Below, one piece after another: positions 1-64,000 of a stretch of 64,000 nt of DNA. Source of the DNA: Oceanospirillum multiglobuliferum (GTDB lineage: Bacteria; Pseudomonadota; Gammaproteobacteria; Pseudomonadales; Halomonadaceae); the NCBI RefSeq assembly GCF_900167095.1, contig NZ_FUXG01000008.1, forward strand, positions 85,978 to 149,977, read 5' to 3'. The translations under genes and the position numbers were made by a program. Each line of letters begins with the position of its first letter. Positions within the stretch are counted from its first letter, which is position 1. The notes below the pieces were generated by a model, which worked only from the letters and a program-made list of their open reading frames with translations, was not told where the DNA came from and ran no database searches.

Positions 1-722
1 AGCTGGCAGAATACAAAGAAAAAATTGAACAAGAGTTGCGCAACGCGCTAGAAGAGAAAAATCAGGCGCTCAAAGCTGCATTAGATACAGAAAGCAAAAA
101 TCGCTGGTTAGAAGAGAAAAACAGCCAGCTCCAAACAGAGTGTCAAAGTCAGCAGCATGAAACAGGGCGGCTACAGGCTAAAATTGAGCACTTAAAAGAG
201 GCTAATTCAGAGGCTAAAAAACAATTAGATGCCAATAAATCTGAGTATAAGCAGCAACTTCAAGATTGGCAGGATAAAAATGCATCCCTACAGCAATTGT
301 TGGCCGAGAACAGGCTTGAAATACAAAAGCTGGCAGAGCAATTTCAACAACAACTGAAAGAAGAGAGAGATAGAGCAGAGCAAACAGATCAACGCTGGCT
401 GGCGCAACTAGATGAAGCGCGTCAGAAAATAAAGCAACTTGAAACTGACTGGCTAGCATCTCAGAAAAAGCAAAGCCAACAACAGGCTGACCAACACAAA
501 CAGCTGGCAATACAGCAGGAACATCTACATGCCAAACTTGAACAGCATTCTCAAAAATTGCAGCAGGTAGAGGAAGCGCAAATTGAGCGCGCAAAAACTA
601 TGCAGCAGGCTGTTGAGCAGTCAATGTTGAAACTCCATCAAGAACAACAGGCTGACATTCAACAGTTAGAAATGTTATTCCGAAAGGCTAGTCTAGTAGG
701 TATCAATTGGCAGTTGGTGTAG
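1..722 (+). CDS. Coiled-coil protein, C-terminal part (cut by left edge)
   Basis: The reading frame is already open at the left edge (frame beginning at base 3), so this is the end of a longer gene; the first possible start inside the window, a TTG at 36, is not credible as the true start. The 230 or so visible residues are almost entirely charged and glutamine-rich heptad sequence (repeated Glu/Lys/Gln/Leu, few glycines or prolines), typical of a long alpha-helical coiled coil. The last 15 residues are more hydrophobic (LFRKASLVGINWQLV). No catalytic motif is visible. A KfrA-like coiled-coil protein occurs 10 kb away, and this could be a similar filament or DNA-organising protein, but the N-terminal domain needed to decide lies outside the window. 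Function unknown. Confidence 0.6.
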   Translation, partial: LAEYKEKIEQELRNALEEKNQALKAALDTESKNRWLEEKNSQLQTECQSQQHETGRLQAKIEHLKEANSEAKKQLDANKSEYKQQLQDWQDKNASLQQLLAENRLEIQKLAEQFQQQLKEERDRAEQTDQRWLAQLDEARQKIKQLETDWLASQKKQSQQQADQHKQLAIQQEHLHAKLEQHSQKLQQVEEAQIERAKTMQQAVEQSMLKLHQEQQADIQQLEMLFRKASLVGINWQLV

Positions 723-729
723 TTAAAAC

Positions 730-963
730 TTAATTGTTGCGTAGCGGCACCAGTAACGACTCAAGTCCGTTAATTTGCAATTCCAGCATTAAACCCATTA
801 ATACGCCAAGCTCACCGTTGGGGAAGCCTTTTTTACAAAACCAAAGTAAATAAGGCTCAGGTAAATCCATCAGCACCCGCCCTTGATACTTACCAAAGGG
901 CATTTTTATCGTCGCCAATTTTACTAGATGCTCCGGTCGCAACTCATTCATTTTTAAATCCAA
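730..963 (-). CDS. DUF3820 family protein
   Basis: A 77-residue protein matching the small DUF3820 family, also listed as a putative quorum-sensing-regulated virulence factor. The family pattern is visible: KMPFGKYQGR near residue 20, then DLPEPYLLWFCKKGFP and G-LG near the middle, and an NGL-LL-PL ending. Its 3' end lies 7 bases from the end of the convergent coiled-coil gene. Two in-frame ATGs exist (residues 1 and 5); the longer is given. It lies downstream of mqo on the same strand but is separated from it by a strong hairpin terminator. The molecular function is not established; the family assignment rests on recalled sequence pattern. Confidence 0.8.
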   Translation of the reverse strand: MDLKMNELRPEHLVKLATIKMPFGKYQGRVLMDLPEPYLLWFCKKGFPNGELGVLMGLMLELQINGLESLLVPLRNN

Positions 964-969
964 TAAAAA

Positions 970-996
970 AGCCGATAGAGGCTATCTCTATCGGCT
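970..996 (-). terminator. Rho-independent terminator of mqo
   Basis: A perfect 11-bp stem (AGCCGATAGAG paired with CTCTATCGGCT) with a 5-base loop lies 20 bases past the mqo stop. Read on the minus strand it is followed by a run of T residues, the expected layout for termination of mqo transcription before the DUF3820 gene. Confidence 0.85.
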
Positions 997-1016
997 AGAT
1001 TTTAACGCTAAAGAAA

Positions 1017-2504
1017 CTAAGCTAGTCGATCCAGCTTCAAAGTACGCAAGGTGCGCTCACGAACTGTTTTCAATAACTCAGCATTACCTGTCAGAGATTG
1101 ACCATAGGAAGGCACCATCTCTTTCATCTTCGCCTGCCATTCAGCAGATTGCATACGATCTGCGAAGCACTTCTCAATAATGCCGATCATCGTGTTCACT
1201 GACGTAGAGGCACCTGGAGAAGCCCCTAACAAAGCTGCCAGCGTACCATCTTCAGAAGAGATCGCTTCCGTACCAAACTCAAGCTTACCGCCACCGTTCG
1301 GATCTTTCTTAATGATCTGCACACGCTGACCCGCCATTGCCAGTTCCCAGTCATCGTCTTTTGCTTCTGGGAAGAAGTTACGCAATGAATCACAGCGTGC
1401 CGTATGTGATTGACGCACCTCACTAATCAGGTAGCGCGTCAAATCCATATTATTCATTCCCACCGACATAATTGGGAGCAAGTTACCCGCATTGATGCTC
1501 GAAGGCAGATCGAAGAAAGACCCCTGCTTCAAGAACTTTGTCGTGAAGCCTGCAAAAGGCCCGAACAACAGCGCTTTTTTGCCATTGATCACACGGGTAT
1601 CTAAATGAGGCACAGACATTGGTGGCGCACCAATTGGCGCTAAGCCATACACCTTCGCCATGTGCTGTTCAACAATGGCAGGGTCTTTACATACTAGCCA
1701 CATACCACTTACAGGGAAGCCGCCGTAACCTTTGCCTTCTTTAATACCTGACTTTTGTAGCAGCGGCAACGCACCACCACCGGCACCCAAGAACACAAAG
1801 CCTGCATTCACAACTACAGTTTTACCTTGTTTGTTCTTCAGGGTTACAGTCCAGCGTCCATCCGAACCTTTTTTCAAATCTTGTACATTGTGACTCAACA
1901 ACAGCTCAAAACCTTCTTGCTGTTGCAGATGCTTCACCATATTGCGAGCGACAGAGCCAAAATCCACATCAGAGCCGTAACGCACGCGCGTCGCTGCAAC
2001 CTTTTCATTAGGGTCGCGGTTTTTCATCACCAGCGGCATCCACTGACTGATAATGGCATGATCTTCGCTATACTCCATATCTTCGAAGTTAGCGGTTGCT
2101 CTCATCGCTTCGTAACGGGCACGCAGAAACTGAACATTTTTCTCGCCCCATACAAAGCTGCTGTGCGGTGTTGGATTAATAAACTGTTCAGGAGAGGGCA
2201 TCGCCTTCTGTTCAACAAGATATGACCAGAACTGAAGACTGACTTCAAAAGCGGAGTTAATGGCAAAAGCTTTGGAGGTATTAATCGAGCCATCAGCTTG
2301 CTGAGGCGTATAATTCAATTCACAGTAGGCCGCATGACCAGTACCAGCATTATTCCAGCCGTCAGTACTTTCGTGCGCAACATGGTCTAAACGCTCCACC
2401 ATGATCATATTCAATGATGGATCTAGCTGCTTCAGCAGCATGCCTAAGGTAGTGCTCATCGCACCAGCCCCTATCAGCAATACATCTGTAGATTTTGCGG
2501 TCAT
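1017..2504 (-). CDS. mqo: Malate:quinone oxidoreductase
   Basis: Membrane-associated FAD enzyme that oxidises malate to oxaloacetate and passes electrons to quinone, an alternative to NAD-linked malate dehydrogenase in the TCA cycle. The 495-residue length is normal for Mqo. The N terminus carries a dinucleotide-binding motif (LLIGAGAMSTTLGMLL), followed by the family segments DGWNNAGTGHAAYCELNYTP (around residues 48-67), RYGSDVDFG and FLGAGGGALPLLQKSGI. It is monocistronic: a 470-base non-coding region precedes it and a strong terminator follows. No signal peptide, as expected for a peripheral inner-face enzyme. Family recognition is confident. Confidence 0.96.
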   Translation of the reverse strand: MTAKSTDVLLIGAGAMSTTLGMLLKQLDPSLNMIMVERLDHVAHESTDGWNNAGTGHAAYCELNYTPQQADGSINTSKAFAINSAFEVSLQFWSYLVEQKAMPSPEQFINPTPHSSFVWGEKNVQFLRARYEAMRATANFEDMEYSEDHAIISQWMPLVMKNRDPNEKVAATRVRYGSDVDFGSVARNMVKHLQQQEGFELLLSHNVQDLKKGSDGRWTVTLKNKQGKTVVVNAGFVFLGAGGGALPLLQKSGIKEGKGYGGFPVSGMWLVCKDPAIVEQHMAKVYGLAPIGAPPMSVPHLDTRVINGKKALLFGPFAGFTTKFLKQGSFFDLPSSINAGNLLPIMSVGMNNMDLTRYLISEVRQSHTARCDSLRNFFPEAKDDDWELAMAGQRVQIIKKDPNGGGKLEFGTEAISSEDGTLAALLGASPGASTSVNTMIGIIEKCFADRMQSAEWQAKMKEMVPSYGQSLTGNAELLKTVRERTLRTLKLDRLA

Positions 2505-2978
2505 ACGAGCTTCGCCATTGGTTTAGGTTGGGATTGAACCGACACCAGAAGTTAGCTTTTGGCTTCATCAAAAGGTCATAAAAAACCTTTAACGTCTCTG
2601 GATATCCCTGTTGTAATTATAAATCAGGCACCTCATCTCTGGCCTTGTAACAGACGTAGAGATGTATCTTTTTGTCCATAATGCCTTTGGAATGCCGCGA
2701 ATTATACGGATTCTAGTCCAAATGTCTTGGTATAAAGCGGTAAAAAGCCTTATCAATTTGGCGAATAACACCTCTAAAGTCTTAGATATAACTTACTGTT
2801 AATACGTGACATTTTGAAAAATGTGACTCTACAGCCATTTCTTAGCACTTCAGGCCTGTAGGCTTGTGTAAACAAAAGTCTACAAAAAGAATTGCTAGCC
2901 GTATAAATGGCTATAAATGAGTGTTGCGGCTAAACTGCCAAGCAAATAAGTATTGTTGAGCAAACTAAAGGGGCTTTA
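2505..2978. promoter_or_regulatory. Divergent promoter region mqo/globin
   Basis: A 474-base AT-rich gap between divergent mqo and the globin gene with no convincing ORF. It must hold both promoters. A near-perfect palindrome, ACATTTTGAAAAATGT, occupies 2809-2824 (7-base arms around a central GA) and could be a regulator site for either gene; I do not recognise the regulator. A good Shine-Dalgarno-like AAAGGGG lies just before the globin ATG. Confidence 0.45.
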
Positions 2979-3392
2979 ATGTCAATTTCCAATAGACAAA
3001 TTAAGTTGATTCAGAAGAGCTTTGCTCAAGTTGAACCTATCGCGGATCAAGCTGCTGAGATTTTTTATAGTTATTTATTTAAGTTTGCGCCTCAAGTTCG
3101 CCCTATGTTCAAAGGCGATATGAGCTCGCAAGGTAAAAAGCTGATGGCAACTTTGAAAATAGCCGTAAAAAGCCTTGAGAATTTGGATGCATTAGTTCCA
3201 GTGTTACAGAATTTAGCTAAGGGCCATGTCAAATATGGCGTTAAAGCTGAACACTACACCCCTGTAGGTAATGCACTGCTTTATGCTCTACGAGACGGCT
3301 TGGGCGAAGACTTTACTCCAGAGGTACGCCAAGCGTGGATTGATGCCTATCGTTTAATGGCAAATGTTATGAAAGATGCAGCTTATCACTGA
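2979..3392 (+). CDS. Single-domain bacterial globin
   Basis: A 137-residue haem protein of the globin superfamily, of the flavohaemoglobin/Vitreoscilla-type or neuroglobin-like single-domain class. Visible signatures are the N-terminal A-helix (IKLIQKSFAQVEPIADQAAEIFY), the CD-corner segment FKFAPQVRPMFKGDM with Phe/Pro in the usual places, and AKGHVKYGVKAEHY, where His83 is the likely proximal haem ligand. There is no reductase domain. Probable roles are oxygen binding or nitric-oxide handling; which one cannot be read from sequence. It is preceded by AAAGGGG before the ATG and followed by a hairpin terminator, so it appears to be a single-gene unit. Its intergenic region contains a palindrome that may bind its regulator. 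Confidence 0.88.
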   Translation: MSISNRQIKLIQKSFAQVEPIADQAAEIFYSYLFKFAPQVRPMFKGDMSSQGKKLMATLKIAVKSLENLDALVPVLQNLAKGHVKYGVKAEHYTPVGNALLYALRDGLGEDFTPEVRQAWIDAYRLMANVMKDAAYH

Positions 3393-3418
3393 GCATCAAA
3401 AGCACCTGATATTCTCGC

Positions 3419-3453
3419 AAAAAAGCTGTAAATCTAGTGAGTTACAGCTTTTT
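3419..3453. terminator. Bidirectional terminator between globin and TIGR02647 gene
   Basis: A 12-bp inverted repeat (AAAAAGCTGTAA / TTACAGCTTTTT) with A-run on one side and T-run on the other lies between two convergent genes, so it can end transcription from both directions. Confidence 0.85.
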
Positions 3454-3471
3454 CATGGCTAGTTTAAATGC

Positions 3472-3720
3472 TTATGCAGCTGTAGTTTCTGTCGATAGGA
3501 TTTGTTTCAATGCTTGTGCATGTTCAGCCGCTTTTAGACCTAATGAGGTCAGATAGCCACCGTCATGCAAGGTGATAAGCCCTTTGTCAAATAAGCGCTG
3601 TGTAGCCGCAACCAGTTCAGCATCTGCGCCGGAGTGTACTTTAATGCCTTCTTGCATACTGGACAGATTGAACTGAAGCAAAATGTTCATTTCTTGGTGT
3701 TGAGCTTCTGATAGTCGCAT
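3472..3720 (-). CDS. TIGR02647 family small protein
   Basis: An 82-residue protein of the TIGR02647 family, common in marine gammaproteobacteria and annotated elsewhere as DNA-binding. The recognised core is LLQFNLSSMQEGIKVH, then AATQRLFDKGLITLHDGGYLTSLG, which resembles a winged-helix-like fold, followed by LKAAEHAQALKQIL. There is no close operon partner: sbcC starts on the same strand far upstream and its stop is 108 bases away. The molecular role is unknown. Confidence 0.8.
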   Translation of the reverse strand: MRLSEAQHQEMNILLQFNLSSMQEGIKVHSGADAELVAATQRLFDKGLITLHDGGYLTSLGLKAAEHAQALKQILSTETTAA

Positions 3721-3828
3721 AAAATATCCTCTACGTTCTTATTTTTCTCTGGTTTTCCTTCTCTCCGAGAGTAGCACCCTTTTGGGGGGAATCACCAACA
3801 ATATTATGCAGTTATCAGAAATTCTTAA

Positions 3829-6800
3829 TTACGCTTTCACAACTTTGTAACGGCTTTCCAGCTGACTAATCCCAAGCCCACCCAGTTTCTGTACCCGTAT
3901 TTGCACTGGAATACGTTCCTTCATCGCTTCGATATGACTAATCACACCTATCATTTTTCCGCTGGCATTTAAGCTGTCTAACGCATCTAGGGCAGTTTCA
4001 AGGGTTTCACTGTCAAGGGTGCCAAAGCCCTCATCTAAAAATAGTGAATCAATTTTCACTTTATGACTGACCATATCCGATAAGGCGAGAGCCAAGGCCA
4101 AACTCACTAGAAAACTCTCTCCGCCCGATAGGGTTTTAATATCGCGCAATACATCTGCCTGCCAAGTATCGATAATAGCCAGCGCTAACTCTTCATCGGC
4201 CTTGCGCTGTAATTGGTAGCGATTGTGCAACCGCTGCAGTTGTCGATTCGACAGCATGATGAGATGGTCTAAGGTTAGCCCTTGGGCAAAACGACGGAAT
4301 TTAGCCCCATCTGCCGAACCTATTAATTGGTTCAAACGTTCCCAGTCGGCAAGCTGGCTACGTTGTTGATCGATTTGTTCAAAGAGTTGCTGCTGCCCCT
4401 GCCTGCGTTGTTGATCGGTGTCGAGCTGTTGTTGAATCTGCACACTTTGGGTTTTCAGCTGCTCTTGTTGCTGACTTAATTCTGCCAGCTGCTGCTCTAG
4501 GGTAAGTTGGGTTTGTAATGTGGCACAAGCCTGTGCGTGGGTTTGCTGCACCTCCAGTTGCGCTTGATAAAGCGCCTCTGCTTGATGCAAGGCTTTATCG
4601 AGTTGCTGTTTTAATTGTTGCAGTTGCTGTAGCTCATTTTCTGTTAGCAGGGCTTTTTGGTACTCCTCCTCAGTATCAAACGGGCTGGCTTGCAGGGTTT
4701 GCTGCCAAGTTTCAATATATTGTTGCAAAGTTTGTTGGCAGGCTTCATCTTGCAGTGTTAATTGCTCGACTTGGTCGCTCAATTTTTGCGCGGCTAACTG
4801 GCTTTTCTGCCACTGTTCACGACTTAGGCTTAAGCGGCTTTCTGAATCGGCAACTTGTTCAGCTAAACGGGTGCGCTCTTCTGCAATGCTGGCAGAACCA
4901 AAGCTTAACATCCGCGCTTGCTCAAGCTGCTGTAGCTCCACTTTCTGCGTTTGTGCGCTTTCTTTCAGCTGATTCAGTTCAGGCTGATGCTGTTGTAACT
5001 GCAGATCAAGTTGAGTCAGGTTTTGTATCACCAGTTCATGCTGATGCTGCAATGCCTGATATTGCGTTTGATTGGCTTTAAATTGATCACAATCTAATTG
5101 ACGAGTTTGTAACCATATCTCAGCTTTATCCGTCGTTGGCAGTGTTAAACCATAAACACTGAGTTGCGTTTGTAATGCTGACTCCAGTGTTGTGAGTTCA
5201 TCCTGCGCACTGGTTTGCAATGCCTGTTGGTGCTTGATCTGCTGCTGCACAGAAGCAATATCAAGTTGCTGGCTATTGGTTTGATGCTCTAGTATCTGTA
5301 GATTTTTTTGCAGCTCAAAAAGGGTCTGCTGATTAGTTTGATACTGTTGCCATTGCTGGCTGAGCCGAACTTGTACCTCATGCCGCTGCGTTAACTCAGT
5401 GCTGAACTGGATGAAAGCCTGCTCAAAGCCTTCCTTATTTTCTAGAGCTAAGCAGGCTTGTGATTCGCTAGAGAGCGCCACTACTTGTGAGTTCCACTGT
5501 TGCGACAATTGCTGTAGCTGAGCCTTTAGTCTCTGCTGCTCGGTGTCAGCTTGCTGTAGGCTGAAGTTTAATCGCTCTATCGCTTGTTTATTACTATGAC
5601 CCTCTTGCTCTAGCTGCTCTAAGGCGAGCTTTTGAGTCTTCAAGCGCTGCTCTGTTTCCGAGGATTCAATCTGCTGATAAGCCTCTACCGCAGGATGCTG
5701 ACAGGAGCCACAGAGTGGACAAGGGCTGTCGGGTTGTAAACGGGCGCGCTCAGCTTGCAGACTGTTAATCAGCTTTTCTTGCGCCAGTAGGCGCTCAAGA
5801 TCTTGAACTTGCTGCTTGCACTGCTTGTAATCAGCGCGTAATTTCTCTTGTTGTTGCTGTTTTTCTAATAACGCGGAGCGGTCAATGTGCTGCTGTTGTT
5901 CTAGCGCACGTAGCTGCTGCTCTAGCGGCTGATACTGTTCAACAGCCTGTTGCAGTTTTAACCAAACAGACTCTAGCTTTTGCTGTTGTTGCCAGCGCTC
6001 TACACTAAGTTGTGCCTGTTGTTGTAGAGTTGAGCTTTCCCCCTGCTGTTGAACTTTGAGCTGTATAGGCTGTAGCTCAAAGCGAGCTTGAGTCAGTTTA
6101 TGCTCAAGATTGGTTAAGGGTATTGTTTTGCTGTTTAGCGTTTGCTCAAGCGTTTGTAAATTACGCAGGCTTTCATGCAAGCTGTGCTCTATTTTCTGAC
6201 GTGTTTTCAGTTGCTGCTGCCAGTGCGGCAGTTGTTCTGCCATAGCCTGCTGTGCTTGATGCTGTTGTAGAAACGCAGCTAATTGAACAAGCTGAGCACT
6301 GATACGTTGCTCTGTATTAAAAGCCTCTGTACGGCTCTCTTCGGTTTTGGCACACAGTTCTTCCTGCTTTGTTACTTGCGCCATCAACACCTGTTGCTGC
6401 TGTGTTAAAACTTGGATTTTCTGATCCAGTGGCACCATGATGGTGTCAATTTCTTGCTCTGCTTTTACCTTATGCGCTTTGTCTGCGGCTAAAGCCTGCT
6501 CAGCTCGGGTGAGTTGTTGCTGGTACTGAACTTGTTCGGCCTTGCTTTGAATTTGCTGTTGCTGAACACGAATAAGCTCATTCTTTAGTGTTTGACTTAA
6601 GCTGTGTTGCTTTTGTAGCTGTTCAAATAGAGGCTTTAACTTTTGCGCAGGGGCATGAGCAGCTAAACGACCAAACGCGGGGGCCTGTTCGTGCAATGCC
6701 TGTTTGGCTTTTTCTAAGGTTTGTTGATGTTGCTCAAGCTGCACTGTGCTCTGGTTTAAATCGAGCCACAATTTAATTTCACGCTGAGCACTACTGATAT

Positions 6801-7509
6801 TAGGCGTTAAAAGCGCTAGTTCATTTTTTTTCTGTGATAATGTATCCGTAAGATCTGCAAGTTGCTCAGCGCTGAACAGTTCGACCCCTTCGGCTTTTGC
6901 TTGTAAGCGCTCTAAGGCGTTTTTTTCTATTTTGCAATTTTCAAACACCTGCTTTGAAACCGCACCATAGATTTCAGTCCCCGTGAGCTCTTCTAGTAAG
7001 TCTGCCCGCTCATTGGCACTGGCATTTAAAAAGGCTGAGAAGCGACCTTGCGCTAACATCATTGACTTGGTGAAGCGGGCAAAATCGAGTCCGGTTAGGG
7101 TTTCCATTAAAGCCAGTTTATCTTTCAGGCTGCTGGCTAAAATTTTACCGCTGCTATCCGCCAGCTCAACCTTTGGCGCTTGCAGCTTACCTTCTGCACT
7201 ATTTCTGGCTCGCCGTTGAGACCAGTAAGCACGATACTGCTGGCCTTGCACCTCAAATTCCACCTCTGCTTCTGACTCTGAAGTGTGGCGCGTCATCGAC
7301 TCATTCTGAGAGGCGTTAATCTGTTGCAGGCGAGGTGTTTGGTGATACAGCGCTAAACAAATGGCATCAAGTAGGGTGGTTTTTCCAGCACCAGTAGCGC
7401 CTACAATGGCAAATAAGCTGCTGTTGTCAAAAGGAGCTTGGGTAAAGTCAATCTGCCACTCCCCTTTAAGCGCGTTAATATTTTTTAGACGTAGGCGTAA
7501 TATTCTCAC
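3829..7509 (-). CDS. sbcC: Exonuclease SbcC, SMC-like ATPase subunit
   Basis: ATPase subunit of the SbcCD (Mre11-Rad50 type) nuclease that opens hairpins, palindromes and protein-blocked DNA ends. At 1226 residues it is slightly longer than the E. coli protein. The N-terminal half-ATPase has Walker A GATGAGKTTLLDAICL near residue 40. A very long, glutamine-rich coiled coil is interrupted at about residue 595 by the zinc hook CPLCG. The C-terminal half carries the ABC signature LSGGESFLVSLALALAL and Walker B IDSLFLDEGFGTLD. The start is GTG, overlapping the sbcD stop as GTGA, so the pair is translationally coupled. The many glutamine codons on the opposite strand produce long spurious antisense frames. 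Confidence 0.97.
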   Translation of the reverse strand: MRILRLRLKNINALKGEWQIDFTQAPFDNSSLFAIVGATGAGKTTLLDAICLALYHQTPRLQQINASQNESMTRHTSESEAEVEFEVQGQQYRAYWSQRRARNSAEGKLQAPKVELADSSGKILASSLKDKLALMETLTGLDFARFTKSMMLAQGRFSAFLNASANERADLLEELTGTEIYGAVSKQVFENCKIEKNALERLQAKAEGVELFSAEQLADLTDTLSQKKNELALLTPNISSAQREIKLWLDLNQSTVQLEQHQQTLEKAKQALHEQAPAFGRLAAHAPAQKLKPLFEQLQKQHSLSQTLKNELIRVQQQQIQSKAEQVQYQQQLTRAEQALAADKAHKVKAEQEIDTIMVPLDQKIQVLTQQQQVLMAQVTKQEELCAKTEESRTEAFNTEQRISAQLVQLAAFLQQHQAQQAMAEQLPHWQQQLKTRQKIEHSLHESLRNLQTLEQTLNSKTIPLTNLEHKLTQARFELQPIQLKVQQQGESSTLQQQAQLSVERWQQQQKLESVWLKLQQAVEQYQPLEQQLRALEQQQHIDRSALLEKQQQQEKLRADYKQCKQQVQDLERLLAQEKLINSLQAERARLQPDSPCPLCGSCQHPAVEAYQQIESSETEQRLKTQKLALEQLEQEGHSNKQAIERLNFSLQQADTEQQRLKAQLQQLSQQWNSQVVALSSESQACLALENKEGFEQAFIQFSTELTQRHEVQVRLSQQWQQYQTNQQTLFELQKNLQILEHQTNSQQLDIASVQQQIKHQQALQTSAQDELTTLESALQTQLSVYGLTLPTTDKAEIWLQTRQLDCDQFKANQTQYQALQHQHELVIQNLTQLDLQLQQHQPELNQLKESAQTQKVELQQLEQARMLSFGSASIAEERTRLAEQVADSESRLSLSREQWQKSQLAAQKLSDQVEQLTLQDEACQQTLQQYIETWQQTLQASPFDTEEEYQKALLTENELQQLQQLKQQLDKALHQAEALYQAQLEVQQTHAQACATLQTQLTLEQQLAELSQQQEQLKTQSVQIQQQLDTDQQRRQGQQQLFEQIDQQRSQLADWERLNQLIGSADGAKFRRFAQGLTLDHLIMLSNRQLQRLHNRYQLQRKADEELALAIIDTWQADVLRDIKTLSGGESFLVSLALALALSDMVSHKVKIDSLFLDEGFGTLDSETLETALDALDSLNASGKMIGVISHIEAMKERIPVQIRVQKLGGLGISQLESRYKVVKA

Positions 7510-8783
7510 AACGCATCTCCTTGCATTGTGCTTTGCGCAGTGTCTTGCAGCTGCTCTAGAGCTTGCTTAAAGCAAACTCGTAGGCGCGCTTGATATTGTT
7601 CATTCAATAGGGGGTCTTCAAGGCTAGGCTCTTGTTGCAGACGACGGTCAAATACTTCTTCAACGCTTAATTCATGCAACTGTTCTTGTTGTTGTGCTGT
7701 TATAGTTTGGTTTTTTAGAGCCCGCTCTCGACGTATCAACAAGACTTCAACGGGTAAGTCTGCGCAAAAAGCTTCTATTCTGGGCTGTAAGTCAGAGAGG
7801 TAATCTTGGTAGCTGATCACAAGATCCAGCCAAATATCAACACCTGCACCTATTGATGAATGATCACTTACCAGTTGTTCTATTTGTCGTTCAATGCTGA
7901 CAAGATCGCCTTTTAAACTTTGCATGGGCTGGAAACAGGGGACTTCAATCGGGGTCACAGCGGTCAAAGCCCCCTCGCTGAAATCAACTTGTAAGATTGA
8001 TTTGGCTTGTGTGCACTCGTCAAAACTCAGCATAAAAGGTGAACCGCTGTAACGGATATGATCACTTTTGGCCACCGCTTGGCTTCTGTGAATATGCCCA
8101 AGGGCAATATAGTCCGCAGGCGGAAAGGCCGAGGCTGGGAAGGCTTCTAAGCTGCCAATATAGATCTCACGCACTGAGTTTGAAGTGCTAGCCCCTACTG
8201 TGGTGAGGTGCCCAGTTGCGATAATTGGTAGCTTGTGTGGCTGCTCGTTATTTTTGGCCTGCGCCTGTTGAAACAGTTGTTGATAGTAGTCCGCAATTGC
8301 GTACTGCAAAGTCTGTTGTTTATCTTCCGCTGTCTGGCCAGCTTGGCTTAGCACCAAATCTTTGGCGCGAATAAAAGGAACCGCACACAACCATGCCCCG
8401 AGTTTCCCCATTCGTGTTGAGAGCGGAATCAGGGTACTAGGATCTGTTTCGGAACGGTCAATGCCTGTGACCAGATAAGCCCCTAAGCGACGAAATAGCG
8501 CTTGAGACTCGTTCAGCACTGCCACTGAGTCATGATTACCCGCCAGTAAAACCAAAGTGCAGCCAGCGGTGGTTAATTTTAAGACAAACTCATTCAGCAG
8601 GGTGCGTGCATAACTGGGCGGTGTTCCAGTATCAAACAGATCTCCTGCCACAACTAAACAATCAATCTGCAAGGTTTCAATCTGTTGCAATAACCAATCT
8701 AAAAACGCGCTTTGCTCATGCAAACGCGTTTTACCATAAAAATACTGGCCTAAATGCCAATCTGAAGTATGTAGAATGCGCAT
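7506..8783 (-). CDS. sbcD: Exonuclease SbcD, Mre11-like nuclease subunit
   Basis: Metallophosphoesterase subunit of SbcCD. The five-motif calcineurin-like core is visible from the N terminus: MRILHTSDWHLGQ, then VVAGDLFDTG, LLAGNHDS, and ATGHLTT and ALGHIHRSQ further on, with the Asp/His/Asn metal ligands intact. The 425-residue length is normal. The protein ends in a GTGA overlap with sbcC. The cluster has no other nearby repair gene. Upstream 90 bases separate it from the DUF2947 gene on the same strand, so a promoter probably sits there. Confidence 0.96.
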   Translation of the reverse strand: MRILHTSDWHLGQYFYGKTRLHEQSAFLDWLLQQIETLQIDCLVVAGDLFDTGTPPSYARTLLNEFVLKLTTAGCTLVLLAGNHDSVAVLNESQALFRRLGAYLVTGIDRSETDPSTLIPLSTRMGKLGAWLCAVPFIRAKDLVLSQAGQTAEDKQQTLQYAIADYYQQLFQQAQAKNNEQPHKLPIIATGHLTTVGASTSNSVREIYIGSLEAFPASAFPPADYIALGHIHRSQAVAKSDHIRYSGSPFMLSFDECTQAKSILQVDFSEGALTAVTPIEVPCFQPMQSLKGDLVSIERQIEQLVSDHSSIGAGVDIWLDLVISYQDYLSDLQPRIEAFCADLPVEVLLIRRERALKNQTITAQQQEQLHELSVEEVFDRRLQQEPSLEDPLLNEQYQARLRVCFKQALEQLQDTAQSTMQGDAL

Positions 8784-8875
8784 TGCGATCCCTTGCAGAG
8801 TGTCAAATGATAAATGCAGTTGCCCTGCTAATGGCTTAGTTTTATGGCTATTGGCAGCGATAAACTCTGATCAAA

Positions 8876-9349
8876 TTAAGGTTTTAAGCCAACTTGCACT
8901 TGGCCATTGTCAAAAAATTGCGCCACTTGCTTACGCTTGCGACCGACTAAAATAGGGCCGTCATCCATAAACAGAAAGTTTTTCCAATATTTTTTGAAGA
9001 TCAACCAAGTCGTTTCAATAACATGGTCACTTTCATAACAAAAATATACCACCGTATTATCCTCCCACTGTAGATGGTCGGCTAGTAACTCTGGCAGGTC
9101 GTTATTGTCACTTTCCCAGCGCTTCTGCCAGTCCACACTTTCTAACCAAGTGGCGGTATCATAAGCCCAGTCTCCTTTTTGAAACTCAGAGTAGTGCTCA
9201 CTTAACTCACTAATTTGTGTTTGCCAAAGTTGTGAGGCACGGTGAGGCGTCATCGGCTTGATAAGAGGCAGATCGGCCTCATCAACAGGAAGATCTTTAT
9301 GGCGAAAAATCCATGCTTTGCTGTATTCAGTTAAAGGGATGTAACTCAT
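8876..9349 (-). CDS. DUF2947 family protein
   Basis: A 157-residue cytoplasmic protein matching DUF2947, found mainly in gammaproteobacteria. Characteristic segments are YIPLTEYSKAWIFRHKDLPV at the N terminus, IKPMTPHRASQLWQTQIS, WLESVDWQKRWES and the C-terminal WKNFLFMDDGPILVGRKRKQV. It is rich in tryptophan and acidic residues. No enzymatic motif is visible and no function is known. It lies downstream of the pterin-synthase-like gene on the same strand with a gap of about 110 bases. Confidence 0.8.
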   Translation of the reverse strand: MSYIPLTEYSKAWIFRHKDLPVDEADLPLIKPMTPHRASQLWQTQISELSEHYSEFQKGDWAYDTATWLESVDWQKRWESDNNDLPELLADHLQWEDNTVVYFCYESDHVIETTWLIFKKYWKNFLFMDDGPILVGRKRKQVAQFFDNGQVQVGLKP

Positions 9350-9462
9350 CTTGGTCTCGGTTTATTTGGCAATAAGACTTAAAGCAATAAAGCTTGTCGT
9401 ACGCTGTAAACAACCGCGTTTCAACAAGCTTGTATGACTGGAAAGTAGGAAGTGTAAGCAGC

Positions 9463-10302
9463 TTACGGCTCACTTTTAGCAATAGCCCCTTTTTCGATAC
9501 CTTCATAAGCACGTACTCGGGTATTGGGCTGGTTGATCTGCTCACAAATAAAACGTGCAATCAACTCCACTGTGGTATCTGTGGGCATCAGTGTGCAAAT
9601 TGACTTGGGCACTGTAATTTCAAAGTGCCCTTGGTTGGCTTGATAGGCGAAAGTCAGGCTGTGATCATCTTCTGCTTTGATATCTTCAACTGTGCCGATG
9701 TAACCATTTTTTAATTGCTTCGCCCACTGTGTTTCTAAAGCTGTATTGCGCTGGCCTGCAGTTAAAATTTCAATTTGTGAGCGATGCCCGTGTGCAATGC
9801 GCTGGCAGTTGCCTTCATGTTTTTTAAGGCCATGACTGTAATGATAATAGGCTTGTTCACTGGGCAGTTTTTCAGCATGTAGAAAAAAACGTACCGACTG
9901 AACATTAGGCGGTAAAACAGCACGAGCAGACTGCTCCAACCAGTAAGCAACAGTTTCAGCACTGATGCGCTCTACGGCTAAACGCTGTACCGCACAATGC
10001 GGGCTTTTATGAATAAAAGTACCCACTTGGCTTTGAAACCGAAGGCTAAGTTGATCCTCGCACTCTTGTATTAATTGATAACTTGGAGCGCTCTCTGGCA
10101 CCAGCAAGGCATGATCAACGGTGCTGTCGATCAACTTTTTTAACGTTTTTTTAACATGGCTAAAGTCAAACAACATTCCTTGTTCATTCAGCTCACCATC
10201 TAGTTCAACATCCACATACCAACTCTCGCCCACTAAGCCAAGTTGATCATCAAGATAAGAGCAGTCAATAACAGTCAGTTGTCTAACAAAAAGCGTGGTC
10301 AT
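9463..10302 (-). CDS. 6-pyruvoyl-tetrahydropterin synthase/QueD-like tandem protein
   Basis: A 279-residue protein that appears to contain two tandem pterin-synthase-like (T-fold) halves, unlike the usual 120-residue QueD. The first half begins TLFVRQLTVIDCSYLD and has MLFDFSHVKKTLKKLIDSTVDHALLV, matching the QueD segment with FDFG/LDHxxL. The second half has YYHYSHGLKKHEGNCQRIAHGHRSQI, with a C-x-R-x-x-HGH zinc-binding pattern, and again ends in the conserved strand-helix. Family members of this length occur in Pseudomonas and marine relatives under the 6-carboxytetrahydropterin synthase label. Whether it makes the queuosine precursor or another pterin is unknown; no queuosine gene is adjacent. 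Confidence 0.75.
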   Translation of the reverse strand: MTTLFVRQLTVIDCSYLDDQLGLVGESWYVDVELDGELNEQGMLFDFSHVKKTLKKLIDSTVDHALLVPESAPSYQLIQECEDQLSLRFQSQVGTFIHKSPHCAVQRLAVERISAETVAYWLEQSARAVLPPNVQSVRFFLHAEKLPSEQAYYHYSHGLKKHEGNCQRIAHGHRSQIEILTAGQRNTALETQWAKQLKNGYIGTVEDIKAEDDHSLTFAYQANQGHFEITVPKSICTLMPTDTTVELIARFICEQINQPNTRVRAYEGIEKGAIAKSEP

Positions 10303-10442
10303 AAAAAGTGATATTCCTAGAGCCTATGCTGTAATAAGTGATGTGACAGATGCAAATCAATAAAGCTGATTGTACTTGTTTTTATGGACTGCCGCACATG
10401 CTGAACATGTCTTCATCTAAAGCTTAAATCAAGACTGTACTG

Positions 10443-11285
10443 CTACAAGCTATTTTTTGGGTGTTGGGCTAATGCGCGAATATCTTCACGTAATGCAGCA
10501 ACTTGCATTTCAGAACGCTCATAAAGCTTTCTAATTTGACTTAGCTCATCTTTATAAGTCTTATTTTCTTCAGTTAATCTTTTGATTTCATTGGCTTGCT
10601 CCATCGAAAGCTCTAAAGCCCAACGGCGATGTGCCTGGTCAGCTTTTAAAGCATCTTCTTTGATCGAGAGATCATACTGCAGATCTGATATTTCCTTTTG
10701 CAGTTGTTTAATTCTTACTTCTGATTCGGTGTCAAAATCTAAAGCAGCATCAGGTTTAGGCGTGCTAAATTTAGACGTATTGACTGAGTTTACAATTGAG
10801 CTATTGCCATACAGCGCCTGCAAAGACCTATTTTTTATTTCAGACTCTAGCAATCTAACTTTCTCATCCATCTGTCTTTGAAGCTGTGCATTCTGCTTTA
10901 ACGCTTGGTTCCGCTCATCTGCCAACCTTTCATAAGCTAACTTTTTTTCGCTGAGCTGTTCAGAAAGCGCTTTAATTTGCACTTTATCCTGTTGAGACTC
11001 TGCCTCCAGTAAATTAATGTCTTTCTGTTTGGCTAGCCATAAATCACGCCACACCTGATCTATAGCGCAAGTTAAAGCCTGTTTTACCGATTCGGGAGGT
11101 GTAGGAATGGCTGGGGGATTCAACGTAGAGGTATAAGATTGGAGCGCTTCAACCGCCTGCTCAAACGACCCGCCCACTTGGTGCTTTAGCATATTTGCAG
11201 TTAATGACTCTAACGGCTTACCTTCTGATAACCAGCTGTTGATCTGTTCAAAGTAGCTTTCTTTTGGCATTGTAGACTGCGACAT
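10443..11285 (-). CDS. KfrA-like DNA-binding coiled-coil protein
   Basis: A 280-residue protein with an N-terminal KfrA-type domain followed by a long coiled coil. The N-terminal pattern is recognisable: INSWLSEGKPLESLTANMLK, then GGSFEQAVEALQSY and QVWRDLWLAKQ. Residues from about 90 to the end are heptad-rich and highly charged, with a break near a Ser/Pro-rich stretch. The ATG at 11285 is preferred over an upstream frame extension because GGGAGG sits seven bases before it. KfrA proteins were described from plasmids as DNA-binding filament-forming partition accessories; this copy is chromosomal and not beside a replicon. A direct role cannot be assigned. Confidence 0.72.
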   Translation of the reverse strand: MSQSTMPKESYFEQINSWLSEGKPLESLTANMLKHQVGGSFEQAVEALQSYTSTLNPPAIPTPPESVKQALTCAIDQVWRDLWLAKQKDINLLEAESQQDKVQIKALSEQLSEKKLAYERLADERNQALKQNAQLQRQMDEKVRLLESEIKNRSLQALYGNSSIVNSVNTSKFSTPKPDAALDFDTESEVRIKQLQKEISDLQYDLSIKEDALKADQAHRRWALELSMEQANEIKRLTEENKTYKDELSQIRKLYERSEMQVAALREDIRALAQHPKNSL

Positions 11286-11443
11286 TAGTAGACCTCCCGT
11301 TAATCTAATAAAAAATCTGGTGAATAGTTTACATACCAACCTATCTGTGACGAATCCATATCGCTATTTTTTCCAACTTATCTTTTTAGTATCTACTCCC
11401 AAGCCCTCATTGAAACACTAGATAACCAAGGAATTTTGTAGGC

Positions 11444-11466
11444 ATTATGGTATCATAGTAACATTC
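11444..11466. promoter_or_regulatory. Zur-like operator upstream of znuA
   Basis: The stretch contains ATGGTATCATAGTAACAT, an imperfect palindrome with half-sites ATGGTAT and GTAACAT (complement ATGTTAC). It resembles the Zur consensus built on ATGTTAT/ATAACAT half-sites and lies about 150 bases before the likely znuA start. Regulation by zinc is expected for znuACB; the exact site is an inference. Confidence 0.5.
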
Positions 11467-11612
11467 AAAAAATTTTTGGCGGCCTGCTCATTCAGGCTGT
11501 TTTTTTGGGCTTAAATAGCGTCAATACAGCGGCGCATTTCGCTATGATCACTTGGAGAGTTAGGGTGCGCGATCTACAGACTATTAGTGCAAAAGTTGTA
11601 CATGAAAACCGA

Positions 11613-12548
11613 ATGACTAGATTAGCCGCTCTTTTAAAGCCTCTTATGCTGATATTGTCAGTACTTTTTGCGTCGCCTGTTTTTGCAGATAGTGCTAAAC
11701 CGCAAGACTCTACGACAGTTAAACCTCTGGTTTATGTCAGTGTATTACCGCAGAAATATCTATTAGATCAGATTGCAGGCAACAGTCTTGATATTGAAGT
11801 ATTAGTGCAAGCAGGTCATAACCCTCACAGTTACGATCCTTCTGCCAAGCAGGTGGCGCAGTTATCTAAAGCGCAGATGCTAATGACAACCGGAGTGCCT
11901 TTTGAGCGTGCTTGGCTACCAAGGTTAACTGCACTGTATCCTCGTTTATTAGTAGTCGATACAGTAGCGGCGATACCTAAACCGGAACATACCGAAGAAA
12001 AACTTGAACACAAAACAGAAAAAGCACAAGCAGAGCACCATGGTCATGATCATAGCCATGATGGCTTAGACCCTCATGTTTGGATGAGTCCAGTAATGGC
12101 GCTTATACAAGCTGAGACTATGCTGAATGCGCTAAATCAACAGTTTCCTGAACAAAAAGCAGTGTTTAACCAAGGCTTTGCCAAACTGAAAACACAACTC
12201 ACACAGCTAGACCAGCAAATACATCATGACCTAGCGCCTTATGATGGCCGTAGTTTTATGGTGTTTCACCCTGCATGGGGTTATTTTGCTCAGCAATATC
12301 ATCTAGAACAGTTGTCGATTGAGTTTGAAGGTAAAAGCCCAAGTGCGCGTAAGCTCGTTGAGCTTTCAGAGCAGGCTAAGGCTGAAAAAATAAAAGTGAT
12401 TCTGGTGCAAAGCCAATTTAATCAACGTCCTGCGGAACGTATTGCAAGCCATATTGGCGCTGAGGTTATACATGCAGATCCTTTGCCTTATGACCTACCA
12501 GCAGCTTTAACACAACTGACTGGGCAACTATTGGAGTCCTGGCGTTAA
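11613..12548 (+). CDS. znuA: Zinc ABC transporter, periplasmic binding protein ZnuA
   Basis: Periplasmic Zn2+-binding component of ZnuABC. The start at 11613 gives a proper signal peptide (MTRLAALLKPLMLILSVLFA, cleaved after the ALA-like SPVFA) although a longer frame is open upstream. Typical cluster A-I metal-binding-protein segments are QAGHNPHSYDPS with the first His ligand, DPHVWMSP with the second, and VFHPAWGYFA with the third. Between the first two lies a histidine/acid-rich loop (HHGHDHSHDG) characteristic of zinc-specific members. It overlaps the znuC ATG by one base (TAATG), so the operon is coupled. About 311 residues, normal for ZnuA. Confidence 0.93.
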   Translation: MTRLAALLKPLMLILSVLFASPVFADSAKPQDSTTVKPLVYVSVLPQKYLLDQIAGNSLDIEVLVQAGHNPHSYDPSAKQVAQLSKAQMLMTTGVPFERAWLPRLTALYPRLLVVDTVAAIPKPEHTEEKLEHKTEKAQAEHHGHDHSHDGLDPHVWMSPVMALIQAETMLNALNQQFPEQKAVFNQGFAKLKTQLTQLDQQIHHDLAPYDGRSFMVFHPAWGYFAQQYHLEQLSIEFEGKSPSARKLVELSEQAKAEKIKVILVQSQFNQRPAERIASHIGAEVIHADPLPYDLPAALTQLTGQLLESWR

Positions 12549-13294
12549 TGGGTAAGTTTGCTAAAAACATTATTGAGTTTGATCGGGTGGGTTTTCGCTA
12601 TCAAGCGGCTCCTGTGCTTAATAATATCACTCTAGCGGTACGCGAAGGTGAGTTCATGGGGTTAGTTGGCCCTAATGGTGGTGGCAAAAGCACCCTGCTT
12701 AAGCTGATCATGGGCTTGATTACACCTGATACGGGCAATATACGAGTTTTTGGCACCAGCCCAAAAAAAGCCCGTGCACGCTTGGGTTATGTGCCACAAT
12801 TTGCACGTTTCCCGTCTGACTTTCCCATCACGGTGGAAGAAACCGTTCTTTTAGGCCGTTTGCGCGCAGGCCGCATCTGGCAGCGCTATAACGCTCAAGA
12901 CCGTGCTATCGCTGCTAAAGTGATGACCGAAACGGGGATTAGCGAGTTTGCACAGCGCCCCATTGATCAGCTTTCGGGCGGTCAACTGCAACGGGTTTTA
13001 ATTGCGCGAGCCTTAGCCTCTGAGCCAGAACTGTTACTACTAGACGAACCCACAGCCAGCGTTGATGCACACCAAGAAAAAAGTGTGTTTGACCTGTTTC
13101 GTGAGCTAAACAAGCGCATGTCCATTATCGTGATTTCCCACGACATTGGTTTTATCACTGATTATGTGGATCGCGTAGCCTGCTTAAACAAAGAGCTACT
13201 CTGCCATGAAACACAAGCCATCACCCCTGATGTGATAGAGCAAATGTACGGTGATCATGTGCATGTTATTCATCATCACTCCCACGCGCTATAA
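12548..13294 (+). CDS. znuC: Zinc ABC transporter ATP-binding protein ZnuC
   Basis: Cytoplasmic ATPase of the zinc importer. Walker A is GPNGGGKST (about residues 40-48), the Q-loop lies in YVPQFARFP, the ABC signature is LSGGQLQRVLIARAL and Walker B is LLLLDEP, with the switch His in VISHD. The C terminus ends VHVIHHHSHAL, a histidine-rich tail often seen in ZnuC. The start codon overlaps the znuA stop and znuB follows after about 50 bases. 248 residues, close to the family norm. Confidence 0.95.
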   Translation: MGKFAKNIIEFDRVGFRYQAAPVLNNITLAVREGEFMGLVGPNGGGKSTLLKLIMGLITPDTGNIRVFGTSPKKARARLGYVPQFARFPSDFPITVEETVLLGRLRAGRIWQRYNAQDRAIAAKVMTETGISEFAQRPIDQLSGGQLQRVLIARALASEPELLLLDEPTASVDAHQEKSVFDLFRELNKRMSIIVISHDIGFITDYVDRVACLNKELLCHETQAITPDVIEQMYGDHVHVIHHHSHAL

Positions 13295-13342
13295 GCAATA
13301 GTTTTAATATTTTATAAACCCAATGACTCAGATTGAGAGATC

Positions 13343-14203
13343 ATGATGGAATTTTTTGCCGCCTTAGCCGAGCAAAGCTTTTTACAATACGCATTAATTG
13401 CAGGTGTACTGGCCAGCATCGCCTGTGGACTGATCGGCACCTATGTTGTGGTCATGCGCATCAGTTATCTTGCCGGAGGCATTGCACACTCCGTCATGGG
13501 CGGCATGGGTATCGCCTATTATTTTGGTGGCTCGCCTTTTGTAGGTGCATTAATCGCAGCGGTGATTTCCGCCTTATTGATTGGGCTAGTGAAGCTTTAC
13601 TGGCAAGCCCGTGAAGACACCTTGATTGGGGCGTTATGGGCCTCTGGTATGGCGCTTGGTATTTTATTTATCAGCCAAACACCGGGGTATCAGGTAGACT
13701 TAATGAGTTATCTTTTTGGTAATATTTTATTGGTGGCAGATGGTGATTTATGGCTGATGGCGGGCATGGATGGCATTATTATTCTAACCATCCTAGTACT
13801 TTATCGACCCTTTCAAGCGGTAGCCTTTGACCCTGAGTTTGCCCGCTTACGGGGCTTGCCTGTCAATTTGCTATACCTGTTATTACTCTGCATTGTGGCA
13901 CTAACAGTGGTGCTGCTAATTCAAGTCGTGGGGCTGATTTTAGTCATTGCCTTATTGACACTACCTGCTGCAATTGCTGGACATTATGTCCGCACTTTGT
14001 CCGCTTTAATGGGGTTAGCCACTTTACTTGGTTTGGCATTCACCTCAGCAGGCTTGGCAATCTCTTATCAGCCAGACTTACCAGCGGGCGCTACCATTAT
14101 TTTATTAGCTGCTGGCAGTTTTATTATCTCTAGTCTGATTTCGGCCCGTAAAAAACCGGTGCAAAGCCCTGACTCGGCCTCAAAATCAAACATAGCTAAC
14201 TGA
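13343..14203 (+). CDS. znuB: Zinc ABC transporter permease ZnuB
   Basis: Inner-membrane channel of the ZnuABC importer, of the ABC-3 family. The 286-residue protein is highly hydrophobic with about eight predicted membrane helices; the conserved ABC-3 segment LIGTYVVVMRISYLAGGIAH (about residues 30-50) and the FDPEFARLRGLPVN loop that couples to ZnuC are visible. The start is one of two consecutive ATGs. It completes the znuACB operon; unlike many relatives, no zur gene is adjacent. hisI begins 17 bases after its stop, so read-through into hisI is possible. Confidence 0.94.
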   Translation: MMEFFAALAEQSFLQYALIAGVLASIACGLIGTYVVVMRISYLAGGIAHSVMGGMGIAYYFGGSPFVGALIAAVISALLIGLVKLYWQAREDTLIGALWASGMALGILFISQTPGYQVDLMSYLFGNILLVADGDLWLMAGMDGIIILTILVLYRPFQAVAFDPEFARLRGLPVNLLYLLLLCIVALTVVLLIQVVGLILVIALLTLPAAIAGHYVRTLSALMGLATLLGLAFTSAGLAISYQPDLPAGATIILLAAGSFIISSLISARKKPVQSPDSASKSNIAN

Positions 14204-14219
14204 ACCCAAAGGACGCACC

Positions 14220-14660
14220 ATGAGTGAATCATTCAATTGGAAAACCGTAGAAAAAGCGGAAACTAATCAAGGCTTTAACTTGCAAGAAGCCCTAAGTAAC
14301 ATTAAATATAATGCTGATGGTTTAGTACCTGCGATTGCTCAGCAATATGATACTGGCGAAGTTTTGATGATGGCGTGGATGAACTTGGATTCGATTCAAG
14401 AAACCCTACGCACAGGTCGAGTGTGCTACTGGTCGCGTTCACGTCAAGCCTATTGGCGTAAAGGAGAATCATCCGGTCAAGAACAACACCTAAAAGCGCT
14501 GCGTTTAGATTGCGATGCCGATACTATCTTATTATCGGTTGACCAAACTGGAGCCGCCTGTCACACCGGACGTCGCAGCTGTTTTTATGCTGTGGTGGAA
14601 GGCGAACAGTTGAAGGTAGATCAAGATCCTTTGGTTGATCCTGCGCAACTTTATAAATAA
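14220..14660 (+). CDS. hisI: Phosphoribosyl-AMP cyclohydrolase
   Basis: Third enzyme of histidine biosynthesis: hydrolyses the purine ring of phosphoribosyl-AMP, using zinc and magnesium. The 146-residue protein has the family core: VPAIAQQYDTGEVLMMAWMN, CYWSRSRQAYWRKGESSG, and LDCDADTILLSVDQTGAACHTGRRSC with the metal-binding Asp and Cys residues. It is the stand-alone HisI form, not fused to HisE. An AAGGA-type ribosome site lies just before the ATG. Association with zinc uptake genes upstream may be functional, since the enzyme needs zinc, but may also be chance. Confidence 0.95.
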   Translation: MSESFNWKTVEKAETNQGFNLQEALSNIKYNADGLVPAIAQQYDTGEVLMMAWMNLDSIQETLRTGRVCYWSRSRQAYWRKGESSGQEQHLKALRLDCDADTILLSVDQTGAACHTGRRSCFYAVVEGEQLKVDQDPLVDPAQLYK

Positions 14661-14715
14661 AGGCCCAAGGGTTACCACAACAAGTCGTTAAGGCCAAAAC
14701 AGTAGGGCTAGCACA

Positions 14716-14991
14716 ATGAAATGGTTACTTAAATTACTGGTCAAGTTTTATCGCTATGTCATCAGTCCCGTGCTGCCTCAACGCTGTATTTATTACCCGA
14801 CCTGCTCAGGCTATGCTCTTGAGGCTCTTGAAACGCATGGGGCAATTAAAGGTACATGGCTTACAATTAAGCGCATTGGCCGTTGCCATCCTTTTGCCAA
14901 GGGCGGCTATGACCCTGTGCCTGAAAAATGCTCATCTGCGCAGCCTTGCCAACACCATACCCAAACTCAGAAAAAAGAGCCGTTTGAATAG
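14716..14991 (+). CDS. yidD: Membrane protein insertion efficiency factor YidD
   Basis: A 91-residue member of the YidD (DUF37, haemolytic-domain) family, which aids insertion of inner-membrane proteins by the YidC/Sec pathway. The family hallmarks are [29 protein letters not shown] with paired cysteines, then [15 protein letters not shown]. The protein starts with an amphipathic helix and has a charged C-terminal tail. It is not beside rpmH/rnpA/yidC, its usual location. The downstream DUF1289 gene begins five bases after its stop, suggesting co-transcription. Confidence 0.93.
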
Positions 14992-14996
14992 TTATT

Positions 14997-15425
14997 ATGG
15001 CGCGTATTGAATCCCCTTGTATCGGTTTATGTAGCACCACTTTGGGTGATGAATATTGCCGTGGCTGTAAACGTAGTGCAGATGAAATTTTATCTTGGGC
15101 AACACTGAATCAAAACCAACGTAACCTTGTACAGCAGCGTATAGAGCAAGCCTCGGAGACAATTGTGGGGCGCTATTTCGTTTTACTTGATAAAGATCAA
15201 TTAGAGCAGCAACTGCTTCAGCGCAGAATTCGTTATACTCAGCGTTTTTCCCCATTGTGCTGGGTGGTTGATTTATTGCGAGTAGGCGCACACCGTATTC
15301 AAAATATTGAGGCTTACGGTTTAGCGCTCACTGAACAGGGTCAAAATCAAAGTTTTGAACACCTTTACCGACAGCTCAATCAGCAGATTTTAGATGAAAT
15401 AAACAGGCTAATTCGTGAAAAATAA
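14997..15425 (+). CDS. DUF1289 domain protein
   Basis: A 142-residue protein with an N-terminal DUF1289 zinc-binding-like motif: IESPCIGLCSTTLGDEYCRGCKRSADEILSW, four cysteines in the C-x3-C-x8-C-x2-C pattern. The remaining 90 residues form a second, helical part without a recognised domain. DUF1289 is usually a short Fe-S or zinc protein of unknown role. It sits between yidD (5-base gap) and miaE (11-base overlap), so all three probably share a transcript. Confidence 0.82.
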   Translation: MARIESPCIGLCSTTLGDEYCRGCKRSADEILSWATLNQNQRNLVQQRIEQASETIVGRYFVLLDKDQLEQQLLQRRIRYTQRFSPLCWVVDLLRVGAHRIQNIEAYGLALTEQGQNQSFEHLYRQLNQQILDEINRLIREK

Positions 15426-16068
15426 TATAGACCTATTACTTGAAGAGATGTATCAATTTCTACCTTGTCGTACCCCTGCGCTTTGGGTAGAGCAAGCGAT
15501 CGAAAATCTTGATATTTTGCTGATTGATCACGCGCAATGTGAGAAAAAAGCGGCATCTAATGCCATGAACTTGATGTATCGCTACGTAGATCGCACTGAA
15601 CTACTGAAGAAAATGTCACAGTTAGCCCGTGAAGAGCTACTGCATTTTGAACAAGTGGTGGGCATTCTTGAAGAGCGTAAGATCCCTTATGTACACCTGT
15701 CCGCTGCACGTTACGCCAATGGCTTGCGCCAGCACATGCGTAAAGACCATAACGGATTAATTGATATTCTAATTATTGGGGCATTTATCGAAGCTCGCTC
15801 GTGTGAGCGTTTTATGGCGCTTATCCCACACTTAGATGCACCACTGGCCAAATACTATCGTTCACTTGTGCGCTCTGAAGGTCGTCATTACCGCGACTAT
15901 TTAGAGTTAGCCAAACTCTATTCGAAAGAGCCTATTGAGGATCGCATTGCGTTTTTTGCTGGTATCGAAAAAGAACTTATTGAATCTGACGACGATACTT
16001 TCCGCTTTCACAGTGGCCCAGTAGTGTTAAAGCCTGAGTTGGCAGCTACTGAGACAGCAGCTTCCTAA
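15415..16068 (+). CDS. miaE: tRNA 2-methylthio-N6-isopentenyladenosine hydroxylase MiaE
   Basis: Non-haem di-iron monooxygenase that hydroxylates the ms2i6A37 base of certain tRNAs. The 217-residue protein has the ferritin-like four-helix bundle with the family's metal-ligand segments: DHAQCEKKAASNAMNLMYRY, ELLHFEQVVGILEER, GAFIEARSCERFMAL and RSEGRHYRDYLELA. The GTG start at 15415 overlaps the end of the DUF1289 gene, consistent with translational coupling. It is followed by a strong convergent hairpin terminator. Confidence 0.94.
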   Translation: MKNNIDLLLEEMYQFLPCRTPALWVEQAIENLDILLIDHAQCEKKAASNAMNLMYRYVDRTELLKKMSQLAREELLHFEQVVGILEERKIPYVHLSAARYANGLRQHMRKDHNGLIDILIIGAFIEARSCERFMALIPHLDAPLAKYYRSLVRSEGRHYRDYLELAKLYSKEPIEDRIAFFAGIEKELIESDDDTFRFHSGPVVLKPELAATETAAS

Positions 16069-16086
16069 ACGACTTTGAACTGGCCT

Positions 16087-16120
16087 AATCATGAAGCGCT
16101 AACGAAAGCGCTTCATGATT
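16087..16120. terminator. Strong hairpin between miaE and the Nudix/ParA/CHAD operon
   Basis: A perfect 14-bp stem (AATCATGAAGCGCT / AGCGCTTCATGATT) with a 6-base loop lies between convergent genes. Its right arm overlaps the last codons of the Nudix gene. There is no long T-run on either side, so it may be a transcription terminator of the weaker type or an mRNA 3'-end stabiliser. Confidence 0.7.
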
Positions 16121-16503
16121 GCCGAGGCGATTGTTTGGTCGGCCATTACTCGATTTAACTTATTTAATTCAACCCAGCAGCGTTTGCGCTCTTTCTGCTC
16201 TGGCCAACGGCGCAGTGTTTTTGTAACTTTAATAACAAAAACCCAAACCGTACGCTTTTTATTTTTCATACCCGAGCAAGTTGAAATTTTGAACTTTGAA
16301 CTTTGACTTAACCTTCCAATCATGCCCGCTTCTTCATAAGCCTCAAGCCGTGCAACGCCTGCTTTAGAAAGCTTTTTCTCTGTTTTACCCATCGGAATCA
16401 TCCAGTGACCATGCTTTCTACTGGTTACTAAACATACCTCTGGTGCACGATTTTTCCGATGTCGAATCAGCAGAGCGGCTATACGTTCCTTGTGATCAGC
16501 CAT
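16099..16503 (-). CDS. Nudix hydrolase, DIPP-like
   Basis: A 134-residue Nudix protein starting at ATG 16503, five bases after the parA stop; a longer frame reaching into parA is less likely. The Nudix box is IPMGKTEKKLSKAGVARLEA followed by YEEAG, which matches the short-variant box of diphosphoinositol-polyphosphate phosphohydrolase-like bacterial proteins (PKGWPEKG...AREAFEEAG). The three box glutamates are present, but the usual Arg before the first of them is replaced by Leu (RLE instead of xRE). Eukaryotic members of this group cleave inositol pyrophosphates, diadenosine polyphosphates and polyphosphate. Here it is the last gene of an operon with ParA and a CHAD protein, which would suit a polyphosphate substrate; this is inference. 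Confidence 0.75.
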   Translation of the reverse strand: MADHKERIAALLIRHRKNRAPEVCLVTSRKHGHWMIPMGKTEKKLSKAGVARLEAYEEAGMIGRLSQSSKFKISTCSGMKNKKRTVWVFVIKVTKTLRRWPEQKERKRCWVELNKLNRVMADQTIASAIMKRFR

Positions 16504-16508
16504 AATAA

Positions 16509-17258
16509 TTATAAGCTCTCTAACTGCTGTTGAATTTCTTGCCATAAGTTTAGATAGGCTTCCCCACCTGCTGTTTTGGCTGCAAAACAGGCAACAGGAG
16601 TGCGATGCTCGCCCATTTTTTCAATATCACTTGAAAAGGGCACTTGGGTAATCAGCGTTCGTTTGTATCGACTCTGCATCCGCTCAATTGTCGTTTTATG
16701 TAGTTGCTTCTGCTTTTGAACCATTGAAAAGAATGGGTAAACTTGACCAACAGGAAGGTCTTTATCACGGAAAAACTCTAGCAACTGCTCATAAGTGCGC
16801 TCAGAAAGAGTGGTTGGTATTACTGGTACAACAATCATATCGGCAGCTTGAAACACCGCCTCACTGAGATAGCTTAAACTAGGTGGGCAGTCCAAGATTA
16901 TCAAGTCGTACTCTTTTTTTAGTCCTTTCAGCACTTGGCGTAAGCGGCGTTGGCGTTTGTTTATATCACTTAGAAAAACATCAAAATGTCGGAACGACTG
17001 ATGGGCAGGAATGATATCTAAACCATCAAAGTCAGAGGCTTTAATTTGCTTTAAAAGACTCTCATAGGTATCAAAAAAACGCTTTCCCCATTGCTTTTTA
17101 CCGGAGCGTACACGAAAGTAAAAAGAGGATGCGCCTTGTGAGTCTAAGTCTATTAATAGCGTGCGATAACCTGCTTGAGCTGCGTTATAAGCTAAATTCA
17201 CAGAGGTTGCGGTTTTACCAACACCGCCTTTAATACTGTAGCAAGCGAGTATCTTCAT
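16509..17258 (-). CDS. ParA/MinD-family partition ATPase
   Basis: A 249-residue Walker-type partition ATPase. The deviant Walker A motif is YSIKGGVGKTATSVNLAY with the signature lysine before GGVGKT, the A' box is LLIDLDSQG and Walker B is DLIILDCPPSL. There is no N-terminal helix-turn-helix extension, so it is the small ParA type (Soj, ParF, McdA-like). AAGGA precedes the ATG. It lies three bases after the CHAD gene and five before the Nudix gene. No ParB is adjacent; the first gene of the operon is a ribbon-helix-helix protein that may play the partner or repressor role. Orphan ParA proteins often position protein cargoes on the nucleoid; the likely cargo here is suggested by the CHAD neighbour. 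Confidence 0.92.
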   Translation of the reverse strand: MKILACYSIKGGVGKTATSVNLAYNAAQAGYRTLLIDLDSQGASSFYFRVRSGKKQWGKRFFDTYESLLKQIKASDFDGLDIIPAHQSFRHFDVFLSDINKRQRRLRQVLKGLKKEYDLIILDCPPSLSYLSEAVFQAADMIVVPVIPTTLSERTYEQLLEFFRDKDLPVGQVYPFFSMVQKQKQLHKTTIERMQSRYKRTLITQVPFSSDIEKMGEHRTPVACFAAKTAGGEAYLNLWQEIQQQLESL

Positions 17259-17261
17259 ACT

Positions 17262-18827
17262 TCAATCCTTTTGATGTGCAGGCAGGGTCGTAGTTTCAGG
17301 TTTTAAGTACAGCTGCGCTAGAGCTAGACTCATATCATTTTCAATAAAAGCCTTCAGTTGGATCTCTGCATCAAGACGTTGGTCTTGTTGTTTTACGAAC
17401 AAAACGCCAGACAAGGCATGCACTGCAGCAACAATACTGTCTGATGACTGGGCACCACTATGGTTTTCTAGCTCGCCAATGTCTGGGGAGCTGATCCAGT
17501 GCTCAAGATACTCTCGCTGTACGGCAAAATCGTTAAAATCCCCTAGGCTATCTTGTAATTTTTTCAGTGCCTTAAGTAGTGTTTTCAAGCTCTTTCTTGC
17601 CTGTTTTTCTTGAAATAGCCCAGTAAAAAACTCTAGTAGATAGCGAAGCTTTTTCGCCTCTAGACGAATATCATGGATCTCATCATCAACAGACTGCGGT
17701 GTAATAAGCTGAGCTTGAGCAACGATTTTTTCGTAACTCTTAAGCAAACGCTTGGCGGCTAGCTTTTGAACGGGCTGAAGTGCTTGTTTACTTTCTTTAA
17801 AATCAAGGCTAGCAAGTTGCTGCTCGATTTCTTCAATTTTACTTTGATAGGCAGGGCTTTTTATCCAGCGCGCAAGTGAACGATGAGCCAACTTACGCTT
17901 ATTAGCAAACTCGCTAAATAGTTCATCAAGCCCTTGATGAAACTGCTGTGGCAGCAGCTGTTTATATTCATCTTGACGCTGAAGATAAACGTCTAGGTCA
18001 CGCAGGGTATTAGTTCTACGTGCCAGATCACCTAAACTGAGTTTAAAATACTGGCTCGCTTCTATACCTACAACCTGTTTAAGCTGAGTAAACAAAGCTC
18101 GGCTACGACGTAATGCAACACGGTATTGATGCAAAAATAGCTTATCCCAGTCAGCGGCAATACCTGTTTCGTTTAACCGTACATTCTGCCAAAGCGTCGT
18201 ATGAATACTGGTTAGCGCTGTTGCGGCATTGTCATTCTCACCCATTATAAATACAGGTCTGCGGCTATAGCAGGTTGGGCAGATAGCCAACAGCTCTAAA
18301 CTGAGCTGAAATATGTGACGCTCTAGACTGTCTGGCTCAGAGGATAAAATAACACCTAGTGCTTCTCGGTATTCCTTCTCATACCCACGCAAACCACTTA
18401 ACTCCAGCATCGCGCCTAAGCCTGTTTGTGTGATATTCAAATCACACACTTTTTTCAGGTCTTCATTACGCAGTGCATATTGATAGTATTCAACCTCCAT
18501 ATCGGCCATTGGAAATAGACGACGAATATCAGTATGCGCAGAGACATAGGCTTTTAGCTGAGGATCGACGCAGTTCTCTGCATAACTAGGCACAGGTTCT
18601 GCACGATAGACATTAAGGTCAAGGTGGTTAATAAAGAAGGTTAATCCTTTATGGTTACTGGCTAATAGTCTATTTTTTTTCCAAAGACGCCATTCAAAAT
18701 CATCATAAAAGGTTAAGGTTTCTTGCTGAATCTGCATCGGCTCAAGGGTAAAGTGCGCTTGCAGTTTTTCCAGTATCTGTTCGGTTTTCTGACTATCCTG
18801 AACCAGCCACCGGGAATGCTTAATCAT
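17262..18827 (-). CDS. CYTH-like/CHAD domain protein
   Basis: A 521-residue protein with a degenerate CYTH-like N-terminal part (TFYDDFEWRLWKKNRLL near residue 43, the pattern found before CHAD domains) and a C-terminal CHAD (conserved histidine alpha-helical) domain. CHAD signatures are LFLHQYRVALRRSRALFTQL near residue 228 and EIHDIRLEAKKLRYLLEFFT near 380, with their conserved His/Arg/Lys residues that bind polyphosphate. CHAD proteins are known to coat polyphosphate granules. The N terminus lacks a clear ExExK metal motif, so it may not be an active triphosphatase. ATGA overlap with the RHH gene and a three-base gap to parA show one operon. Confidence 0.88.
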   Translation of the reverse strand: MIKHSRWLVQDSQKTEQILEKLQAHFTLEPMQIQQETLTFYDDFEWRLWKKNRLLASNHKGLTFFINHLDLNVYRAEPVPSYAENCVDPQLKAYVSAHTDIRRLFPMADMEVEYYQYALRNEDLKKVCDLNITQTGLGAMLELSGLRGYEKEYREALGVILSSEPDSLERHIFQLSLELLAICPTCYSRRPVFIMGENDNAATALTSIHTTLWQNVRLNETGIAADWDKLFLHQYRVALRRSRALFTQLKQVVGIEASQYFKLSLGDLARRTNTLRDLDVYLQRQDEYKQLLPQQFHQGLDELFSEFANKRKLAHRSLARWIKSPAYQSKIEEIEQQLASLDFKESKQALQPVQKLAAKRLLKSYEKIVAQAQLITPQSVDDEIHDIRLEAKKLRYLLEFFTGLFQEKQARKSLKTLLKALKKLQDSLGDFNDFAVQREYLEHWISSPDIGELENHSGAQSSDSIVAAVHALSGVLFVKQQDQRLDAEIQLKAFIENDMSLALAQLYLKPETTTLPAHQKD

Positions 18828-19015
18828 TTTGACTTACTTCCATTTGTTTTCAGTTTTACCCTTCCAGCAAGATAATCTTCGACCAGTTGCTCAACAATTT
18901 TTTGAATGCTACTGTCTTGCTCTATCGCTTTGATCTTTAAGGCTTTAAGGGTCTCATTTTTGAGCCTGAGCGATGTGTTTTTTTTGGTTTTTTCGCCAGA
19001 TTCATCTTTATCCAT
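18824..19015 (-). CDS. Small ribbon-helix-helix DNA-binding protein
   Basis: A 63-residue, highly charged protein. Residues 15-50 fit a ribbon-helix-helix (MetJ/Arc) pattern: KNTSLRLKNETLKALKIKAIEQDSSIQKIVEQLVEDYL, with a beta strand of alternating residues followed by two helices. N- and C-terminal tails are basic and flexible (ending KTNGSKSK), like ParG or the ParB-type partners of small ParA ATPases. It is the first gene of the operon and overlaps the CHAD gene by ATGA. Just upstream are repeated ATGAC motifs that could be its binding sites. It may repress the operon and act as the ParA partner; both are inferred. Confidence 0.75.
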   Translation of the reverse strand: MDKDESGEKTKKNTSLRLKNETLKALKIKAIEQDSSIQKIVEQLVEDYLAGRVKLKTNGSKSK

Positions 19016-19035
19016 CAGGCGTTACTCATTCCAAT

Positions 19036-19101
19036 CATGACATAATGACGTCATTTATTGTGCAAAAATTGGCATGCATAATCAAATGACAAAATAATGA
19101 C
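19036..19101. promoter_or_regulatory. Clustered ATGAC repeats upstream of RHH-parA operon
   Basis: Five copies of the pentamer ATGAC (or its complement GTCAT) occur within 66 bases: ATGAC at about 19036, the palindrome AATGACGTCATT at 19044-19055, and AATGAC at 19085 and 19096. RHH proteins bind such short repeats cooperatively, so this is a candidate operator and possibly a centromere-like site. AT-rich sequence between them probably contains the promoter. Confidence 0.55.
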
Positions 19102-19136
19102 AACCTGCAAATATAACTGAAATGCTTATATAGCCC

Positions 19137-19952
19137 CTATTGATCTAGCTGCTGCTGAAAGTAATCCATTAACTGGCCAGATATTGCGTAACTACCAGGA
19201 CGTGCAGGAAAGTCCTCTAACCGCCCCCATCGTGCTTCGACAATCTCATGACCATCAACCTTAACTTCACCACCTGCATACTCACAGATAAACCCTAACA
19301 TTAATGAATGTGGGAAAGGCCAACTTTGGCTAGAAATATAATGCAGATTTTTAATTTCAACGCCCACCTCTTCTTTGACCTCTCGATGAAGCGCTTGTTC
19401 GGCACTTTCACCGGGCTCAATAAAGCCAGCAATACAACTGAAATAATTGCTCTTAAAGCTGGCATTTCGCGCTAATAACACTTGGTCACCTTGAGTAATC
19501 AACACGATGACACAAGGGTTGATACGTGGATATTGACGATAACCACAGGCACTACAGCACATTGCATTTTCGTGCTGATGAATATGAGTACGAGTACCAC
19601 ATCGGCAGCAATAGTTATGGTCTTGCTCCCAAGTCAATAGTTGGCTGGCACTGGCAATAAGTTCAAAACAGGATGCGTCGATACTCATCAAGAGCGATCT
19701 AAAACTGGCTTGACTGAAAGGCTTATCTTCAAGCCAGTCTTGCCATTCAGGACTGCGGGTACAATAAACAGGATAGCCTTGATATTCCGCCACAAAACGC
19801 CATGTTTGCTCTGGAAGTTCATGTGCGACTTGATTGGCAGCCAATAGCGGTGACGCTTGATCTACCTCTACGATTAGATTATGACCGATAAAAATCAAGA
19901 GTCTGCTTTGGACAGGTAGCTCTGCTGTTCCACAATGACGAGTCCACAACAT
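19137..19952 (-). CDS. nudC: NAD(+)/NADH pyrophosphatase NudC
   Basis: Nudix enzyme that hydrolyses NADH to NMNH and AMP and can remove NAD caps from RNA. The 271-residue protein has the NudC layout: a variable N-terminal domain, a four-cysteine zinc ribbon (CCRCGTRTH ... CCSACGYRQYPRINP), and the Nudix box GFIEPGESAEQALHREVKEE-VG followed by the SQPWPFP-type motif, here SQSWPFPHSLMLGF, diagnostic of the NADH pyrophosphatase subfamily. It is a single gene, divergent from the DUF3010 gene. Confidence 0.95.
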   Translation of the reverse strand: MLWTRHCGTAELPVQSRLLIFIGHNLIVEVDQASPLLAANQVAHELPEQTWRFVAEYQGYPVYCTRSPEWQDWLEDKPFSQASFRSLLMSIDASCFELIASASQLLTWEQDHNYCCRCGTRTHIHQHENAMCCSACGYRQYPRINPCVIVLITQGDQVLLARNASFKSNYFSCIAGFIEPGESAEQALHREVKEEVGVEIKNLHYISSQSWPFPHSLMLGFICEYAGGEVKVDGHEIVEARWGRLEDFPARPGSYAISGQLMDYFQQQLDQ

Positions 19953-20095
19953 GATGTTTCCTTAATACATTTGATTAAAGCAGTTTATAACAGGGACAAA
20001 TGAATGACAGCCCTAAAGTTATTTCTCTCACCGATTCATCGCGGTATGCTCAGATTCCGTTTATAATGTCCGCTCAATTAGTCAGCAGGTGTGTT

Positions 20096-20692
20096 ATGAG
20101 AGTTTGTGGTGTTGAACTGAAAGGCAATGAAGCTTTAATTTGTCTGTTATCCAAGTCTGGGGAGCTGTTTGATATCCCTGATTGCCGTCAAGTGCGCTTC
20201 AGCATCAAAGACAGTGATGATCAACAGCAGATGCGCTTTTTTCAACAGTCTTTCCGTAAGCTAATGGAAGACTACAAAGTAGAGCAAGTCGTGATTCGCC
20301 AGCGCTTGCACAAAGGTAAATTTGCAGGCGGTGCAGTTGGTTTTAAGCTTGAAGGCGCTTTACAGGCTTTAAGCAATATGCCAGTTACAATCTTCGCTCC
20401 AAGCAAAATTAAAGAGCAGTTGAAGCACACTCCGCTGCCTATCGATTTCTCACAAACAGGCTTAAAAGCATTTCAAGAAGTTGCGTTTGTGACGGCTTTT
20501 GCGTTCCTCAACAAGCCTGAAATTGTTGCTTTGGCTAACAAAACTAAACCCGAGCTTAATACTGCAAAAGCTAGTGATGCTGTCGAAACAGCAAAAACAA
20601 AACAAGCAGTGGAAACTCCGATAGAACAACCAGCTGCGGCTCAAGAGCCAGAGAATGCCTCAGCAGAAAAATTTAACCCATGGAAACGTTAA
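20096..20692 (+). CDS. DUF3010 family protein
   Basis: A 198-residue protein. The ATG at 20096 is chosen because homologues begin MRVCGVELKGNEA and an AGCAGGTG-type ribosome site lies before it; a frame open from 20000 is an upstream extension. The RuvC/RNase H-like DUF3010 core includes LMEDYKVEQVVIRQRLHKGKFAGGAVGFKLE, the family's hallmark, then LKHTPLPIDFSQTGLKAFQEVAFVTAFAFL. The last 50 residues are a low-complexity Ala/Lys/Glu/Gln extension ending KFNPWKR, absent from short homologues. The function is unknown. Confidence 0.82.
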   Translation: MRVCGVELKGNEALICLLSKSGELFDIPDCRQVRFSIKDSDDQQQMRFFQQSFRKLMEDYKVEQVVIRQRLHKGKFAGGAVGFKLEGALQALSNMPVTIFAPSKIKEQLKHTPLPIDFSQTGLKAFQEVAFVTAFAFLNKPEIVALANKTKPELNTAKASDAVETAKTKQAVETPIEQPAAAQEPENASAEKFNPWKR

Positions 20693-20724
20693 TCTACCAA
20701 TAGCGTTTTCTACATAGCATCATT

Positions 20725-20762
20725 AAAGGTGTCGAGTGCCAAGGCGCTCGATACCTTTTTTA
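20725..20762 (+). terminator. Rho-independent terminator after DUF3010 gene
   Basis: A stem AAAGGTGTCGAG / CTCGATACCTTT (one wobble pair) with loop TGCCAAGGCG is followed by a T-run, about 30 bases after the DUF3010 stop. Confidence 0.82.
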
Positions 20763-20864
20763 TGACCAAAAGAGATGCTGTACCAGACTTTTTCTCGACT
20801 TAATAACATGCTATTTTCAGCAGCATAACGTTTCTTATTTAGTCTTATGAGAAGGAGTTTTACG

Positions 20865-20978
20865 ATGAAAAAGCGGCCTCCTGGATTTTGGGGTGGTATT
20901 TCTATTGTCGCCGTTATGCTATTGATTTTAATCTGGTTTACACTTTTGGCCGATGAGTACGCGGCATATTTTAACTAA
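20865..20978 (+). CDS. 37-residue single-pass membrane protein
   Basis: A very short ORF with strong support: AAGGAG lies seven bases before the ATG, the gene sits alone after a terminator and 20 bases before the next gene, and the product has a clear architecture. It begins with a basic segment (MKKRPPGFWGG), then about 18 hydrophobic residues (ISIVAVMLLILIWFTLL), then a short acidic/aromatic tail (ADEYAAYFN). This predicts a single membrane helix with the N terminus inside. I do not recognise a family; it could be a small regulator or a subunit of a membrane complex. Confidence 0.7.
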   Translation: MKKRPPGFWGGISIVAVMLLILIWFTLLADEYAAYFN

Positions 20979-20998
20979 TCAAACTAAGGCGATAGACA

Positions 20999-21505
20999 GT
21001 GGCAGGCATTGCGTTTTTAAACGGTTATTCAGAGACTGTTCTACAGCAAGTGCAACGCTTACTCGATGATCATCAGCTGGATGCATACCTTAAGAAGAAA
21101 TACCCCAGTAGTCACAACATAGTTACAGATGCACTTTTGTATGATTACGCTATGTCGCTAAAGAATAGCTACATGAAAAAAGCACCACCTTTGCGCCGTA
21201 TCAGCTTTGATCCAAAGATCAGTGTCGAGCACCATGCACTTGGAATCAATGCCCATATTGCCCGTGGTCATGGCGGAAAGCTCAAAGCCAGTCATGAAAT
21301 ACGCATTGATCCTGTCTTTAAGCACTGCCCAGAACTATTTTTACGCATGATAGTTGTACATGAGTTAGCGCATTTGAAAGAACGTGAACATAATAAAGCG
21401 TTTTATCAACTGTGCACTCACATCGAACCTGACTATTTTCAGCTAGAACTTGATTTACGCTTGTTGCTACTTTGGCAGTCTCAGTCTAATGAACGGCTGT
21501 ATTAG
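20999..21505 (+). CDS. YgjP-like metallopeptidase (M48/WLM-type)
   Basis: A 168-residue cytoplasmic zinc metalloprotease-like protein of the YgjP/DUF45 group. The zinc motif HELAHLKEREH (HExxH followed five residues later by a third His) is at about residues 122-132, and the C-terminal part has the family's D-F-LELDLRL pattern. GTG start at 20999 preceded by AAGG. It follows the 37-residue membrane protein gene by 20 bases, so the two may be co-transcribed. Substrate unknown. Confidence 0.82.
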   Translation: MAGIAFLNGYSETVLQQVQRLLDDHQLDAYLKKKYPSSHNIVTDALLYDYAMSLKNSYMKKAPPLRRISFDPKISVEHHALGINAHIARGHGGKLKASHEIRIDPVFKHCPELFLRMIVVHELAHLKEREHNKAFYQLCTHIEPDYFQLELDLRLLLLWQSQSNERLY

Positions 21506-21599
21506 GTTGCTGAAGAAGAATCTGCAATAAAATCAGGCCGAATCTAGCCTATATTAATAATTAAAGTACCTTGGATATTGATCAATAAGGATTGGTGGC

Positions 21600-22466
21600 A
21601 TGAGCATGATCCACAGTTGGAAAAACCAAAAAGCTGGGCAGAAACCTTATGTCATTCCCTCTAGACCCGAGTCATTGGTTTCTATTGTTGAACTTATGAA
21701 GGCTCAGGAGCCAAATACTGAGCAGATAGCTGCTATTTTACGCAAAGATGTTTATCTATATAGCAGTGTGCTAGCCGCAGTAAACGTCCCAGTTTTCGCC
21801 CTCAATCATAAAATCACCGACATTAATCACGCTATTACACTTTTAGGCTTAGACCGTTTATTTTCAATTGTGCGTTTAGCCGCCTTAAAGAATAGTTTAA
21901 GCACTACAGAGCGGTTAGACCGCTTCTGGGATAGTGCTACAGAGGTTGCGGAGATTTGCGCAAGCATTGCCGTAAAGTATACAGGTCTTGACATTCACAC
22001 AGCCTACTCTATAGGGATGATGCATGACTGTGGTATACCGCTGATGTTAGAAAGCCATCCTGATTTCAAAGCATTTTTACGCGAAGCAAATGCGCAAGAC
22101 TTATTGTCATTGCAAAATGACGAACAAAAGCGTTTTGGTAGCAACCACTTTCAGGTCGGCGCTGAAATAGCACATCTATGGTATATGCCAGATTCAATCT
22201 GTGAAGCGATCGCTTACCAACCAACAGTTATAACTGTTTTAGAAGGCACGCTACCATGTTCGGATGAGGGCAAACTTCTACTATCAGTACTCACTTTAGC
22301 TAAAGACATCAGCACCGTTTATCGACGTTTCTGGCGTATTTATGACAGCAGTGAACCTGTGCCCCAGCTCAGTGTGGTTCTAGAATATATAGGGTTACCC
22401 GACATTGAGTATTTGGATCTGCGTGAAGACTTTATCAGCCTACTAGAAAGTCGAGAGAATGACTGA
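21600..22466 (+). CDS. HDOD domain protein
   Basis: A 288-residue single-domain HDOD protein, a catalytically inactive relative of HD phosphohydrolases used in signalling. The family pattern includes a first helical part with EQIAAILRKDVYLYSSVLAAVN, then HAITLLGLDRLFSIVRLAALKN, and YSIGMMHDCGIPLML, which keeps an HDC instead of the catalytic HD metal site, and HFQVGAEIAHLWYMPDSICEAI. It is 27 bases upstream of a large hybrid sensor kinase on the same strand and is probably in the same signalling operon. Confidence 0.88.
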   Translation: MSMIHSWKNQKAGQKPYVIPSRPESLVSIVELMKAQEPNTEQIAAILRKDVYLYSSVLAAVNVPVFALNHKITDINHAITLLGLDRLFSIVRLAALKNSLSTTERLDRFWDSATEVAEICASIAVKYTGLDIHTAYSIGMMHDCGIPLMLESHPDFKAFLREANAQDLLSLQNDEQKRFGSNHFQVGAEIAHLWYMPDSICEAIAYQPTVITVLEGTLPCSDEGKLLLSVLTLAKDISTVYRRFWRIYDSSEPVPQLSVVLEYIGLPDIEYLDLREDFISLLESREND

Positions 22467-22493
22467 ATAGCAGCCATTTGAGGTGTTACTGCA

Positions 22494-25400
22494 TTGAGTA
22501 TTATTGTGCGCACAGTTTTGGGCACTGCCCTTAGTTATTTCATTCTGGGTATGCTTGGGCAGCTTATTGCTATCCCCCCTGGCTTTGCCACTATCATCTG
22601 GCCTGCATCAGGTATTGCTTTGGGTGCGGTGCTTCTTTTAGGCCGCTGGTCTTTATTAGGTGTCTTTCTTGGCTCTTTTTTAGTTAACACTTATATATCT
22701 TTAACCACTAATACACAAGAGCTACAGTTTTTAATTCCAGCAGCAATTGCAATGGGAGCAAGCCTACAAGCATGGGTTGGCGCTTGGGCTATTAGATCTT
22801 TTGTAGGGTTTCCTTTTTCGTTTAACAACTTAGCTCTCTCAGCAAAATTTCTCTTCATTGGCGGCCCAATCAGCGCGTTGGTAAATGCCTCTCTAAGCTG
22901 TAGTACTTTATTAATGCTAGGTGTTTTACCTAAAGCACAGTTTTTAGGCAATTGGCTCAGTTGGTGGGCCGGAGATAGTATCGGCATTATTGTTGTAATG
23001 CCTTGGTTACTCGCACTGTTCCCTAAACTCACGCACTTTGAGCTGTCTAAGAAACCCCTATTAATTGTCGCTCTCGCAATTATTACCCTAGTGACCGCAG
23101 TATTATCTGTTATGGCCGCTGGTTTTGAACAAAACAAACAGGCCAATGAATTTAAAAACAACGCCAAATTATTGAGCGAATCATTACAAGCACAAATTCA
23201 TAATGCAGCAGATGTACTCTATGGATTGAAAGGTTTACTGCGTGTCTTACCCAACCCAACCCCCGATGAGTTTTATCAATATACTCAGCCTATTCTAACG
23301 CGTAGCGACGTGCTACACGGCCTATCTTGGAACGCCGTAGTAACAGGTTCAGACTTACCTAAGTTTAATCAAAAAATGCAGCAGCTTTACGCTTCGCAAG
23401 CACTATCTAAACCATTTCAAGCAATGGAGCGCGCAGCACATGGGCAGTTAGTCCCAGCTCAGCCTCGTAAGCAACACGTAGTGGTCAGCTTAATTGAACC
23501 ATTTGGTCGAAACCAGCAAGCCCTTGGCTATGATGTTTATTCACAAGCCGATCGAAAAGCAGCTCTAGATCATGCAGCAGAGCTTCGAATGGAGTACCCC
23601 ACTGCGCCTATACAGTTGGTGCAAGCATCAGGTTCTCAGGCAGGCGTGCTAATGTTTTTACCTGTGTTTGAGTCAGAGTCCTATAACGCCTCATTACTAG
23701 GCTATGCCACTGCTGTACTAAAAGTAGGTGATATTGCTAAAAAAGCATTTTCTGACGAACTACTACCTAACACAAAGCTGGCATTGTTAGATATTGATGC
23801 GCCTGAAGGCAAAAAACTCTTATTTCAATCGTCATGGAGCGATATTGACGCTGACGCTGTTGCCTTAGAGCACGACAGTGCTACCTTTCCCATGTACCAA
23901 AGTCACCATATTGCGGTTGGTGGCGACCAATGGTTACTTGTTCAAGTCAGCGAATCAAGCTTTATCCATCAACCTTGGGGCGTGCATTTATTACTTGCCA
24001 GTGGTTTTCTAGTATCGGGTTTACTAGGCTGGCTGGTCATTATTGTCTCTAGCCATACAGCTGAAATTGAGCGCCAAGTGCGTGTCCGTACCGATGATTT
24101 AATATCTGCCAACCAACGTTTAAAGCGCTCAGAAATAGAGCAAACTAAAACAGCGGAGGCGGCTGAGGCAGCCAGTAAGGCTAAAAGCGAATTCTTGGCG
24201 AATATGAGTCACGAAATTAGAACACCTATAAATGGTGTCCTAGGCATGATTGATCTTTTACTAGACAGTAATCTATCAAATGAACAGCGCCAGTTAGCGC
24301 AGATCGCTCAAACAAGCACCCAGTCACTTTTGAGCATTATTAACGAAATTTTAGACTTTTCAAAAATTGAAGCTGGCAAACTTGAAATAGAAAATGAGCC
24401 TTTTGAACTGACAGAATTACTCAGCACAATTCACCAAAACTTCGCGCTACAAGCCAGCTCAAAGGGGCTAGGCTGGGCCTGCCCTGCTAATCACGTGCAA
24501 GCACAATGCTTTGAAGGCGATATGAATCGCATACGTCAGGTACTGACCAACCTAGTGGGTAATGCCCTCAAATTTACCCATCAAGGGCGAGTTTCGGTTT
24601 ATTGTGAAGTAGAGCCAATGCAGCTGGCACTTGAGAACGCAAAGCTATCGTTATTGCACTTCCGTGTTGTAGATACAGGGATAGGTTTAACTGTTGAGCA
24701 ACAAGACAAGCTATTTGAGCGTTTCACTCAAGCTGATGGCTCTGTAACCCGGAAGTTTGGCGGCACAGGTTTAGGACTTGCGATTTGTAAGCAGCTTGTT
24801 GAAATGATGGGAGGACATATCACTGTTGAGAGCATTCCAGAGATGGGCAGCAGTTTTATTATTACTTTACCGCTCAATATGCTTGAAAATACCTGTGATA
24901 AATGCAAACCAGTAGAGCCTAGTCAATCACAAGCATTAGTACAGCATTTTCCTGACAGTAATGCAGCGCCTAGCTTCGAGCAAGTAAACTCATGGCAAGG
25001 TCGAACAGTATTAATAGTTGAGGACAACTTAACCAATCAACTTGTTGCCCAAGGGGTGATGAATAAATATGGCTTTGACGTAGATATCGCCAATAACGGC
25101 GAAGAAGCCGTCGAAATGATTACAGAAAATCATTACGACCTTGTTCTAATGGATTGCCAAATGCCTGTGATGGATGGCTACGAGGCAACTCGTCGTATTC
25201 GAGCTAATGAAATTACCCGCGGAGTTCTACCAGAACAAGCCCTGCTTATCATCGCAATGACAGCCCATGCGCTACAAGGTGACCGAGAGGCATGTTTAAC
25301 TGCTGGTATGAACGACTATATCAGTAAACCCATAGAAAGAAGTATTTTGGTACAAACCTTACAAAAATGGCTACCTGCCAATGCAGAAGGCACCATTGAA

Positions 25401-25817
25401 CAACCTTATGTATCATCGAATAATGCGCAGGTAAAGACATCCATAAAGTCTACAGAGCCTGTAAAAACGCCTACCGATTTTGACATTAAAGCAATGGAAG
25501 CGCGGCTATTGAATGAGCCTGAGCTGATTCGAAATGTGCTGGAGGTTTTTCAACAAGATTGCGACATTGATATTATTGCTTTACGAGAAAGCTTTACAGA
25601 ACAAAAGCTTACGGCAACCGCCAAGCTTGCTCACAGAATTAAAGGTGCTTCCTCTAACGTGGGGGGCATTAAAGTACAGCAATTGGCATTAGAGCTAGAA
25701 CAAGCGGTTAAGAATAAAGACATCGAAAAGAGCAACCTGTTGCTAACAGAGTTAGAACAAAGCTACCAAACACTTAGAGAAGCAATGACTGAGTATCTAT
25801 CCAGTCAAAAGCGATAA
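22494..25817 (+). CDS. MASE1/CHASE hybrid histidine kinase with REC and Hpt domains
   Basis: A 1107-residue membrane sensor kinase with a full internal phosphorelay. The N terminus (residues 1-220) is a MASE1-like membrane domain with about eight helices; residues about 230-500 form a periplasmic CHASE domain ([20 protein letters not shown]), bounded by another membrane helix near 510. Then come HisKA with [17 protein letters not shown] (phospho-His573), HATPase_c ([16 protein letters not shown]), a receiver with [13 protein letters not shown] (Asp887), and a C-terminal Hpt with [13 protein letters not shown] (His1047). Start is TTG at 22494 with a GAGGTG ribosome site. The output response regulator is not in the window; the HDOD gene upstream may be the partner. 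Confidence 0.9.
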
Positions 25818-25823
25818 AACGTA

Positions 25824-25856
25824 ACTAGGGCTTACCTTTGAGAGGTGAGCCCTAGT
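25824..25856 (+). terminator. Hairpin after the hybrid kinase gene
   Basis: A 13-bp stem (ACTAGGGCTTACC / GGTGAGCCCTAGT, one wobble) with a 7-base loop begins seven bases after the kinase stop. No long T-run follows, so termination is probable rather than certain. Confidence 0.65.
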
Positions 25857-25929
25857 CACTTAAAAACCAAGCTTTAACCTTTACCGCTGCTCATACGATT
25901 GAACCTAGTAAAGAATGCATCACGCCAGC

Positions 25930-26433
25930 TTATTGAGACAATGACACCTGAAAACCAGGTGCATTTTTTGGATGGTTTTCTTGAGTAAAGACACCACGGT
26001 CATTTTTCAGTGCAAGCACTTCAAAGAAGGGACGGAAGCGATCTTCTGCAATGCCAAATGCTTGTAGGAATTTGGCAAACATAACTTGCTCTTCAGGCTC
26101 TGCTTGGCCATCAGAAAGAGAAGAGTCTACCAAGTTTGTCAGAATGCACATCTTCTGAGCGTCAGACAGCAAAGGCGCTGCCTCTTGCAAGAACTGCTCA
26201 ACCGTATGGCTACGGATATAACGCTGAGCAGAGTCTAGTAACGCACGGTTATTGGCGCCAACACCAATAGAACCACCACTTTTCTCACCACCTAGCACTG
26301 ACAGTAGCTGGCCAACTTCTTCATTATCAAACTCGCCATCTGCTGCAATCATGTACAATAAAGAGGTCGCAAACGCCAGATGAGGTGTCATCTGAGTGCC
26401 AGTATCCCCTTTAAACATATCAAACAAACCCAT
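25930..26433 (-). CDS. TerB-like family protein
   Basis: A 167-residue helical protein with the TerB-like pattern: MGLFDMFKG at the N terminus, then ATSLLYMIAADGEFDNEEVGQLLSVLGG with the acidic IAADGEFD metal-binding-like loop, and a second copy near the C-terminal part, LVDSSLSDGQAEPEEQVMFAKFL. Families of this type were named for tellurite resistance but are widespread and mostly of unknown function. It is a single gene read towards the kinase's terminator. It marks the left border of the integron-derived patch. Confidence 0.82.
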   Translation of the reverse strand: MGLFDMFKGDTGTQMTPHLAFATSLLYMIAADGEFDNEEVGQLLSVLGGEKSGGSIGVGANNRALLDSAQRYIRSHTVEQFLQEAAPLLSDAQKMCILTNLVDSSLSDGQAEPEEQVMFAKFLQAFGIAEDRFRPFFEVLALKNDRGVFTQENHPKNAPGFQVSLSQ

Positions 26434-26654
26434 TTCGTGACTCCTGTTGATAGTGATATTACTTTGCGACAGGCTTGGTTTCGCCTGTTTGCCCTATCGT
26501 AGGCCATTAATTTGCGTAAAAGTTCCTAACACAAGAAGAATATTTTAAAAGCTATGCGAGGAGTAAGCGCTATTGCAATGTTGATTTTTCAGATATAAAT
26601 GAGTGAGTGTCCGAATTTTCCGTTAGTAAATTGGTTATCATCAAGGATGTAAAC

Positions 26655-26900
26655 ATGATGAGTTGCAGTGATTATGACTACATTGAGATAGTTTGTTTGT
26701 TCAAGTATCCAGTGGAGCTGACGATGAAGTCGGGCTCAATAATCAGTGGAAAAGCTATAGATACAGCTCGAAATCAAGCTAATGAAGAATGTATCAAGCT
26801 TCAAACTAAAGGTGTTGATCTCTTAGTGGTTTTAGATTCAATAAGTAAGCTGAAGGTGTCGGTCAATAACCCACATTTTCAAGAGGTCTCCTTTGATTGA
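26655..26900 (+). CDS. rof: Rho-binding antiterminator (Rof/YaeO family), integron cassette gene
   Basis: An 81-residue protein starting at ATG 26655, preceded by AAGGA; a GTG extension to 26607 is unlikely because family members begin at the M-SC-DYDYIEI motif. The Rof pattern is clear: SCSDYDYIEIVCLFKYPVEL, then a strand LTMKSGSIISGKAIDTARNQANEECIKL and LLVVLDSISKLKV ending NPHF. Rof binds transcription terminator Rho and blocks its RNA access. Immediately after the stop comes an attC-like half site (ACCTAAC at 26909), so the gene is probably a former integron cassette. It is the only gene between TerB and the broken integrase. Confidence 0.78.
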   Translation: MMSCSDYDYIEIVCLFKYPVELTMKSGSIISGKAIDTARNQANEECIKLQTKGVDLLVVLDSISKLKVSVNNPHFQEVSFD

Positions 26901-26908
26901 GAGCCAGC

Positions 26909-26947
26909 ACCTAACAAAGCGTTCAAGAGGGATTCGATAGATTATGT
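26909..26947 (+). repeat. Half attC site of the rof cassette, fused to intI remnant
   Basis: ACCTAAC at 26909-26915 fits the RYYYAAC box exactly, nine bases after the rof stop, and continues AAAGCGTTCAAGAGGGATTCG, which is the left arm typical of Vibrio/marine-type attC sites. The complementary right arm and GTTRRRY box are missing: the sequence runs directly into the truncated integrase gene. It is therefore half a recombination site left by a deletion or rearrangement. Confidence 0.65.
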
Positions 26948-27073
26948 ATGGCGTTTTTGATGAAAAAAGATAAAGCGCTTAATCCAGTGAATATACGTTT
27001 TCTCCGTTCGCATACTGTAGCCGCGCAGCCGTATCTCTGATCGGATACCTTCCAGAAATGGACTTTTAGCCAT
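26942..27073 (-). pseudogene. intI: Integron integrase IntI, 5' remnant (43 codons)
   Basis: Reading the minus strand from ATG at 27073 gives 43 residues beginning MAKSPFLEGIRSEIRLRG and containing RTEKTYIHWIKRFIFFHQ then KRH, the conserved N-terminal core-binding segment of IntI tyrosine recombinases, ending in a stop created at the junction. GGAGGGTG lies before the ATG, so the original translation start is intact. A full IntI is about 320 residues; the rest, including the IntI-specific patch and catalytic R-H-R-Y residues, is gone. The break point joins the half attC of the rof cassette. It is too short to be active and marks the former integron platform. Confidence 0.85.
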
Positions 27074-27427
27074 AAATCACCCTCCATGTGATACTTGTGC
27101 TTTTATGGTTTAATATACAGTATATTTTGGTTTTTGCAGGAAAATGTGCTCAGTTTGCTCGACTTAATACTCGGTTTACCAGTACGATGAAACCGGATAA
27201 GCTGCAAAATCAATGATTTATAGAAATCGTGACCGAAATAACAGGCGCACGGTTATTTGTGATAACGCGCATGCGCGTTTAGCAGGGAAGCAGTCAGGTC
27301 AGAAAATGGATTTTTCCTTTCTAATCAAACACTTCTTTGTTTATATGTCGGTATATTGAAATCGGCAAAATGAGCATGCCTGATATTAAAATGTTATGTG
27401 CAAAAGAACCAACCGGACACGTAAATA
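27074..27427. promoter_or_regulatory. Former integron platform region (PintI and probable attI)
   Basis: A 354-base region without an ORF between the 5' end of the intI remnant and the first plus-strand cassette gene, where an integron carries the integrase promoter, Pc and attI. It contains a LexA-like half box (minus strand TACTGTATAT, 27115-27124), the palindrome AACGCGCATGCGCGTT (27264-27279) followed by a TTAGCAGGGAAGCAGTCA stretch reminiscent of attI sequence, and GTTATGT at 27393, one base off the GTTRRRY core, 35 bases before the cassette ATG. The exact attI point cannot be fixed by eye. Confidence 0.5.
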
Positions 27428-27913
27428 ATGGAGAAAGTAATTACCTCGTTAATTGAGCAATGGCCCGCATTGACGGGATTGATTGTGATTGCTGGCGTAT
27501 TCTGGGTGTTGTTTAGGCGCTATCTTGATGAAAATAAAATATTGTTAGAGGGCGTAAAATCACTCTCCTCGGAACATAAAGATAGCATTAACCAAGTGCT
27601 GGATAGGTATCGCGTTCTTTCCGAAGACCAAGTTAAAGAAATTGATCGGCTGCGAATTCTGGTGTCATCACTAGTTACTGAAAATGAAAAAATCGGGAAG
27701 AGATATGATGATATAAAGTCAGAGTTTCATAAGGTGGCTTTAGAAAATGGAGCATTAAAAAGAGCCATAGACAACCTTGAAGAAATGATGCGAGCAACTG
27801 GTGGGGACGTCAAAGTCATATCTACTCAATTAAGAAAAACACAAGAAGATATAGAAGATGTTTCAAGCAAAATCATGCTGTTGGAGCGACATTCAGATGA
27901 ATCCAGCACATAA
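27428..27913 (+). CDS. Integron cassette protein with membrane anchor and coiled coil
   Basis: A 161-residue protein I cannot assign to a family. It has one hydrophobic helix near the N terminus (PALTGLIVIAGVFWVLF, about residues 14-30) and then about 125 residues of charged heptad sequence with strong coiled-coil character, so it is probably an inner-membrane protein with a cytoplasmic rod; the topology resembles small anchored coiled-coil partners of defence or structural proteins. The ORF begins 35 bases after a GTTATGT near-core box and its stop codon overlaps a well-folded attC, the normal layout of a gene cassette. No strong ribosome site precedes the ATG. Confidence 0.7.
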   Translation: MEKVITSLIEQWPALTGLIVIAGVFWVLFRRYLDENKILLEGVKSLSSEHKDSINQVLDRYRVLSEDQVKEIDRLRILVSSLVTENEKIGKRYDDIKSEFHKVALENGALKRAIDNLEEMMRATGGDVKVISTQLRKTQEDIEDVSSKIMLLERHSDESST

Positions 27914-28000
27914 CAATGCCATAAACTCGGACGTCAAAAAGTTGCGCCGCTCGTTCCTTGCTCTGCAATTTTTTGCCTCCGGTTATGGCTGGCGTTCAGG
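27908..28000 (+). repeat. attC recombination site of cassette 27428-27913
   Basis: The site starts with ACATAAC overlapping the cassette stop and ends in GCGTT at 27992-27996. Its arms pair well: GCCATAAACTCGGA (27918-27931) with TCCGGTTATGGC (27978-27989), leaving two unpaired bases as in true attC sites, and an inner stem AAAAAGTTGC / GCAATTTTTT encloses the central loop. The final box reads GTTCAGG instead of GTTRRRY because the IS1182-type sequence begins right after the GTT triplet. Confidence 0.75.
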
Positions 28001-28484
28001 CTGTAGAAAAACCTCCAGAACTATGCTCTGATCGGGTTTTCAAACGCAGGAGGCGGTGATGGCTCGATTCAGGCACTACGACTACAACCAAACGTCGATG
28101 GTGGTGATCAATTATCAGGATCAGTTGCAGCTCGGTACTTTTGAGCATGCCCTGCATTATCTGATCTCTGAAAAGTTGAATCTTTCCGCGTTTCATCAGC
28201 CTTACAAAAATGACCGAGAAGGCCGTCCGGCTTATGATCCGGCTATTCTGCTGAAAATTATCCTGTTTGCTTATTCTAAAGGCATCACCTCCAGCCGTGA
28301 GATCCAGTGGTGTTGTGAAACCAACATCATCTTTAAAGCCCTATCCTGCGATACGGTGCCGCACTTTACGACAATCGCTCATTTTGTCAGTAGCCAACCC
28401 CAGTCTATTGAAGATCTGTTTGAACAGGTACTGTTGGTCTGTTCTGCTCTAATCAAACAGGACACTTTGAGCTTTGGCTGCTAG
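27997..28484 (+). mobile_element. IS1182-family insertion sequence, 5' remnant
   Basis: The segment begins with GGCTGTAGAAAAACC-like sequence typical of IS1182-family ends, followed by the start of a transposase gene that stops after about 140 residues. The remaining two thirds and the right end are missing. It lies between an attC core triplet and the truncated cassette ORF downstream, so it interrupted the cassette array and was later partly deleted. The left boundary is placed at the first base after GTT. Confidence 0.7.
28059..28484 (+). pseudogene. IS1182-family transposase, N-terminal fragment
   Basis: About 141 residues are read from ATG 28059 (a GTG at 28056 is also in frame). The N-terminal transposase domain (DUF772-type) is intact: FRHYDYNQ, FEHALHYLISEKLNLSAFH, GRPAYDPAILLKIILFAYSKGITSSREI and TVPHFTTIAHFVSS. 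The frame ends shortly after LLVC at an early stop, before the DDE catalytic region. It cannot be active. Full-length members of the family have about 450-500 residues. Confidence 0.85.
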
Positions 28485-28512
28485 GGCAAACAAAGGATGT
28501 TCAGATTAGTTT

Positions 28513-28689
28513 TTGGAAAAAATTGAGAAGTGGGTAGACGAAGATTCAATGCCAGAATGGTCAGTCTTTGAAGTTGTAATACTCGCCAATCCTGATTTTG
28601 ACAATATCGAGAAGTTATCAGTATCTATTCACAGTTTATTTGTCGAACTATCAAAGGAGATTTTTGAAGCGCTAGAGGCGTACGAGTAG
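28513..28689 (+). pseudogene. Truncated cassette ORF (58 residues)
   Basis: An open frame runs from TTG 28513 to TAG 28689 and encodes an acidic peptide beginning LEKIEKWVDEDSMPEW and ending LSKEIFEALEAYE. An in-frame stop lies just upstream (28507), and no good ribosome site precedes the TTG, so this looks like the 3' part of a cassette gene whose start was removed by the IS event. The stop is five bases before an attC site, the expected spacing. The family is not recognised. Confidence 0.5.
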
Positions 28690-28693
28690 TGGC

Positions 28694-28784
28694 GCATAAC
28701 AAACCAATTAATCCGACCGCAATACGCTGTACTCCTTTCGGGGCTGGGTCTCGCTACGCTCGGCCGCTGCTTTGTGCGTTAAAT
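28694..28784 (+). repeat. attC-like site of the third cassette
   Basis: A 91-base site with GCATAAC (28694-28700) at the left and GTTAAAT (28778-28784), a perfect GTTRRRY box, at the right inside TGTGCGTTAAAT. The interior holds a GC-rich hairpin region (CTACGCTCGGCCGCTG). Pairing of the outer arms is partial, weaker than in the other attC, but length and boxes are typical. It marks the right end of the integron patch. Confidence 0.68.
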
Positions 28785-28864
28785 ATTTAGAAAATCTAAT
28801 CTAGCGATGAAATACCCATAGAGCTGACTAAAATCTTATGCAACTCGCTTATTAAGTTTGCGAT

Positions 28865-30037
28865 TCAACCAATCCACGTCAGATGGTTATCCCAGTGCAA
28901 CTGGTCAAAGCGCGTTTGCCACATGATGTTGCCAGTGCTGGCGTGATACACCACTAGATCGCCCTCTCCATTGCTGACAATGTAAAAGGGTTTCGAAGGA
29001 TGGGCGCAAACCCCAGCACAATCGCTTAGTTTTTGCCTTGCAATAAGTTGTCCTGTAGTACGTTGCCAAAAGGTGACGCTATTGGCTTTAGGCGCGGTAA
29101 TGCAGAGAGTGTCTTGTTTGGGATGTGCCGACACACTGGCAATATAGCCTTGCAGCTCTGCCCAAAGTGCTGGCTGTGCATCAACCTCTTGCAGCTTTTT
29201 TTGCCCTATGCGGTGATTAAAAATTAATGTTGGGCTTTCATGAACCAAGCCTTGATACTGAGCGCCCACCCAAACCTGACCATCTTCTGTCACATCAAGG
29301 TGCCTTAAAGAAAGCTGATGATGGTCGGGTTTAACCTGATCAATTAAAGCGCCACTCTGATCAATGTAACTGAGATTAGGCTGCATACTATCAGGGTTAA
29401 GGATGATGCGCGGATAGTCTGGATGAGTTTCTAAACCGCCATTGGCAACCACCATAATTGGATTTGGTTGCTGGTCGGCTTTAGGCAGCCATGCTATTTG
29501 ATGTGGGCCTATGCCGTAGCTACTCCACTCATTAATACGCTTAAAGCCCGCATTGACATCATAAACACCAATAACGCCACGGGCATTATCGTAATCATTC
29601 TCAGGGCAATAGAATCTGCGTTGATCGGCAGAGAATATGCCATGCCCGTAATAATGACGCTGCTCTGCGGCTTGTACTCTAAAATGTTGCCCTGTAGTTT
29701 GGTCTAAAACTAATAACTGTCGCCCCGGACGACGAGCAATCGAAACCAAATAGCGCTGATCTGGGGAGACGGCAACTTGGTGTCCCCGCCAGCCACTTAT
29801 CGTTTGCCCTAGGGTAGCCCCCTGCAAGCTGAGTAGCTGATGTTGTTTATCTTTCTCTATCTTTTGGGTTGCGCTACTAGCGAGCTGCAAATACTGCTGC
29901 TCTGGCTGGCTAGATGCTTGTGTACTTTGGCTGAATAATGTCAGGCCAGCCCCTCCTAGGCCGCTAGCAGACAAGCCAACTGCGGTGCTGCCTAGCGTTG
30001 AAAGTAGCTGTCGTCTAGAGAGGGATTTGCTCAACAT
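28865..30037 (-). CDS. DUF1513 protein, Tat-exported beta-propeller-like
   Basis: A 390-residue periplasmic protein with a twin-arginine signal (SRRQLLSTLGSTAVGLSASG, residues 7-26), so it is exported folded. The mature part matches DUF1513, a propeller-like fold: HQVAVSPDQRYLVSIARRPGRQLLVLD, YGHGIFSADQRRFYCPENDYDNARGVIGVYD and GIGPHQIAWLP. It is the last gene of a four-gene operon with two imelysin-type proteins and a di-heme protein, three bases after the preceding gene. The cluster is Fur-controlled by its upstream box, so a role in periplasmic iron handling is likely but its biochemical role is unknown. Confidence 0.87.
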   Translation of the reverse strand: MLSKSLSRRQLLSTLGSTAVGLSASGLGGAGLTLFSQSTQASSQPEQQYLQLASSATQKIEKDKQHQLLSLQGATLGQTISGWRGHQVAVSPDQRYLVSIARRPGRQLLVLDQTTGQHFRVQAAEQRHYYGHGIFSADQRRFYCPENDYDNARGVIGVYDVNAGFKRINEWSSYGIGPHQIAWLPKADQQPNPIMVVANGGLETHPDYPRIILNPDSMQPNLSYIDQSGALIDQVKPDHHQLSLRHLDVTEDGQVWVGAQYQGLVHESPTLIFNHRIGQKKLQEVDAQPALWAELQGYIASVSAHPKQDTLCITAPKANSVTFWQRTTGQLIARQKLSDCAGVCAHPSKPFYIVSNGEGDLVVYHASTGNIMWQTRFDQLHWDNHLTWIG

Positions 30038-30040
30038 AGC

Positions 30041-31132
30041 TTAGTCTCCATCTTTAGAGTTAAAGCGTTGCGCTAAGCCGAAGTGCGGTAACGTTTGCTT
30101 CAGCGCCTTTTCAAACTCTACAAGATGCTGCTGTAATTGCTCGGCTTGCTCACGACCTTGCTCATCAATAAAAGCATGTTCGCCTAATTGCTCAAGCTTT
30201 AAACCTTGCTGTTTGAGTTGGTTAAACGCCTGTTCAATTTGAGTCGCCTCATCAGCGTAGCCCAGATGGATTAAGAGCTGATGTAGTGAAGCCTGTTGAG
30301 GTTTTGAGCCAAAGTAAATTTGGCCTAAGCTGTTAATGTTAAGGTTTAGATTGGATAAGCTCTGACCACTACGCCAGTTTTCAGCTAAGTATCGGTTGGT
30401 TTGTCCGCCTTTTTTGTCTAATCGAAACGGCTTAGTTAATTTATCCTTGGCAATTGTTTCCGCACTTTGGGCTAAGCCCTCTAGTAAGTATCCTGCCGCC
30501 TGCTTGGCACTGGCAAAGCTTTCATTACCTAAAGCTGCGTCGTGCCAGTCCGACAAAAAGACACTTTCTTGCCAACGGCTGAGTAGATCTTGGCTATTGA
30601 GTAAGCTTTTTTCACTGATCGCTATCAGGCTGGGACAAATTTCGGTATTACGTTTTTGCTGTAATAAGACAGGGTCAAATAGTAAATATTCACTGGCAGC
30701 AAAACCTTGTACTGCAACGCCGCCCTTATCAAGCTCAGGCTGTTGACCTTGAGCCAGCAGCCCCTTTAGCTTTTTCTCAACCAAGTTTTTACGATCAGGC
30801 CAGAATGTAATGTTCAGGCGCACGCTAGCATCGGTGTTAGGGCCAAGCGGGTAGACCTCAAGTTGCTGCCAAATGTGTACGCTATTTAGCCACTTTTGCT
30901 GTAGTTCAGGTAGAAATGACCACTGCGCCATCACTGTGGGTGCTGCTCTGGTACTACAGGCCATACGAACCTGTGAACCGAACTGCCGATTAGTTTGAAT
31001 CAGCTGTCGCATCAACTGTTCAGGATAATGAACGCCCTCTGCAATCATCTCGTCGTAGTCAAAGGCAAAGCTTGATGAGCTAATCAATGCAACAGCAATA
31101 CCGCTGCACAACGCATGGCGTGAAAATAACAT
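30041..31132 (-). CDS. Imelysin family protein (second, atypical)
   Basis: A 363-residue exported protein with signal peptide (SGIAVALISSSSFAFD) and imelysin-like helices, including WQQLEVYPLGPNTDASVRLNITFWPDRKN and VQGFAASEYLLFDP. The imelysin hallmark GxHxxE here reads GFAASE, so the histidine is missing while the glutamate remains; it may bind iron differently or have lost metal binding. It is directly between the di-heme gene (no gap) and the DUF1513 gene (three-base gap). The operon composition (imelysin, DUF1111, imelysin, DUF1513) is the same as the iron-regulated cluster around icmP in Pseudomonas. Confidence 0.85.
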   Translation of the reverse strand: MLFSRHALCSGIAVALISSSSFAFDYDEMIAEGVHYPEQLMRQLIQTNRQFGSQVRMACSTRAAPTVMAQWSFLPELQQKWLNSVHIWQQLEVYPLGPNTDASVRLNITFWPDRKNLVEKKLKGLLAQGQQPELDKGGVAVQGFAASEYLLFDPVLLQQKRNTEICPSLIAISEKSLLNSQDLLSRWQESVFLSDWHDAALGNESFASAKQAAGYLLEGLAQSAETIAKDKLTKPFRLDKKGGQTNRYLAENWRSGQSLSNLNLNINSLGQIYFGSKPQQASLHQLLIHLGYADEATQIEQAFNQLKQQGLKLEQLGEHAFIDEQGREQAEQLQQHLVEFEKALKQTLPHFGLAQRFNSKDGD

Positions 31133-32545
31133 CTATAAAGACTCCAAAAATTGAATCAGTTGTTGCCGTTGCTCTAAAGAAAGAGCTTTAAAGCCTTCCC
31201 GACTACTTTGAGCCTCACCACCATGCCACAGAATCGCTTCTTCTAGTGTGCGTGCTCGGCCATCATGCAGATAGTTTTCTTGCCCTGTCACAACTTGATT
31301 TAAACCTATTCCCCAAAGTGGTGGCGTACGCCACTCTTGACCATTGGCAAGAAATTCTGGGCGCTGGTCTGCTAACTCTGATCCCATATCGTGCAGAAGC
31401 AAGTCAGTAAAAGGGCGAATACTTTGTTGTGACAGCTCTGGCCTGTCAGCGGCTTGCCCTGTTTGCCAATGTTCAATATGGCAGCTCTGGCAACCGAGGG
31501 CATTAAACTGCTGATAGCCTGCCTGCACTTCAGGTTTTTGAGTGTTGCGCTGTGCGGGCACTGCTAAGTGTTGAGTATAGAAGGTGACATGGTTGAGTAT
31601 TTTATCAGAGACTTCAGGCTCACCACCAGATGCACTCAAATGACAAGGTTGTGCAGCGGTACAGTCTGTTTCAGGATGCAGCCGAGTGGTTAAACCCATA
31701 TCGCCTGCAAAAGCCCCTGAGTTTTGTTGTTTCAGTGTGGGTTGACCGGCTTTCCAGCCAAAACGACCTAGTTGACTAGACTGTTGCTCAATATCCCACA
31801 CGCGATTTGCTTTACCTGATATACCGTCTTGGTTGTTATCCTCTGGATCTGCATTGGCTAAAATAGCCGCTTCTGGGATCAGTTCTAGCAGACCTAAACC
31901 AATCATCGCAGGCGCAATACGTGGAGACTGCTCTAGCCCTGCTGAGGGCTGCCCATAAGCCAAGCGAATGATCTCATAGTGAGGAACACGCAGCTCAACC
32001 TGATGACCATCAGCGTAGCGCACCTGACGAGGCTGATAGCTCAGTTTCATTTCTGCTTCTGGCGTGATCTGCGTGGTTGCAAAGTTTTGCAGCTGCCCCC
32101 CATAAACAGGATCATTCAGCGGGCCAAATTTTTCCTGCTGCTGCCTCTCTTCTGGCGTTAATGCAGGTCGACTTAAGCGTAGAAACAAACTTATAGCCTG
32201 TTCTGTATTGGCCTCACGCTGAGCATTGTGAGTCGGCACCAACCCTCGGCCATCTTTCACATGACAGTTTTGGCAAGCATTGGTATTGAAAAGAGGCCCC
32301 AACCCATCACGAGCAGTAGTGCTAGAAGGTGCCAGCACCCAAGGTGCTTTGAAAAAGCTGTTACCTACTTTGAAATCCAACTGGCGCATAGGAGAAAGAT
32401 TAGCAGCAGGCAAAGAGAACGCGTTGCGATCCTGCTGATCTACACTGGTTTGGCCCCCTAAACGGGCTTCAGGCGCAATACCTGCAATAGCGGAGTGGCT
32501 GATAAGGGTGCCAAGTAGAAAACAAGTTGATAAATTGATCTGCAT
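31133..32545 (-). CDS. Di-heme oxidoreductase-like cytochrome (DUF1111)
   Basis: A 470-residue periplasmic c-type cytochrome of the DUF1111 family, related to thiol oxidoreductases and di-haem peroxidases. It has a signal peptide (CFLLGTLISHSAIA) and two CxxCH haem sites: NACQNCHVKDGRG near residue 92 and LGCQSCHIEHW near 350. Other family segments are TRDGLGPLFN and FLHDMGSELAD. In this operon type the cytochrome is thought to act with imelysin in periplasmic iron redox handling. It follows the imelysin lipoprotein gene after 70 bases that include a hairpin, and abuts the second imelysin gene. Confidence 0.9.
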   Translation of the reverse strand: MQINLSTCFLLGTLISHSAIAGIAPEARLGGQTSVDQQDRNAFSLPAANLSPMRQLDFKVGNSFFKAPWVLAPSSTTARDGLGPLFNTNACQNCHVKDGRGLVPTHNAQREANTEQAISLFLRLSRPALTPEERQQQEKFGPLNDPVYGGQLQNFATTQITPEAEMKLSYQPRQVRYADGHQVELRVPHYEIIRLAYGQPSAGLEQSPRIAPAMIGLGLLELIPEAAILANADPEDNNQDGISGKANRVWDIEQQSSQLGRFGWKAGQPTLKQQNSGAFAGDMGLTTRLHPETDCTAAQPCHLSASGGEPEVSDKILNHVTFYTQHLAVPAQRNTQKPEVQAGYQQFNALGCQSCHIEHWQTGQAADRPELSQQSIRPFTDLLLHDMGSELADQRPEFLANGQEWRTPPLWGIGLNQVVTGQENYLHDGRARTLEEAILWHGGEAQSSREGFKALSLEQRQQLIQFLESL

Positions 32546-32569
32546 CAGAAAACTATCCTTGCTGAAAGC

Positions 32570-32595
32570 AGAAAACGACCCGTAGGCCGTTTTCT
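32570..32595 (-). terminator. Intercistronic hairpin in the imelysin operon
   Basis: An 8-bp stem AGAAAACG / CGTTTTCT with a 10-base loop lies between the imelysin lipoprotein gene and the DUF1111 gene. Read on the minus strand the right arm is not followed by a strong T-run, so it may reduce read-through or stabilise the first message rather than stop transcription fully. Confidence 0.45.
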
Positions 32596-32615
32596 ATTGG
32601 AAAAATAGGCTGTGA

Positions 32616-33890
32616 TTAGAACTCGTGATCAGCCGTGTCAGGGTTTAATGCATCAACCTTTAAACTTTCTGCCACCTGTTCAATGGCGCGTGTTTGTTCT
32701 ACTAAGGCGAGAATACTTTGATTTAATAACGCTTGGCCTTCTTCATTGTCAGCGGCAATCATCATATCAAACTTAATCTGACGTGGGCCTTCTGCCAAAT
32801 CAACAATGGCTTGCAACGCTTTGTCAGTGTTATCGAAATGATTACGTACTTGCAGATCAAGACTTGAGTTTTGCGCGGCTACTAGATCGCTCAAACTTGC
32901 GCCGCTCACTAAAGAGCCGTCCATACGCTTATACTGACCTAAGTAAATATTCTGGATACCTTTAGCATCATAGTAATGCGAGTAATGGGTGTTGTCTGAG
33001 AAGCAATCGTGTTCGTCCTCTGTTGAGTTAGCCTCTAACGCCACTTTGATGCGCTCGCCCGCTAGTTCGCCTAAAGATAAACTACCCATGCCGTATAGCA
33101 TTTTACGTAGCCCTTGTTCGGCGGGTTCTGACAGCAGTGTTTTACGGTAGTTATCTCCACCTTCGGCCCATTGCTGGCGCATCCAATCTAGATCACTCAC
33201 CAATAGTTCAACGGCTGCTTTTAAGTATTGACCGCGACGACTACAGTTGCCCCCTGTGCAATCTGCACCTTGCAGATAGTCGGTATAAGGACGTTCACCA
33301 GCCCCTTTATTGCTGCCATTTAAGTCTTGCCCCCACAGCAAAAACTCAATGGCATGATAACCTGTTGCCACGTTTGCTTCTGATCCGCCTAGTTCATTTA
33401 AGCTGGCCAGCTTCTCTGCCGTGATTTCTGTGAGCGACAGGGTTTCAGAGCCAAACTGAACGTTTTGATTGGCAATAATGTTCAATTCTGAACCAGGGTT
33501 TCCAAGCTCATGCTGGTAGTAATCAGCGCTAACGTAGTCAATTAACCCCTCATCTAGAGGCCATGCGTTGAGCTGGCCTTCCCAGTCATCAACCACGGCA
33601 TTACCAAAGCGGAACACTTCACTTTGTTGGTAAGGTATGCGAGCTGTTTTCCACTTATTTCTCAGCTCATCTAAACCTGCAGCGCTTGGTTGCGCTAAGA
33701 ACATATCCACTGCGTTTTGCAGATCAAGTGCGGTTAAATAGGCATCATCAAAGGTGGCATAAGCTAAGTTAGCATAGTTTTCGACCACTGCTTGCTCAGC
33801 ACTTTTAGGGGCATTTGAGGTGCTCATCAGGCTGCAACCGCTTACGCTGACGGCCAATGCAATTGCTAATGATAGGGTGCGCTTTTTCAT
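32616..33890 (-). CDS. Imelysin family lipoprotein (IrpA/IcmP-like)
   Basis: A 424-residue exported lipoprotein: MKKRTLSLAIALAVSVSG followed by lipobox Cys (VSGCS). It is the canonical imelysin with the GxHxxE site as GYHAIEFLLWGQD near residue 180, plus EVFRFGNAVVDDWEGQLNAWPLDEGLIDYV earlier and CFSDNTHYSHYYDAKGIQNIYLG in the second half. Imelysins bind ferrous/ferric iron and were first described as insulin-cleaving metalloproteases or iron-regulated protein A. It is the first gene of the operon, facing a strong Fur box 95 bases upstream. Confidence 0.92.
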   Translation of the reverse strand: MKKRTLSLAIALAVSVSGCSLMSTSNAPKSAEQAVVENYANLAYATFDDAYLTALDLQNAVDMFLAQPSAAGLDELRNKWKTARIPYQQSEVFRFGNAVVDDWEGQLNAWPLDEGLIDYVSADYYQHELGNPGSELNIIANQNVQFGSETLSLTEITAEKLASLNELGGSEANVATGYHAIEFLLWGQDLNGSNKGAGERPYTDYLQGADCTGGNCSRRGQYLKAAVELLVSDLDWMRQQWAEGGDNYRKTLLSEPAEQGLRKMLYGMGSLSLGELAGERIKVALEANSTEDEHDCFSDNTHYSHYYDAKGIQNIYLGQYKRMDGSLVSGASLSDLVAAQNSSLDLQVRNHFDNTDKALQAIVDLAEGPRQIKFDMMIAADNEEGQALLNQSILALVEQTRAIEQVAESLKVDALNPDTADHEF

Positions 33891-33981
33891 AAAAATCCTT
33901 TGATGATTTATTGAATCTGAGTGCTTGGCAGTTAATGGGAGTGCTGCCTAATTAATCCATAGTTTTTATTTTAAATACAAA

Positions 33982-33996
33982 TGATAAATATTATCA
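33982..33996. promoter_or_regulatory. Fur box
   Basis: TGATAAATATTATCA fits the 7-1-7 Fur consensus (TGATAAT-x-ATTATCA) at all but one position. It lies in the intergenic region between the imelysin operon (minus, start 33890) and the FMN glutamate-synthase-like gene (plus), within a very AT-rich stretch likely to hold both promoters. Iron repression of the imelysin operon is expected; control of the divergent gene is uncertain. Confidence 0.88.
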
Positions 33997-34103
33997 ATAG
34001 TATTTTTGAAGATAAATCATATCAACTGATTAACAGAATCAATTTTTTTAAAAATTTAGTATGATCAGCCACTTCTAACCTAATGCACCGAAAAAGGACG
34101 TTT

Positions 34104-35606
34104 ATGGATCAGTTTGCTATTTTGATTTTGGATGTTGCGGTTATTCTTTTTGGTCTTGTCTTACTGGCAGGTATTGTCTCAGTGCTGGTGATGTACATAG
34201 TGGACAAGAACCAAACTGACCACACAATTCGTCGAAACTTCCCTGTACTTGGGCGCTTCCGTTATTTCTTTGAGTATATGGGGGAGTTTTTCCGTCAGTA
34301 TTTTTTTGCAATGGATCGCGAAGAGTTGCCTTTCAACCGCGCCCAAAGAAGCTGGGCCTATCGTGCCGCTAAGAACGTTGATAACACCGTTGCTTTCGGC
34401 TCAAGCCGTGATATTCATAAGCCTGGTGCGGTATTTTTTCTAAATACGCCATACCCGACATTAAAAGAAGATGCGGTTGAGTCTCCAGCCCTAGAGGTTG
34501 GCCCTTACTGCCGCCAACCATTTATGGCTAAATCAATTCTGAACATCTCAGGTATGAGCTACGGTGCATTGTCTATTCCTGCGGTTACAGCTTTGTCTAC
34601 CGGCGCTAAAATGGCTGGCTGCTGGATGAACACGGGCGAAGGCGGGCTGTCCCCTTACCATCTTTCTGGTGGCTGCGATATTGTGATGCAAATTGGTACG
34701 GCTAAATATGGCGTACGTGATGAACATGGCCAGCTTAGTGATGACAAACTGCGTCAGTTGGCCGCTATAGAACAAGTTCGCATGTTTGAAATCAAGCTCA
34801 GCCAAGGTGCCAAACCTGGTAAGGGTGGTATTTTACCTGCTGAAAAAGTAAATGCTGAAATTGCAGAGATTCGCGGTATCCCAGTAGGTAAAGACTCCAT
34901 CAGCCCTAATCGTCATCCAGAAATTAACAGCCCACAAGACTTGTTAGAGATGATTGCTCGCGTGCGTGAGGTAACAGGCAAGCCCGTGGGTATTAAGTTT
35001 GTGTTAGGCACACACGATTGGTTAGATGAGTTATTTACCGAAATTAACCATCGCGGTGAAGCTTCTGCCCCTGACTTTATAACCATTGATGGTGCTGAAG
35101 GTGGTACTGGTGCGGCGCCAATGCCACTGATGGACAGCGTCGGCTTATCCTTGAAAGAAAGCCTGCCTTTGGTTGTCGATATGTTAAAAGCCTTTGGCTT
35201 GCGTGATCGTGTACGCGTTATCGCATCTGGCAAACTGATCAATCCAACAGAGGTTGCTTGGGCTATCGCCATTGGTGCAGATTTCTGCGTAACTGCCCGA
35301 GGTTTTATGTTTGCTCTGGGTTGCATCCAAGCACTTCAGTGTAATAAAAATACCTGTCCGTCAGGCATTACCACCCACGACACTAAACTTAACGGCGGTT
35401 TAAACCCTGCGGATAAATCTGTGAGAGTGAAGCAATACCATCAAAATTTAATCAATGAATTGGGCGTTATTGCACACTCTTGTGGTGCAAAAGAGCCAAG
35501 AGGACTGCACCGCCACCATGCTCATATGGTGACTGCAACGGGCTTATCAGAAAACCTTGCTCGACTCTATCCAGGAAATTACATCCCGTTGCGAGAAAAA
35601 AACTGA
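34104..35606 (+). CDS. FMN-binding glutamate synthase family protein
   Basis: A 500-residue protein related to the alpha-subunit central domain of glutamate synthase and to archaeal-type GltB, but with an N-terminal membrane anchor (FAILILDVAVILFGLVLLAGIVSVLVMYIV). FMN and substrate segments include GEGGLSPYHLSGGCDIVMQIGTAKYGVR, IDGAEGGTGAAPMPLMDSVG, and the cysteine-rich CNKNTCPSGITTH, which may hold a 3Fe-4S cluster. The ATG at 34104 is chosen over an ATG at 34083 because AAAAAGGACG precedes it. Lacks the glutamine amidotransferase domain, so it would need ammonia or another donor; true substrate unknown. It shares the promoter region containing a Fur box. Confidence 0.85.
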   Translation: MDQFAILILDVAVILFGLVLLAGIVSVLVMYIVDKNQTDHTIRRNFPVLGRFRYFFEYMGEFFRQYFFAMDREELPFNRAQRSWAYRAAKNVDNTVAFGSSRDIHKPGAVFFLNTPYPTLKEDAVESPALEVGPYCRQPFMAKSILNISGMSYGALSIPAVTALSTGAKMAGCWMNTGEGGLSPYHLSGGCDIVMQIGTAKYGVRDEHGQLSDDKLRQLAAIEQVRMFEIKLSQGAKPGKGGILPAEKVNAEIAEIRGIPVGKDSISPNRHPEINSPQDLLEMIARVREVTGKPVGIKFVLGTHDWLDELFTEINHRGEASAPDFITIDGAEGGTGAAPMPLMDSVGLSLKESLPLVVDMLKAFGLRDRVRVIASGKLINPTEVAWAIAIGADFCVTARGFMFALGCIQALQCNKNTCPSGITTHDTKLNGGLNPADKSVRVKQYHQNLINELGVIAHSCGAKEPRGLHRHHAHMVTATGLSENLARLYPGNYIPLREKN

Positions 35607-35667
35607 GCTATTCCGCAAAAGCTGCGACAATAGCCCAAAATAGGTGATTGATAGTACATAAAGAGAG

Positions 35668-35715
35668 GGCAGAACTGCGTGTTCTGCCATACCAAGCCCC
35701 GCTAGAACGGGGCTT
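35668..35715 (+). promoter_or_regulatory. Two tandem hairpins in the rhlB leader
   Basis: Hairpin 1 is GGCAGAAC / GTTCTGCC (35668-35688, loop TGCGT); hairpin 2 is AAGCCCCG / CGGGGCTT (35694-35715, loop CTAGAA). Both stems are perfect 8-mers. They lie between the glutamate-synthase-like stop (35606) and the rhlB GTG (35733). They could terminate the upstream gene or act as a structured 5' leader. Confidence 0.55.
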
Positions 35716-35732
35716 CAGGAGACGAGATACAA

Positions 35733-37046
35733 GTGACCAACCCAACTGAAAACCAGCCACGTCGTAAACATTTCAGAAAGAAAAACCATCAACGTCGCCG
35801 TCCAGAGCACCACTCACGACAGAGTGCACCTAACACTGATCAACAAACATGGGATATTTCACAGTTTGAAGTGCCTGAGGCAGAAGGCCAGTTAAGATTC
35901 CATGACTTTGACCTGCCAGCTGAGTTGATGCGTGCCATTCAAGACTCCGGCTTTCATTACTGCACACCGATCCAAGCCCAATCTTTACAGCATACTTTGT
36001 TAGGTAAGGATCTGATCGGAAAGGCGCAAACAGGAACAGGCAAAACAGCGGCATTCCTGATCAGCATTATGAGCTACTTCCTAGAAGAGGAAGCGCCTGG
36101 CTTACAGAAAAACGGTGCACCAAGAGCGTTAATCATAGCGCCAACGCGAGAACTGGTGATGCAGATTGCCAAAGACGCGGAGCAACTGAACACTTACTGC
36201 AAGCTCAATGTAGTGACGATTGTTGGTGGTATTGACTATCAACGTCAGCGTGAACAGCTACGTGGCAAAATCGATATTATGGTGGCAACACCGGGACGCT
36301 TGATCGACTTTTACCAGAAGCGCGACCTAAACCTAGGTGAAGTTGAAGTATTGGTACTAGACGAAGCTGATCGCATGCTCAGCATGGGCTTTATTCCAGA
36401 CGTAAAACGCATTATTCGTGCTACGCCACGAAAAGAAGAGCGTCAAACCTTCCTGTTCAGTGCAACCTATCCACAAGATGTTGAAAACCTTGCCTCGATG
36501 TGGACGCTGGAACCTGCTCGAATTGAAATTGAGTCTGAAGAGCAAACCAACGTTAATGTTGAGCAACATGCTTACATCGTAGCCGACTCAGACAAAGAAA
36601 AGCTCTTAATCAGTCTAATGCGCAAAGAGGGTTGGGATCGCGTTATCGTATTTGCCAACCGTCGTGATCGTGTGCGTGATTTATGCGAACAGCTCACCAA
36701 AGCCAATGTCAGTGTTGCCATGTTGTCTGGCGAAGTTGAACAGCGTAAACGCATCTCAACGTTAGAGCGCTTCCGTGAAGGCAAGATTCAAGTACTGGTT
36801 GCAACAGATGTTGCAGGCCGAGGCATTCATATCGACGACGTCAGTCATGTTGTGAACTTCACACTACCCGATGATCCAGAGGACTATGTTCACCGTATTG
36901 GCCGTACAGGCCGTGCTGGCTCACTGGGCGTTTCAATCAGCTTTATTGGCGAAGAAGATGCTTTTGTACTGCCAGACATTGAAGAGTTCATTGGCCGTAA
37001 GATCGAGTGCCAACATCCCGACATGAGCTTAATTGATAACGATTGA
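35733..37046 (+). CDS. rhlB: ATP-dependent RNA helicase RhlB
   Basis: DEAD-box helicase associated with RNA decay (RNase E degradosome). The 437-residue protein has a basic N-terminal tail ([20 protein letters not shown]), the Q motif with [30 protein letters not shown], motif [13 protein letters not shown], motif II DEADRML, motif III SAT, and motif [12 protein letters not shown], and ends soon after, like short RhlB. GTG start preceded by AGGAGACG. A strong terminator follows. Confidence 0.9.
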
Positions 37047-37083
37047 AGGCTACTTCGATTAGCTCAGAATAAAAGTGAGTCAT

Positions 37084-37122
37084 AAAACAACCCCGCAGCT
37101 CAATGAGTTACGGGGTTGTTTT
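37084..37122 (+). terminator. Rho-independent terminator of rhlB
   Basis: A 12-bp stem AAAACAACCCCG / CGGGGTTGTTTT with a 15-base loop is followed by further T residues, about 40 bases after the rhlB stop. Confidence 0.9.
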
Positions 37123-37178
37123 ATTTGGTGAGCAACCCCGTTCTGTAACATCCTTTTATAAAGATTTTAGTGATAAAA

Positions 37179-37199
37179 AAACCGACTCATTGAGTCGGT
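37179..37199 (-). terminator. Terminator of the minus-strand PQQ-accessory operon
   Basis: Read on the minus strand, ACCGACTCAATGAGTCGGT forms a 7-9 bp hairpin followed directly by seven T residues. It lies 180 bases past the stop of the zinc-hydrolase gene. Between them are two short palindromes (GGGTTAAAACCC and AACAAGCAACTGCTTGTT) and no ORF. Confidence 0.75.
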
Positions 37200-37379
37200 A
37201 ATAAGAGCGGGTTAAAACCCTGAACAACAAGCAACTGCTTGTTAAGGAGAACCACATCACAACCTACAGCCCTTAGAGGCCTGAGTGAACAGCACAGGCG
37301 CTTTCATTTCGGTGCGTAGTTATCACTTTAGTTGGCTTTTTTAATTTGTGCTTAAAAAATTGCGTGTTTTAGCTGAATT

Positions 37380-38330
37380 TTATTTTAAAGCTGCCACTTC
37401 GTAAGCGGGATACCAGTGCGCTAAAGAACGGACAAACTCATATTCGCTTAGCGCAATCTCTCTCAAAGGGTTCTTGCGCCACTGGCTTAGCATCTCCGCC
37501 ATGCTCAACCCCTGTTCAGCACCTTGTTGCATCACCTTATCAAGCCACAATAGATATTGCCGAGTTTGGGCTGTAGCCGATCGGGTTTGATCTATAGGGC
37601 CATGACCTGCAATTAAGGTTTTGTAAGGTAGTTGATCCAGCTGATCTAAACTGGTCAACCAGTCTTTTAGTACAGCATGAGGGGTTGTAAGCGCCCGTTG
37701 GTAGAACACCAAGTCGCCAGTAAACAACACACCTGTGCTGTGATCAAACAGCACTAAATCGGCGTTGGTATGGCCGTTTAAGATTTTAATCTCTAGCTGA
37801 TGCTCCCCCAAATTAAAACGTTGGTTGGTGGCAATTTTTTCAGGGGTGACCGACTGCGTGCCTTGCATTTTGGCACCCACCATACGGTAAAGATTTTCCG
37901 CCAGATCAGAACCCTCTTCAGCGATAGCATCACGGGTGGGTGCTGCGGCCATGAGAGCAGACTTTTGAAACACCTGATTGCCCAAAAAATGATCAGGGTG
38001 TGCATGGCTATTGAGCACATAACGCACAGGACCGCCCCCTTGCGTTTTAATCCAAGCGTTGAGCGCATCGGCAAAGCCTTTTGATGGGCCAGAGTCAAAA
38101 ACCAAGCTGGCTTCTGCCGTAATAATAACGCCGATATTGGCGATATGGCCGCCATTTTTAGCGCTGAATATCTCATTAGCCCCCCAAAGCACCCAAGTGT
38201 CTTTGGCAATTTTTTCAGGGGCAATGGGGTAGTCGATGTTGGCATATAGCGAGCAACTGAATAACAACGCTAAGCTGACTAAGCACTGGTGCAACACTCT
38301 AGACGGCAAGGTTTGGGTGATCTGTACCAT
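37380..38330 (-). CDS. Quinoprotein relay system zinc metallohydrolase (MBL fold)
   Basis: A 316-residue exported metallo-beta-lactamase-fold protein with signal peptide (CLVSLALLFSCSLYA). The zinc motif is LNSHAHPDHFLGN (HxHxDH), with further ligands in INGHTNADLVLFD and GDLVF and the distal GHGPIDQ. This type is found only with PQQ-dependent dehydrogenase systems (quinoprotein relay zinc metallohydrolase 1). Last gene of the minus-strand accessory operon; its ATG overlaps the carrier stop as TAATG. Substrate unknown. Confidence 0.85.
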   Translation of the reverse strand: MVQITQTLPSRVLHQCLVSLALLFSCSLYANIDYPIAPEKIAKDTWVLWGANEIFSAKNGGHIANIGVIITAEASLVFDSGPSKGFADALNAWIKTQGGGPVRYVLNSHAHPDHFLGNQVFQKSALMAAAPTRDAIAEEGSDLAENLYRMVGAKMQGTQSVTPEKIATNQRFNLGEHQLEIKILNGHTNADLVLFDHSTGVLFTGDLVFYQRALTTPHAVLKDWLTSLDQLDQLPYKTLIAGHGPIDQTRSATAQTRQYLLWLDKVMQQGAEQGLSMAEMLSQWRKNPLREIALSEYEFVRSLAHWYPAYEVAALK

Positions 38331-39202
38331 TAGCGTTCTCCCTTGCTGTGTTGAGTTGTGGTTTCCAAGGCGTTGCTATTCACAGCAGATTGATAAAGCG
38401 GTGACTGAAAGTGATTGCCATCATTGTCTCGCATCGACAATTGAAGACCTTGGTTCTGCACCTGCTTAAAGTTTAAAGTGAGTCTTGGATTAGCACTGAC
38501 AGGTTCAGAGAGTCGCAATAGCCCCAAAGCGGTGCCTTGTTCGTTCTGTACCTCAATCTCGTTCAGCCAAAATGCAGGCGTGCCGTCGATTAATCCTGTA
38601 TCCATTGGATGGAATATTTGCACTTTTAAACGCTGTTGATTGGCATTTTGAAAGAGCCGCCCGTTAACTTGTCCTAAATTGCTCGACCAGTCCTCATTAT
38701 TGGCCGCTACTTTGGGGGCGCTACAGCCTCCCCCTGCCGCATCAACATAAGCGCGCCCCACATGCCAAAGTCCGGTTTGGTCTTGTACTAGTGCATGTAC
38801 AGGGGTGGCTTGTTGGACACGAAACTGTAACGCAACATCGGGCAGCTCACCTTGCTGCACCTGATATTGGGCGATTTTTTGAATGGGGTTAAGGTCAGCA
38901 AACAAAATCAGCTGTTGTGCCTGCGGAATGTTGGCACTGACCATGACAGGCACTTGTGTAGAATCTTCGGCAAAACTAGGCAGCGTGATTTTAACCTGAT
39001 CGCTATATTGCCAAGGCTGGCTGCCAATGAATTGCTCGCGCATAAAATCCCACATCACATCCATCAGTGGGTTGGCGTTTTGGGTAGTTGGCGCATGGCT
39101 TTCAGCATTGAGGCTGTGATTGTCGCTGTAGGCGACACCTGAACCTAGCACACCGCTTAACGTGAGCAGTAAACAACTGTCCCTGAGTTTCTGTTTCAAC
39201 AT
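38330..39202 (-). CDS. Quinoprotein dehydrogenase-associated SoxYZ-like carrier protein
   Basis: A 290-residue exported protein resembling a fusion of SoxY- and SoxZ-like domains. Signal peptide is LRDSCLLLTLSGVLGSGVAYS. The SoxY-like half ends in AYVDAAGGGCSAPK, where the cysteine corresponds to the SoxY swinging-arm carrier residue; the SoxZ-like half follows. It is found beside PQQ-alcohol dehydrogenases, and is thought to carry a substrate or acyl group. It overlaps the zinc-hydrolase gene by one base. The 125-base gap upstream separates it from the binding-protein gene. Confidence 0.84.
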   Translation of the reverse strand: MLKQKLRDSCLLLTLSGVLGSGVAYSDNHSLNAESHAPTTQNANPLMDVMWDFMREQFIGSQPWQYSDQVKITLPSFAEDSTQVPVMVSANIPQAQQLILFADLNPIQKIAQYQVQQGELPDVALQFRVQQATPVHALVQDQTGLWHVGRAYVDAAGGGCSAPKVAANNEDWSSNLGQVNGRLFQNANQQRLKVQIFHPMDTGLIDGTPAFWLNEIEVQNEQGTALGLLRLSEPVSANPRLTLNFKQVQNQGLQLSMRDNDGNHFQSPLYQSAVNSNALETTTQHSKGER

Positions 39203-39327
39203 TTTTGCCTCCTTGCACCGCTTACTAGGCCGTCTTTGGGCTTTTGGTCGGTGCGCTATGTTTTTATTGTTGTTCTTATAACAGGCTTGATACCTGTGAG
39301 GTCTTACGCAAGCTTATTGACCGAGTT

Positions 39328-40275
39328 TCACTGAGTCGTTTTATAAAGGTCTGGCAGTAGATAGCTTACGCCATACTTCTGGTTAATTTTTTCGATTACA
39401 CCGTTTTTAGCCGCTGCTTCAACCACATCACCTAAGGCATAGGCCAATTGACGATAGTTGTTGTGAACCGCTAAACCAATATCCCAATCCAGCTTATGTA
39501 ACCCTTGTAGTGCTACGGTTGCCAGTTGGAATTTTTGCTCAGGGTGCTGAACTTGTAACCATTGAAGTTGGCCCTGCATTCCCATTAATGCCGCCACTTC
39601 TTTCTGGCTTAACGCCTCAAAAGCGGCCATTAAATCAGGAAAGTGCTTCACTTGATTACGCATCTGACCGTTGAAAACCGACAGCAGATAGATATCTGGT
39701 AGGCTGTCAGTTTCTACACCAACGGGGTAATAGCGCAACACTGCAAGGGTTTCTAGGCTTTCTATTTGATCTTGATCAAAGCCAACACGCCACCGCTCCT
39801 TTTGATAGGGCGCAAACATGTGGACTAGATCGTTTTTAACTTGCCCGAATTCATCCGTTTGAAAGGAATACTCTCGGTCATAGGGTACGCGCATCATCAC
39901 ATCGGCAATACCGCCACCTAGATAGTGGCCTTTCCAAACATGGTTGCGCAGATCATCGTCAAGGGTTTCATCTGGTGTGATCCAGCGCAAACGTAGATCT
40001 AGGTTCATCTCTTTAGCGATGTGCTGAGCCAGTTCAACGTCGATGCCTTTTTCGGCACCTTGCGGATCTCGATAAGAGTAAGGCGGGAAGTCTTTATAAA
40101 CGGCAATTTCGATAAATTTAGAGGCCACCACGTCATCATAGCTACGCGCCAGCGCAGGCATAGCCTGCACCAGCGTCATAACTATAACAGTGGCGATGAG
40201 TGCAAGTCGGGCGAAACTTGCCTTGAGATCAAACTGCGGTTTGATCTCTACGCCAAACTGATCACTGCTCGACAT
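39328..40275 (-). CDS. PQQ-dehydrogenase-associated substrate-binding protein
   Basis: A 315-residue periplasmic type-II binding protein of the amino-acid-ABC/SBP_bac_3 fold, with an N-terminal hydrophobic segment (LALIATVIVMTLVQAMPALA). The core includes IEIAVYKDFPPYSYRDPQGAEKGIDVELAQHIA and MMRVPYDREYSFQTD. This subfamily (quinoprotein dehydrogenase-associated putative ABC-transporter substrate-binding protein) accompanies methanol/ethanol-type quinoproteins and probably acts as a redox or substrate accessory. Its start overlaps the end of the cytochrome gene by 14 bases, so the two are coupled. Confidence 0.85.
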   Translation of the reverse strand: MSSSDQFGVEIKPQFDLKASFARLALIATVIVMTLVQAMPALARSYDDVVASKFIEIAVYKDFPPYSYRDPQGAEKGIDVELAQHIAKEMNLDLRLRWITPDETLDDDLRNHVWKGHYLGGGIADVMMRVPYDREYSFQTDEFGQVKNDLVHMFAPYQKERWRVGFDQDQIESLETLAVLRYYPVGVETDSLPDIYLLSVFNGQMRNQVKHFPDLMAAFEALSQKEVAALMGMQGQLQWLQVQHPEQKFQLATVALQGLHKLDWDIGLAVHNNYRQLAYALGDVVEAAAKNGVIEKINQKYGVSYLLPDLYKTTQ

Positions 40276-40693
40276 GCTTGCTTACCAACCATGCGCGAAT
40301 TGACCACAAAGTTTCTTGGCTCAGGTAATCTGCCATTTTTGGCATATAAGGCACACCGTTACGGACTGCGCCGTTACGTACACGGTAAACAAACCACTCG
40401 TCACCCTCAATTCCCGGTTCTAAATAGCGTAAATCTGGGGCAATACCACCAGAAACAGCATCTAAACCATGACAGCGCGCACAGTTTTGGGCATAGGCAG
40501 ACTCACCAATTTTTAAGGCGTCTTCATTGCCGACATAAGGATTCTCTTCAACCCACTCTTCTCCCAGCTTAGGTAGCGCTGAAACATCCATTTTCTGTGG
40601 TGTAACATCACCATGCGCAAAGGCTTGTGTTGCCAGTAGGCTACCTAGAATTAAGGTTGCGCTGGTACGCAGAAAATTGGCTTTAGCTGTCAT
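40262..40693 (-). CDS. pedF: Cytochrome c-550 PedF-like
   Basis: A 143-residue periplasmic cytochrome. ATG at 40693 is supported by GGAGAA before it; an upstream extension is not. Signal peptide is LILGSLLATQAFAHG. A single haem site is CARCHGLDAVSGG near residue 73, followed by the family's LRYLEPGIEGDEWFVYRVRNGAVRNGVPYMP. This type is the electron acceptor of PQQ-dependent ethanol/2-phenylethanol dehydrogenase in Pseudomonas. Its presence without a quinoprotein gene in this window is notable. Confidence 0.88.
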   Translation of the reverse strand: MTAKANFLRTSATLILGSLLATQAFAHGDVTPQKMDVSALPKLGEEWVEENPYVGNEDALKIGESAYAQNCARCHGLDAVSGGIAPDLRYLEPGIEGDEWFVYRVRNGAVRNGVPYMPKMADYLSQETLWSIRAWLVSKHVEQ

Positions 40694-40856
40694 TGTTGTT
40701 CTCCAAGGGTTTCTGGATGAGTGCTGGGCATTCAGCAAACAGATCCAATCAATTTAAGTTGTTGTTATCCTTGTTGGGTGGGAGATCTCTGCGACAGGGC
40801 AGTGACAACAAAGATCACCCGTTTAACCGACTAACCGTACTTTTGTCGTGCAGCTC

Positions 40857-41285
40857 TTAACGCACCACAAAGTTACCAGTCATCCCTTTATGCTCTAGAC
40901 CGTCGATGTAAAATGGAAACTGGCCGGGTTTAATCGGTACAAAAAACAGTTCCGCTTCGCCTGCGTCTTCAAACTCAAGTTCGGTTAAAGAAACCGCTTT
41001 AATCTCTGCTGCACCTACCTCAATTTTGCGTAGATAGATCGAAGTGAAAAAAGCAGGGGCTTTCAGCGCATAAGGCTTTAAGCCACTGGCGGTTACCGTT
41101 AAACGGTAGGCTTTGCCAGTTTCTAGCTGATATTCGGTTTGAGATAAGCCGTAACCACTCTCTTCTGTACCTAGAATTAACTCAGGCAACTCAACGGGCT
41201 TACGGGTTAAATCTCCCTCGGCTAGAGCGGTGCTGGCGCTAAGTAGCAGTAGACTACTGGCTAATAAATGTTTAACTGACATCAT
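40857..41285 (-). CDS. Cupredoxin-like periplasmic protein
   Basis: A 142-residue secreted protein from ATG 41285 (preceded by GAGGAAG; the frame is open upstream but non-homologous). Signal peptide is LASSLLLLSASTALAE. The rest looks like a cupredoxin beta-sandwich: LETGKAYRLTVTASGLKPYAL, then the C-terminal FFVPIKPGQFPFYIDGLEHKGMTGNFVVR. In a blue copper protein the loop is FYC-H-M; here the Cys is replaced (FYID), while His and Met remain, so it may bind Cu(I) or be non-blue. It is the first gene of the minus-strand PQQ accessory cluster, 163 bases before pedF. Confidence 0.72.
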   Translation of the reverse strand: MMSVKHLLASSLLLLSASTALAEGDLTRKPVELPELILGTEESGYGLSQTEYQLETGKAYRLTVTASGLKPYALKAPAFFTSIYLRKIEVGAAEIKAVSLTELEFEDAGEAELFFVPIKPGQFPFYIDGLEHKGMTGNFVVR

Positions 41286-41449
41286 CTTTTGCTTCCTCTC
41301 AAACGATGAGTCAATGGTAGAAACAGCAGGGCGCGCAAAATATGCTACTTGCGAACTAGTTTCTTGCTTCTTTGTTCTCATTCACCAAAGGGGCTATCAC
41401 GCCTACTCTGGCAGGGTCGAGTGATTACTCTTGAACTAGAGGTAAGCAA

Positions 41450-42655
41450 ATGCGGATTAATACACCAAGGCGCCAGACAGCAGCAGGGTTAATTTTATTG
41501 GCTGCTTGCGTGGTCACCGCAGACCAAAGTTGGGCGGCTAAAAAAGCACCGTTAGAGATTCCAATTTATTATTTTCGCTTTGTACCAGAAGCCAAGCCTT
41601 TACTGTCGAACTTGACCCCTCCCCCTAAAAACAGTGGTCAAGCGGGTGCAGAGTTAGCAATACAAGACAGCAACACAACTGGGCGATTTACAGGCCAGCA
41701 TTATCAACTTACAAGCCAGCAGTTCACTGATATTGCGGCTTTAGAGCAAAGCTTAAACGAGCAGATTAAAACCAACAGCTTAGTGCTGCTAGATGCACCC
41801 ATCTCTGTATTAAAAACAGCCAACCAATTTGCTCAGCAGCGTAACGCCTTGATATTTAACGTGGGTAATGCAGATGATGAGCTACGCACCAAAACCTGCC
41901 TGAATAATACCCTACACACCTACCCTAGCCGTGCCATGTTGACCGATGCGTTGGCACAGTGGCTGGCAGTACGCCGTTTTAATCGTTGGTTCTTAGTTGA
42001 AGGGCAAACCGCAGAAGATCAAGCCTATAGCACGGCGCTGCACCGATCGGCTAAACGCTTTGGCAGTAAAATTGTCGCGCAAAAGCAGTGGACTTTTGCA
42101 ACCGACCTACGTCGTACCGCGCAAAGTGAGTTACCCCTATTTACCCAAGGGCCTGAGTATGACGTGGTGATGGTGGCCGATGAGGCGGGGGATTTTGGGC
42201 ATTTTTTACCCTACAACACTTGGCTGCCACGGCCTGTGGTGGGTACTCAAGGTTTAAGTGCAACCGCATGGAGTGGGGTAGTAGAGCAGTGGGGCGCAGC
42301 CCAGCTACAAAGCCGCTTTAACAAACTACACCAACGCAAAATGAACGACCGAGACTATGCCGCATGGGTGGCCGTTCGAGCCATCGCTGAAGCTGTGACA
42401 CAAGGCAAGCAAACCCAGGCTACAGGGTTAAAAACTTACCTGTTAGATGAACAGTTCCACTTAGCCGCTTTCAAGGGGCATAAGCTGACCTTCCGAGCTT
42501 GGAATGGGCAGCTACGTCAGCCTATTCCATTGGTACAGCCTGAATCTTTAGTGTCACAGTCGCCACAGGCAGGTTATCTGCACCCTGTCACTGAGTTAGA
42601 CACTTTAGGATTTGATCGCACTGAGAGCCAATGTCAGTTAACTCAGAGCCAATAG
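41450..42655 (+). CDS. ABC-type substrate-binding protein, PQQ-ADH system
   Basis: A 401-residue periplasmic binding protein of the type-I (Leu/Ile/Val) fold, with signal peptide (LILLAACVVTADQSWAA). The family, recognised as the PQQ-dependent alcohol dehydrogenase system binding protein, has a first half ending RTKTCLNNTLHTYPSRAMLTDALAQWLAVRRFNRWFLVEGQ and ends near WNGQLRQPI. First gene of the plus-strand operon, divergent from the cupredoxin gene, with a 160-base shared regulatory region. It works with the beta-propeller, ATPase and permease downstream. Confidence 0.82.
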   Translation: MRINTPRRQTAAGLILLAACVVTADQSWAAKKAPLEIPIYYFRFVPEAKPLLSNLTPPPKNSGQAGAELAIQDSNTTGRFTGQHYQLTSQQFTDIAALEQSLNEQIKTNSLVLLDAPISVLKTANQFAQQRNALIFNVGNADDELRTKTCLNNTLHTYPSRAMLTDALAQWLAVRRFNRWFLVEGQTAEDQAYSTALHRSAKRFGSKIVAQKQWTFATDLRRTAQSELPLFTQGPEYDVVMVADEAGDFGHFLPYNTWLPRPVVGTQGLSATAWSGVVEQWGAAQLQSRFNKLHQRKMNDRDYAAWVAVRAIAEAVTQGKQTQATGLKTYLLDEQFHLAAFKGHKLTFRAWNGQLRQPIPLVQPESLVSQSPQAGYLHPVTELDTLGFDRTESQCQLTQSQ

Positions 42656-42689
42656 CCATTTCATAACAACAATGACAAAAGGTACTCAC

Positions 42690-43676
42690 ATGTTTAAACG
42701 CACTGCACTATCACTGATTTTCAGTACTGGGCTAGCCCTTTCACAATTTGCTACGGCTGATATTGCCTATATCAGCAATGAAAAAGACAACAGCTTATCG
42801 CTGATTGATCTCAATACACTAGAGCTTAAAGAGACCATTAAAGTCGGCCAGCGACCAAGGGGTATTATCTTTAGCAAGGATTACAGCAAGCTTTATATCT
42901 GCGCCAGTGATGATGACACCGTGCAAGTGCTTGATGTTAAAACCAACCAAATCATCGCCAACCTACCCTCTGGTGAAGACCCTGAGCAGTTTGCCCTAGC
43001 CCCTGATGATCGCCATCTATTTATCGCCAATGAAGATGATGCCTTGGTGACCATTGTGGACACACAAACTAAACTGGTTGTCGCGCAAATTGATGTAGGG
43101 GTAGAACCTGAAGGTATGGCGGTTAGCCCAAATGGCAAAATAGCAGTCAACACTTCAGAAACCACCAGCATGTTGCACTGGATCGACACCCAAACCAATG
43201 AGCTTTATGACAACACCTTAGTGGATCAACGTCCCCGCCACGTTGAGTTTAACAAATCGGGTAACTTGCTATGGGCGTCATCAGAGATTGGCGGCTCAGT
43301 TGTGGTGATCGACACTGAAAGCCGAGAGATTAAGCACAAGCTAAAGTTTGAAATTCGAGGTATTCACCCCGACCGTATTCAACCTGTAGGCGTAAAACTG
43401 ACACAAGATGGGCGCTATGCATTTGTGGCCTTAGGCCCTGCCAATCATGTTGCTGTTGTTGATGCAAAAACATTTGAGGTGATTAAATATTTAATGGTGG
43501 GGCGTCGAGTTTGGCATATGGGCTTCAGCACCGACGAATCAAAGTTAGTAACTACTAACGGCATCAGTGGAGACGTATCAATTATCGACGTTAACAAACT
43601 GAAAGTGGTTAAAACCATTCGAGTGGGGCGCTACCCTTGGGGTGTTGCGGTATTACCTGCGGCTTATAAACCTTAA
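42690..43676 (+). CDS. PQQ-catabolism-associated beta-propeller protein
   Basis: A 328-residue periplasmic YVTN-type seven-bladed beta-propeller. ATG 42690 is preferred (AAAGGT upstream); signal peptide is TALSLIFSTGLALSQFATA. Blades repeat the pattern IKVGQRPRGIIFSKD, LPSGEDPEQFALAPD, IDVGVEPEGMAVSPN and IRVGRYPWGVAVLP. It matches the beta-propeller protein that is always linked to PQQ-dependent catabolism clusters. It follows the binding protein gene by 35 bases and precedes the ATPase by 75 bases. Confidence 0.87.
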   Translation: MFKRTALSLIFSTGLALSQFATADIAYISNEKDNSLSLIDLNTLELKETIKVGQRPRGIIFSKDYSKLYICASDDDTVQVLDVKTNQIIANLPSGEDPEQFALAPDDRHLFIANEDDALVTIVDTQTKLVVAQIDVGVEPEGMAVSPNGKIAVNTSETTSMLHWIDTQTNELYDNTLVDQRPRHVEFNKSGNLLWASSEIGGSVVVIDTESREIKHKLKFEIRGIHPDRIQPVGVKLTQDGRYAFVALGPANHVAVVDAKTFEVIKYLMVGRRVWHMGFSTDESKLVTTNGISGDVSIIDVNKLKVVKTIRVGRYPWGVAVLPAAYKP

Positions 43677-43750
43677 CAGGTTTGACACAGCCCTTACTGA
43701 ATACAGCCCTATAGGCCAGAGACAGTTTAAACATTTCAAAGGTTAATTTG

Positions 43751-44518
43751 ATGTCTGATAAGCCCCTTTACCTAGCAACATCGCAGCTCAGCTATCGCTA
43801 TGGTGCTAAGCAAGCGCTACACAACCTTGATTACCAAATAGTTAAGGGACAGTTTAATGCGCTTTTAGGGGCCAATGGGGCGGGTAAATCAACCTTGTTT
43901 AGTTTATTGGCGGGATTGTTAAAACCACAGCAAGGGCAAATTATTTGTTATCTGAACGGCAAACCGAGCCAACTAAAACGCCCAAGTCGAGAATACCTTG
44001 CACAGTTGGGCGTTGTGTTTCAACAAAGCACCCTAGACCCCGATCTAAGCGTAGGCCAAAACCTGCTTTACCATGCGGCATTACAAGGCATGGCACCTAA
44101 AGCGGCACAACGATCTATTCAAGTGGAATTAGAGCGCTTACAGCTGTTCGACCGACTCAACGACCCTGTACGCACACTGAATGGCGGCCACAAAAGAAGA
44201 GTAGAGATTGCCCGAGCCTTGGTACATCAGCCCCAATTCTTAATGCTAGATGAACCCACCGTAGGGCTTGATTTAGACACTCGCCAACAACTCACAGCCT
44301 ATCTGCACGAGCGCTGCCAAACACAAGGTTTAACCGTGCTCTGGACAACGCACTTAATCGAAGAGATTGCCCTAGAAGACCCCGTGCTAATACTGCATCA
44401 AGGCCAAGCACAACATGCTGGCACTTGTGCGAACTTATTGGCACAAACAGGAGCAAACGACCTTAAACAGCTGTTACAGCGCACCGCAAGCAACAGCGCT
44501 CAGGAGCCTAAACTATGA
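43751..44518 (+). CDS. ABC transporter ATP-binding protein, PQQ-ADH system
   Basis: A 255-residue ATPase. ATG 43751 follows a TTG in the same frame and is preceded by AAAGGT. Walker A is LGANGAGKSTLFSLLAG, the Q-loop lies in LGVVFQQSTLD, the signature motif is NGGHKRRVEIARAL (a relaxed LSGGQ), Walker B is FLMLDEPTVGLD and switch His is in TTHLIEEI. It belongs to the PQQ-dependent alcohol dehydrogenase system group (PedA-like). It overlaps the permease gene by ATGA. Drug/daunorubicin-type exporters are the nearest general class, so the pair may export. Confidence 0.87.
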   Translation: MSDKPLYLATSQLSYRYGAKQALHNLDYQIVKGQFNALLGANGAGKSTLFSLLAGLLKPQQGQIICYLNGKPSQLKRPSREYLAQLGVVFQQSTLDPDLSVGQNLLYHAALQGMAPKAAQRSIQVELERLQLFDRLNDPVRTLNGGHKRRVEIARALVHQPQFLMLDEPTVGLDLDTRQQLTAYLHERCQTQGLTVLWTTHLIEEIALEDPVLILHQGQAQHAGTCANLLAQTGANDLKQLLQRTASNSAQEPKL

Positions 44519-45303
44519 TTTGGTACTGGCGTGTATTTTGTGGCATCACCCAGCGGGAGTTTCTACGTTTTATTCAGCAGCGTAGTCGCTTTCTGAGTGC
44601 GTTGGTGCGCCCGTTACTTTGGTTGATTGTATTTGCAGCGGGTTTTCGAGCGGTGTTAGGGGTTTCCATTATGCCGCCCTACGGTACTTACATCACCTAT
44701 CAGGTGTATATCGCCCCCGGCTTAGTGGCAATGATATTGCTGTTTAATGCCATGCAAAGTGCGCTTTCAATGGTATACGACCGTGAAATGGGCAGTATGA
44801 AACTGCTATTAACCAGTCCCGCACCCAGAAGCTTTTTACTGATCAGTAAACTGGTCGCCACAGCATTAGTCGCACTGCCACAGGTTTATGGTTTTTTATT
44901 AATAGCCCTATGGGTAGAGGTAGACCCGCCCTTGATAGGTTACTTGGCCGTACTACCTGCCTGTTTGTTGGTGGCCTTAATGCTAGGGGCAATAGGTTTG
45001 TTAATCTCTAGCTTTATCAAACAGTTGGAGAACTTTGCAGGGGTAATGAACTTTGTCATTTTCCCCATGTTTTTTCTGTCTAGCGCACTTTATCCGCTTT
45101 GGAAGATGCAAGAGGCAGGGCCTTTGCTTTATACCATCTGCGCCTACAACCCTTTTACCTACGGTGTAGAGCTGATCCGTTTTAGTTTGTATGGTGAACT
45201 TAGCCTATCAAACCTCGTTATAGTGACAGGACTAACGCTAGTGTTCACCTTGTTGGCCACCTTAAGCTTTGATCCTCAACGAGGGCAAAAACCTAAACGA
45301 TAA
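44515..45303 (+). CDS. ABC-2 type permease, PQQ-ADH system
   Basis: A 262-residue inner-membrane protein with six predicted helices, of the ABC-2 type (PedC-like). Segments include RPLLWLIVFAAGFRAVLG, GLVAMILLFNAMQSALSMVYDREMGSMKLLLTSPAP and FAGVMNFVIFPMFFLSSALYPL, the hallmark of exporter permeases. ATGA overlap with the ATPase gene shows tight coupling. The pair probably moves a compound linked to PQQ-alcohol oxidation, possibly out of the cell. A terminator follows. Confidence 0.87.
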   Translation: MIWYWRVFCGITQREFLRFIQQRSRFLSALVRPLLWLIVFAAGFRAVLGVSIMPPYGTYITYQVYIAPGLVAMILLFNAMQSALSMVYDREMGSMKLLLTSPAPRSFLLISKLVATALVALPQVYGFLLIALWVEVDPPLIGYLAVLPACLLVALMLGAIGLLISSFIKQLENFAGVMNFVIFPMFFLSSALYPLWKMQEAGPLLYTICAYNPFTYGVELIRFSLYGELSLSNLVIVTGLTLVFTLLATLSFDPQRGQKPKR

Positions 45304-45335
45304 ATAAGCGACGCTTTAAAGTCCCTTAATAACAA

Positions 45336-45361
45336 AAGCCCCAATCAGTTGATTGAGGCTT
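45336..45361. terminator. Bidirectional terminator after the permease
   Basis: An inverted repeat AAGCC-CAATCA / TGATTG-GGCTT with one internal mismatch lies between the convergent permease and RimK-like genes, 30 bases after the permease stop. Confidence 0.65.
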
Positions 45362-45392
45362 GATGCTTAGCTTCTATCGAGCATTATGCAGG

Positions 45393-46856
45393 TTAGCTGC
45401 CGCGTTTTTCCAAACGCAGTAAAAACTCTTGCATGATGATGGTGTAAAGCTCTTCTTTTAGCCAAAGATCTTCTACTTCGTAGTCGATACTTGGGTTGTC
45501 ATTCACTTCAATTACATAAGCTTTGTCGCCAGCTTGCTTCAAGTCGATACCATAGAGGCCATCACCAATTAGGCGACTGGCTTTAACTGCTGCATCAATA
45601 ATGGCGCGAGGTACTTCAAAGGTGGGCAGGGTTTCAAAACCGCCTGATTCTGCACCAGTGTCACCATGCTGATAAATTTGCCAGTGATCTTTCACCATAA
45701 AGTAACGGCAGGCAAAAATTGGCTTGTTATTCAGTATGCCGATACGCCAATCAAAGTCGGTATACATAAACTCTTGCGCCAGTAGCAGTGCTGATTTTTG
45801 GCTCAGCTCTTTTACTTTCAGCGCCAACTCTTCACGATTGCTGACTTTTACTACGCCCTTTGAAAACGCCCCATCAGGGATTTTCAGTACAATTGGATAG
45901 CCCAAGTCCTTTTCCAACTCATCCAATGCCGCTTTTGTATGTTGGCTGATGATGCGGGTTTTAGGCGCAGGCACCTTATTCACCGCCAGCAAGTCTGCCA
46001 AATACACTTTATTGGTGCAGCGTAGAATAGAGGTCGGATCATCCATCACCACCAAACCTTCAGCCTGTGCTTTTTTGGCAAATTTGTAGGTGTGATGGTC
46101 AATATTGGTGGTTTCGCGGATAAAGAGCGCATCGTATTCCGCTAAACGCATATAATCTTTTTTGGTGATCAGCTCTGCGTCAATGCCCAGTTTCTCAGCC
46201 GCCTTAATAAAAAACTTCAGCGCGTCCATATCGCTAGGTGGCATCGCTTCATCTGGGTTATACAGAATCGCCATGTCATATTTAGCGCCTTTTTTCGGCT
46301 TGGTTTTACGCCAAATTTTACGGCTGAAATGATCAAAACTGCTCGCAAAACGCTGCTGATCATCATCTGTTTTCAGGTCTTTTAAGGATAAGAAGCGCAA
46401 CTTATCCAACTGCCACACTTTACGTTTGGATAAGGTGAGTTCTAGCACTGGGCTGGCAAAACGCTCAAACAGCACTTTACCTAGTGCTTTCAGTTCAGGA
46501 ACTGAGGTATCACCAAAAAAGATACGTACCACTTGCTGATCGCTATCTGAATCTACGAAGGCTTTGTTAGCCAACTCACTTAGATTTTCAACCTGCATTA
46601 GGTAGAGCGACTTTTTGCCTAAATCATTAATAGATTGCACAGCAGGCAGCACGTTATGACCACGCGCCTCAGCCAGCAACGAACAATAATAACCACGACT
46701 TAAATACTTATAATTTCGACACAAATTGATCACACGCACGCGCTCGCGCTTACGCACAGGCAGCGCCATATATTGATCAAAGGTTATGACGTCACTACTT
46801 GGATAATAGGGCTTCCAATCATCTAACTCATCCACGACGACATAAAGCGTTGACAT
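45393..46856 (-). CDS. RimK-like ATP-grasp ligase with RLAN N-terminal domain
   Basis: A 487-residue ATP-grasp enzyme. ATG at 46856 follows AAGGAG; a 12-residue extension is less likely. Residues 1-200 are the RimK-like ligase N-terminal (RLAN) domain: YVVVDELDDWKPYYPSSDVITFDQYM and INLCRNYKYLSRGYYCSLLAEARGH. The C-terminal ATP-grasp half has FIRETTNIDHHTYKFAKKAQAEGL, LGYPIVLKIPDGAFSKGVVKV and DLKQAGDKAYVIEVNDNPSIDYEVED with magnesium-binding residues. Such proteins form amide bonds to amino acids. It is divergent from a GNAT/C39 fusion gene, a pairing seen elsewhere and probably functional. Confidence 0.88.
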   Translation of the reverse strand: MSTLYVVVDELDDWKPYYPSSDVITFDQYMALPVRKRERVRVINLCRNYKYLSRGYYCSLLAEARGHNVLPAVQSINDLGKKSLYLMQVENLSELANKAFVDSDSDQQVVRIFFGDTSVPELKALGKVLFERFASPVLELTLSKRKVWQLDKLRFLSLKDLKTDDDQQRFASSFDHFSRKIWRKTKPKKGAKYDMAILYNPDEAMPPSDMDALKFFIKAAEKLGIDAELITKKDYMRLAEYDALFIRETTNIDHHTYKFAKKAQAEGLVVMDDPTSILRCTNKVYLADLLAVNKVPAPKTRIISQHTKAALDELEKDLGYPIVLKIPDGAFSKGVVKVSNREELALKVKELSQKSALLLAQEFMYTDFDWRIGILNNKPIFACRYFMVKDHWQIYQHGDTGAESGGFETLPTFEVPRAIIDAAVKASRLIGDGLYGIDLKQAGDKAYVIEVNDNPSIDYEVEDLWLKEELYTIIMQEFLLRLEKRGS

Positions 46857-47109
46857 TGGATAAAGGCTCCTTAAATTAAATAAAGACTGCATAAACAGTC
46901 AGAAAGATGGTTATTTTCAGCCTGAAAACATGCAGAGTTTGCGCTTGATTTAGCCTGCTTCGCAAGAATTATTTATTTAATTTTTGATCTGTTTTATTGC
47001 TAGTTTTAGGCGTAATATTCGCGCGTTTTTTAGCCTATAAAACGCTACTTTTTACAGCTCTATCTCTTTGTTCTTTTTGGCCAACCATAAGGTTGTGAGG
47101 CTTTATATT

Positions 47110-48246
47110 ATGCACTCTTCCGCCGTTGTTGAACCTGTACAATCCGCCTCTATTCTGATTCGTATTGCATCCGCCCATGACCTAAAAGCGCTGTTGCAAT
47201 TAGAGCTGCTTTGTTTTCAAACCGATAGGCTGTCAAAAAGAAGCTTTAAACACTTTTTAGCCGCACCTAGTGCTAAGTTGGTAGTGGCTGAAGTAGATGG
47301 CAAAATTCAGGCTTATGGTTTGCTGTTATTTCGTCAGGGTACGCACTTAGCACGGCTCTATTCCATTGCGGTTGATCCCGCCGCTCAAGGCAAAGGTATT
47401 GCCCGTCAATTAATGGCCTATTTGGAAGAGCAAGCCACGGAACAAGGCTGTGTTTATTTACGCTTAGAGGTTAGGGCAGATAATCAGGCCGCCATTGCAC
47501 TTTATCAGCAGCGTGGTTACCGCAAGTTTGGGCAAATTCCAGAATATTACGAAGATGGCGCTTTGGCCTTGCGTATGGAGAAACGCTTAAGCCGACAAGT
47601 GGCGGCCACACCGACTAATATGCCCTATCACGGCCAAAATACAGAGTTCACCTGTGGGCCTTCTGCGTTATTAATGGCGATGAAAAGCTTAGATAAACAG
47701 ATCCAGATGACCTTAGAGGAAGAACTACAAATTTGGCGCGAAGCCACCACTATTTTTATGATGTCGGGTCATGGCGGCTGTTCGCCTCATGGTTTAGCGC
47801 TAAGTGCGGCCAAACGTGGCTTCGCCGTTGAGCTTTACGTTAATACCGAACAAGTGCCCTTTATTGAGTCGGTAAGAGATGAGCAGAAAAAGCAGATTAT
47901 TGAAGCGGTACACCAAAACTTTTTGGATCAGATCGCCCAAACCGACATCGCCCTGCATCAAGAGGACTTAACCCCTGAGCGTTTAAAAGCACACTTAGAG
48001 CAAGGTGCCAGTATTTTAAGTTTGATCAGCACATGGCGCTTTAACCGCAATAAAGTGCCGCACTGGGTCACCATTACCCGTGCCGATGAGCGTTACGTCT
48101 ACATGAGCGACCCAGAAGCCGATACAGACCTAATGCACACCGCAACCGACAATATCGCCGTTCCGATTTTGTTAGAAGAGTTTGCAGGTATTGCCTGCTT
48201 TGGACGCCAGCGTTTGCGCTGCACCTTGGTGCTGTCTAATCAATAG
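47110..48246 (+). CDS. GNAT acetyltransferase / peptidase C39-like fusion protein
   Basis: A 378-residue two-domain protein. ATG at 47110 is preceded by GTGAGG. Residues 15-170 are a GNAT N-acetyltransferase (LYSIAVDPAAQGKGIARQLMAYLEE is the acetyl-CoA loop, then LEVRADNQAAIALYQQRGYRKFG). Residues 175-378 are a peptidase_C39-like domain: NTEFTCGPSALLMAMKSLD with the nucleophile Cys, GHGGCSPHGLALSA, and HWVTITRADERYVYMSDPEA with the His and Asp. It faces the RLAN/ATP-grasp gene, and together they may add and trim amino acids on a peptide or protein target. Function unproven. Confidence 0.87.
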   Translation: MHSSAVVEPVQSASILIRIASAHDLKALLQLELLCFQTDRLSKRSFKHFLAAPSAKLVVAEVDGKIQAYGLLLFRQGTHLARLYSIAVDPAAQGKGIARQLMAYLEEQATEQGCVYLRLEVRADNQAAIALYQQRGYRKFGQIPEYYEDGALALRMEKRLSRQVAATPTNMPYHGQNTEFTCGPSALLMAMKSLDKQIQMTLEEELQIWREATTIFMMSGHGGCSPHGLALSAAKRGFAVELYVNTEQVPFIESVRDEQKKQIIEAVHQNFLDQIAQTDIALHQEDLTPERLKAHLEQGASILSLISTWRFNRNKVPHWVTITRADERYVYMSDPEADTDLMHTATDNIAVPILLEEFAGIACFGRQRLRCTLVLSNQ

Positions 48247-48308
48247 CGTTGTCTAATCAATAGCACTGTTGAATCAAAGGAACCATCCGGCCTAATCCTG
48301 CTGACCGC

Positions 48309-49286
48309 CTACTCACCACAAGGTCGGCAGGCCAACTGTATTAAACGCCCCAGTTTGTAGGTGCGCCGTGCCGTAAGTAATGACTGCGAAACACCACCCA
48401 AAATGCGGTTCATCAGCTCATCACTGCCTTCGCTGATCAGTTTTTCCTGCGCTAGGGTTTCTACCCCTGCCACTAACATCACTGTAATCAACGCCTGTTT
48501 AAACAGTCTAAATGCACTGAGGCTGGTGGTTTCCAGCCCGTAAACTTGAGCAATTGCCCTTGTCATAGCACGAGAGCGCCAGAGCACCACTAAGCCATCT
48601 AGCCCCGCGTGAGGTATCACCATAACAGCAGTGCCTGTGGTTAGGCTGTAATGCTGAATCAGCTGATCCGCTTGCTGATCTAAGGGGCGCAGCACCATCA
48701 GTTGATACAGTTGCCAATACTCTTCTGCCGTGTTGCGTGTCTGTGCAGTGGCTTTAAAGCTTGTTATCAGTTCTGGGGCAACTTTCGCCTGCCGATTAAG
48801 CCAAGGCGTTAACGCGGATTTAAGATCGGTTAGATTCTCAGCCCTCAGTGCTTTCTGTACGGTTTCCTGTTCAGCTTTCAACTGATCTACTTCTCTGAGA
48901 GCACCGCGTTCATGCCGCCAAACACGAAGCGTACCCAGCACGACCAACAGCAACAACAGTGTACCTAGGCTGCCCGCTATCCAGTGGTTTTGCCATAGCG
49001 CCAGCAGCTCATTCGTCAGCATCATCAGTAACAGAAGACCCGCAAAGCTGAGTACGGTTTTGCTAATTCCCCCGAAGAAAGCCTCTGTTGATGCTGCCTT
49101 TGGTGCTGTTGCTGTGATAGAAGAAACAGCAGAAGCCTGCTCAGGCGGCTGTTTCAGGCTTACGCGTTCTGTTTCAGCAGCATAGCCAGGTACTCGACTA
49201 TCTGCCGACTCTTGGTCAATCGCCTGAGTGTTATTCTGATCTTTAGTCGGTAGCTCACCTTTGATATAACCCGGTTTTTGCGTCAT
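48309..49286 (-). CDS. ycjF: YcjF family inner-membrane protein (TIGR01620)
   Basis: A 325-residue inner-membrane protein of the TIGR01620/YcjF family. Two membrane helices occur near residues 75-95 and 100-120 (TVLSFAGLLLLMMLTNELLAL, GSLGTLLLLLVVLGTLRVW). Family segments are TAQTRNTAEEYWQLYQLMVLRPLDQQADQLI and HAGLDGLVVLWRSRAMTRAIAQVYGLE. Its ATG overlaps the ycjX stop by four bases. In E. coli the pair belongs to the phage-shock and envelope-stress regulon. Confidence 0.9.
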   Translation of the reverse strand: MTQKPGYIKGELPTKDQNNTQAIDQESADSRVPGYAAETERVSLKQPPEQASAVSSITATAPKAASTEAFFGGISKTVLSFAGLLLLMMLTNELLALWQNHWIAGSLGTLLLLLVVLGTLRVWRHERGALREVDQLKAEQETVQKALRAENLTDLKSALTPWLNRQAKVAPELITSFKATAQTRNTAEEYWQLYQLMVLRPLDQQADQLIQHYSLTTGTAVMVIPHAGLDGLVVLWRSRAMTRAIAQVYGLETTSLSAFRLFKQALITVMLVAGVETLAQEKLISEGSDELMNRILGGVSQSLLTARRTYKLGRLIQLACRPCGE

Positions 49287-50686
49287 TTCAGATCATCCTT
49301 TAACAGATCGTTCAATACAGAACCCAACTGATAAGCAGGCAGAAGCTGGTTCACATTGGCCACTCTGGATAGTGGACGCCAGCGTTTAAGTTGCAACTGC
49401 TCCGGCAGGCTTTGCCAGTCAATCGGCAAACGGTCTGGCACTTGTCCTGAATAATAGGGCTGCTGGCGGCCATCTTCCTCTTCTCCCAACAGATATTCAT
49501 GCCCCTGATCATCCACTAGGCTCTGAGTGGTTTCCAAGGCGGCAATGGCGCGATAACGCACATTGGCCCTTGCACGCACATCGTTACTGGGATCGATCTC
49601 GTTCAACAATGCCCCCAACAGTTTTTCCAACCGAAGGCGCTCAGACAACACCAACTGATCAGCCTTAGTCGCTGCAAAAACCACGCGGTCTATTTTTCGC
49701 GTCAGCCAACGCAATACACCCCGTTGATTTCCATAGCGGAAAAAGCGCAATGCCGCTTGCATCGCCTGCTGCAACTCTTTAAGTGCGGCCTCGCCCTGCT
49801 CTAAGGCCGCCAATAGATCCACCAGAATAATCTGGCTGTCCAACTGTTGAAAATGCCGCCCCAGCCGAGACTCTACCTCTATTTTGTAGGCATCAAATAG
49901 CTGACTAAGGCGTCGTTGTAGATCGGGTAACGTTAGGCTGTCTGGCACGGGAAAAAAGCCCAACATCGCAAAATTCTGCATCTGCCCTGGCACCAACACC
50001 CGACTGGGTTGATTCAGCACAAACCCCTGTGCTCTGGCTGCCTTCAGATAATCCTGCCAAGCATCGGTCAGTTTACGCTGCACAGCCTCTGGCACCGGAT
50101 CGGGGCCATGCGCGGCAACTTCGGTTAAAAGCTGTCGAAACGGTTCACTCAGGGTTTTACGATGGGGCTGCAACGCCAACTCCCAAGCGGCTTGAGACCA
50201 TTGGCTGAACGATTGCTCAAACAACGCCAGATCAGCCAACCACTCACCGGGGTAATCCATAATCTCCAGATGTAGCCTGTCTGGTGTCACCAACCGTTGC
50301 AGACTGTGCGCCTGTTCTGCGCGTTTAATCTCCAGATCCAACCACGCCAAATCTTGAGTTGGCTCCGGCCAACGCCCTTGCCCCATCAAGCTGTCTCGGT
50401 GGCGGAAAAAATCAAACTGGCTACGTCGAGCCAAACGATCCTCTCTTAAACGCGCAGGTTTTAGTAAACCCGCATCAAACAGGTCTAGCCCTACCAGAGG
50501 ATGCCGACTAACGCCCTCTAGTAACGGCTCATCAACCCGCAACACACTCTGCGTCAACTGCGTGATAAACACGGTTTTGCCCGCTCGGGAAAAGCCCGTC
50601 ACCCCCAATCGGTGCCTTTTGTAACGGTGCAGGTTTTCAGCCTGCTGAAGCAGTTTATTGCCTGCCTGTTTCAGATAACGTTTCAC
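49283..50686 (-). CDS. ycjX: YcjX family P-loop protein
   Basis: A 467-residue ATP/GTP-binding protein. The P-loop is LGVTGFSRAGKTVFITQL near residue 27, and the family segments HLEIMDYPGEWLADLALFE and RVVFAATKADQLV (NKxD-like) are present. GTG start with AAAGGAG nine bases before it. YcjX and YcjF are always paired; in E. coli their expression depends on the phage-shock activator PspF. No psp gene is in this window. Confidence 0.9.
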   Translation of the reverse strand: MKRYLKQAGNKLLQQAENLHRYKRHRLGVTGFSRAGKTVFITQLTQSVLRVDEPLLEGVSRHPLVGLDLFDAGLLKPARLREDRLARRSQFDFFRHRDSLMGQGRWPEPTQDLAWLDLEIKRAEQAHSLQRLVTPDRLHLEIMDYPGEWLADLALFEQSFSQWSQAAWELALQPHRKTLSEPFRQLLTEVAAHGPDPVPEAVQRKLTDAWQDYLKAARAQGFVLNQPSRVLVPGQMQNFAMLGFFPVPDSLTLPDLQRRLSQLFDAYKIEVESRLGRHFQQLDSQIILVDLLAALEQGEAALKELQQAMQAALRFFRYGNQRGVLRWLTRKIDRVVFAATKADQLVLSERLRLEKLLGALLNEIDPSNDVRARANVRYRAIAALETTQSLVDDQGHEYLLGEEEDGRQQPYYSGQVPDRLPIDWQSLPEQLQLKRWRPLSRVANVNQLLPAYQLGSVLNDLLKDDLK

Positions 50687-50904
50687 CCGAATAGACTCCT
50701 TTGCTTTAAATATTGAGTCGGTATCGTCAATGATGAGCGTAACTGGCGCCTTTGCACAATAGAGAGGACAGCATACGCTCTCAACCTCAGAGTACGGACA
50801 CCTAATTCGTTGGAAATTTTAATTAAAACGTGAGCCTTTTCTGTCGTATCTACGCTAAACCTTCTGCAAAACTGCGGATAGGCTGCGGCTAACCATTCTC
50901 GCAT
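50683..50904 (-). CDS. Possible small protein upstream of ycjX (doubtful)
   Basis: A 73-residue frame starting MREWLAAAYPQFCRRFSVD and overlapping the ycjX start by GTGA. It has an even distribution of basic and hydrophobic residues and a segment (GVRTLRLRAYAVLSIVQRRQL) that could be a helix-turn-helix, but no ribosome site precedes its ATG and ycjX has its own strong site. It may be chance coding in a promoter region. No family recognised. Confidence 0.25.
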   Translation of the reverse strand: MREWLAAAYPQFCRRFSVDTTEKAHVLIKISNELGVRTLRLRAYAVLSIVQRRQLRSSLTIPTQYLKQRSLFG

Positions 50905-50982
50905 CGTGCTGGCTTTGTTATACTGCGCCCCCCGCCAACCTTGGGTTGGCCATTTTATTTGCCAGATCAGATCGAGTACCCC

Positions 50983-52368
50983 GTGACAGATACCTGTTTT
51001 TCTAGCTTAAAGCTACCTGCCAGCCAACTTAAAAACCTGAACGACTTGGGCTACGCCCAGATGACGCCCATTCAACAACAAAGCTTGCCTTATGTTTTGG
51101 CGGGTAAAGATGTAATCGCTAAAGCCAAAACGGGCAGCGGTAAAACAGCGGCATTTGGGATTGGTTTGCTGGAAAAGCTGAACGTACTGTCTTTTGCGTG
51201 TCAGGCATTGGTGTTGTGCCCAACCCGTGAGTTGGCCTCGCAGGTGGCGGAAGAGATTCGTCGTTTGGCGCGCTATCAGGCCAACGTTAAGGTGTTAACC
51301 CTGTGTGGTGGTATGCCGATTGGCCCGCAAATTGGTTCTTTGGCGCATGGCGCGCATATTGTGGTGGGAACACCGGGGCGTATTCAAGACCACTTGCGTA
51401 AAGGCACCTTGGTGATTGATCAAGTACAAACGGTGGTATTGGATGAAGCCGACCGTATGTTGGATATGGGCTTTTATGATGCGATGTTGGCGATTTTAGA
51501 GCTGACGCCACCACAGCGCCAAACCTTGCTGTTTTCGGCCACTTATCCTGAGCAGATTCAAGAGATTAGCGGTCGTTTTCAAAATAAGCCCATCTCGGTT
51601 GAAGTTGAGTCGGTACACACTCATCAGCATATTCAGCAAAAGTTCTATCAGGTGGATAAAAACCATCAGAAAACAGATTTGTTGGTGCGCGTGCTGGCGC
51701 ATCACCGCCCCGATGCAGCGGTGATTTTCTGTAACACCAAGCAAACTTGTAACGAAGTAGCGGCAGTGCTGAAAGAGCAAGGCTACTACGCGCAGGCTTT
51801 GCATGGTGATTTAGATCAGCGCGACCGTGATCAGGTTTTGGTGCGCTTTTCAAACCGTAGCTCACAGTTTTTAGTGGCAACCGATGTGGCGGCACGTGGC
51901 TTAGATATTGATGATCTGCCAATGGTGATCAACTTTGACCTGACCCGCGACACTGAGGTGCACATTCACCGTATTGGTCGTACAGGTCGTGCGGGTAAAT
52001 CAGGTTTGGCGATTAGCCTTTGCACCGCTTCTGAGCAGTACAAGCTAGACGACATTGCCAACTATATGAAAACCTCGGTTAGTGTTGAGCCAGAAGACAG
52101 CTTAGAAGATGGTGATCTGAGCGTATTAGATCTGCCGCCAATGGTAACCTTGGGCATTGATGGCGGTAAAAAACATAAGGTGCGCCCCGGTGATCTATTA
52201 GGCGCATTAACCAGTGACGGTGGTATTTTAGGCAGCCAAGTGGGCAAAATTAACGTCTATGATTTTTTCACTTATGTTGCCGTCGAGCGTTCAGTGGCGA
52301 AACAAGCCTTAGCGCATTTGCAAGACACTAAAATCAAAGGTCGCAAGTTTAAAGCCAGACGCATGTAA
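50983..52368 (+). CDS. dbpA: ATP-dependent RNA helicase DbpA
   Basis: DEAD-box helicase specific for 23S rRNA hairpin 92, acting in 50S assembly. GTG 50983 is chosen because homologues begin near FSSLKLPASQLKNLNDLGYAQMTPIQ; the longer frame to 50941 adds unrelated residues. Motifs are AKTGSGKTAAFG, PTRELASQV, DEADRMLDMGF, SATYPEQI and [10 protein letters not shown], and the C-terminal 75 residues form the DbpA-type RNA-binding domain (KKHKVRPGDLLGALTSDGGI, GKINVYDFFTYVAV). 461 residues, normal length. Confidence 0.94.
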   Translation: MTDTCFSSLKLPASQLKNLNDLGYAQMTPIQQQSLPYVLAGKDVIAKAKTGSGKTAAFGIGLLEKLNVLSFACQALVLCPTRELASQVAEEIRRLARYQANVKVLTLCGGMPIGPQIGSLAHGAHIVVGTPGRIQDHLRKGTLVIDQVQTVVLDEADRMLDMGFYDAMLAILELTPPQRQTLLFSATYPEQIQEISGRFQNKPISVEVESVHTHQHIQQKFYQVDKNHQKTDLLVRVLAHHRPDAAVIFCNTKQTCNEVAAVLKEQGYYAQALHGDLDQRDRDQVLVRFSNRSSQFLVATDVAARGLDIDDLPMVINFDLTRDTEVHIHRIGRTGRAGKSGLAISLCTASEQYKLDDIANYMKTSVSVEPEDSLEDGDLSVLDLPPMVTLGIDGGKKHKVRPGDLLGALTSDGGILGSQVGKINVYDFFTYVAVERSVAKQALAHLQDTKIKGRKFKARRM

Positions 52369-52398
52369 GCCTTTGTTAGATCAGAACAGGAATAGACA

Positions 52399-52941
52399 AT
52401 GAGTAAGTCTTTAAAAGATCAGTTTTTGAAAATGGGTCTGACCAACGATAAAAAAGTGAAGCAGGCCGAAAAGCACATTAAAAAACAAACCAAAATCACC
52501 CGCACCACGGGTGAGGTAGATGAAACCAAAATTCGTGCCGAGCAGCAGCGCCAAGAGAAGGCCGAACGTGACCGTCTGTTAAATCTGCAAAAAAAGGCAG
52601 AAGAAGAGAAAAAAGCGGTGCGCGCACAGGTTAAACAGTTGATTCAGATGAACCGCCTGACCGACTACAAAGGTGATGTGCCGCACAACTTTATCTTTGA
52701 AAAGAAAGTTAAAAAGATCAACGTTACCGCCAAAATATCTGATCAACTGGCCAAAGGCCGCCTAGCCATTGCAGAGTTAGAAGGGGTGTTTGAGTTGATT
52801 CCACCTGTGGTGGCGGAAAAAATCCGTCAGCGTGAACCGGACTGGCCGATCATTCTGAACGAAAAAGCCCCTGATACGGGCGATGCGGAAGAGGATGATC
52901 CTTATGCCGCTTATGAAATTCCAGATGATTTAATGTGGTAA
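52399..52941 (+). CDS. DUF2058 family protein (YaiL-like)
   Basis: A 180-residue, highly charged protein of DUF2058. The N-terminal half is basic and helical (SLKDQFLKMGLTNDKKVKQAEKHIKKQTKITR) and the C-terminal half has LIQMNRLTDYKGDVPHNFIFEKKVKKINVTAKISDQLAKGRLAI, the family core, with an acidic tail. In E. coli the homologue is a nucleoprotein-like polynucleotide-associated factor of unknown role. It follows dbpA by 30 bases and could be co-transcribed. A strong terminator follows. Confidence 0.88.
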   Translation: MSKSLKDQFLKMGLTNDKKVKQAEKHIKKQTKITRTTGEVDETKIRAEQQRQEKAERDRLLNLQKKAEEEKKAVRAQVKQLIQMNRLTDYKGDVPHNFIFEKKVKKINVTAKISDQLAKGRLAIAELEGVFELIPPVVAEKIRQREPDWPIILNEKAPDTGDAEEDDPYAAYEIPDDLMW

Positions 52942-52970
52942 AGGGTATTCCCACGCTAGGTTAAAGTCTT

Positions 52971-53002
52971 ACAAAGCCCCACTTTCAGGTGGGGTTTTGT
53001 TT
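52971..53002 (+). terminator. Rho-independent terminator after DUF2058 gene
   Basis: A stem ACAAAGCCCCAC / GTGGGGTTTTGT with a 5-base loop and T-run, 30 bases after the DUF2058 stop. It overlaps the LysR leader. Confidence 0.88.
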
Positions 53003-53030
53003 AATTCCCCGAATATTAACAGGGCTGAAA

Positions 53031-53963
53031 ATGGCAAAGCTGACGTATCGACAAATTGAAGCCTTTCGCGCCGTGATGATCAGTGGCACAACCAGTGGTG
53101 CCGCTGATATTTTGTGTGTGTCGCAGCCTGCGGTGAGTCGCCTGATCAGTGATTTTGAAGATACGGTTGGGGTGTCGATGTTTGAGCGCCAAAAAAAGCG
53201 CTTAGTGCCAACGCCAGAAGCACAAGTGTTCTACGCTGAAGTTGAACGCTCGTTTGTATCTTTAGAAAAACTGATGCGCGCAGCGGATGATTTACGCGGC
53301 TTTCATCTGGGTTCATTGCGTATTGCGTCAATGCCTGCCGTGTCATTAGAGTTTGTGCCCGCAGTTATTCAGCAGTTCAGTCAGGACAACCTTGGGGTAT
53401 CACTCAGCTTTCAAATTCGCAGCACTCAGCAAGTGGCAGATTTAGTAGCCAGCCAACAGTTTGACCTTGGCATAGTTTCGGCTATTCCCTTAGCAGATGC
53501 TGCACTTAGGGTAGAACCACTTGCAGACAGCCGTATGGTCTGTGTTATGCCTTCCAATCATAGGTTAGCGGAGCAGGAGGTGATTCGGCCTCAAGACCTT
53601 GATGGGGAAAACTTTATATCAATGGGCGTTGATCAAAGTTTACGTCACAAAATTGATAGCGTATTCGACTCTGCTGGGGTCAAACGTCAATTGAACATCG
53701 ACACGCAGCTCTCTTACGGAGCTTGTGGCTTTGTTCAATCAGGTATGGGTGTGTCATTGGTAGATCCTATTACCGCACTGCATTATCAAAAGCTGGGGGT
53801 GGTGGCTCGTCGCTTTGAACCCAGAATTGCTTATCGCTATAACTTGATATTTCCTGCTCACCGCACTCCGTCAGCACTCACTAAAGCTTTTGTTAAACTG
53901 CTGAAAGCCCGTTTGACGTTACTCAGTAAAAGCAGCGCGGGTGTACTAACGCTAGACCATTGA
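53031..53963 (+). CDS. LysR family transcriptional regulator
   Basis: A 310-residue regulator. ATG 53031 gives the correct N terminus MAKLTYRQIEAFRAVMISGT; an upstream frame to 52989 overlaps the terminator and is not used. The winged HTH includes SGAADILCVSQPAVSRLISDFE, followed by a type-II binding-protein effector domain. The closest named type I recall is the opine/octopine-style regulators (NocR/OccR), consistent with the amine oxidase and TRAP operon located downstream and transcribed towards it. It is convergent with that operon, so it would act in trans on the TRAP promoter 6.5 kb away. Confidence 0.82.
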   Translation: MAKLTYRQIEAFRAVMISGTTSGAADILCVSQPAVSRLISDFEDTVGVSMFERQKKRLVPTPEAQVFYAEVERSFVSLEKLMRAADDLRGFHLGSLRIASMPAVSLEFVPAVIQQFSQDNLGVSLSFQIRSTQQVADLVASQQFDLGIVSAIPLADAALRVEPLADSRMVCVMPSNHRLAEQEVIRPQDLDGENFISMGVDQSLRHKIDSVFDSAGVKRQLNIDTQLSYGACGFVQSGMGVSLVDPITALHYQKLGVVARRFEPRIAYRYNLIFPAHRTPSALTKAFVKLLKARLTLLSKSSAGVLTLDH

Positions 53964-54081
53964 ATGTTTATGTGATTCATCACTCTGATATTAATGTCCG
54001 ACACTTAAAGAGCGCAGCAATAGAAATATTAGATGCTATGGCACGAACTGCACTGTTTTCATAATTTAAAGTGCAGCCCAT

Positions 54082-54121
54082 AAAAAAGGCTCAAACAGCA
54101 CTGGAGTACGCGGTTTGAGCC
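54082..54121 (-). terminator. Terminator of the TRAP/oxidase operon
   Basis: Stem GGCTCAAAC / GTTTGAGCC (perfect 9 bp) with a 16-base loop. Read on the minus strand it is followed by six T residues, about 40 bases after the ridA stop. Confidence 0.9.
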
Positions 54122-54158
54122 AAAGCATGATTAACAATCAACTATTAAACAGGCGCAG

Positions 54159-54512
54159 TTAAACCTTTTGAGCGGCCACTACTGAGATTTCAACCAACAA
54201 CTCTGCCGATGCCATACGAGCCTCGACACAAGCGCGTGCAGGGGCTGCACCTTCTGGAATCCAGCTATCCCATACAGCATTCATTTCTTGAAATAGCGCC
54301 ATGTCTTTCAAATAAATCGTAGCGGATAAAATGTGCTCACGGTCACTGTTAACGGAGGCCAGCAATGTATCCACTTTGGCTAGCATGGTTTCAGTTTGAC
54401 CTGTGATATCAGCCGTGCGGTCCGCAGCCACTTGTCCGCACAGGTAGACCGTTCCGTTATGTACAACGGCACGGCTCATACGGGCACTAGTTTCAAAACG
54501 TTCAATCGACAT
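54159..54512 (-). CDS. RidA family enamine/imine deaminase
   Basis: A 117-residue RidA (YjgF/UK114) protein, which hydrolyses reactive enamine/imine intermediates to ketones. Characteristic segments are [20 protein letters not shown] and the C-terminal [22 protein letters not shown] with the active-site Arg. It is the last gene of the amine-oxidase operon, 40 bases after the FAD subunit. Its placement suggests that the upstream oxidase forms an imine product, which RidA would release as keto compound and ammonia. Confidence 0.92.
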
Positions 54513-54554
54513 GGGTATTTGTCCTCTGTAAATAATGCTGATAGCAGGTGCGGA

Positions 54555-55991
54555 TTAGTCCGCCAAGTCTGCCAGTTCAGATAAAGTTAATGGCTTAATT
54601 GGGCTGCGAATTTGATAATAGCCGACAGCCTCCACAGTGCGGTTTTGCTCATCTGCAATTAGATTGGCAACGGTTAATCCGCACATACGGCCTTGGCATG
54701 GCCCCATACCTGCTCGACAAAATGCCTTAGCCTGATTAGGCCCTGCCACTCCTTGGGCTGCAATTTTTCGAATTTGATCGGCACTGATCTCTTCGCAGCG
54801 GCAGACAATTGTATCACCTAAGGGCTTTAGAAAAGCCTCAGCAGGTTGATAAAGCTGATCTAAAAATGGCCGAATGCTAAGCTGTTTGGCTAAAATTCTC
54901 TGTATAGGTCTAGTCTGTTGTACAAGCACCTGCGGATTAATTCGTTCTAGTTGCTCAGCAATTTTTAATGCTGCCAGCTGACCTTGACATTCCGCGGCAA
55001 CAGCACCAGCTATACCGCCACCGTCACCTGCAATAAAAATATCTGCATGGCTACTTTGCCCCCATGTGTCACGCACAGGTGACCAGCACTGTTGTAACGC
55101 TTGCCACTGGTGTGCCAATCCTAATGCACGACTAAGCTGAACATTTGGCACAACACCTTGATGCACCAACAAGCTGTTGCAGTCGATCTGCTGAACCTTG
55201 CCTGACACACTGAACTGTACTTGTTCCAGCTGGATTCCTTGCTCACAAGCGATGGCTTTTAAATCGCTAACCTGACGCTCATAACGAATACCCGACTTTT
55301 TCAGTTCTTGAAGCAATCCTAAGCCTTTTTTCAGCAGAATAGGATTTTTTAGGGCACCCCAAAGATATTTCGCTGCTTTTAGATAGCGCCCCTTAGGAGT
55401 GGTGTCTAAAACCGCGGTAATGGCAACTCCTGCTCTATTGAGCTGCGCTGCAATCAATAATAAAAGTGGCCCACTACCTGCCAAAACCAAAGGCGCTGCG
55501 GGTGCTAATGCGCTTTGTTTTAACAAAATTTGTGCGGCACCACAGGTCATCACACCCGGTAATGTCCAACCGGGAAAGGCCACAGGCCGCTCCATTGCAC
55601 CTGTTGCCAAAAGCACTTTCTTTGCCCTTAAACGGTGACTGATTTCACCACTGCTGAAACTGACAACCAGATCATCTTCAACAGACCACACCATACTATT
55701 AGGAAGGTAAGTTATTTGTGACTGCTCAGCATTGAGTTGTTGTTCAAAAGCGGCCAACAGGGTTTGCCCCGCGTAATAATCAGCCCCTAATATCTGTTGA
55801 TATTGTAGCGCTGTATGTTGAATAGCGCGGTAAATTTGGCCTCCGACCGAGCATTGCTCATCCATCAGCGCCACTGTTAAACCTTCACGGGCTGCCGTGC
55901 TGGCCGCCGCCATACCCGCAGGGCCTGCACCGATAATAATCAGGTCATATTGACTGTCGCCTTGAGTATCAGGCACAGAAGATTTTGTCAT
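54555..55991 (-). CDS. FAD/NAD(P)-dependent oxidoreductase, alpha subunit with Fe-S
   Basis: A 478-residue flavoprotein, the large subunit of a three-subunit oxidase of the opine oxidase/HcnB/D-hydroxyproline dehydrogenase type. The FAD motif is LIIGAGPAGMAAASTAAREG at the N terminus, a second nucleotide motif lies near residue 190 (LVLAGSGPLLLLIAAQL), and the C terminus carries a BFD-like iron-sulfur segment CRCEEIS ... CRAGMGPCQGRMCG. It lies 26 bases after the Fe-S subunit gene and is coupled to ridA downstream. Confidence 0.85.
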   Translation of the reverse strand: MTKSSVPDTQGDSQYDLIIIGAGPAGMAAASTAAREGLTVALMDEQCSVGGQIYRAIQHTALQYQQILGADYYAGQTLLAAFEQQLNAEQSQITYLPNSMVWSVEDDLVVSFSSGEISHRLRAKKVLLATGAMERPVAFPGWTLPGVMTCGAAQILLKQSALAPAAPLVLAGSGPLLLLIAAQLNRAGVAITAVLDTTPKGRYLKAAKYLWGALKNPILLKKGLGLLQELKKSGIRYERQVSDLKAIACEQGIQLEQVQFSVSGKVQQIDCNSLLVHQGVVPNVQLSRALGLAHQWQALQQCWSPVRDTWGQSSHADIFIAGDGGGIAGAVAAECQGQLAALKIAEQLERINPQVLVQQTRPIQRILAKQLSIRPFLDQLYQPAEAFLKPLGDTIVCRCEEISADQIRKIAAQGVAGPNQAKAFCRAGMGPCQGRMCGLTVANLIADEQNRTVEAVGYYQIRSPIKPLTLSELADLAD

Positions 55992-56017
55992 GATGCTCTC
56001 GTTTATCTCTGTTGGCG

Positions 56018-56341
56018 TTAATCATGCTGTGAATCGGTCAATAAACGCGCTTGTTGCTGACGTTTAATCTGCATACCTTCGCGTACCAAAGTCATGCAAC
56101 CCTGTGTATTGGCTTGGCCATCTATCTCTACTAAACACTCAAAGCACACACCCATCATGCAATAAGGCGCTCGACCTGAACCGGTTATAGGCGTCGTGCG
56201 GCTATGGCCTAAACCAGCAGCCAATATAGCAGCGGCAGCACTGTCGTGAGCTTGCACTTGAACCGCTTGGCCTTCTACGAAGACGGTTACACTGGCGTCA
56301 TGCCGACTGGGCAGGCGTTTAAAGTTTGAAACGTTGGTCAT
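56018..56341 (-). CDS. (2Fe-2S)-binding subunit of the oxidase
   Basis: A 107-residue ferredoxin-like subunit. ATG 56341 is preceded by GGAGGTG; a longer frame inside the previous gene is not used. The cluster motif is YCMMGVCFECLVEIDG, then CMTLVREGM (C-x4-C-x2-C ... C). It overlaps the DAO-type gene by 23 bases. Together with the subunits on either side it forms a typical alpha-gamma-beta set of an opine/hydroxyproline-like oxidase. Confidence 0.87.
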   Translation of the reverse strand: MTNVSNFKRLPSRHDASVTVFVEGQAVQVQAHDSAAAAILAAGLGHSRTTPITGSGRAPYCMMGVCFECLVEIDGQANTQGCMTLVREGMQIKRQQQARLLTDSQHD

Positions 56342-57440
56342 TGAACACCTCCAGAGGCAAATCGGTTGAACCTTGAGAGATCCAGTCTGCAATAGGACCT
56401 TCATGCAAAGCTCCTAAGGTGATGCCACTATGACAAGTCACCAGATAAGCGTTGCGATGTACTTCAGACTGTTGATAAATAGGGTAACCATCAGGGGTCA
56501 TCACTCTTAATGCGCCCCAAGCCCGTACCAAACGTACTCGATTTAAAATGGGGTACATTTTGCGCGCACGATTGGCAATTTTGGCCATCACTTCAATACG
56601 AGTGCCACTGTCAAACCCTACATCTTCTTTGGAGTCACCAATTTGCACCGTACCTTCACCTGTTTGCCGTACATGGCCTGTGGGATAGGTCAAAAACGGC
56701 TTCACACGCTCACTGATGAGCACTTGCCCACGATTGGGTACAACAGGCGCATTTAGTCCTAGCATCGGCGCAAGTATTTGGTTACCAAGCCCTGCACACA
56801 ACACCACTTTTTGGCATTGCCATAACCCATTTTGTGAGGTCTGAATCTGAAAGCCCTGTGTCAGGGCGCGAATATCTGACACTGTACCACTATGGATAAT
56901 CTGACCTCCCTGCTTTAAAAACGAATCCGTTAAGGCTCGAAAAAATAGCAGCGGATTTAAATGCCCATCTTCTGGGAACCAAGTCGCCCCTGCCACTTCT
57001 GGCCCAGCTTCTGGCTCCAACTCACGCAGTTGTTGAAGATCTAAAACTTCAAAAGGGTAATCCCCTCCTACTGCCACTTGCATCTGACTGAGCATCTGCT
57101 TTCGTGCTTGTAGCTCTGCTTCTGTCAGGCAAAAAAATAAGCCGCCTTTTTGTTGTAACTGGATGTCGATTCCCGTGTCTGCTTGCAGGCGCTTAGCTAA
57201 AGGTTGCCACAAACGGGCCGAACGTCGACTGATCTGTGCATATTGGGCAAGGGAATCGCCCTTACCTTGAACCCATACCAGTCCGAAATTGCCACGAGAC
57301 GCTCTAAAAGCCAGATCGCTTTCATCCAGAACACAGACTTGATGGCCATTTCGAATCAAGCCCAGTGCCACTGAAAGCCCTACAACGCCGCCTCCGATGA
57401 CACAAATTTCAGCTTGGTTGTGGTTGCCAGATAAACCCAT
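56319..57440 (-). CDS. FAD-dependent oxidoreductase (DAO type), beta subunit
   Basis: A 373-residue D-amino-acid-oxidase-type flavoprotein. The N terminus has ICVIGGGVVGLSVALGLIRNGH for FAD, followed by RASRGNFGLVWVQGKGDS, and the C-terminal region ends with RVRLVRAWGALRVMTPDGYPI and CHSGITLG. This is the catalytic subunit of the three-part oxidase. Substrates of relatives are D-hydroxyproline, octopine, nopaline or glycine-like cyanide precursors; the exact one cannot be read here because no epimerase, aldolase or cyclase is nearby. A strong hairpin lies between it and the TRAP SBP gene. Confidence 0.86.
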   Translation of the reverse strand: MGLSGNHNQAEICVIGGGVVGLSVALGLIRNGHQVCVLDESDLAFRASRGNFGLVWVQGKGDSLAQYAQISRRSARLWQPLAKRLQADTGIDIQLQQKGGLFFCLTEAELQARKQMLSQMQVAVGGDYPFEVLDLQQLRELEPEAGPEVAGATWFPEDGHLNPLLFFRALTDSFLKQGGQIIHSGTVSDIRALTQGFQIQTSQNGLWQCQKVVLCAGLGNQILAPMLGLNAPVVPNRGQVLISERVKPFLTYPTGHVRQTGEGTVQIGDSKEDVGFDSGTRIEVMAKIANRARKMYPILNRVRLVRAWGALRVMTPDGYPIYQQSEVHRNAYLVTCHSGITLGALHEGPIADWISQGSTDLPLEVFNDQRFKL

Positions 57441-57478
57441 GATTGCAGTGATCCTTGGTCAATATCTTGAGTAGAAGA

Positions 57479-57514
57479 GGTGTACTGAACAGCGTATCAG
57501 CCATTCAGTACACC
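57479..57514 (-). terminator. Intercistronic hairpin between TRAP SBP and DAO genes
   Basis: A perfect 11-bp stem GGTGTACTGAA / TTCAGTACACC with a 14-base loop lies between dctP and the oxidase genes on the minus strand. No T-run follows, so it probably protects the abundant SBP message from 3' decay and lowers downstream expression. Confidence 0.7.
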
Positions 57515-57535
57515 CTACTTAGCGGAGTGAACGTC

Positions 57536-58534
57536 TTAGTTCAACGCTTTGTCTAGTACGTTTTGAGCCCAGTCATGGCCAATATCATCGATGATTTCAG
57601 GCCATACTTTTTCGCGTACAATTTTGGCATGAGCTTCAATTTGTGCCTCAGAGACAGGCACAATATGCGCGCCCGCTTTGGCCAAAAGCTGCTCATTTTT
57701 CAGCTGATCCTTACGGGCACTACCCCAACGGGCTTGCTCAAAGCGGTCAGCAGCGGCTTGCAGTTTTTGCTGCTGCGCATCTGATAGCTCACCAAGTACC
57801 TCTTTATTGATAATCAAGTACCACATTTCAAAGTGAGTATTAATCGGTAAGTAGCTTTTGGTCACATCACGGAAAGAGGCATAATAACCCTCAGCACCAG
57901 ATCCCATTACACCGTCTACGACACCCGTTTGTACCGCAGTAAAAGCTTCAGAGAATGGCAAAGGTGAGCCAATAAACCCGATATTGTCTGCTGTTAACTG
58001 GAAGGTTTTAATCGGAGGCACTCGTAGCTTGGCATTTTTCATTACGCTCGGGTCGGCAGCTTCTGCAATCTCTTTGTTCAGTGATACACCACCAAAATAA
58101 ACAGGCCATGCGGCTAAGACCTCAATGTTTTGTTCGCCATAAAGCTCAGAGACTGTGCCTCGCATTGGTGAACCTTTGGCAAAGACTTTTTGAGCATCGT
58201 CCCAAGTCTTCACCAAGTACGGCATATATACGATTTGAAAGCGTTTGTCCGCACTTGAAGCCGGAGGCTGTACCGCCATATCAATGGCACCAAGGCTGAC
58301 ACGCTCTTGCACAACGGTGTAATCACCAAGGGCACTGGCAGCATAAATTTTGATTTTCACTTTGCCATCAGTCGCAGACTTCACATCCTCAGCAAAACGC
58401 TTGGCATCCAGATCAATCGCAGTGTCTTGAGGACGAACATGCGACATCTTTAAGGTAACGGCCTGCGCCACAGAGGTCAGTGACGCAGACAGCGCAACAG
58501 CTAAGGCCAGTTTTTTCATCAGGCTTGTTTTCAT
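57536..58534 (-). CDS. dctP: TRAP transporter substrate-binding protein DctP
   Basis: A 332-residue periplasmic solute receptor. ATG 58534 is preceded by CAGGAGAA; the long upstream frame is not used. Signal peptide is KKLALAVALSASLTSVAQAV. DctP core segments are LKMSHVRPQDTAIDLDAKRFAEDV, then FPLPFSEAFTAVQTGVVDGVMGSG (the Arg/Trp carboxylate site region) and KEVLGELSDAQQQKLQAAADRFEQ. It probably binds the substrate of the oxidase, an acid or opine-like compound, in the periplasm. Second-step partner of the DctQM membrane unit. Confidence 0.87.
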   Translation of the reverse strand: MKTSLMKKLALAVALSASLTSVAQAVTLKMSHVRPQDTAIDLDAKRFAEDVKSATDGKVKIKIYAASALGDYTVVQERVSLGAIDMAVQPPASSADKRFQIVYMPYLVKTWDDAQKVFAKGSPMRGTVSELYGEQNIEVLAAWPVYFGGVSLNKEIAEAADPSVMKNAKLRVPPIKTFQLTADNIGFIGSPLPFSEAFTAVQTGVVDGVMGSGAEGYYASFRDVTKSYLPINTHFEMWYLIINKEVLGELSDAQQQKLQAAADRFEQARWGSARKDQLKNEQLLAKAGAHIVPVSEAQIEAHAKIVREKVWPEIIDDIGHDWAQNVLDKALN

Positions 58535-58558
58535 TATTTTCTCCTGGGTTTGAGAGTG

Positions 58559-58578
58559 GCTCTGGACGCCTCCAGAGC
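58559..58578 (-). terminator. Intercistronic hairpin between dctM and dctP
   Basis: A perfect 8-bp stem GCTCTGGA / TCCAGAGC with a 4-base loop lies just upstream of dctP on the minus strand. It could be a processing site that isolates the SBP message, a common feature of TRAP operons. Confidence 0.5.
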
Positions 58579-58607
58579 TAGGCTTCGAAACGCGTATCTG
58601 TGCAGGC

Positions 58608-59906
58608 TTAATAGCCAAAAGCACGGGGAATGTATTCGGATAGATCAGGCCATACTGAGACCAGTACGACCACAGGGATGTAGCCAAACAAGATCAAGGT
58701 CATGGCAGGTTTAACCACTTCTGTAAACTTCACCTTGCCGATACGCGCTCCCAAATAAAGGATGCTGGCATAAGGAGGTGTCACACCGCCCATTGCAGTA
58801 TTCACGCCCATAATGGCCGCAAACTGAATCGGACTAACACCCAGTGCCGACATTAAAGGCAACAGTAAAGGCGCGGTTAAAATGATGGCGGTAATGTCGT
58901 TCACAATCATGCCGATACCAAACAAGAACAGGTTAGTCATGATTAACAACAGCACTTTGTTGTCTGTAATTTCAAAGATTTTATCCACCATCATCTGAGG
59001 AATATCTTCCATTACATAGATCTGGCTCAGCATCAAACTGAACAGAATCATAATCAGAATGGCACCCACCGCAGAGGCAGACTCTTTGCCCGATTCCAAC
59101 AAGGTTTTAAAGGTCAGCCCTTTGTAAATCATAAAACCAACGGGCAAAGCGTAAATCACAGCAACGGCTGCGGCTTCAGTAGGGGTCATAATGCCGCCAT
59201 AGATACCGCCTAAAATGATGATTGGCATCAGTAAAGCAGGGATAGCGTTGATAGTTTTTTTGCCGCCTTGTTTCATCAGCGCAGAGAACTCTAGCGGTTC
59301 ATCTAACACCAGAGGGAATTTGCGAGACATGACAAGGTTCACGATTGAAAAGCTCACCATCACCAATAAACCTGGCCCTAAGGTGGCTAGAAAACTGGCT
59401 AGAATTGACGTATCTGTCACCCAGCCATACACAATCATAGTGACACTAGGTGGAATCAATAAGCCTAGTACAGAAGAGTTAGCGACCAGTGCAGTAGCAT
59501 AAGCCCGCGGATAGCCTTTGCGCTCCATTTCAGGAATTAACAAGGGGCCAATCGCAGCAATACCAGTTAAACCGCTGCCAGAAATCGCGCCGATAATAGC
59601 GCAACTGACCGCCGCAACAACGCCCAACCCACCACGAATGCGACCAATAAAAATGTTCACAAACTCAAGTAAGCTGGCGGCTATACCACTGACACTCATA
59701 ATAGTGCCTGCAAACACAAATAGTGGAATTGCCAATAATACAGGGTTGGTCAACTGACTGAATCCCCACAGCATCATGCCACGCATGGTGGCTTCACCCA
59801 CTAAGGTCATCACCATTAAACCTGCGCCAAAACAATAAGGTAATGGCACACCTAGAGTTAACAGCACCACGAGTACCGCAAAGGCTAAGATTGCAATCTC
59901 GACCAT
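58608..59906 (-). CDS. dctM: TRAP transporter large permease DctM
   Basis: A 432-residue inner-membrane protein with about 12 helices, the channel subunit of the TRAP system. Family segments are GVPLPYCFGAGLMVMTLVGE, GAISGSGLTGIAAIGPLLIPEM, GLLIPPSVTMIVYGW and GVTPPYASILYLGARIGKV. It lies one base after dctQ and 73 bases before dctP. Confidence 0.93.
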   Translation of the reverse strand: MVEIAILAFAVLVVLLTLGVPLPYCFGAGLMVMTLVGEATMRGMMLWGFSQLTNPVLLAIPLFVFAGTIMSVSGIAASLLEFVNIFIGRIRGGLGVVAAVSCAIIGAISGSGLTGIAAIGPLLIPEMERKGYPRAYATALVANSSVLGLLIPPSVTMIVYGWVTDTSILASFLATLGPGLLVMVSFSIVNLVMSRKFPLVLDEPLEFSALMKQGGKKTINAIPALLMPIIILGGIYGGIMTPTEAAAVAVIYALPVGFMIYKGLTFKTLLESGKESASAVGAILIMILFSLMLSQIYVMEDIPQMMVDKIFEITDNKVLLLIMTNLFLFGIGMIVNDITAIILTAPLLLPLMSALGVSPIQFAAIMGVNTAMGGVTPPYASILYLGARIGKVKFTEVVKPAMTLILFGYIPVVVLVSVWPDLSEYIPRAFGY

Positions 59907-59907
59907 G

Positions 59908-60465
59908 TTATTGCCCCTTCTGATGATGATCGGTAGTTAAAATCTGCATTTCATTCAACTCAGACGTACTGAGTTCATCCGTGGCGTGCGAAGGCATAGG
60001 TCTATAACCCAATAAACTTTGCACGTTGCGAACTAAATGCCACAGGGTGAACAGTGTCATCATCGCCAGCCCTAAAAAGAGCGCAGACTCATAGATAAAA
60101 GTAGGGATGTACAGGGTTGGGCTTTCTTTACCAACACGCAGGGCGTAGCTGAAGTATTTCCAAGCCCACCAGCACAGCCATAAAGAGATCACAACACTGA
60201 TCACTTCAGAGATGATATGTAGAATTAAGCGAGCCTTATCGGTACTGAGAAAAATCTCTAATACGTTGGCTCGAATCTGTGTGTCTTCTCGGGATGCGTT
60301 CACACTACCAAGAATGTATAACCAGATCGTAGGAACCAAAGCGGCTTCTTCTAGCCCCATAACTGGCATCTCAAAGACATAACGGGTCAGCACTTGCACA
60401 AACTGACAAGCCGCTACGGTACTTATTAATATCGTTAGGGTGTAACGGAAAAAAACCTCCATCAA
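59908..60465 (-). CDS. dctQ: TRAP transporter small permease DctQ
   Basis: A 185-residue inner-membrane protein with four helices. First helices are RYTLTILISTVAACQFVQVLTRYVFEMPVMGLEEA, which is the DctQ core, and the last is YESALFLGLAMMTLFTLWHLVRNV. First gene of the minus-strand operon, followed directly by dctM. A 277-base non-coding gap before it contains the divergent promoters with the alpha/beta hydrolase gene; I saw no obvious operator there. Confidence 0.9.
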   Translation of the reverse strand: MMEVFFRYTLTILISTVAACQFVQVLTRYVFEMPVMGLEEAALVPTIWLYILGSVNASREDTQIRANVLEIFLSTDKARLILHIISEVISVVISLWLCWWAWKYFSYALRVGKESPTLYIPTFIYESALFLGLAMMTLFTLWHLVRNVQSLLGYRPMPSHATDELSTSELNEMQILTTDHHQKGQ

Positions 60466-60742
60466 AACCTCGCATTTTTATGTTTTTAGTTGAGGGGGGA
60501 TTGGAGGTAATCATGAAAGCTAGACAAAATAACATCAAATCGTTTTTTTACATTACTTGATAATATCTTATTATGTTTATTGCATTAAAAATCCACCAAT
60601 ATGACAGAGCTTAAACCTACGAATTTTGAACTTGGTCGAATTGCCATTTGTGTTCTATCAAGGGAATGTTTACCCTTTGTCACCATGTCTTTATTCAAAA
60701 GCACTCTAAAATCATCACCATACATGTCATCAAGGACGTTAT

Positions 60743-61543
60743 ATGTATATTCAAGAACACAACGAGCTCGGCTATATTTGCACGCAGTGGCCGATTCAGC
60801 CTGAATTGCCAACCCTAATTTTGATTCATGGTGCGGGCTTAAATCATGCCCAGTGGCAAGCTCAGCTTGAAGGCTTAAGAGACAGCGCCAATGTGATCGC
60901 CCTTGATCTACCCGGCCATTCATTAAGCGCCCACCACGAAGGCGAGCAGTCTATAGCGGCGTATAGCCAAAATATTGTTGAGTTGATGGAGGCTCTGGCT
61001 TTAAAACAGGCCATATTGGTAGGGCATAGCATGGGTGGGGCGGTTTGCCTTGAGTTTGCAACACGTTACCCTGAGCGCGCACAAGCCTTGGTATTGCTGA
61101 ACACGGGCGCCAAGCTGAAAGTACAACCTGCATTATTAGAGCAGATCCGTGACAACTATCCTGCTTATGTCGATATGATGGTGCAAAATACCCTTACCGA
61201 TGGCGCGGCACCTGAAATTGTAGAGCCTTTTGCCGACTTGCTGCATCAAGGTGATATTGAGTCTGTAGTACGTGATTTTGAAGCCTGTAATGCTTTTGAT
61301 CGTTTAGATGTTTTGGCTGAGATTCAATGCCCTGCGTTAGTACTTAGTGCTGAATTGGATCAAATGACGCCGCCTAAATATGGTCAATATCTGGCTGATC
61401 AGCTAGACAATAGCCAATTTGTGGTCGTGGAAGGCGCAGCGCACTTAAGCCCAATGGAACATCCTGACGAAGTGAATCAAGCGATTACTGATTTTATTGA
61501 TCAGCTTTCTCGTACATATACCCGCCAAACAGCCACCGCTTAA
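60743..61543 (+). CDS. Alpha/beta hydrolase
   Basis: A 266-residue alpha/beta-hydrolase-fold enzyme. The oxyanion loop is LILIHGAGLNHAQW, nucleophile elbow GHSMGGAVCLEFA (Ser about residue 96), acid LSAELDQMTPP and catalytic His in EGAAHLSPMEHP. The sequence is of the general esterase/C-C hydrolase type. It lies 90 bases before bioA; BioH would have the elbow GWSLGG, so it is not clearly BioH, although a pimeloyl-related role cannot be excluded. Expected cytoplasmic. Substrate unknown. Confidence 0.85.
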   Translation: MYIQEHNELGYICTQWPIQPELPTLILIHGAGLNHAQWQAQLEGLRDSANVIALDLPGHSLSAHHEGEQSIAAYSQNIVELMEALALKQAILVGHSMGGAVCLEFATRYPERAQALVLLNTGAKLKVQPALLEQIRDNYPAYVDMMVQNTLTDGAAPEIVEPFADLLHQGDIESVVRDFEACNAFDRLDVLAEIQCPALVLSAELDQMTPPKYGQYLADQLDNSQFVVVEGAAHLSPMEHPDEVNQAITDFIDQLSRTYTRQTATA

Positions 61544-61583
61544 TCATTCTAACCCGCGCACTGGTTTTGACTTTGTCCCTGCT

Positions 61584-61618
61584 CTGGTAAACTGAAAACA
61601 ATATTTTTGGTTTACCAG
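61584..61618. promoter_or_regulatory. BirA (biotin repressor) operator
   Basis: CTGGTAAACT, a 15-base spacer and GGTTTACCAG form an almost perfect inverted repeat that matches the bacterial BirA box (TTGTAAACC-N15/16-GGTTTACAA). It is 15 bases before the bioA ATG, so biotin-loaded BirA can block bioA transcription. Confidence 0.88.
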
Positions 61619-61633
61619 TAACAGGATATCGTC

Positions 61634-62893
61634 ATGCAGGATACAAGCCTTTGGTTTCCCTATGCCCAGATGAAGCATCTGGAAGTGAACTATGAAGTAG
61701 AAACCGGAGACGGCCCCTATATTCAGTTCACCAATGGCATGCGCTTACTGGATGCCACTTGTTCTTGGTGGTGCATGATTCATGGTTATCGCCACCCTGA
61801 ACTCACTCAAGCCTTGAAAGACCAAGCCGACAAAGTAGCGCATGTGATGTTGGGCGGTTTAAAAAACGCCCCTGCTGTGGCTTTGGCCAAGAAGTTGGTT
61901 GAGATTACCCCTAAAGGTTTAAACCACGTGTTTTACAGCGACAGTGGTTCCGTTGGTATGGAAGTGGCGATGAAAATGGCCGTACAGTTTTGGCAGAACC
62001 AAGGCTGCACTGACAAATACAAAATGGCCTCACTGACCAAAGCCTATCATGGTGATACCACGGGCTGCATGTCAGTGTGCGACCCTACAGAAGGGATGCA
62101 CAGCCTATTTAGCGGCCTGCTGCCAAAACATCACTTTGCTCCGGCACCCACGGCATGTTTTGATGCCAGTGCAGAGGCCGTAGCCCAAGACATTGCCCAA
62201 TTGCGCCAACTGTTTGAACAGCATCACCACGAAATTGCAGGCTTTTTAGTGGAGCCGCTACTGCAAGCCGCTGGCGGTTTAAACATGTACAGCCCTATCT
62301 ATCTGCAAGAAGCCCGCAAGCTATGTGACGAGTTTGAGATTTTATTGATCTTTGATGAGGTCGCCACAGGTTTTGGCCGTACAGGTAAGCTATTTGCCGC
62401 AGAACACGCCAATGTTTGCCCCGATATAATGGTGCTAAGTAAAGGCTTAACAGGCGGCTACATCGGCCACGCCGCCACCCTTGCCAACGACAAGGTGTTT
62501 AATGGCTTCTGGTCTGATGATAAACAAAAAGCCTTTATGCACGGCCCTACCTTTATGGGCAACCCTATCGCTTGCGCTGTGGCACTGAAAAGCATCGAGA
62601 TCTTTGAGCGCGAAAACTACCTTGGCAAAATCGAAGCACTGAACCAAGTGCTGAAACATGAGCTACTGGGCTTTGAGCATCCCGCCGTAAAAGACACTCG
62701 CGTGTTAGGCGCAACCGCAGTCATCGAAGTACACAACGCTGAAAGCCTGCAAGGGGTGCAGCAGTTTGCTGTGGAACAGGGTGTTTGGCTGCGTCCTTTT
62801 GGCCGCTTCTTGTATACCATGCCGCCTTACATCATCACCGAGGCTGAGCTGACCAAGATCACTCAGGTGATGAAAGCTTGGTTTACACGCTAA
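61634..62893 (+). CDS. bioA: Adenosylmethionine-8-amino-7-oxononanoate aminotransferase BioA
   Basis: PLP enzyme of biotin synthesis that uses S-adenosylmethionine as amino donor to convert 8-amino-7-oxononanoate to 7,8-diaminononanoate. 419 residues, normal length. Signatures: LWFPYAQMKHLEVNYEVE, DATCSWWCMIHGYRHPELT, LLIFDEVATGFGRTGKLFAAEH and the PLP-lysine in MVLSKGLTGGYIG (about residue 275). It is controlled by a BirA box. No other bio gene is in the window, so the rest of the pathway is elsewhere. Confidence 0.96.
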   Translation: MQDTSLWFPYAQMKHLEVNYEVETGDGPYIQFTNGMRLLDATCSWWCMIHGYRHPELTQALKDQADKVAHVMLGGLKNAPAVALAKKLVEITPKGLNHVFYSDSGSVGMEVAMKMAVQFWQNQGCTDKYKMASLTKAYHGDTTGCMSVCDPTEGMHSLFSGLLPKHHFAPAPTACFDASAEAVAQDIAQLRQLFEQHHHEIAGFLVEPLLQAAGGLNMYSPIYLQEARKLCDEFEILLIFDEVATGFGRTGKLFAAEHANVCPDIMVLSKGLTGGYIGHAATLANDKVFNGFWSDDKQKAFMHGPTFMGNPIACAVALKSIEIFERENYLGKIEALNQVLKHELLGFEHPAVKDTRVLGATAVIEVHNAESLQGVQQFAVEQGVWLRPFGRFLYTMPPYIITEAELTKITQVMKAWFTR

Positions 62894-62905
62894 TAGCCTT
62901 TGGTA

Positions 62906-62928
62906 CTCCCCCATATTTTATGGGGGAG
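62906..62928 (+). terminator. Hairpin after bioA
   Basis: A perfect 10-bp stem CTCCCCCATA / TATGGGGGAG with a 3-base loop begins 13 bases after the bioA stop. The usual T-run is missing because the IS256 remnant starts immediately after. Confidence 0.75.
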
Positions 62929-62929
62929 G

Positions 62930-63128
62930 ATTACCGGAAAATCTCTCGGTTTACTTCAAATACCCAGAGCAAGTGCGAAGAGCGATTTATACAACGAATG
63001 CAGTTGAAGGCATCAGAGAAGTGGACACATTCGGTGCAAAACTGGAACCTGACATTGTCTCAGAAGGCCGGATAGACCAGCACGTTGATCTTTAAGAAAT
63101 GGGTGACACAGAACTATGAACACCCTCC
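62930..63128 (+). mobile_element. IS256-family insertion sequence remnant
   Basis: Three in-order pieces of an IS256 (mutator) transposase C terminus are readable with frame changes: PENLSVYFKYPEQVRRAIYT then TNAVEG, EKWTHSVQNWNLTLSQ, and EGRIDQHVDL followed by a stop. The central part between NAVEG and EKW, and LAIYF before EGR, are deleted. After the stop, GGGTGACACAGAACTATGAACACCCTCC (63111-63128 region) looks like the right end of such an element. It is a decayed fragment. Confidence 0.75.
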
Positions 63129-63180
63129 AGTTGAGCATCGCAAACTGTTTTTTGTCCTTGTTTAATAGCTTGTTATGTGC
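63129..63180 (-). repeat. Half attC-like site interrupted by IS256
   Basis: On the minus strand GCACATAAC (63172-63180) begins two bases after the stop of the orphan gene and continues AAGCTATTAAACAAGGAC and AAAAAACAG, the typical left half of a cassette attC. The right half and GTTRRRY box are absent; the IS256 end follows directly. Evidence is from sequence pattern only. Confidence 0.45.
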
Positions 63181-63182
63181 AT

Positions 63183-63665
63183 TTATACGCTTTCCAATTT
63201 ACTATTTTCAACAGAAATATGTATAACTTTCTCTGGTGTATTTAATTCAGGAAATGTCTTAGCAGTATAATCAGCAATCTGTAACGCACCTGCCACTGTT
63301 GATACAACTAGGGCAGTTTTTGCCATAAACGTCCAGAACTTCTTCATCTCTGTATTAGTGTCTTTGCCATCAATCAAGTCTTTTGATAATACCGCCTTAC
63401 CGAAAGTAGCTTCGACGATACTTACAACTTCAGAAGAGCCTGTTATCTTATACTCTTCAATTGAAATTATTATTTTACGAAGTTGTTCGGCAAAATATTG
63501 TCTAATATTACTCGGTAAATCAGAATTAATGATCTCATCAAGAAGTTCTTTCGCGCCACTATAAATTTTGCTTAAATCTGATTGAGGTAAAACAGGTTGA
63601 GGTCTATTTGTAGAAAGCATACCTGCTGTCATGTGAAGATAATCAAAAACAGGTCTTAGCGGCAA
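63183..63665 (-). CDS. Uncharacterised protein, probably 5'-truncated cassette gene
   Basis: A frame of about 160 residues open through into the IS30 end upstream, so its true start was probably removed by the IS30 insertion; in-frame ATGs are at 63632 and 63620. The visible part has an N-terminal linker, then a helical segment (DLPSNIRQYFAEQLRKIIISIEEYKITGSSEVVSIVEATFGKAVLSKD) and one hydrophobic helix (FMAKTALVVSTVAGALQIA), predicting a membrane-associated protein. The C-terminal half resembles uncharacterised proteins found in integron cassettes and genomic islands. An attC-like sequence follows its stop. No function can be assigned. Confidence 0.55.
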   Translation of the reverse strand: MPLRPVFDYLHMTAGMLSTNRPQPVLPQSDLSKIYSGAKELLDEIINSDLPSNIRQYFAEQLRKIIISIEEYKITGSSEVVSIVEATFGKAVLSKDLIDGKDTNTEMKKFWTFMAKTALVVSTVAGALQIADYTAKTFPELNTPEKVIHISVENSKLESV

Positions 63666-64000
63666 ATTCTGAGTGCAACACCTAATCCAATATCGGGTAA
63701 GGTGTTGTTATGACATACAAAGAACTCAACATAGAAGAGCGTGCCACTATTCAAATTGGCCTGCTTCACAATCTCAGTCTGCGAAGTATTGCTCGCCTAC
63801 TTGATCGAAGCCCCTCAACAATCAGTCGAGAGATTCGTCGTAACCAGCTTGCCGATGGCCTATACGAAGCACCTAAGGCTCAAGCCAACCGTCAGGCTCG
63901 AAGAGTAGGCTGTCGACCAGTGAAAAAGCTTGCTCAGGGTAATGAACTGTTTGACCTCGTGATTTTGATGCTGCGTCAGAGGTTCTCTCCACAGCAGATT
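63661..64000 (+). mobile_element. IS30-family insertion sequence, left end (runs off window)
   Basis: The left end begins in or near CAAATTCTGAGTGCAACACC, with a hairpin (AACACCT / AGGTGTT, 63678-63706) just before the transposase ATG, as in many IS30 elements. The transposase is intact as far as the window goes. Insertion here separates the orphan gene from its original start. Confidence 0.8.
63710..64000 (+). CDS. IS30-family transposase, N-terminal part (cut by right edge)
   Basis: The first 97 codons of a transposase open to the window edge, so partial. The N-terminal helix-turn-helix of IS30 is plain: ELNIEERATIQIGLLHNLSL then SIARLLDRSPSTISREIRRN, followed by APKAQANRQARR and LRQRFSPQQI. 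AAGGTG precedes the ATG. Confidence 0.92.
   Translation, partial: MTYKELNIEERATIQIGLLHNLSLRSIARLLDRSPSTISREIRRNQLADGLYEAPKAQANRQARRVGCRPVKKLAQGNELFDLVILMLRQRFSPQQI

Follow-up and report, generated by a model that had tools for sequence, protein, structure and literature searches.

The window, a stretch of 64,000 nucleotides from Oceanospirillum multiglobuliferum, carries on its minus strand four genes that encode, in order, a ribbon-helix-helix (RHH) protein, a CHAD protein, a ParA-type ATPase, and a Nudix-type hydrolase. The layout given in the initial annotation is confirmed: an ATGA overlap joins the RHH gene to the CHAD gene, 3 bases separate CHAD from ParA, and 5 bases separate ParA from Nudix if the ATG at 16503 is taken as the Nudix start. 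The longest Nudix reading frame begins at 16545 and overlaps ParA; the start at 16503 agrees with close relatives. The features are as follows.

19038..19053, minus strand: putative RHH operator, tandem 8-bp boxes TGACGTCA + TTATGTCA, beginning 38 bp upstream of the RHH start
18824..19015, minus strand: RHH protein, 63 aa, likely autorepressor (Pfam matches below cut-off, AlphaFold2 model with pLDDT 79.5, fold searches)
17262..18827, minus strand: CHAD protein, 521 aa, predicted polyphosphate (polyP)-granule adaptor of phosin type (Pfam, alignment, model with pLDDT 91.8)
18270..18827, minus strand: TTM/CYTH-like domain at the N-terminus of the CHAD protein, about aa 1-186, without ExExK
17295..18239, minus strand: CHAD domain, about aa 197-511, with residues matching the polyP-binding ones of CtCHAD
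16509..17258, minus strand: ParA-type ATPase, 249 aa (AAA_31; Walker A KGGVGKT, including the signature lysine)
16099..16503, minus strand: Nudix-type hydrolase, 134 aa, with a degenerate Nudix box (Pfam; alignment of 10)

The genome has one CHAD gene and one PPK1 gene, and PPK2 is also present. A search of the operon for structured RNA gave no Rfam match, and the region holds no more promoter-like sites than chance would give (3 versus 5.4 in shuffles). Terminator-like sites are above chance (7 versus 2.9, sd 1.6, in shuffles); all lie within the coding stretch, and six of the seven are on the opposite strand.

The ParA protein matches AAA_31 with 126.4 bits against a Pfam cut-off of 27 and has the deviant Walker A motif KGGxGKT of ParA/MinD ATPases, here KGGVGKT with the signature lysine, exactly as initially read. 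K10, K15, D39, and D123 are invariant in 35/35 relatives. The ParA profile matches solved chromosome ParA/Soj proteins over positions 2-242 of 246 (8ray, 4.9e-34; Soj 6iub, 4e-26), and these are its nearest solved relatives, well ahead of FleN and BcsQ. The CHAD-linked rows cluster in a ParA tree, of which only this clustering was used; rooting and outgroup placement were set aside, the outgroup rows own_L042, own_L043, and L036 being miscut reading frames and hence truncated. A role in a defence system was rejected, the PADLOC result being a single weak match to the ParA P-loop.

The second gene product could be assigned, in agreement with its first reading as a CYTH-like/CHAD protein, to a TTM-like N-terminal half with the tunnel fold, followed by a CHAD domain (PF05235, 166.8 bits, cut-off 25.6) of the kind found in phosins. 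None of 29 CHAD proteins has ExExK, the motif of CYTH/TTM triphosphatases, within its first 60 residues, a comparison from which the CYTH row of locus L021 was left out. In the CHAD half, mapping by eye places the CtCHAD residues H253, R256, R260, R296, R418, and Y419, which were mutated in PMC6537752, at H233, R236, R240, R276, R395, and Y396, respectively. In the alignment of 29 CHAD proteins, R236, R240, R276, R395, and Y396 are invariant and H233 is nearly so, and the basic central-pore residues for polyP binding in phosins are thus present, as judged by this sequence mapping. The CHAD protein is predicted to coat polyP granules. Of its 1611 homologues, the best 120 were inspected, and none of these shows a fusion of CHAD to a ParA Pfam domain.

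The initial annotation had made its proposal depend on a neighbourhood conserved beyond this genome, and the CHAD-ParA pair is indeed found to recur well outside it. CHAD lies upstream of ParA in 30/35 relatives (with a 175-base gap in L031), and a CHAD gene on the same strand lies directly upstream in 42/57 ParA matches in one taxonomic class, window included; the loci surveyed are not phylogenetically independent. Since this arrangement is shared by 42/57 matches, it is far beyond chance. The count varies with the method, from 38/56 with our own profile to the 42/57, window included, with Pfam CHAD, which also picks up short CHAD proteins. The pair occurs in Gamma-, Alpha-, and Zetaproteobacteria, in Thermodesulfobacteriota, and on one contig of a Planctomycetota MAG, and a Paracoccus marcusii plasmid carries a full RHH-CHAD-ParA-CYTH-Nudix set. 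An adjacent CHAD gene is missing for 15/57 ParA matches, most of which score low and may belong to another branch, yet three better matches (G025, G079, and G272) also lack it. Conversely, a Thiodictyon plasmid carries a CHAD gene without ParA alongside.

Genes for PPK1, PPK2, or PPX are near the pair in 13/35 and 10/56 loci of the two sets, compared with 0/20 control regions; the controls came from contigs picked for length, and the 20 case loci on those contigs gave a smaller contrast (5/20). No PPK or PPX gene is within reach in 22/35 and 46/56 loci, counts in which contig ends curtail 8/35 and 22/56 neighbourhoods. In L119, PPK1 is directly upstream of ParA, and L013 has a PPK2 neighbour (3e-108); CYTH, triphosphatase-type, and SixA-like genes also adjoin the pair in part of the loci. 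At the genome level, PPK1 is found in 51/56 genomes with the ParA subfamily versus 167/313 genomes, and all five subfamily genomes without PPK1 carry PPK2. PPK1 is also present in 66/76 genomes with CHAD and no ParA of this subfamily, so the association of ParA with PPK1 may ride on CHAD. Because the CHAD-ParA pair accompanies genes of polyP synthesis and breakdown, polyP granules are its likely cargo.

The RHH protein is less widespread. It matches RHH_1 with 16.4 bits, under the Pfam cut-off of 20.5, and CopG_antitoxin is likewise under its cut-off. Mostly RHH folds, as in RHH DNA-binding proteins, lead the Foldseek and VIA lists for its AlphaFold model, with weak scores and no Foldseek E under 0.001; a search of the RHH profile against the PDB by sequence gave no match. 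RHH is present in 15/35 relatives, in 0/56 loci of the second set, and in 2/398 proteobacterial genomes including that of the window; locus L156 (G492) is identical to L007 over 2071 bases (100%) and was not counted as independent. The earlier view of RHH as a general partner of ParA is thus not upheld.

Upstream of the RHH genes is the box TGACGTCA, a post-hoc motif that was spotted by eye across upstream regions and counted afterwards. The 15 discovery loci share genera (five from Oceanospirillum and two each from Colwellia and Paracoccus) and are not independent, and the sole locus with the box beyond them is a Paracoccus plasmid, from a genus already in the set. A 6-mer test run on the upstream regions one at a time found nothing significant (P 0.08 to 1.0). 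The 16-bp tandem pattern has one perfect match in the whole genome and two matches with 2 mismatches, compared with six for a reversed-pattern control, by which a genome-wide RHH regulon or centromere was rejected. A lone TGACGTCA elsewhere in the window, at 46787, is about the number expected for 64 kb. Because RHH is patchy and a conserved upstream box accompanies it, autoregulation suits the protein better than partnership with ParA, and RHH is likely an autorepressor of the operon that would act via these boxes.

The Nudix protein is an accessory component of the system, found near 9/35 relatives' loci and 3/56 loci of the second set. It matches NUDIX with 26 bits (cut-off 21.1), and the EExG core is invariant across 10 aligned proteins. 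Compared with the complete, DIPP-type Nudix box Gx5Ex7REUxEExGU, the window protein has Leu at the Arg position, a loss already pointed out, and also lacks the first Glu.

The pair can be compared with several known systems. McdAB, a ParA-type ATPase with a cargo-associated adaptor, spaces carboxysomes evenly on the nucleoid (PMC6328274, PMC13052382). The proteins considered here would share this division of labour, the adaptor role being predicted, but the cargo would be polyP and the adaptor a large TTM-like+CHAD protein instead of McdB; moreover, this ParA retains the signature lysine missing from S. elongatus McdA and in sequence resembles Soj more than the solved McdA. AlgP, PhaF, PhaM, and PhaH, DNA-binding proteins of polyP or PHB granules, keep these spaced on the nucleoid but have no ATPase of their own (PMC9239181, PMC13052382), whereas the operon here encodes one. 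E. coli YgiF (5a60), an active short-chain polyphosphatase (PMC6537752), is also TTM-like plus CHAD; unlike in YgiF, ExExK is missing here, and the CHAD half resembles CtCHAD much more closely. The Streptomyces operon ppk-pptA(CHAD)-Nudix, in which PptA is a 388-aa CHAD protein, combines a phosin and a Nudix hydrolase with PPK in three genes and, as described, has no ParA or RHH (PMC8003754). The statement that no such system had been described needs to be qualified, since a folD-ppk-parA-CHAD cluster, which shares with the window operon parA beside CHAD, is on record for Acidithiobacillus (PMC10892726; figure legend of PMC6416229); in these copper-resistance and second-messenger studies it appears as gene context, with no positioning role in the accounts given.

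Collectively, the CHAD-ParA pair is probably a ParA-type positioning machine for polyP granules. Because the ParA-CHAD core recurs in distant bacteria, often among polyP enzyme genes, the operon likely spends ATP on spacing such granules. ParA-ATP dimers would bind the nucleoid, and the granule-bound CHAD protein, acting as a cargo adaptor like McdB/ParB, would stimulate the ParA ATPase; granules would then follow the ParA gradient, stay apart, and pass to both daughter cells. Repression of the operon would fall to the RHH protein, bound at the tandem TGACGTCA boxes. At the granule, the Nudix enzyme, elsewhere a CYTH or SixA-like one, would trim back polyP or phosphorylated nucleotides. Of the polyP-granule system first proposed, the conserved pair with its polyP genes and likely cargo is retained and the general RHH partner is not, while we infer the spacing by ParA. 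We lean slightly towards the full account, in which distantly related bacteria own an ATP-driven partition machine of ParA subfamily and CHAD phosin adaptor, by which granules are actively spaced and inherited, and in a marine subset of which RHH controls the system as a repressor from tandem 8-bp TGACGTCA boxes.

The pair could instead be a polyP-responsive switch, in which ParA senses ATP and, via CHAD, tunes PPK/PPX or granule assembly while granules stay unmoved. The PPK1, PPK2, PPX, CYTH, and SixA-like genes that adjoin it in part of the loci would fit enzyme control, and the ParA/MinD relatives BcsQ and FleN are regulatory or assembly factors; however, ParA-type positioners can also be encoded beside their cargo genes, and the ranking of ParA and Soj well ahead of FleN and BcsQ makes this explanation unlikely. 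Positioning might also be real with RHH, where present, as a second ParA regulator or a granule-nucleoid tether rather than an autorepressor alone. A Lys-containing N-terminal tail ahead of the RHH core in 16 aligned proteins and a second short RHH-like family, RHH2, in 7/35 loci point in this direction, but the tail can shrink to about 5 residues (L019) and the conserved box occupies the position of a repressor operator, and we regard such a role as quite unlikely. Very improbable is a ParF/ParG-like DNA partition cassette of RHH, ParA, and TGACGTCA boxes with CHAD and Nudix as passengers. In type Ib partition the RHH centromere-binding partner is obligate, whereas here it is found in 15/35 relatives and 2/398 genomes, and the second set keeps CHAD in 38/56 loci while lacking RHH altogether. 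The gene order RHH-CHAD-ParA, the single perfect tandem-box match, and the location of the window copy on a contig that encodes miaE and, as read by eye, znu and his genes also argue against it.

If granule positioning by the pair is real, ParA-type cargo transport, which serves DNA, carboxysomes, and signalling clusters, would come to include a store of inorganic polymer with a part in surviving starvation and in phosphorus removal. According to a 2025 review, energy use for placing PHB and polyP granules "remains to be seen", and the proteins that position Caulobacter polyP granules are not identified (PMC13052382). CHAD-ParA offers a concrete candidate that can be deleted in Oceanospirillum linum, Paracoccus species, and Desulfuromusa kysingii, and it would supply a reason for parA beside ppk and CHAD in Acidithiobacillus. 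In addition, a protein with HhH and a Lys-rich tail is among the neighbours in 7/35 and 3/56 loci (HHH_5, 5e-9, for that of L009), which recalls AlgP and PhaH, granule proteins that bind the nucleoid (PMC13052382).

The four genes lie on the minus strand of the window in the order RHH, CHAD, ParA and Nudix. This order, the ATGA overlap of RHH and CHAD and the 3-base gap between CHAD and ParA, as described in the initial annotation, were all confirmed, and the 5-base gap between ParA and Nudix holds with Nudix starting at a downstream ATG, a start that agrees with the close relatives of the protein.

18824-19015, minus strand: RHH, with Pfam only weakly supportive and an RHH-like AlphaFold model
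17262-18827, minus strand: CHAD, with Pfam above cut-off
16509-17258, minus strand: ParA, with Pfam AAA_31 above cut-off
16099-16503, minus strand: Nudix, with Pfam above cut-off and the start at the downstream ATG

The RHH model has a pLDDT of 79.5, and structure searches return mostly RHH folds, none of them at a Foldseek E below 0.001. The same-strand gene upstream of the operon encodes a NudC-type NAD diphosphatase. A perfect 13-bp inverted repeat with an 8-base loop, AATCATGAAGCGC, was read by eye at 16087-16120 between the convergent miaE and Nudix; it overlaps the Nudix stop, has no T-run and was not called by terminator prediction.

Scanning of genome contigs with the window ParA protein yielded 35 relatives (first set), the nearest being from Oceanospirillum (82% identity). 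CHAD lies upstream of ParA in 30 of these, at a gap of 175 bases in locus L031, and was not found upstream in the other five (L011, L016, L033 and L034, plus L036 from a distantly related Bacillus). With E values up to 1e-50 accepted, a ParA profile matched 56 of the 369 Gammaproteobacteria, and the 56 non-window matches, taken with flanking DNA, form the second set. Our own CHAD profile detected a CHAD neighbour in 38 of the 56 loci, while Pfam CHAD coordinates place a same-strand CHAD directly upstream in 42 of 57 matches, window included; the 15 without an adjacent CHAD are mostly the lowest-scoring ParA proteins, with G025, G079 and G272 as exceptions. CHAD frames of at least 490 aa, the size of a TTM-like plus CHAD protein, make up 35/42 of the ParA-adjacent frames versus 28/94 of the others in Gammaproteobacteria. 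CHAD-linked rows group together in the ParA tree (10 label changes versus a shuffled mean of 22.4), which was used only for this clustering; three outgroup rows (own_L042, own_L043, L036) are truncated, and rooting and outgroup placement were therefore disregarded. The suggested search for the four-gene neighbourhood across genomes recovers a recurrent CHAD-ParA core. ParA was matched at E up to 1e-50 in only 19 of 58 genomes of the genus, family and order, and is therefore patchy even among near relatives.

Neighbour profiles were built from the first set, and examples were checked by Pfam (PPK1, PPK2, Ppx/GppA, His_Phos_1, CYTH and HHH_5). PPK1, PPK2 or PPX occurs within ~6 kb in 13/35 first-set and 10/56 second-set loci; contig ends truncate 8 of the 35 and 22 of the 56 loci. 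Control stretches from the same contigs as 20 of the loci contain none of the three genes (0/20), compared to 5/20 for the paired loci. PPK2 is found at L013, and at the Desulfuromusa loci L008 and L009 genes for PPK1 (truncated by the edge), PPX, SixA-like, CHAD, ParA, CYTH, RHH-like and HhH/Lys-rich proteins stand together. At the genome level, CHAD is present in 50/56 genomes with the ParA subfamily versus 76/313 of the rest. PPK1 is present in 51/56 versus 167/313, although CHAD-positive, ParA-negative genomes also often carry it (66/76) and the genomes are not independent; all five ParA-subfamily genomes without PPK1 have PPK2. The window genome has one CHAD gene, PPK1 and PPK2. A second PPK2 copy on its contig C26 (22740-23418) is apparently split across two frames with a stop, near an intact-looking PPK2 (32097-32768).

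ParA relatives also adjoin PPK1 directly (L119:4238-7256) or PPX in convergent orientation (L033:6001-8335), with no adjoining CHAD detected at either locus, so the polyphosphate link of ParA may be older than its CHAD link. An HhH protein with a Lys-rich tail lies downstream of ParA in 7/35 and 3/56 loci (L009:7519-7908, L008:7371-7796 and L014:6944-7423; also L013, L018 and L021). It recalls granule proteins that bind the nucleoid, among them PhaH and AlgP (the latter described in PMC9239181), and could possibly be a second positioning component.

Collectively, a conserved CHAD-ParA pair, polyphosphate genes near part of the loci, polyphosphate-site residues and ParA motifs are established by sequence. 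The CHAD protein is predicted to reside on polyphosphate granules; ParA would form nucleoid gradients powered by ATP hydrolysis that CHAD stimulates, and these would lead to even spacing and inheritance of the granules. Granule positioning, the core of the initial annotation, stands as the best-supported hypothesis, while the roles given to RHH and Nudix are revised. The Nudix box indeed lacks its Arg, as had been noted, and also the first Glu, yet keeps EExG, so any role assigned to the enzyme is tentative. If in vivo tests hold, the operon would represent a new form of ParA-type cargo positioning.

The available text of open-licence PMC papers (preprints excluded) yielded no ParA-based polyphosphate positioning system, and there the use of energy for polyphosphate/PHB localisation is stated as an open question (PMC13052382). 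The statement that no system with this combination is known must be qualified: in Acidithiobacillus, parA has CHAD and ppk as neighbours, and the text available proposes no role in positioning (PMC10892726, PMC6416229). Streptomyces is described as having a ppk-CHAD-Nudix operon (PMC8003754). Overproduction of McdA, the carboxysome ParA, in Synechococcus gave unusually many granules, which the authors suggest might be polyphosphate (PMC6328274); cross-talk is a possible lead.

RHH was detected in 2 of 398 proteobacterial genomes, window genome included. Another family of short, basic RHH-like proteins, RHH2, lies near ParA in 7/35 loci (among them L009:7303-7482 and L014:6717-6920); a Pfam scan of two members gave no match. 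Fifteen loci with RHH by phmmer (180,549 bp) served as the discovery set for an upstream box. Tests on single upstream regions gave no significant motif, and TGACGTCA was then chosen by eye. In 14 of these 15 related loci it precedes the RHH start by 23-75 bp, and it is found nowhere else in the set, the sole miss (L022) being the weakest RHH match; as background, 76 other loci (941,106 bp) contain 8 sites. The box is also near CHAD in 2 of 15 loci without detected RHH (L017, L035). A second 8-bp unit often precedes or follows it (TGACGTCA TTATGTCA in the window), and the 16-bp tandem pattern has one perfect match in the window genome. Tandem 8-bp boxes are reminiscent of MetJ-type RHH operators. 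Because of this upstream box, the simplest reading is that RHH represses its own operon, in a version of it that is patchy and mostly marine. Outside the discovery set, a 368-kb Paracoccus marcusii plasmid (L153) carries the five-gene set RHH-CHAD-ParA-CYTH-Nudix with the box 27 bp upstream, and is a possible route of spread of the RHH-bearing version.
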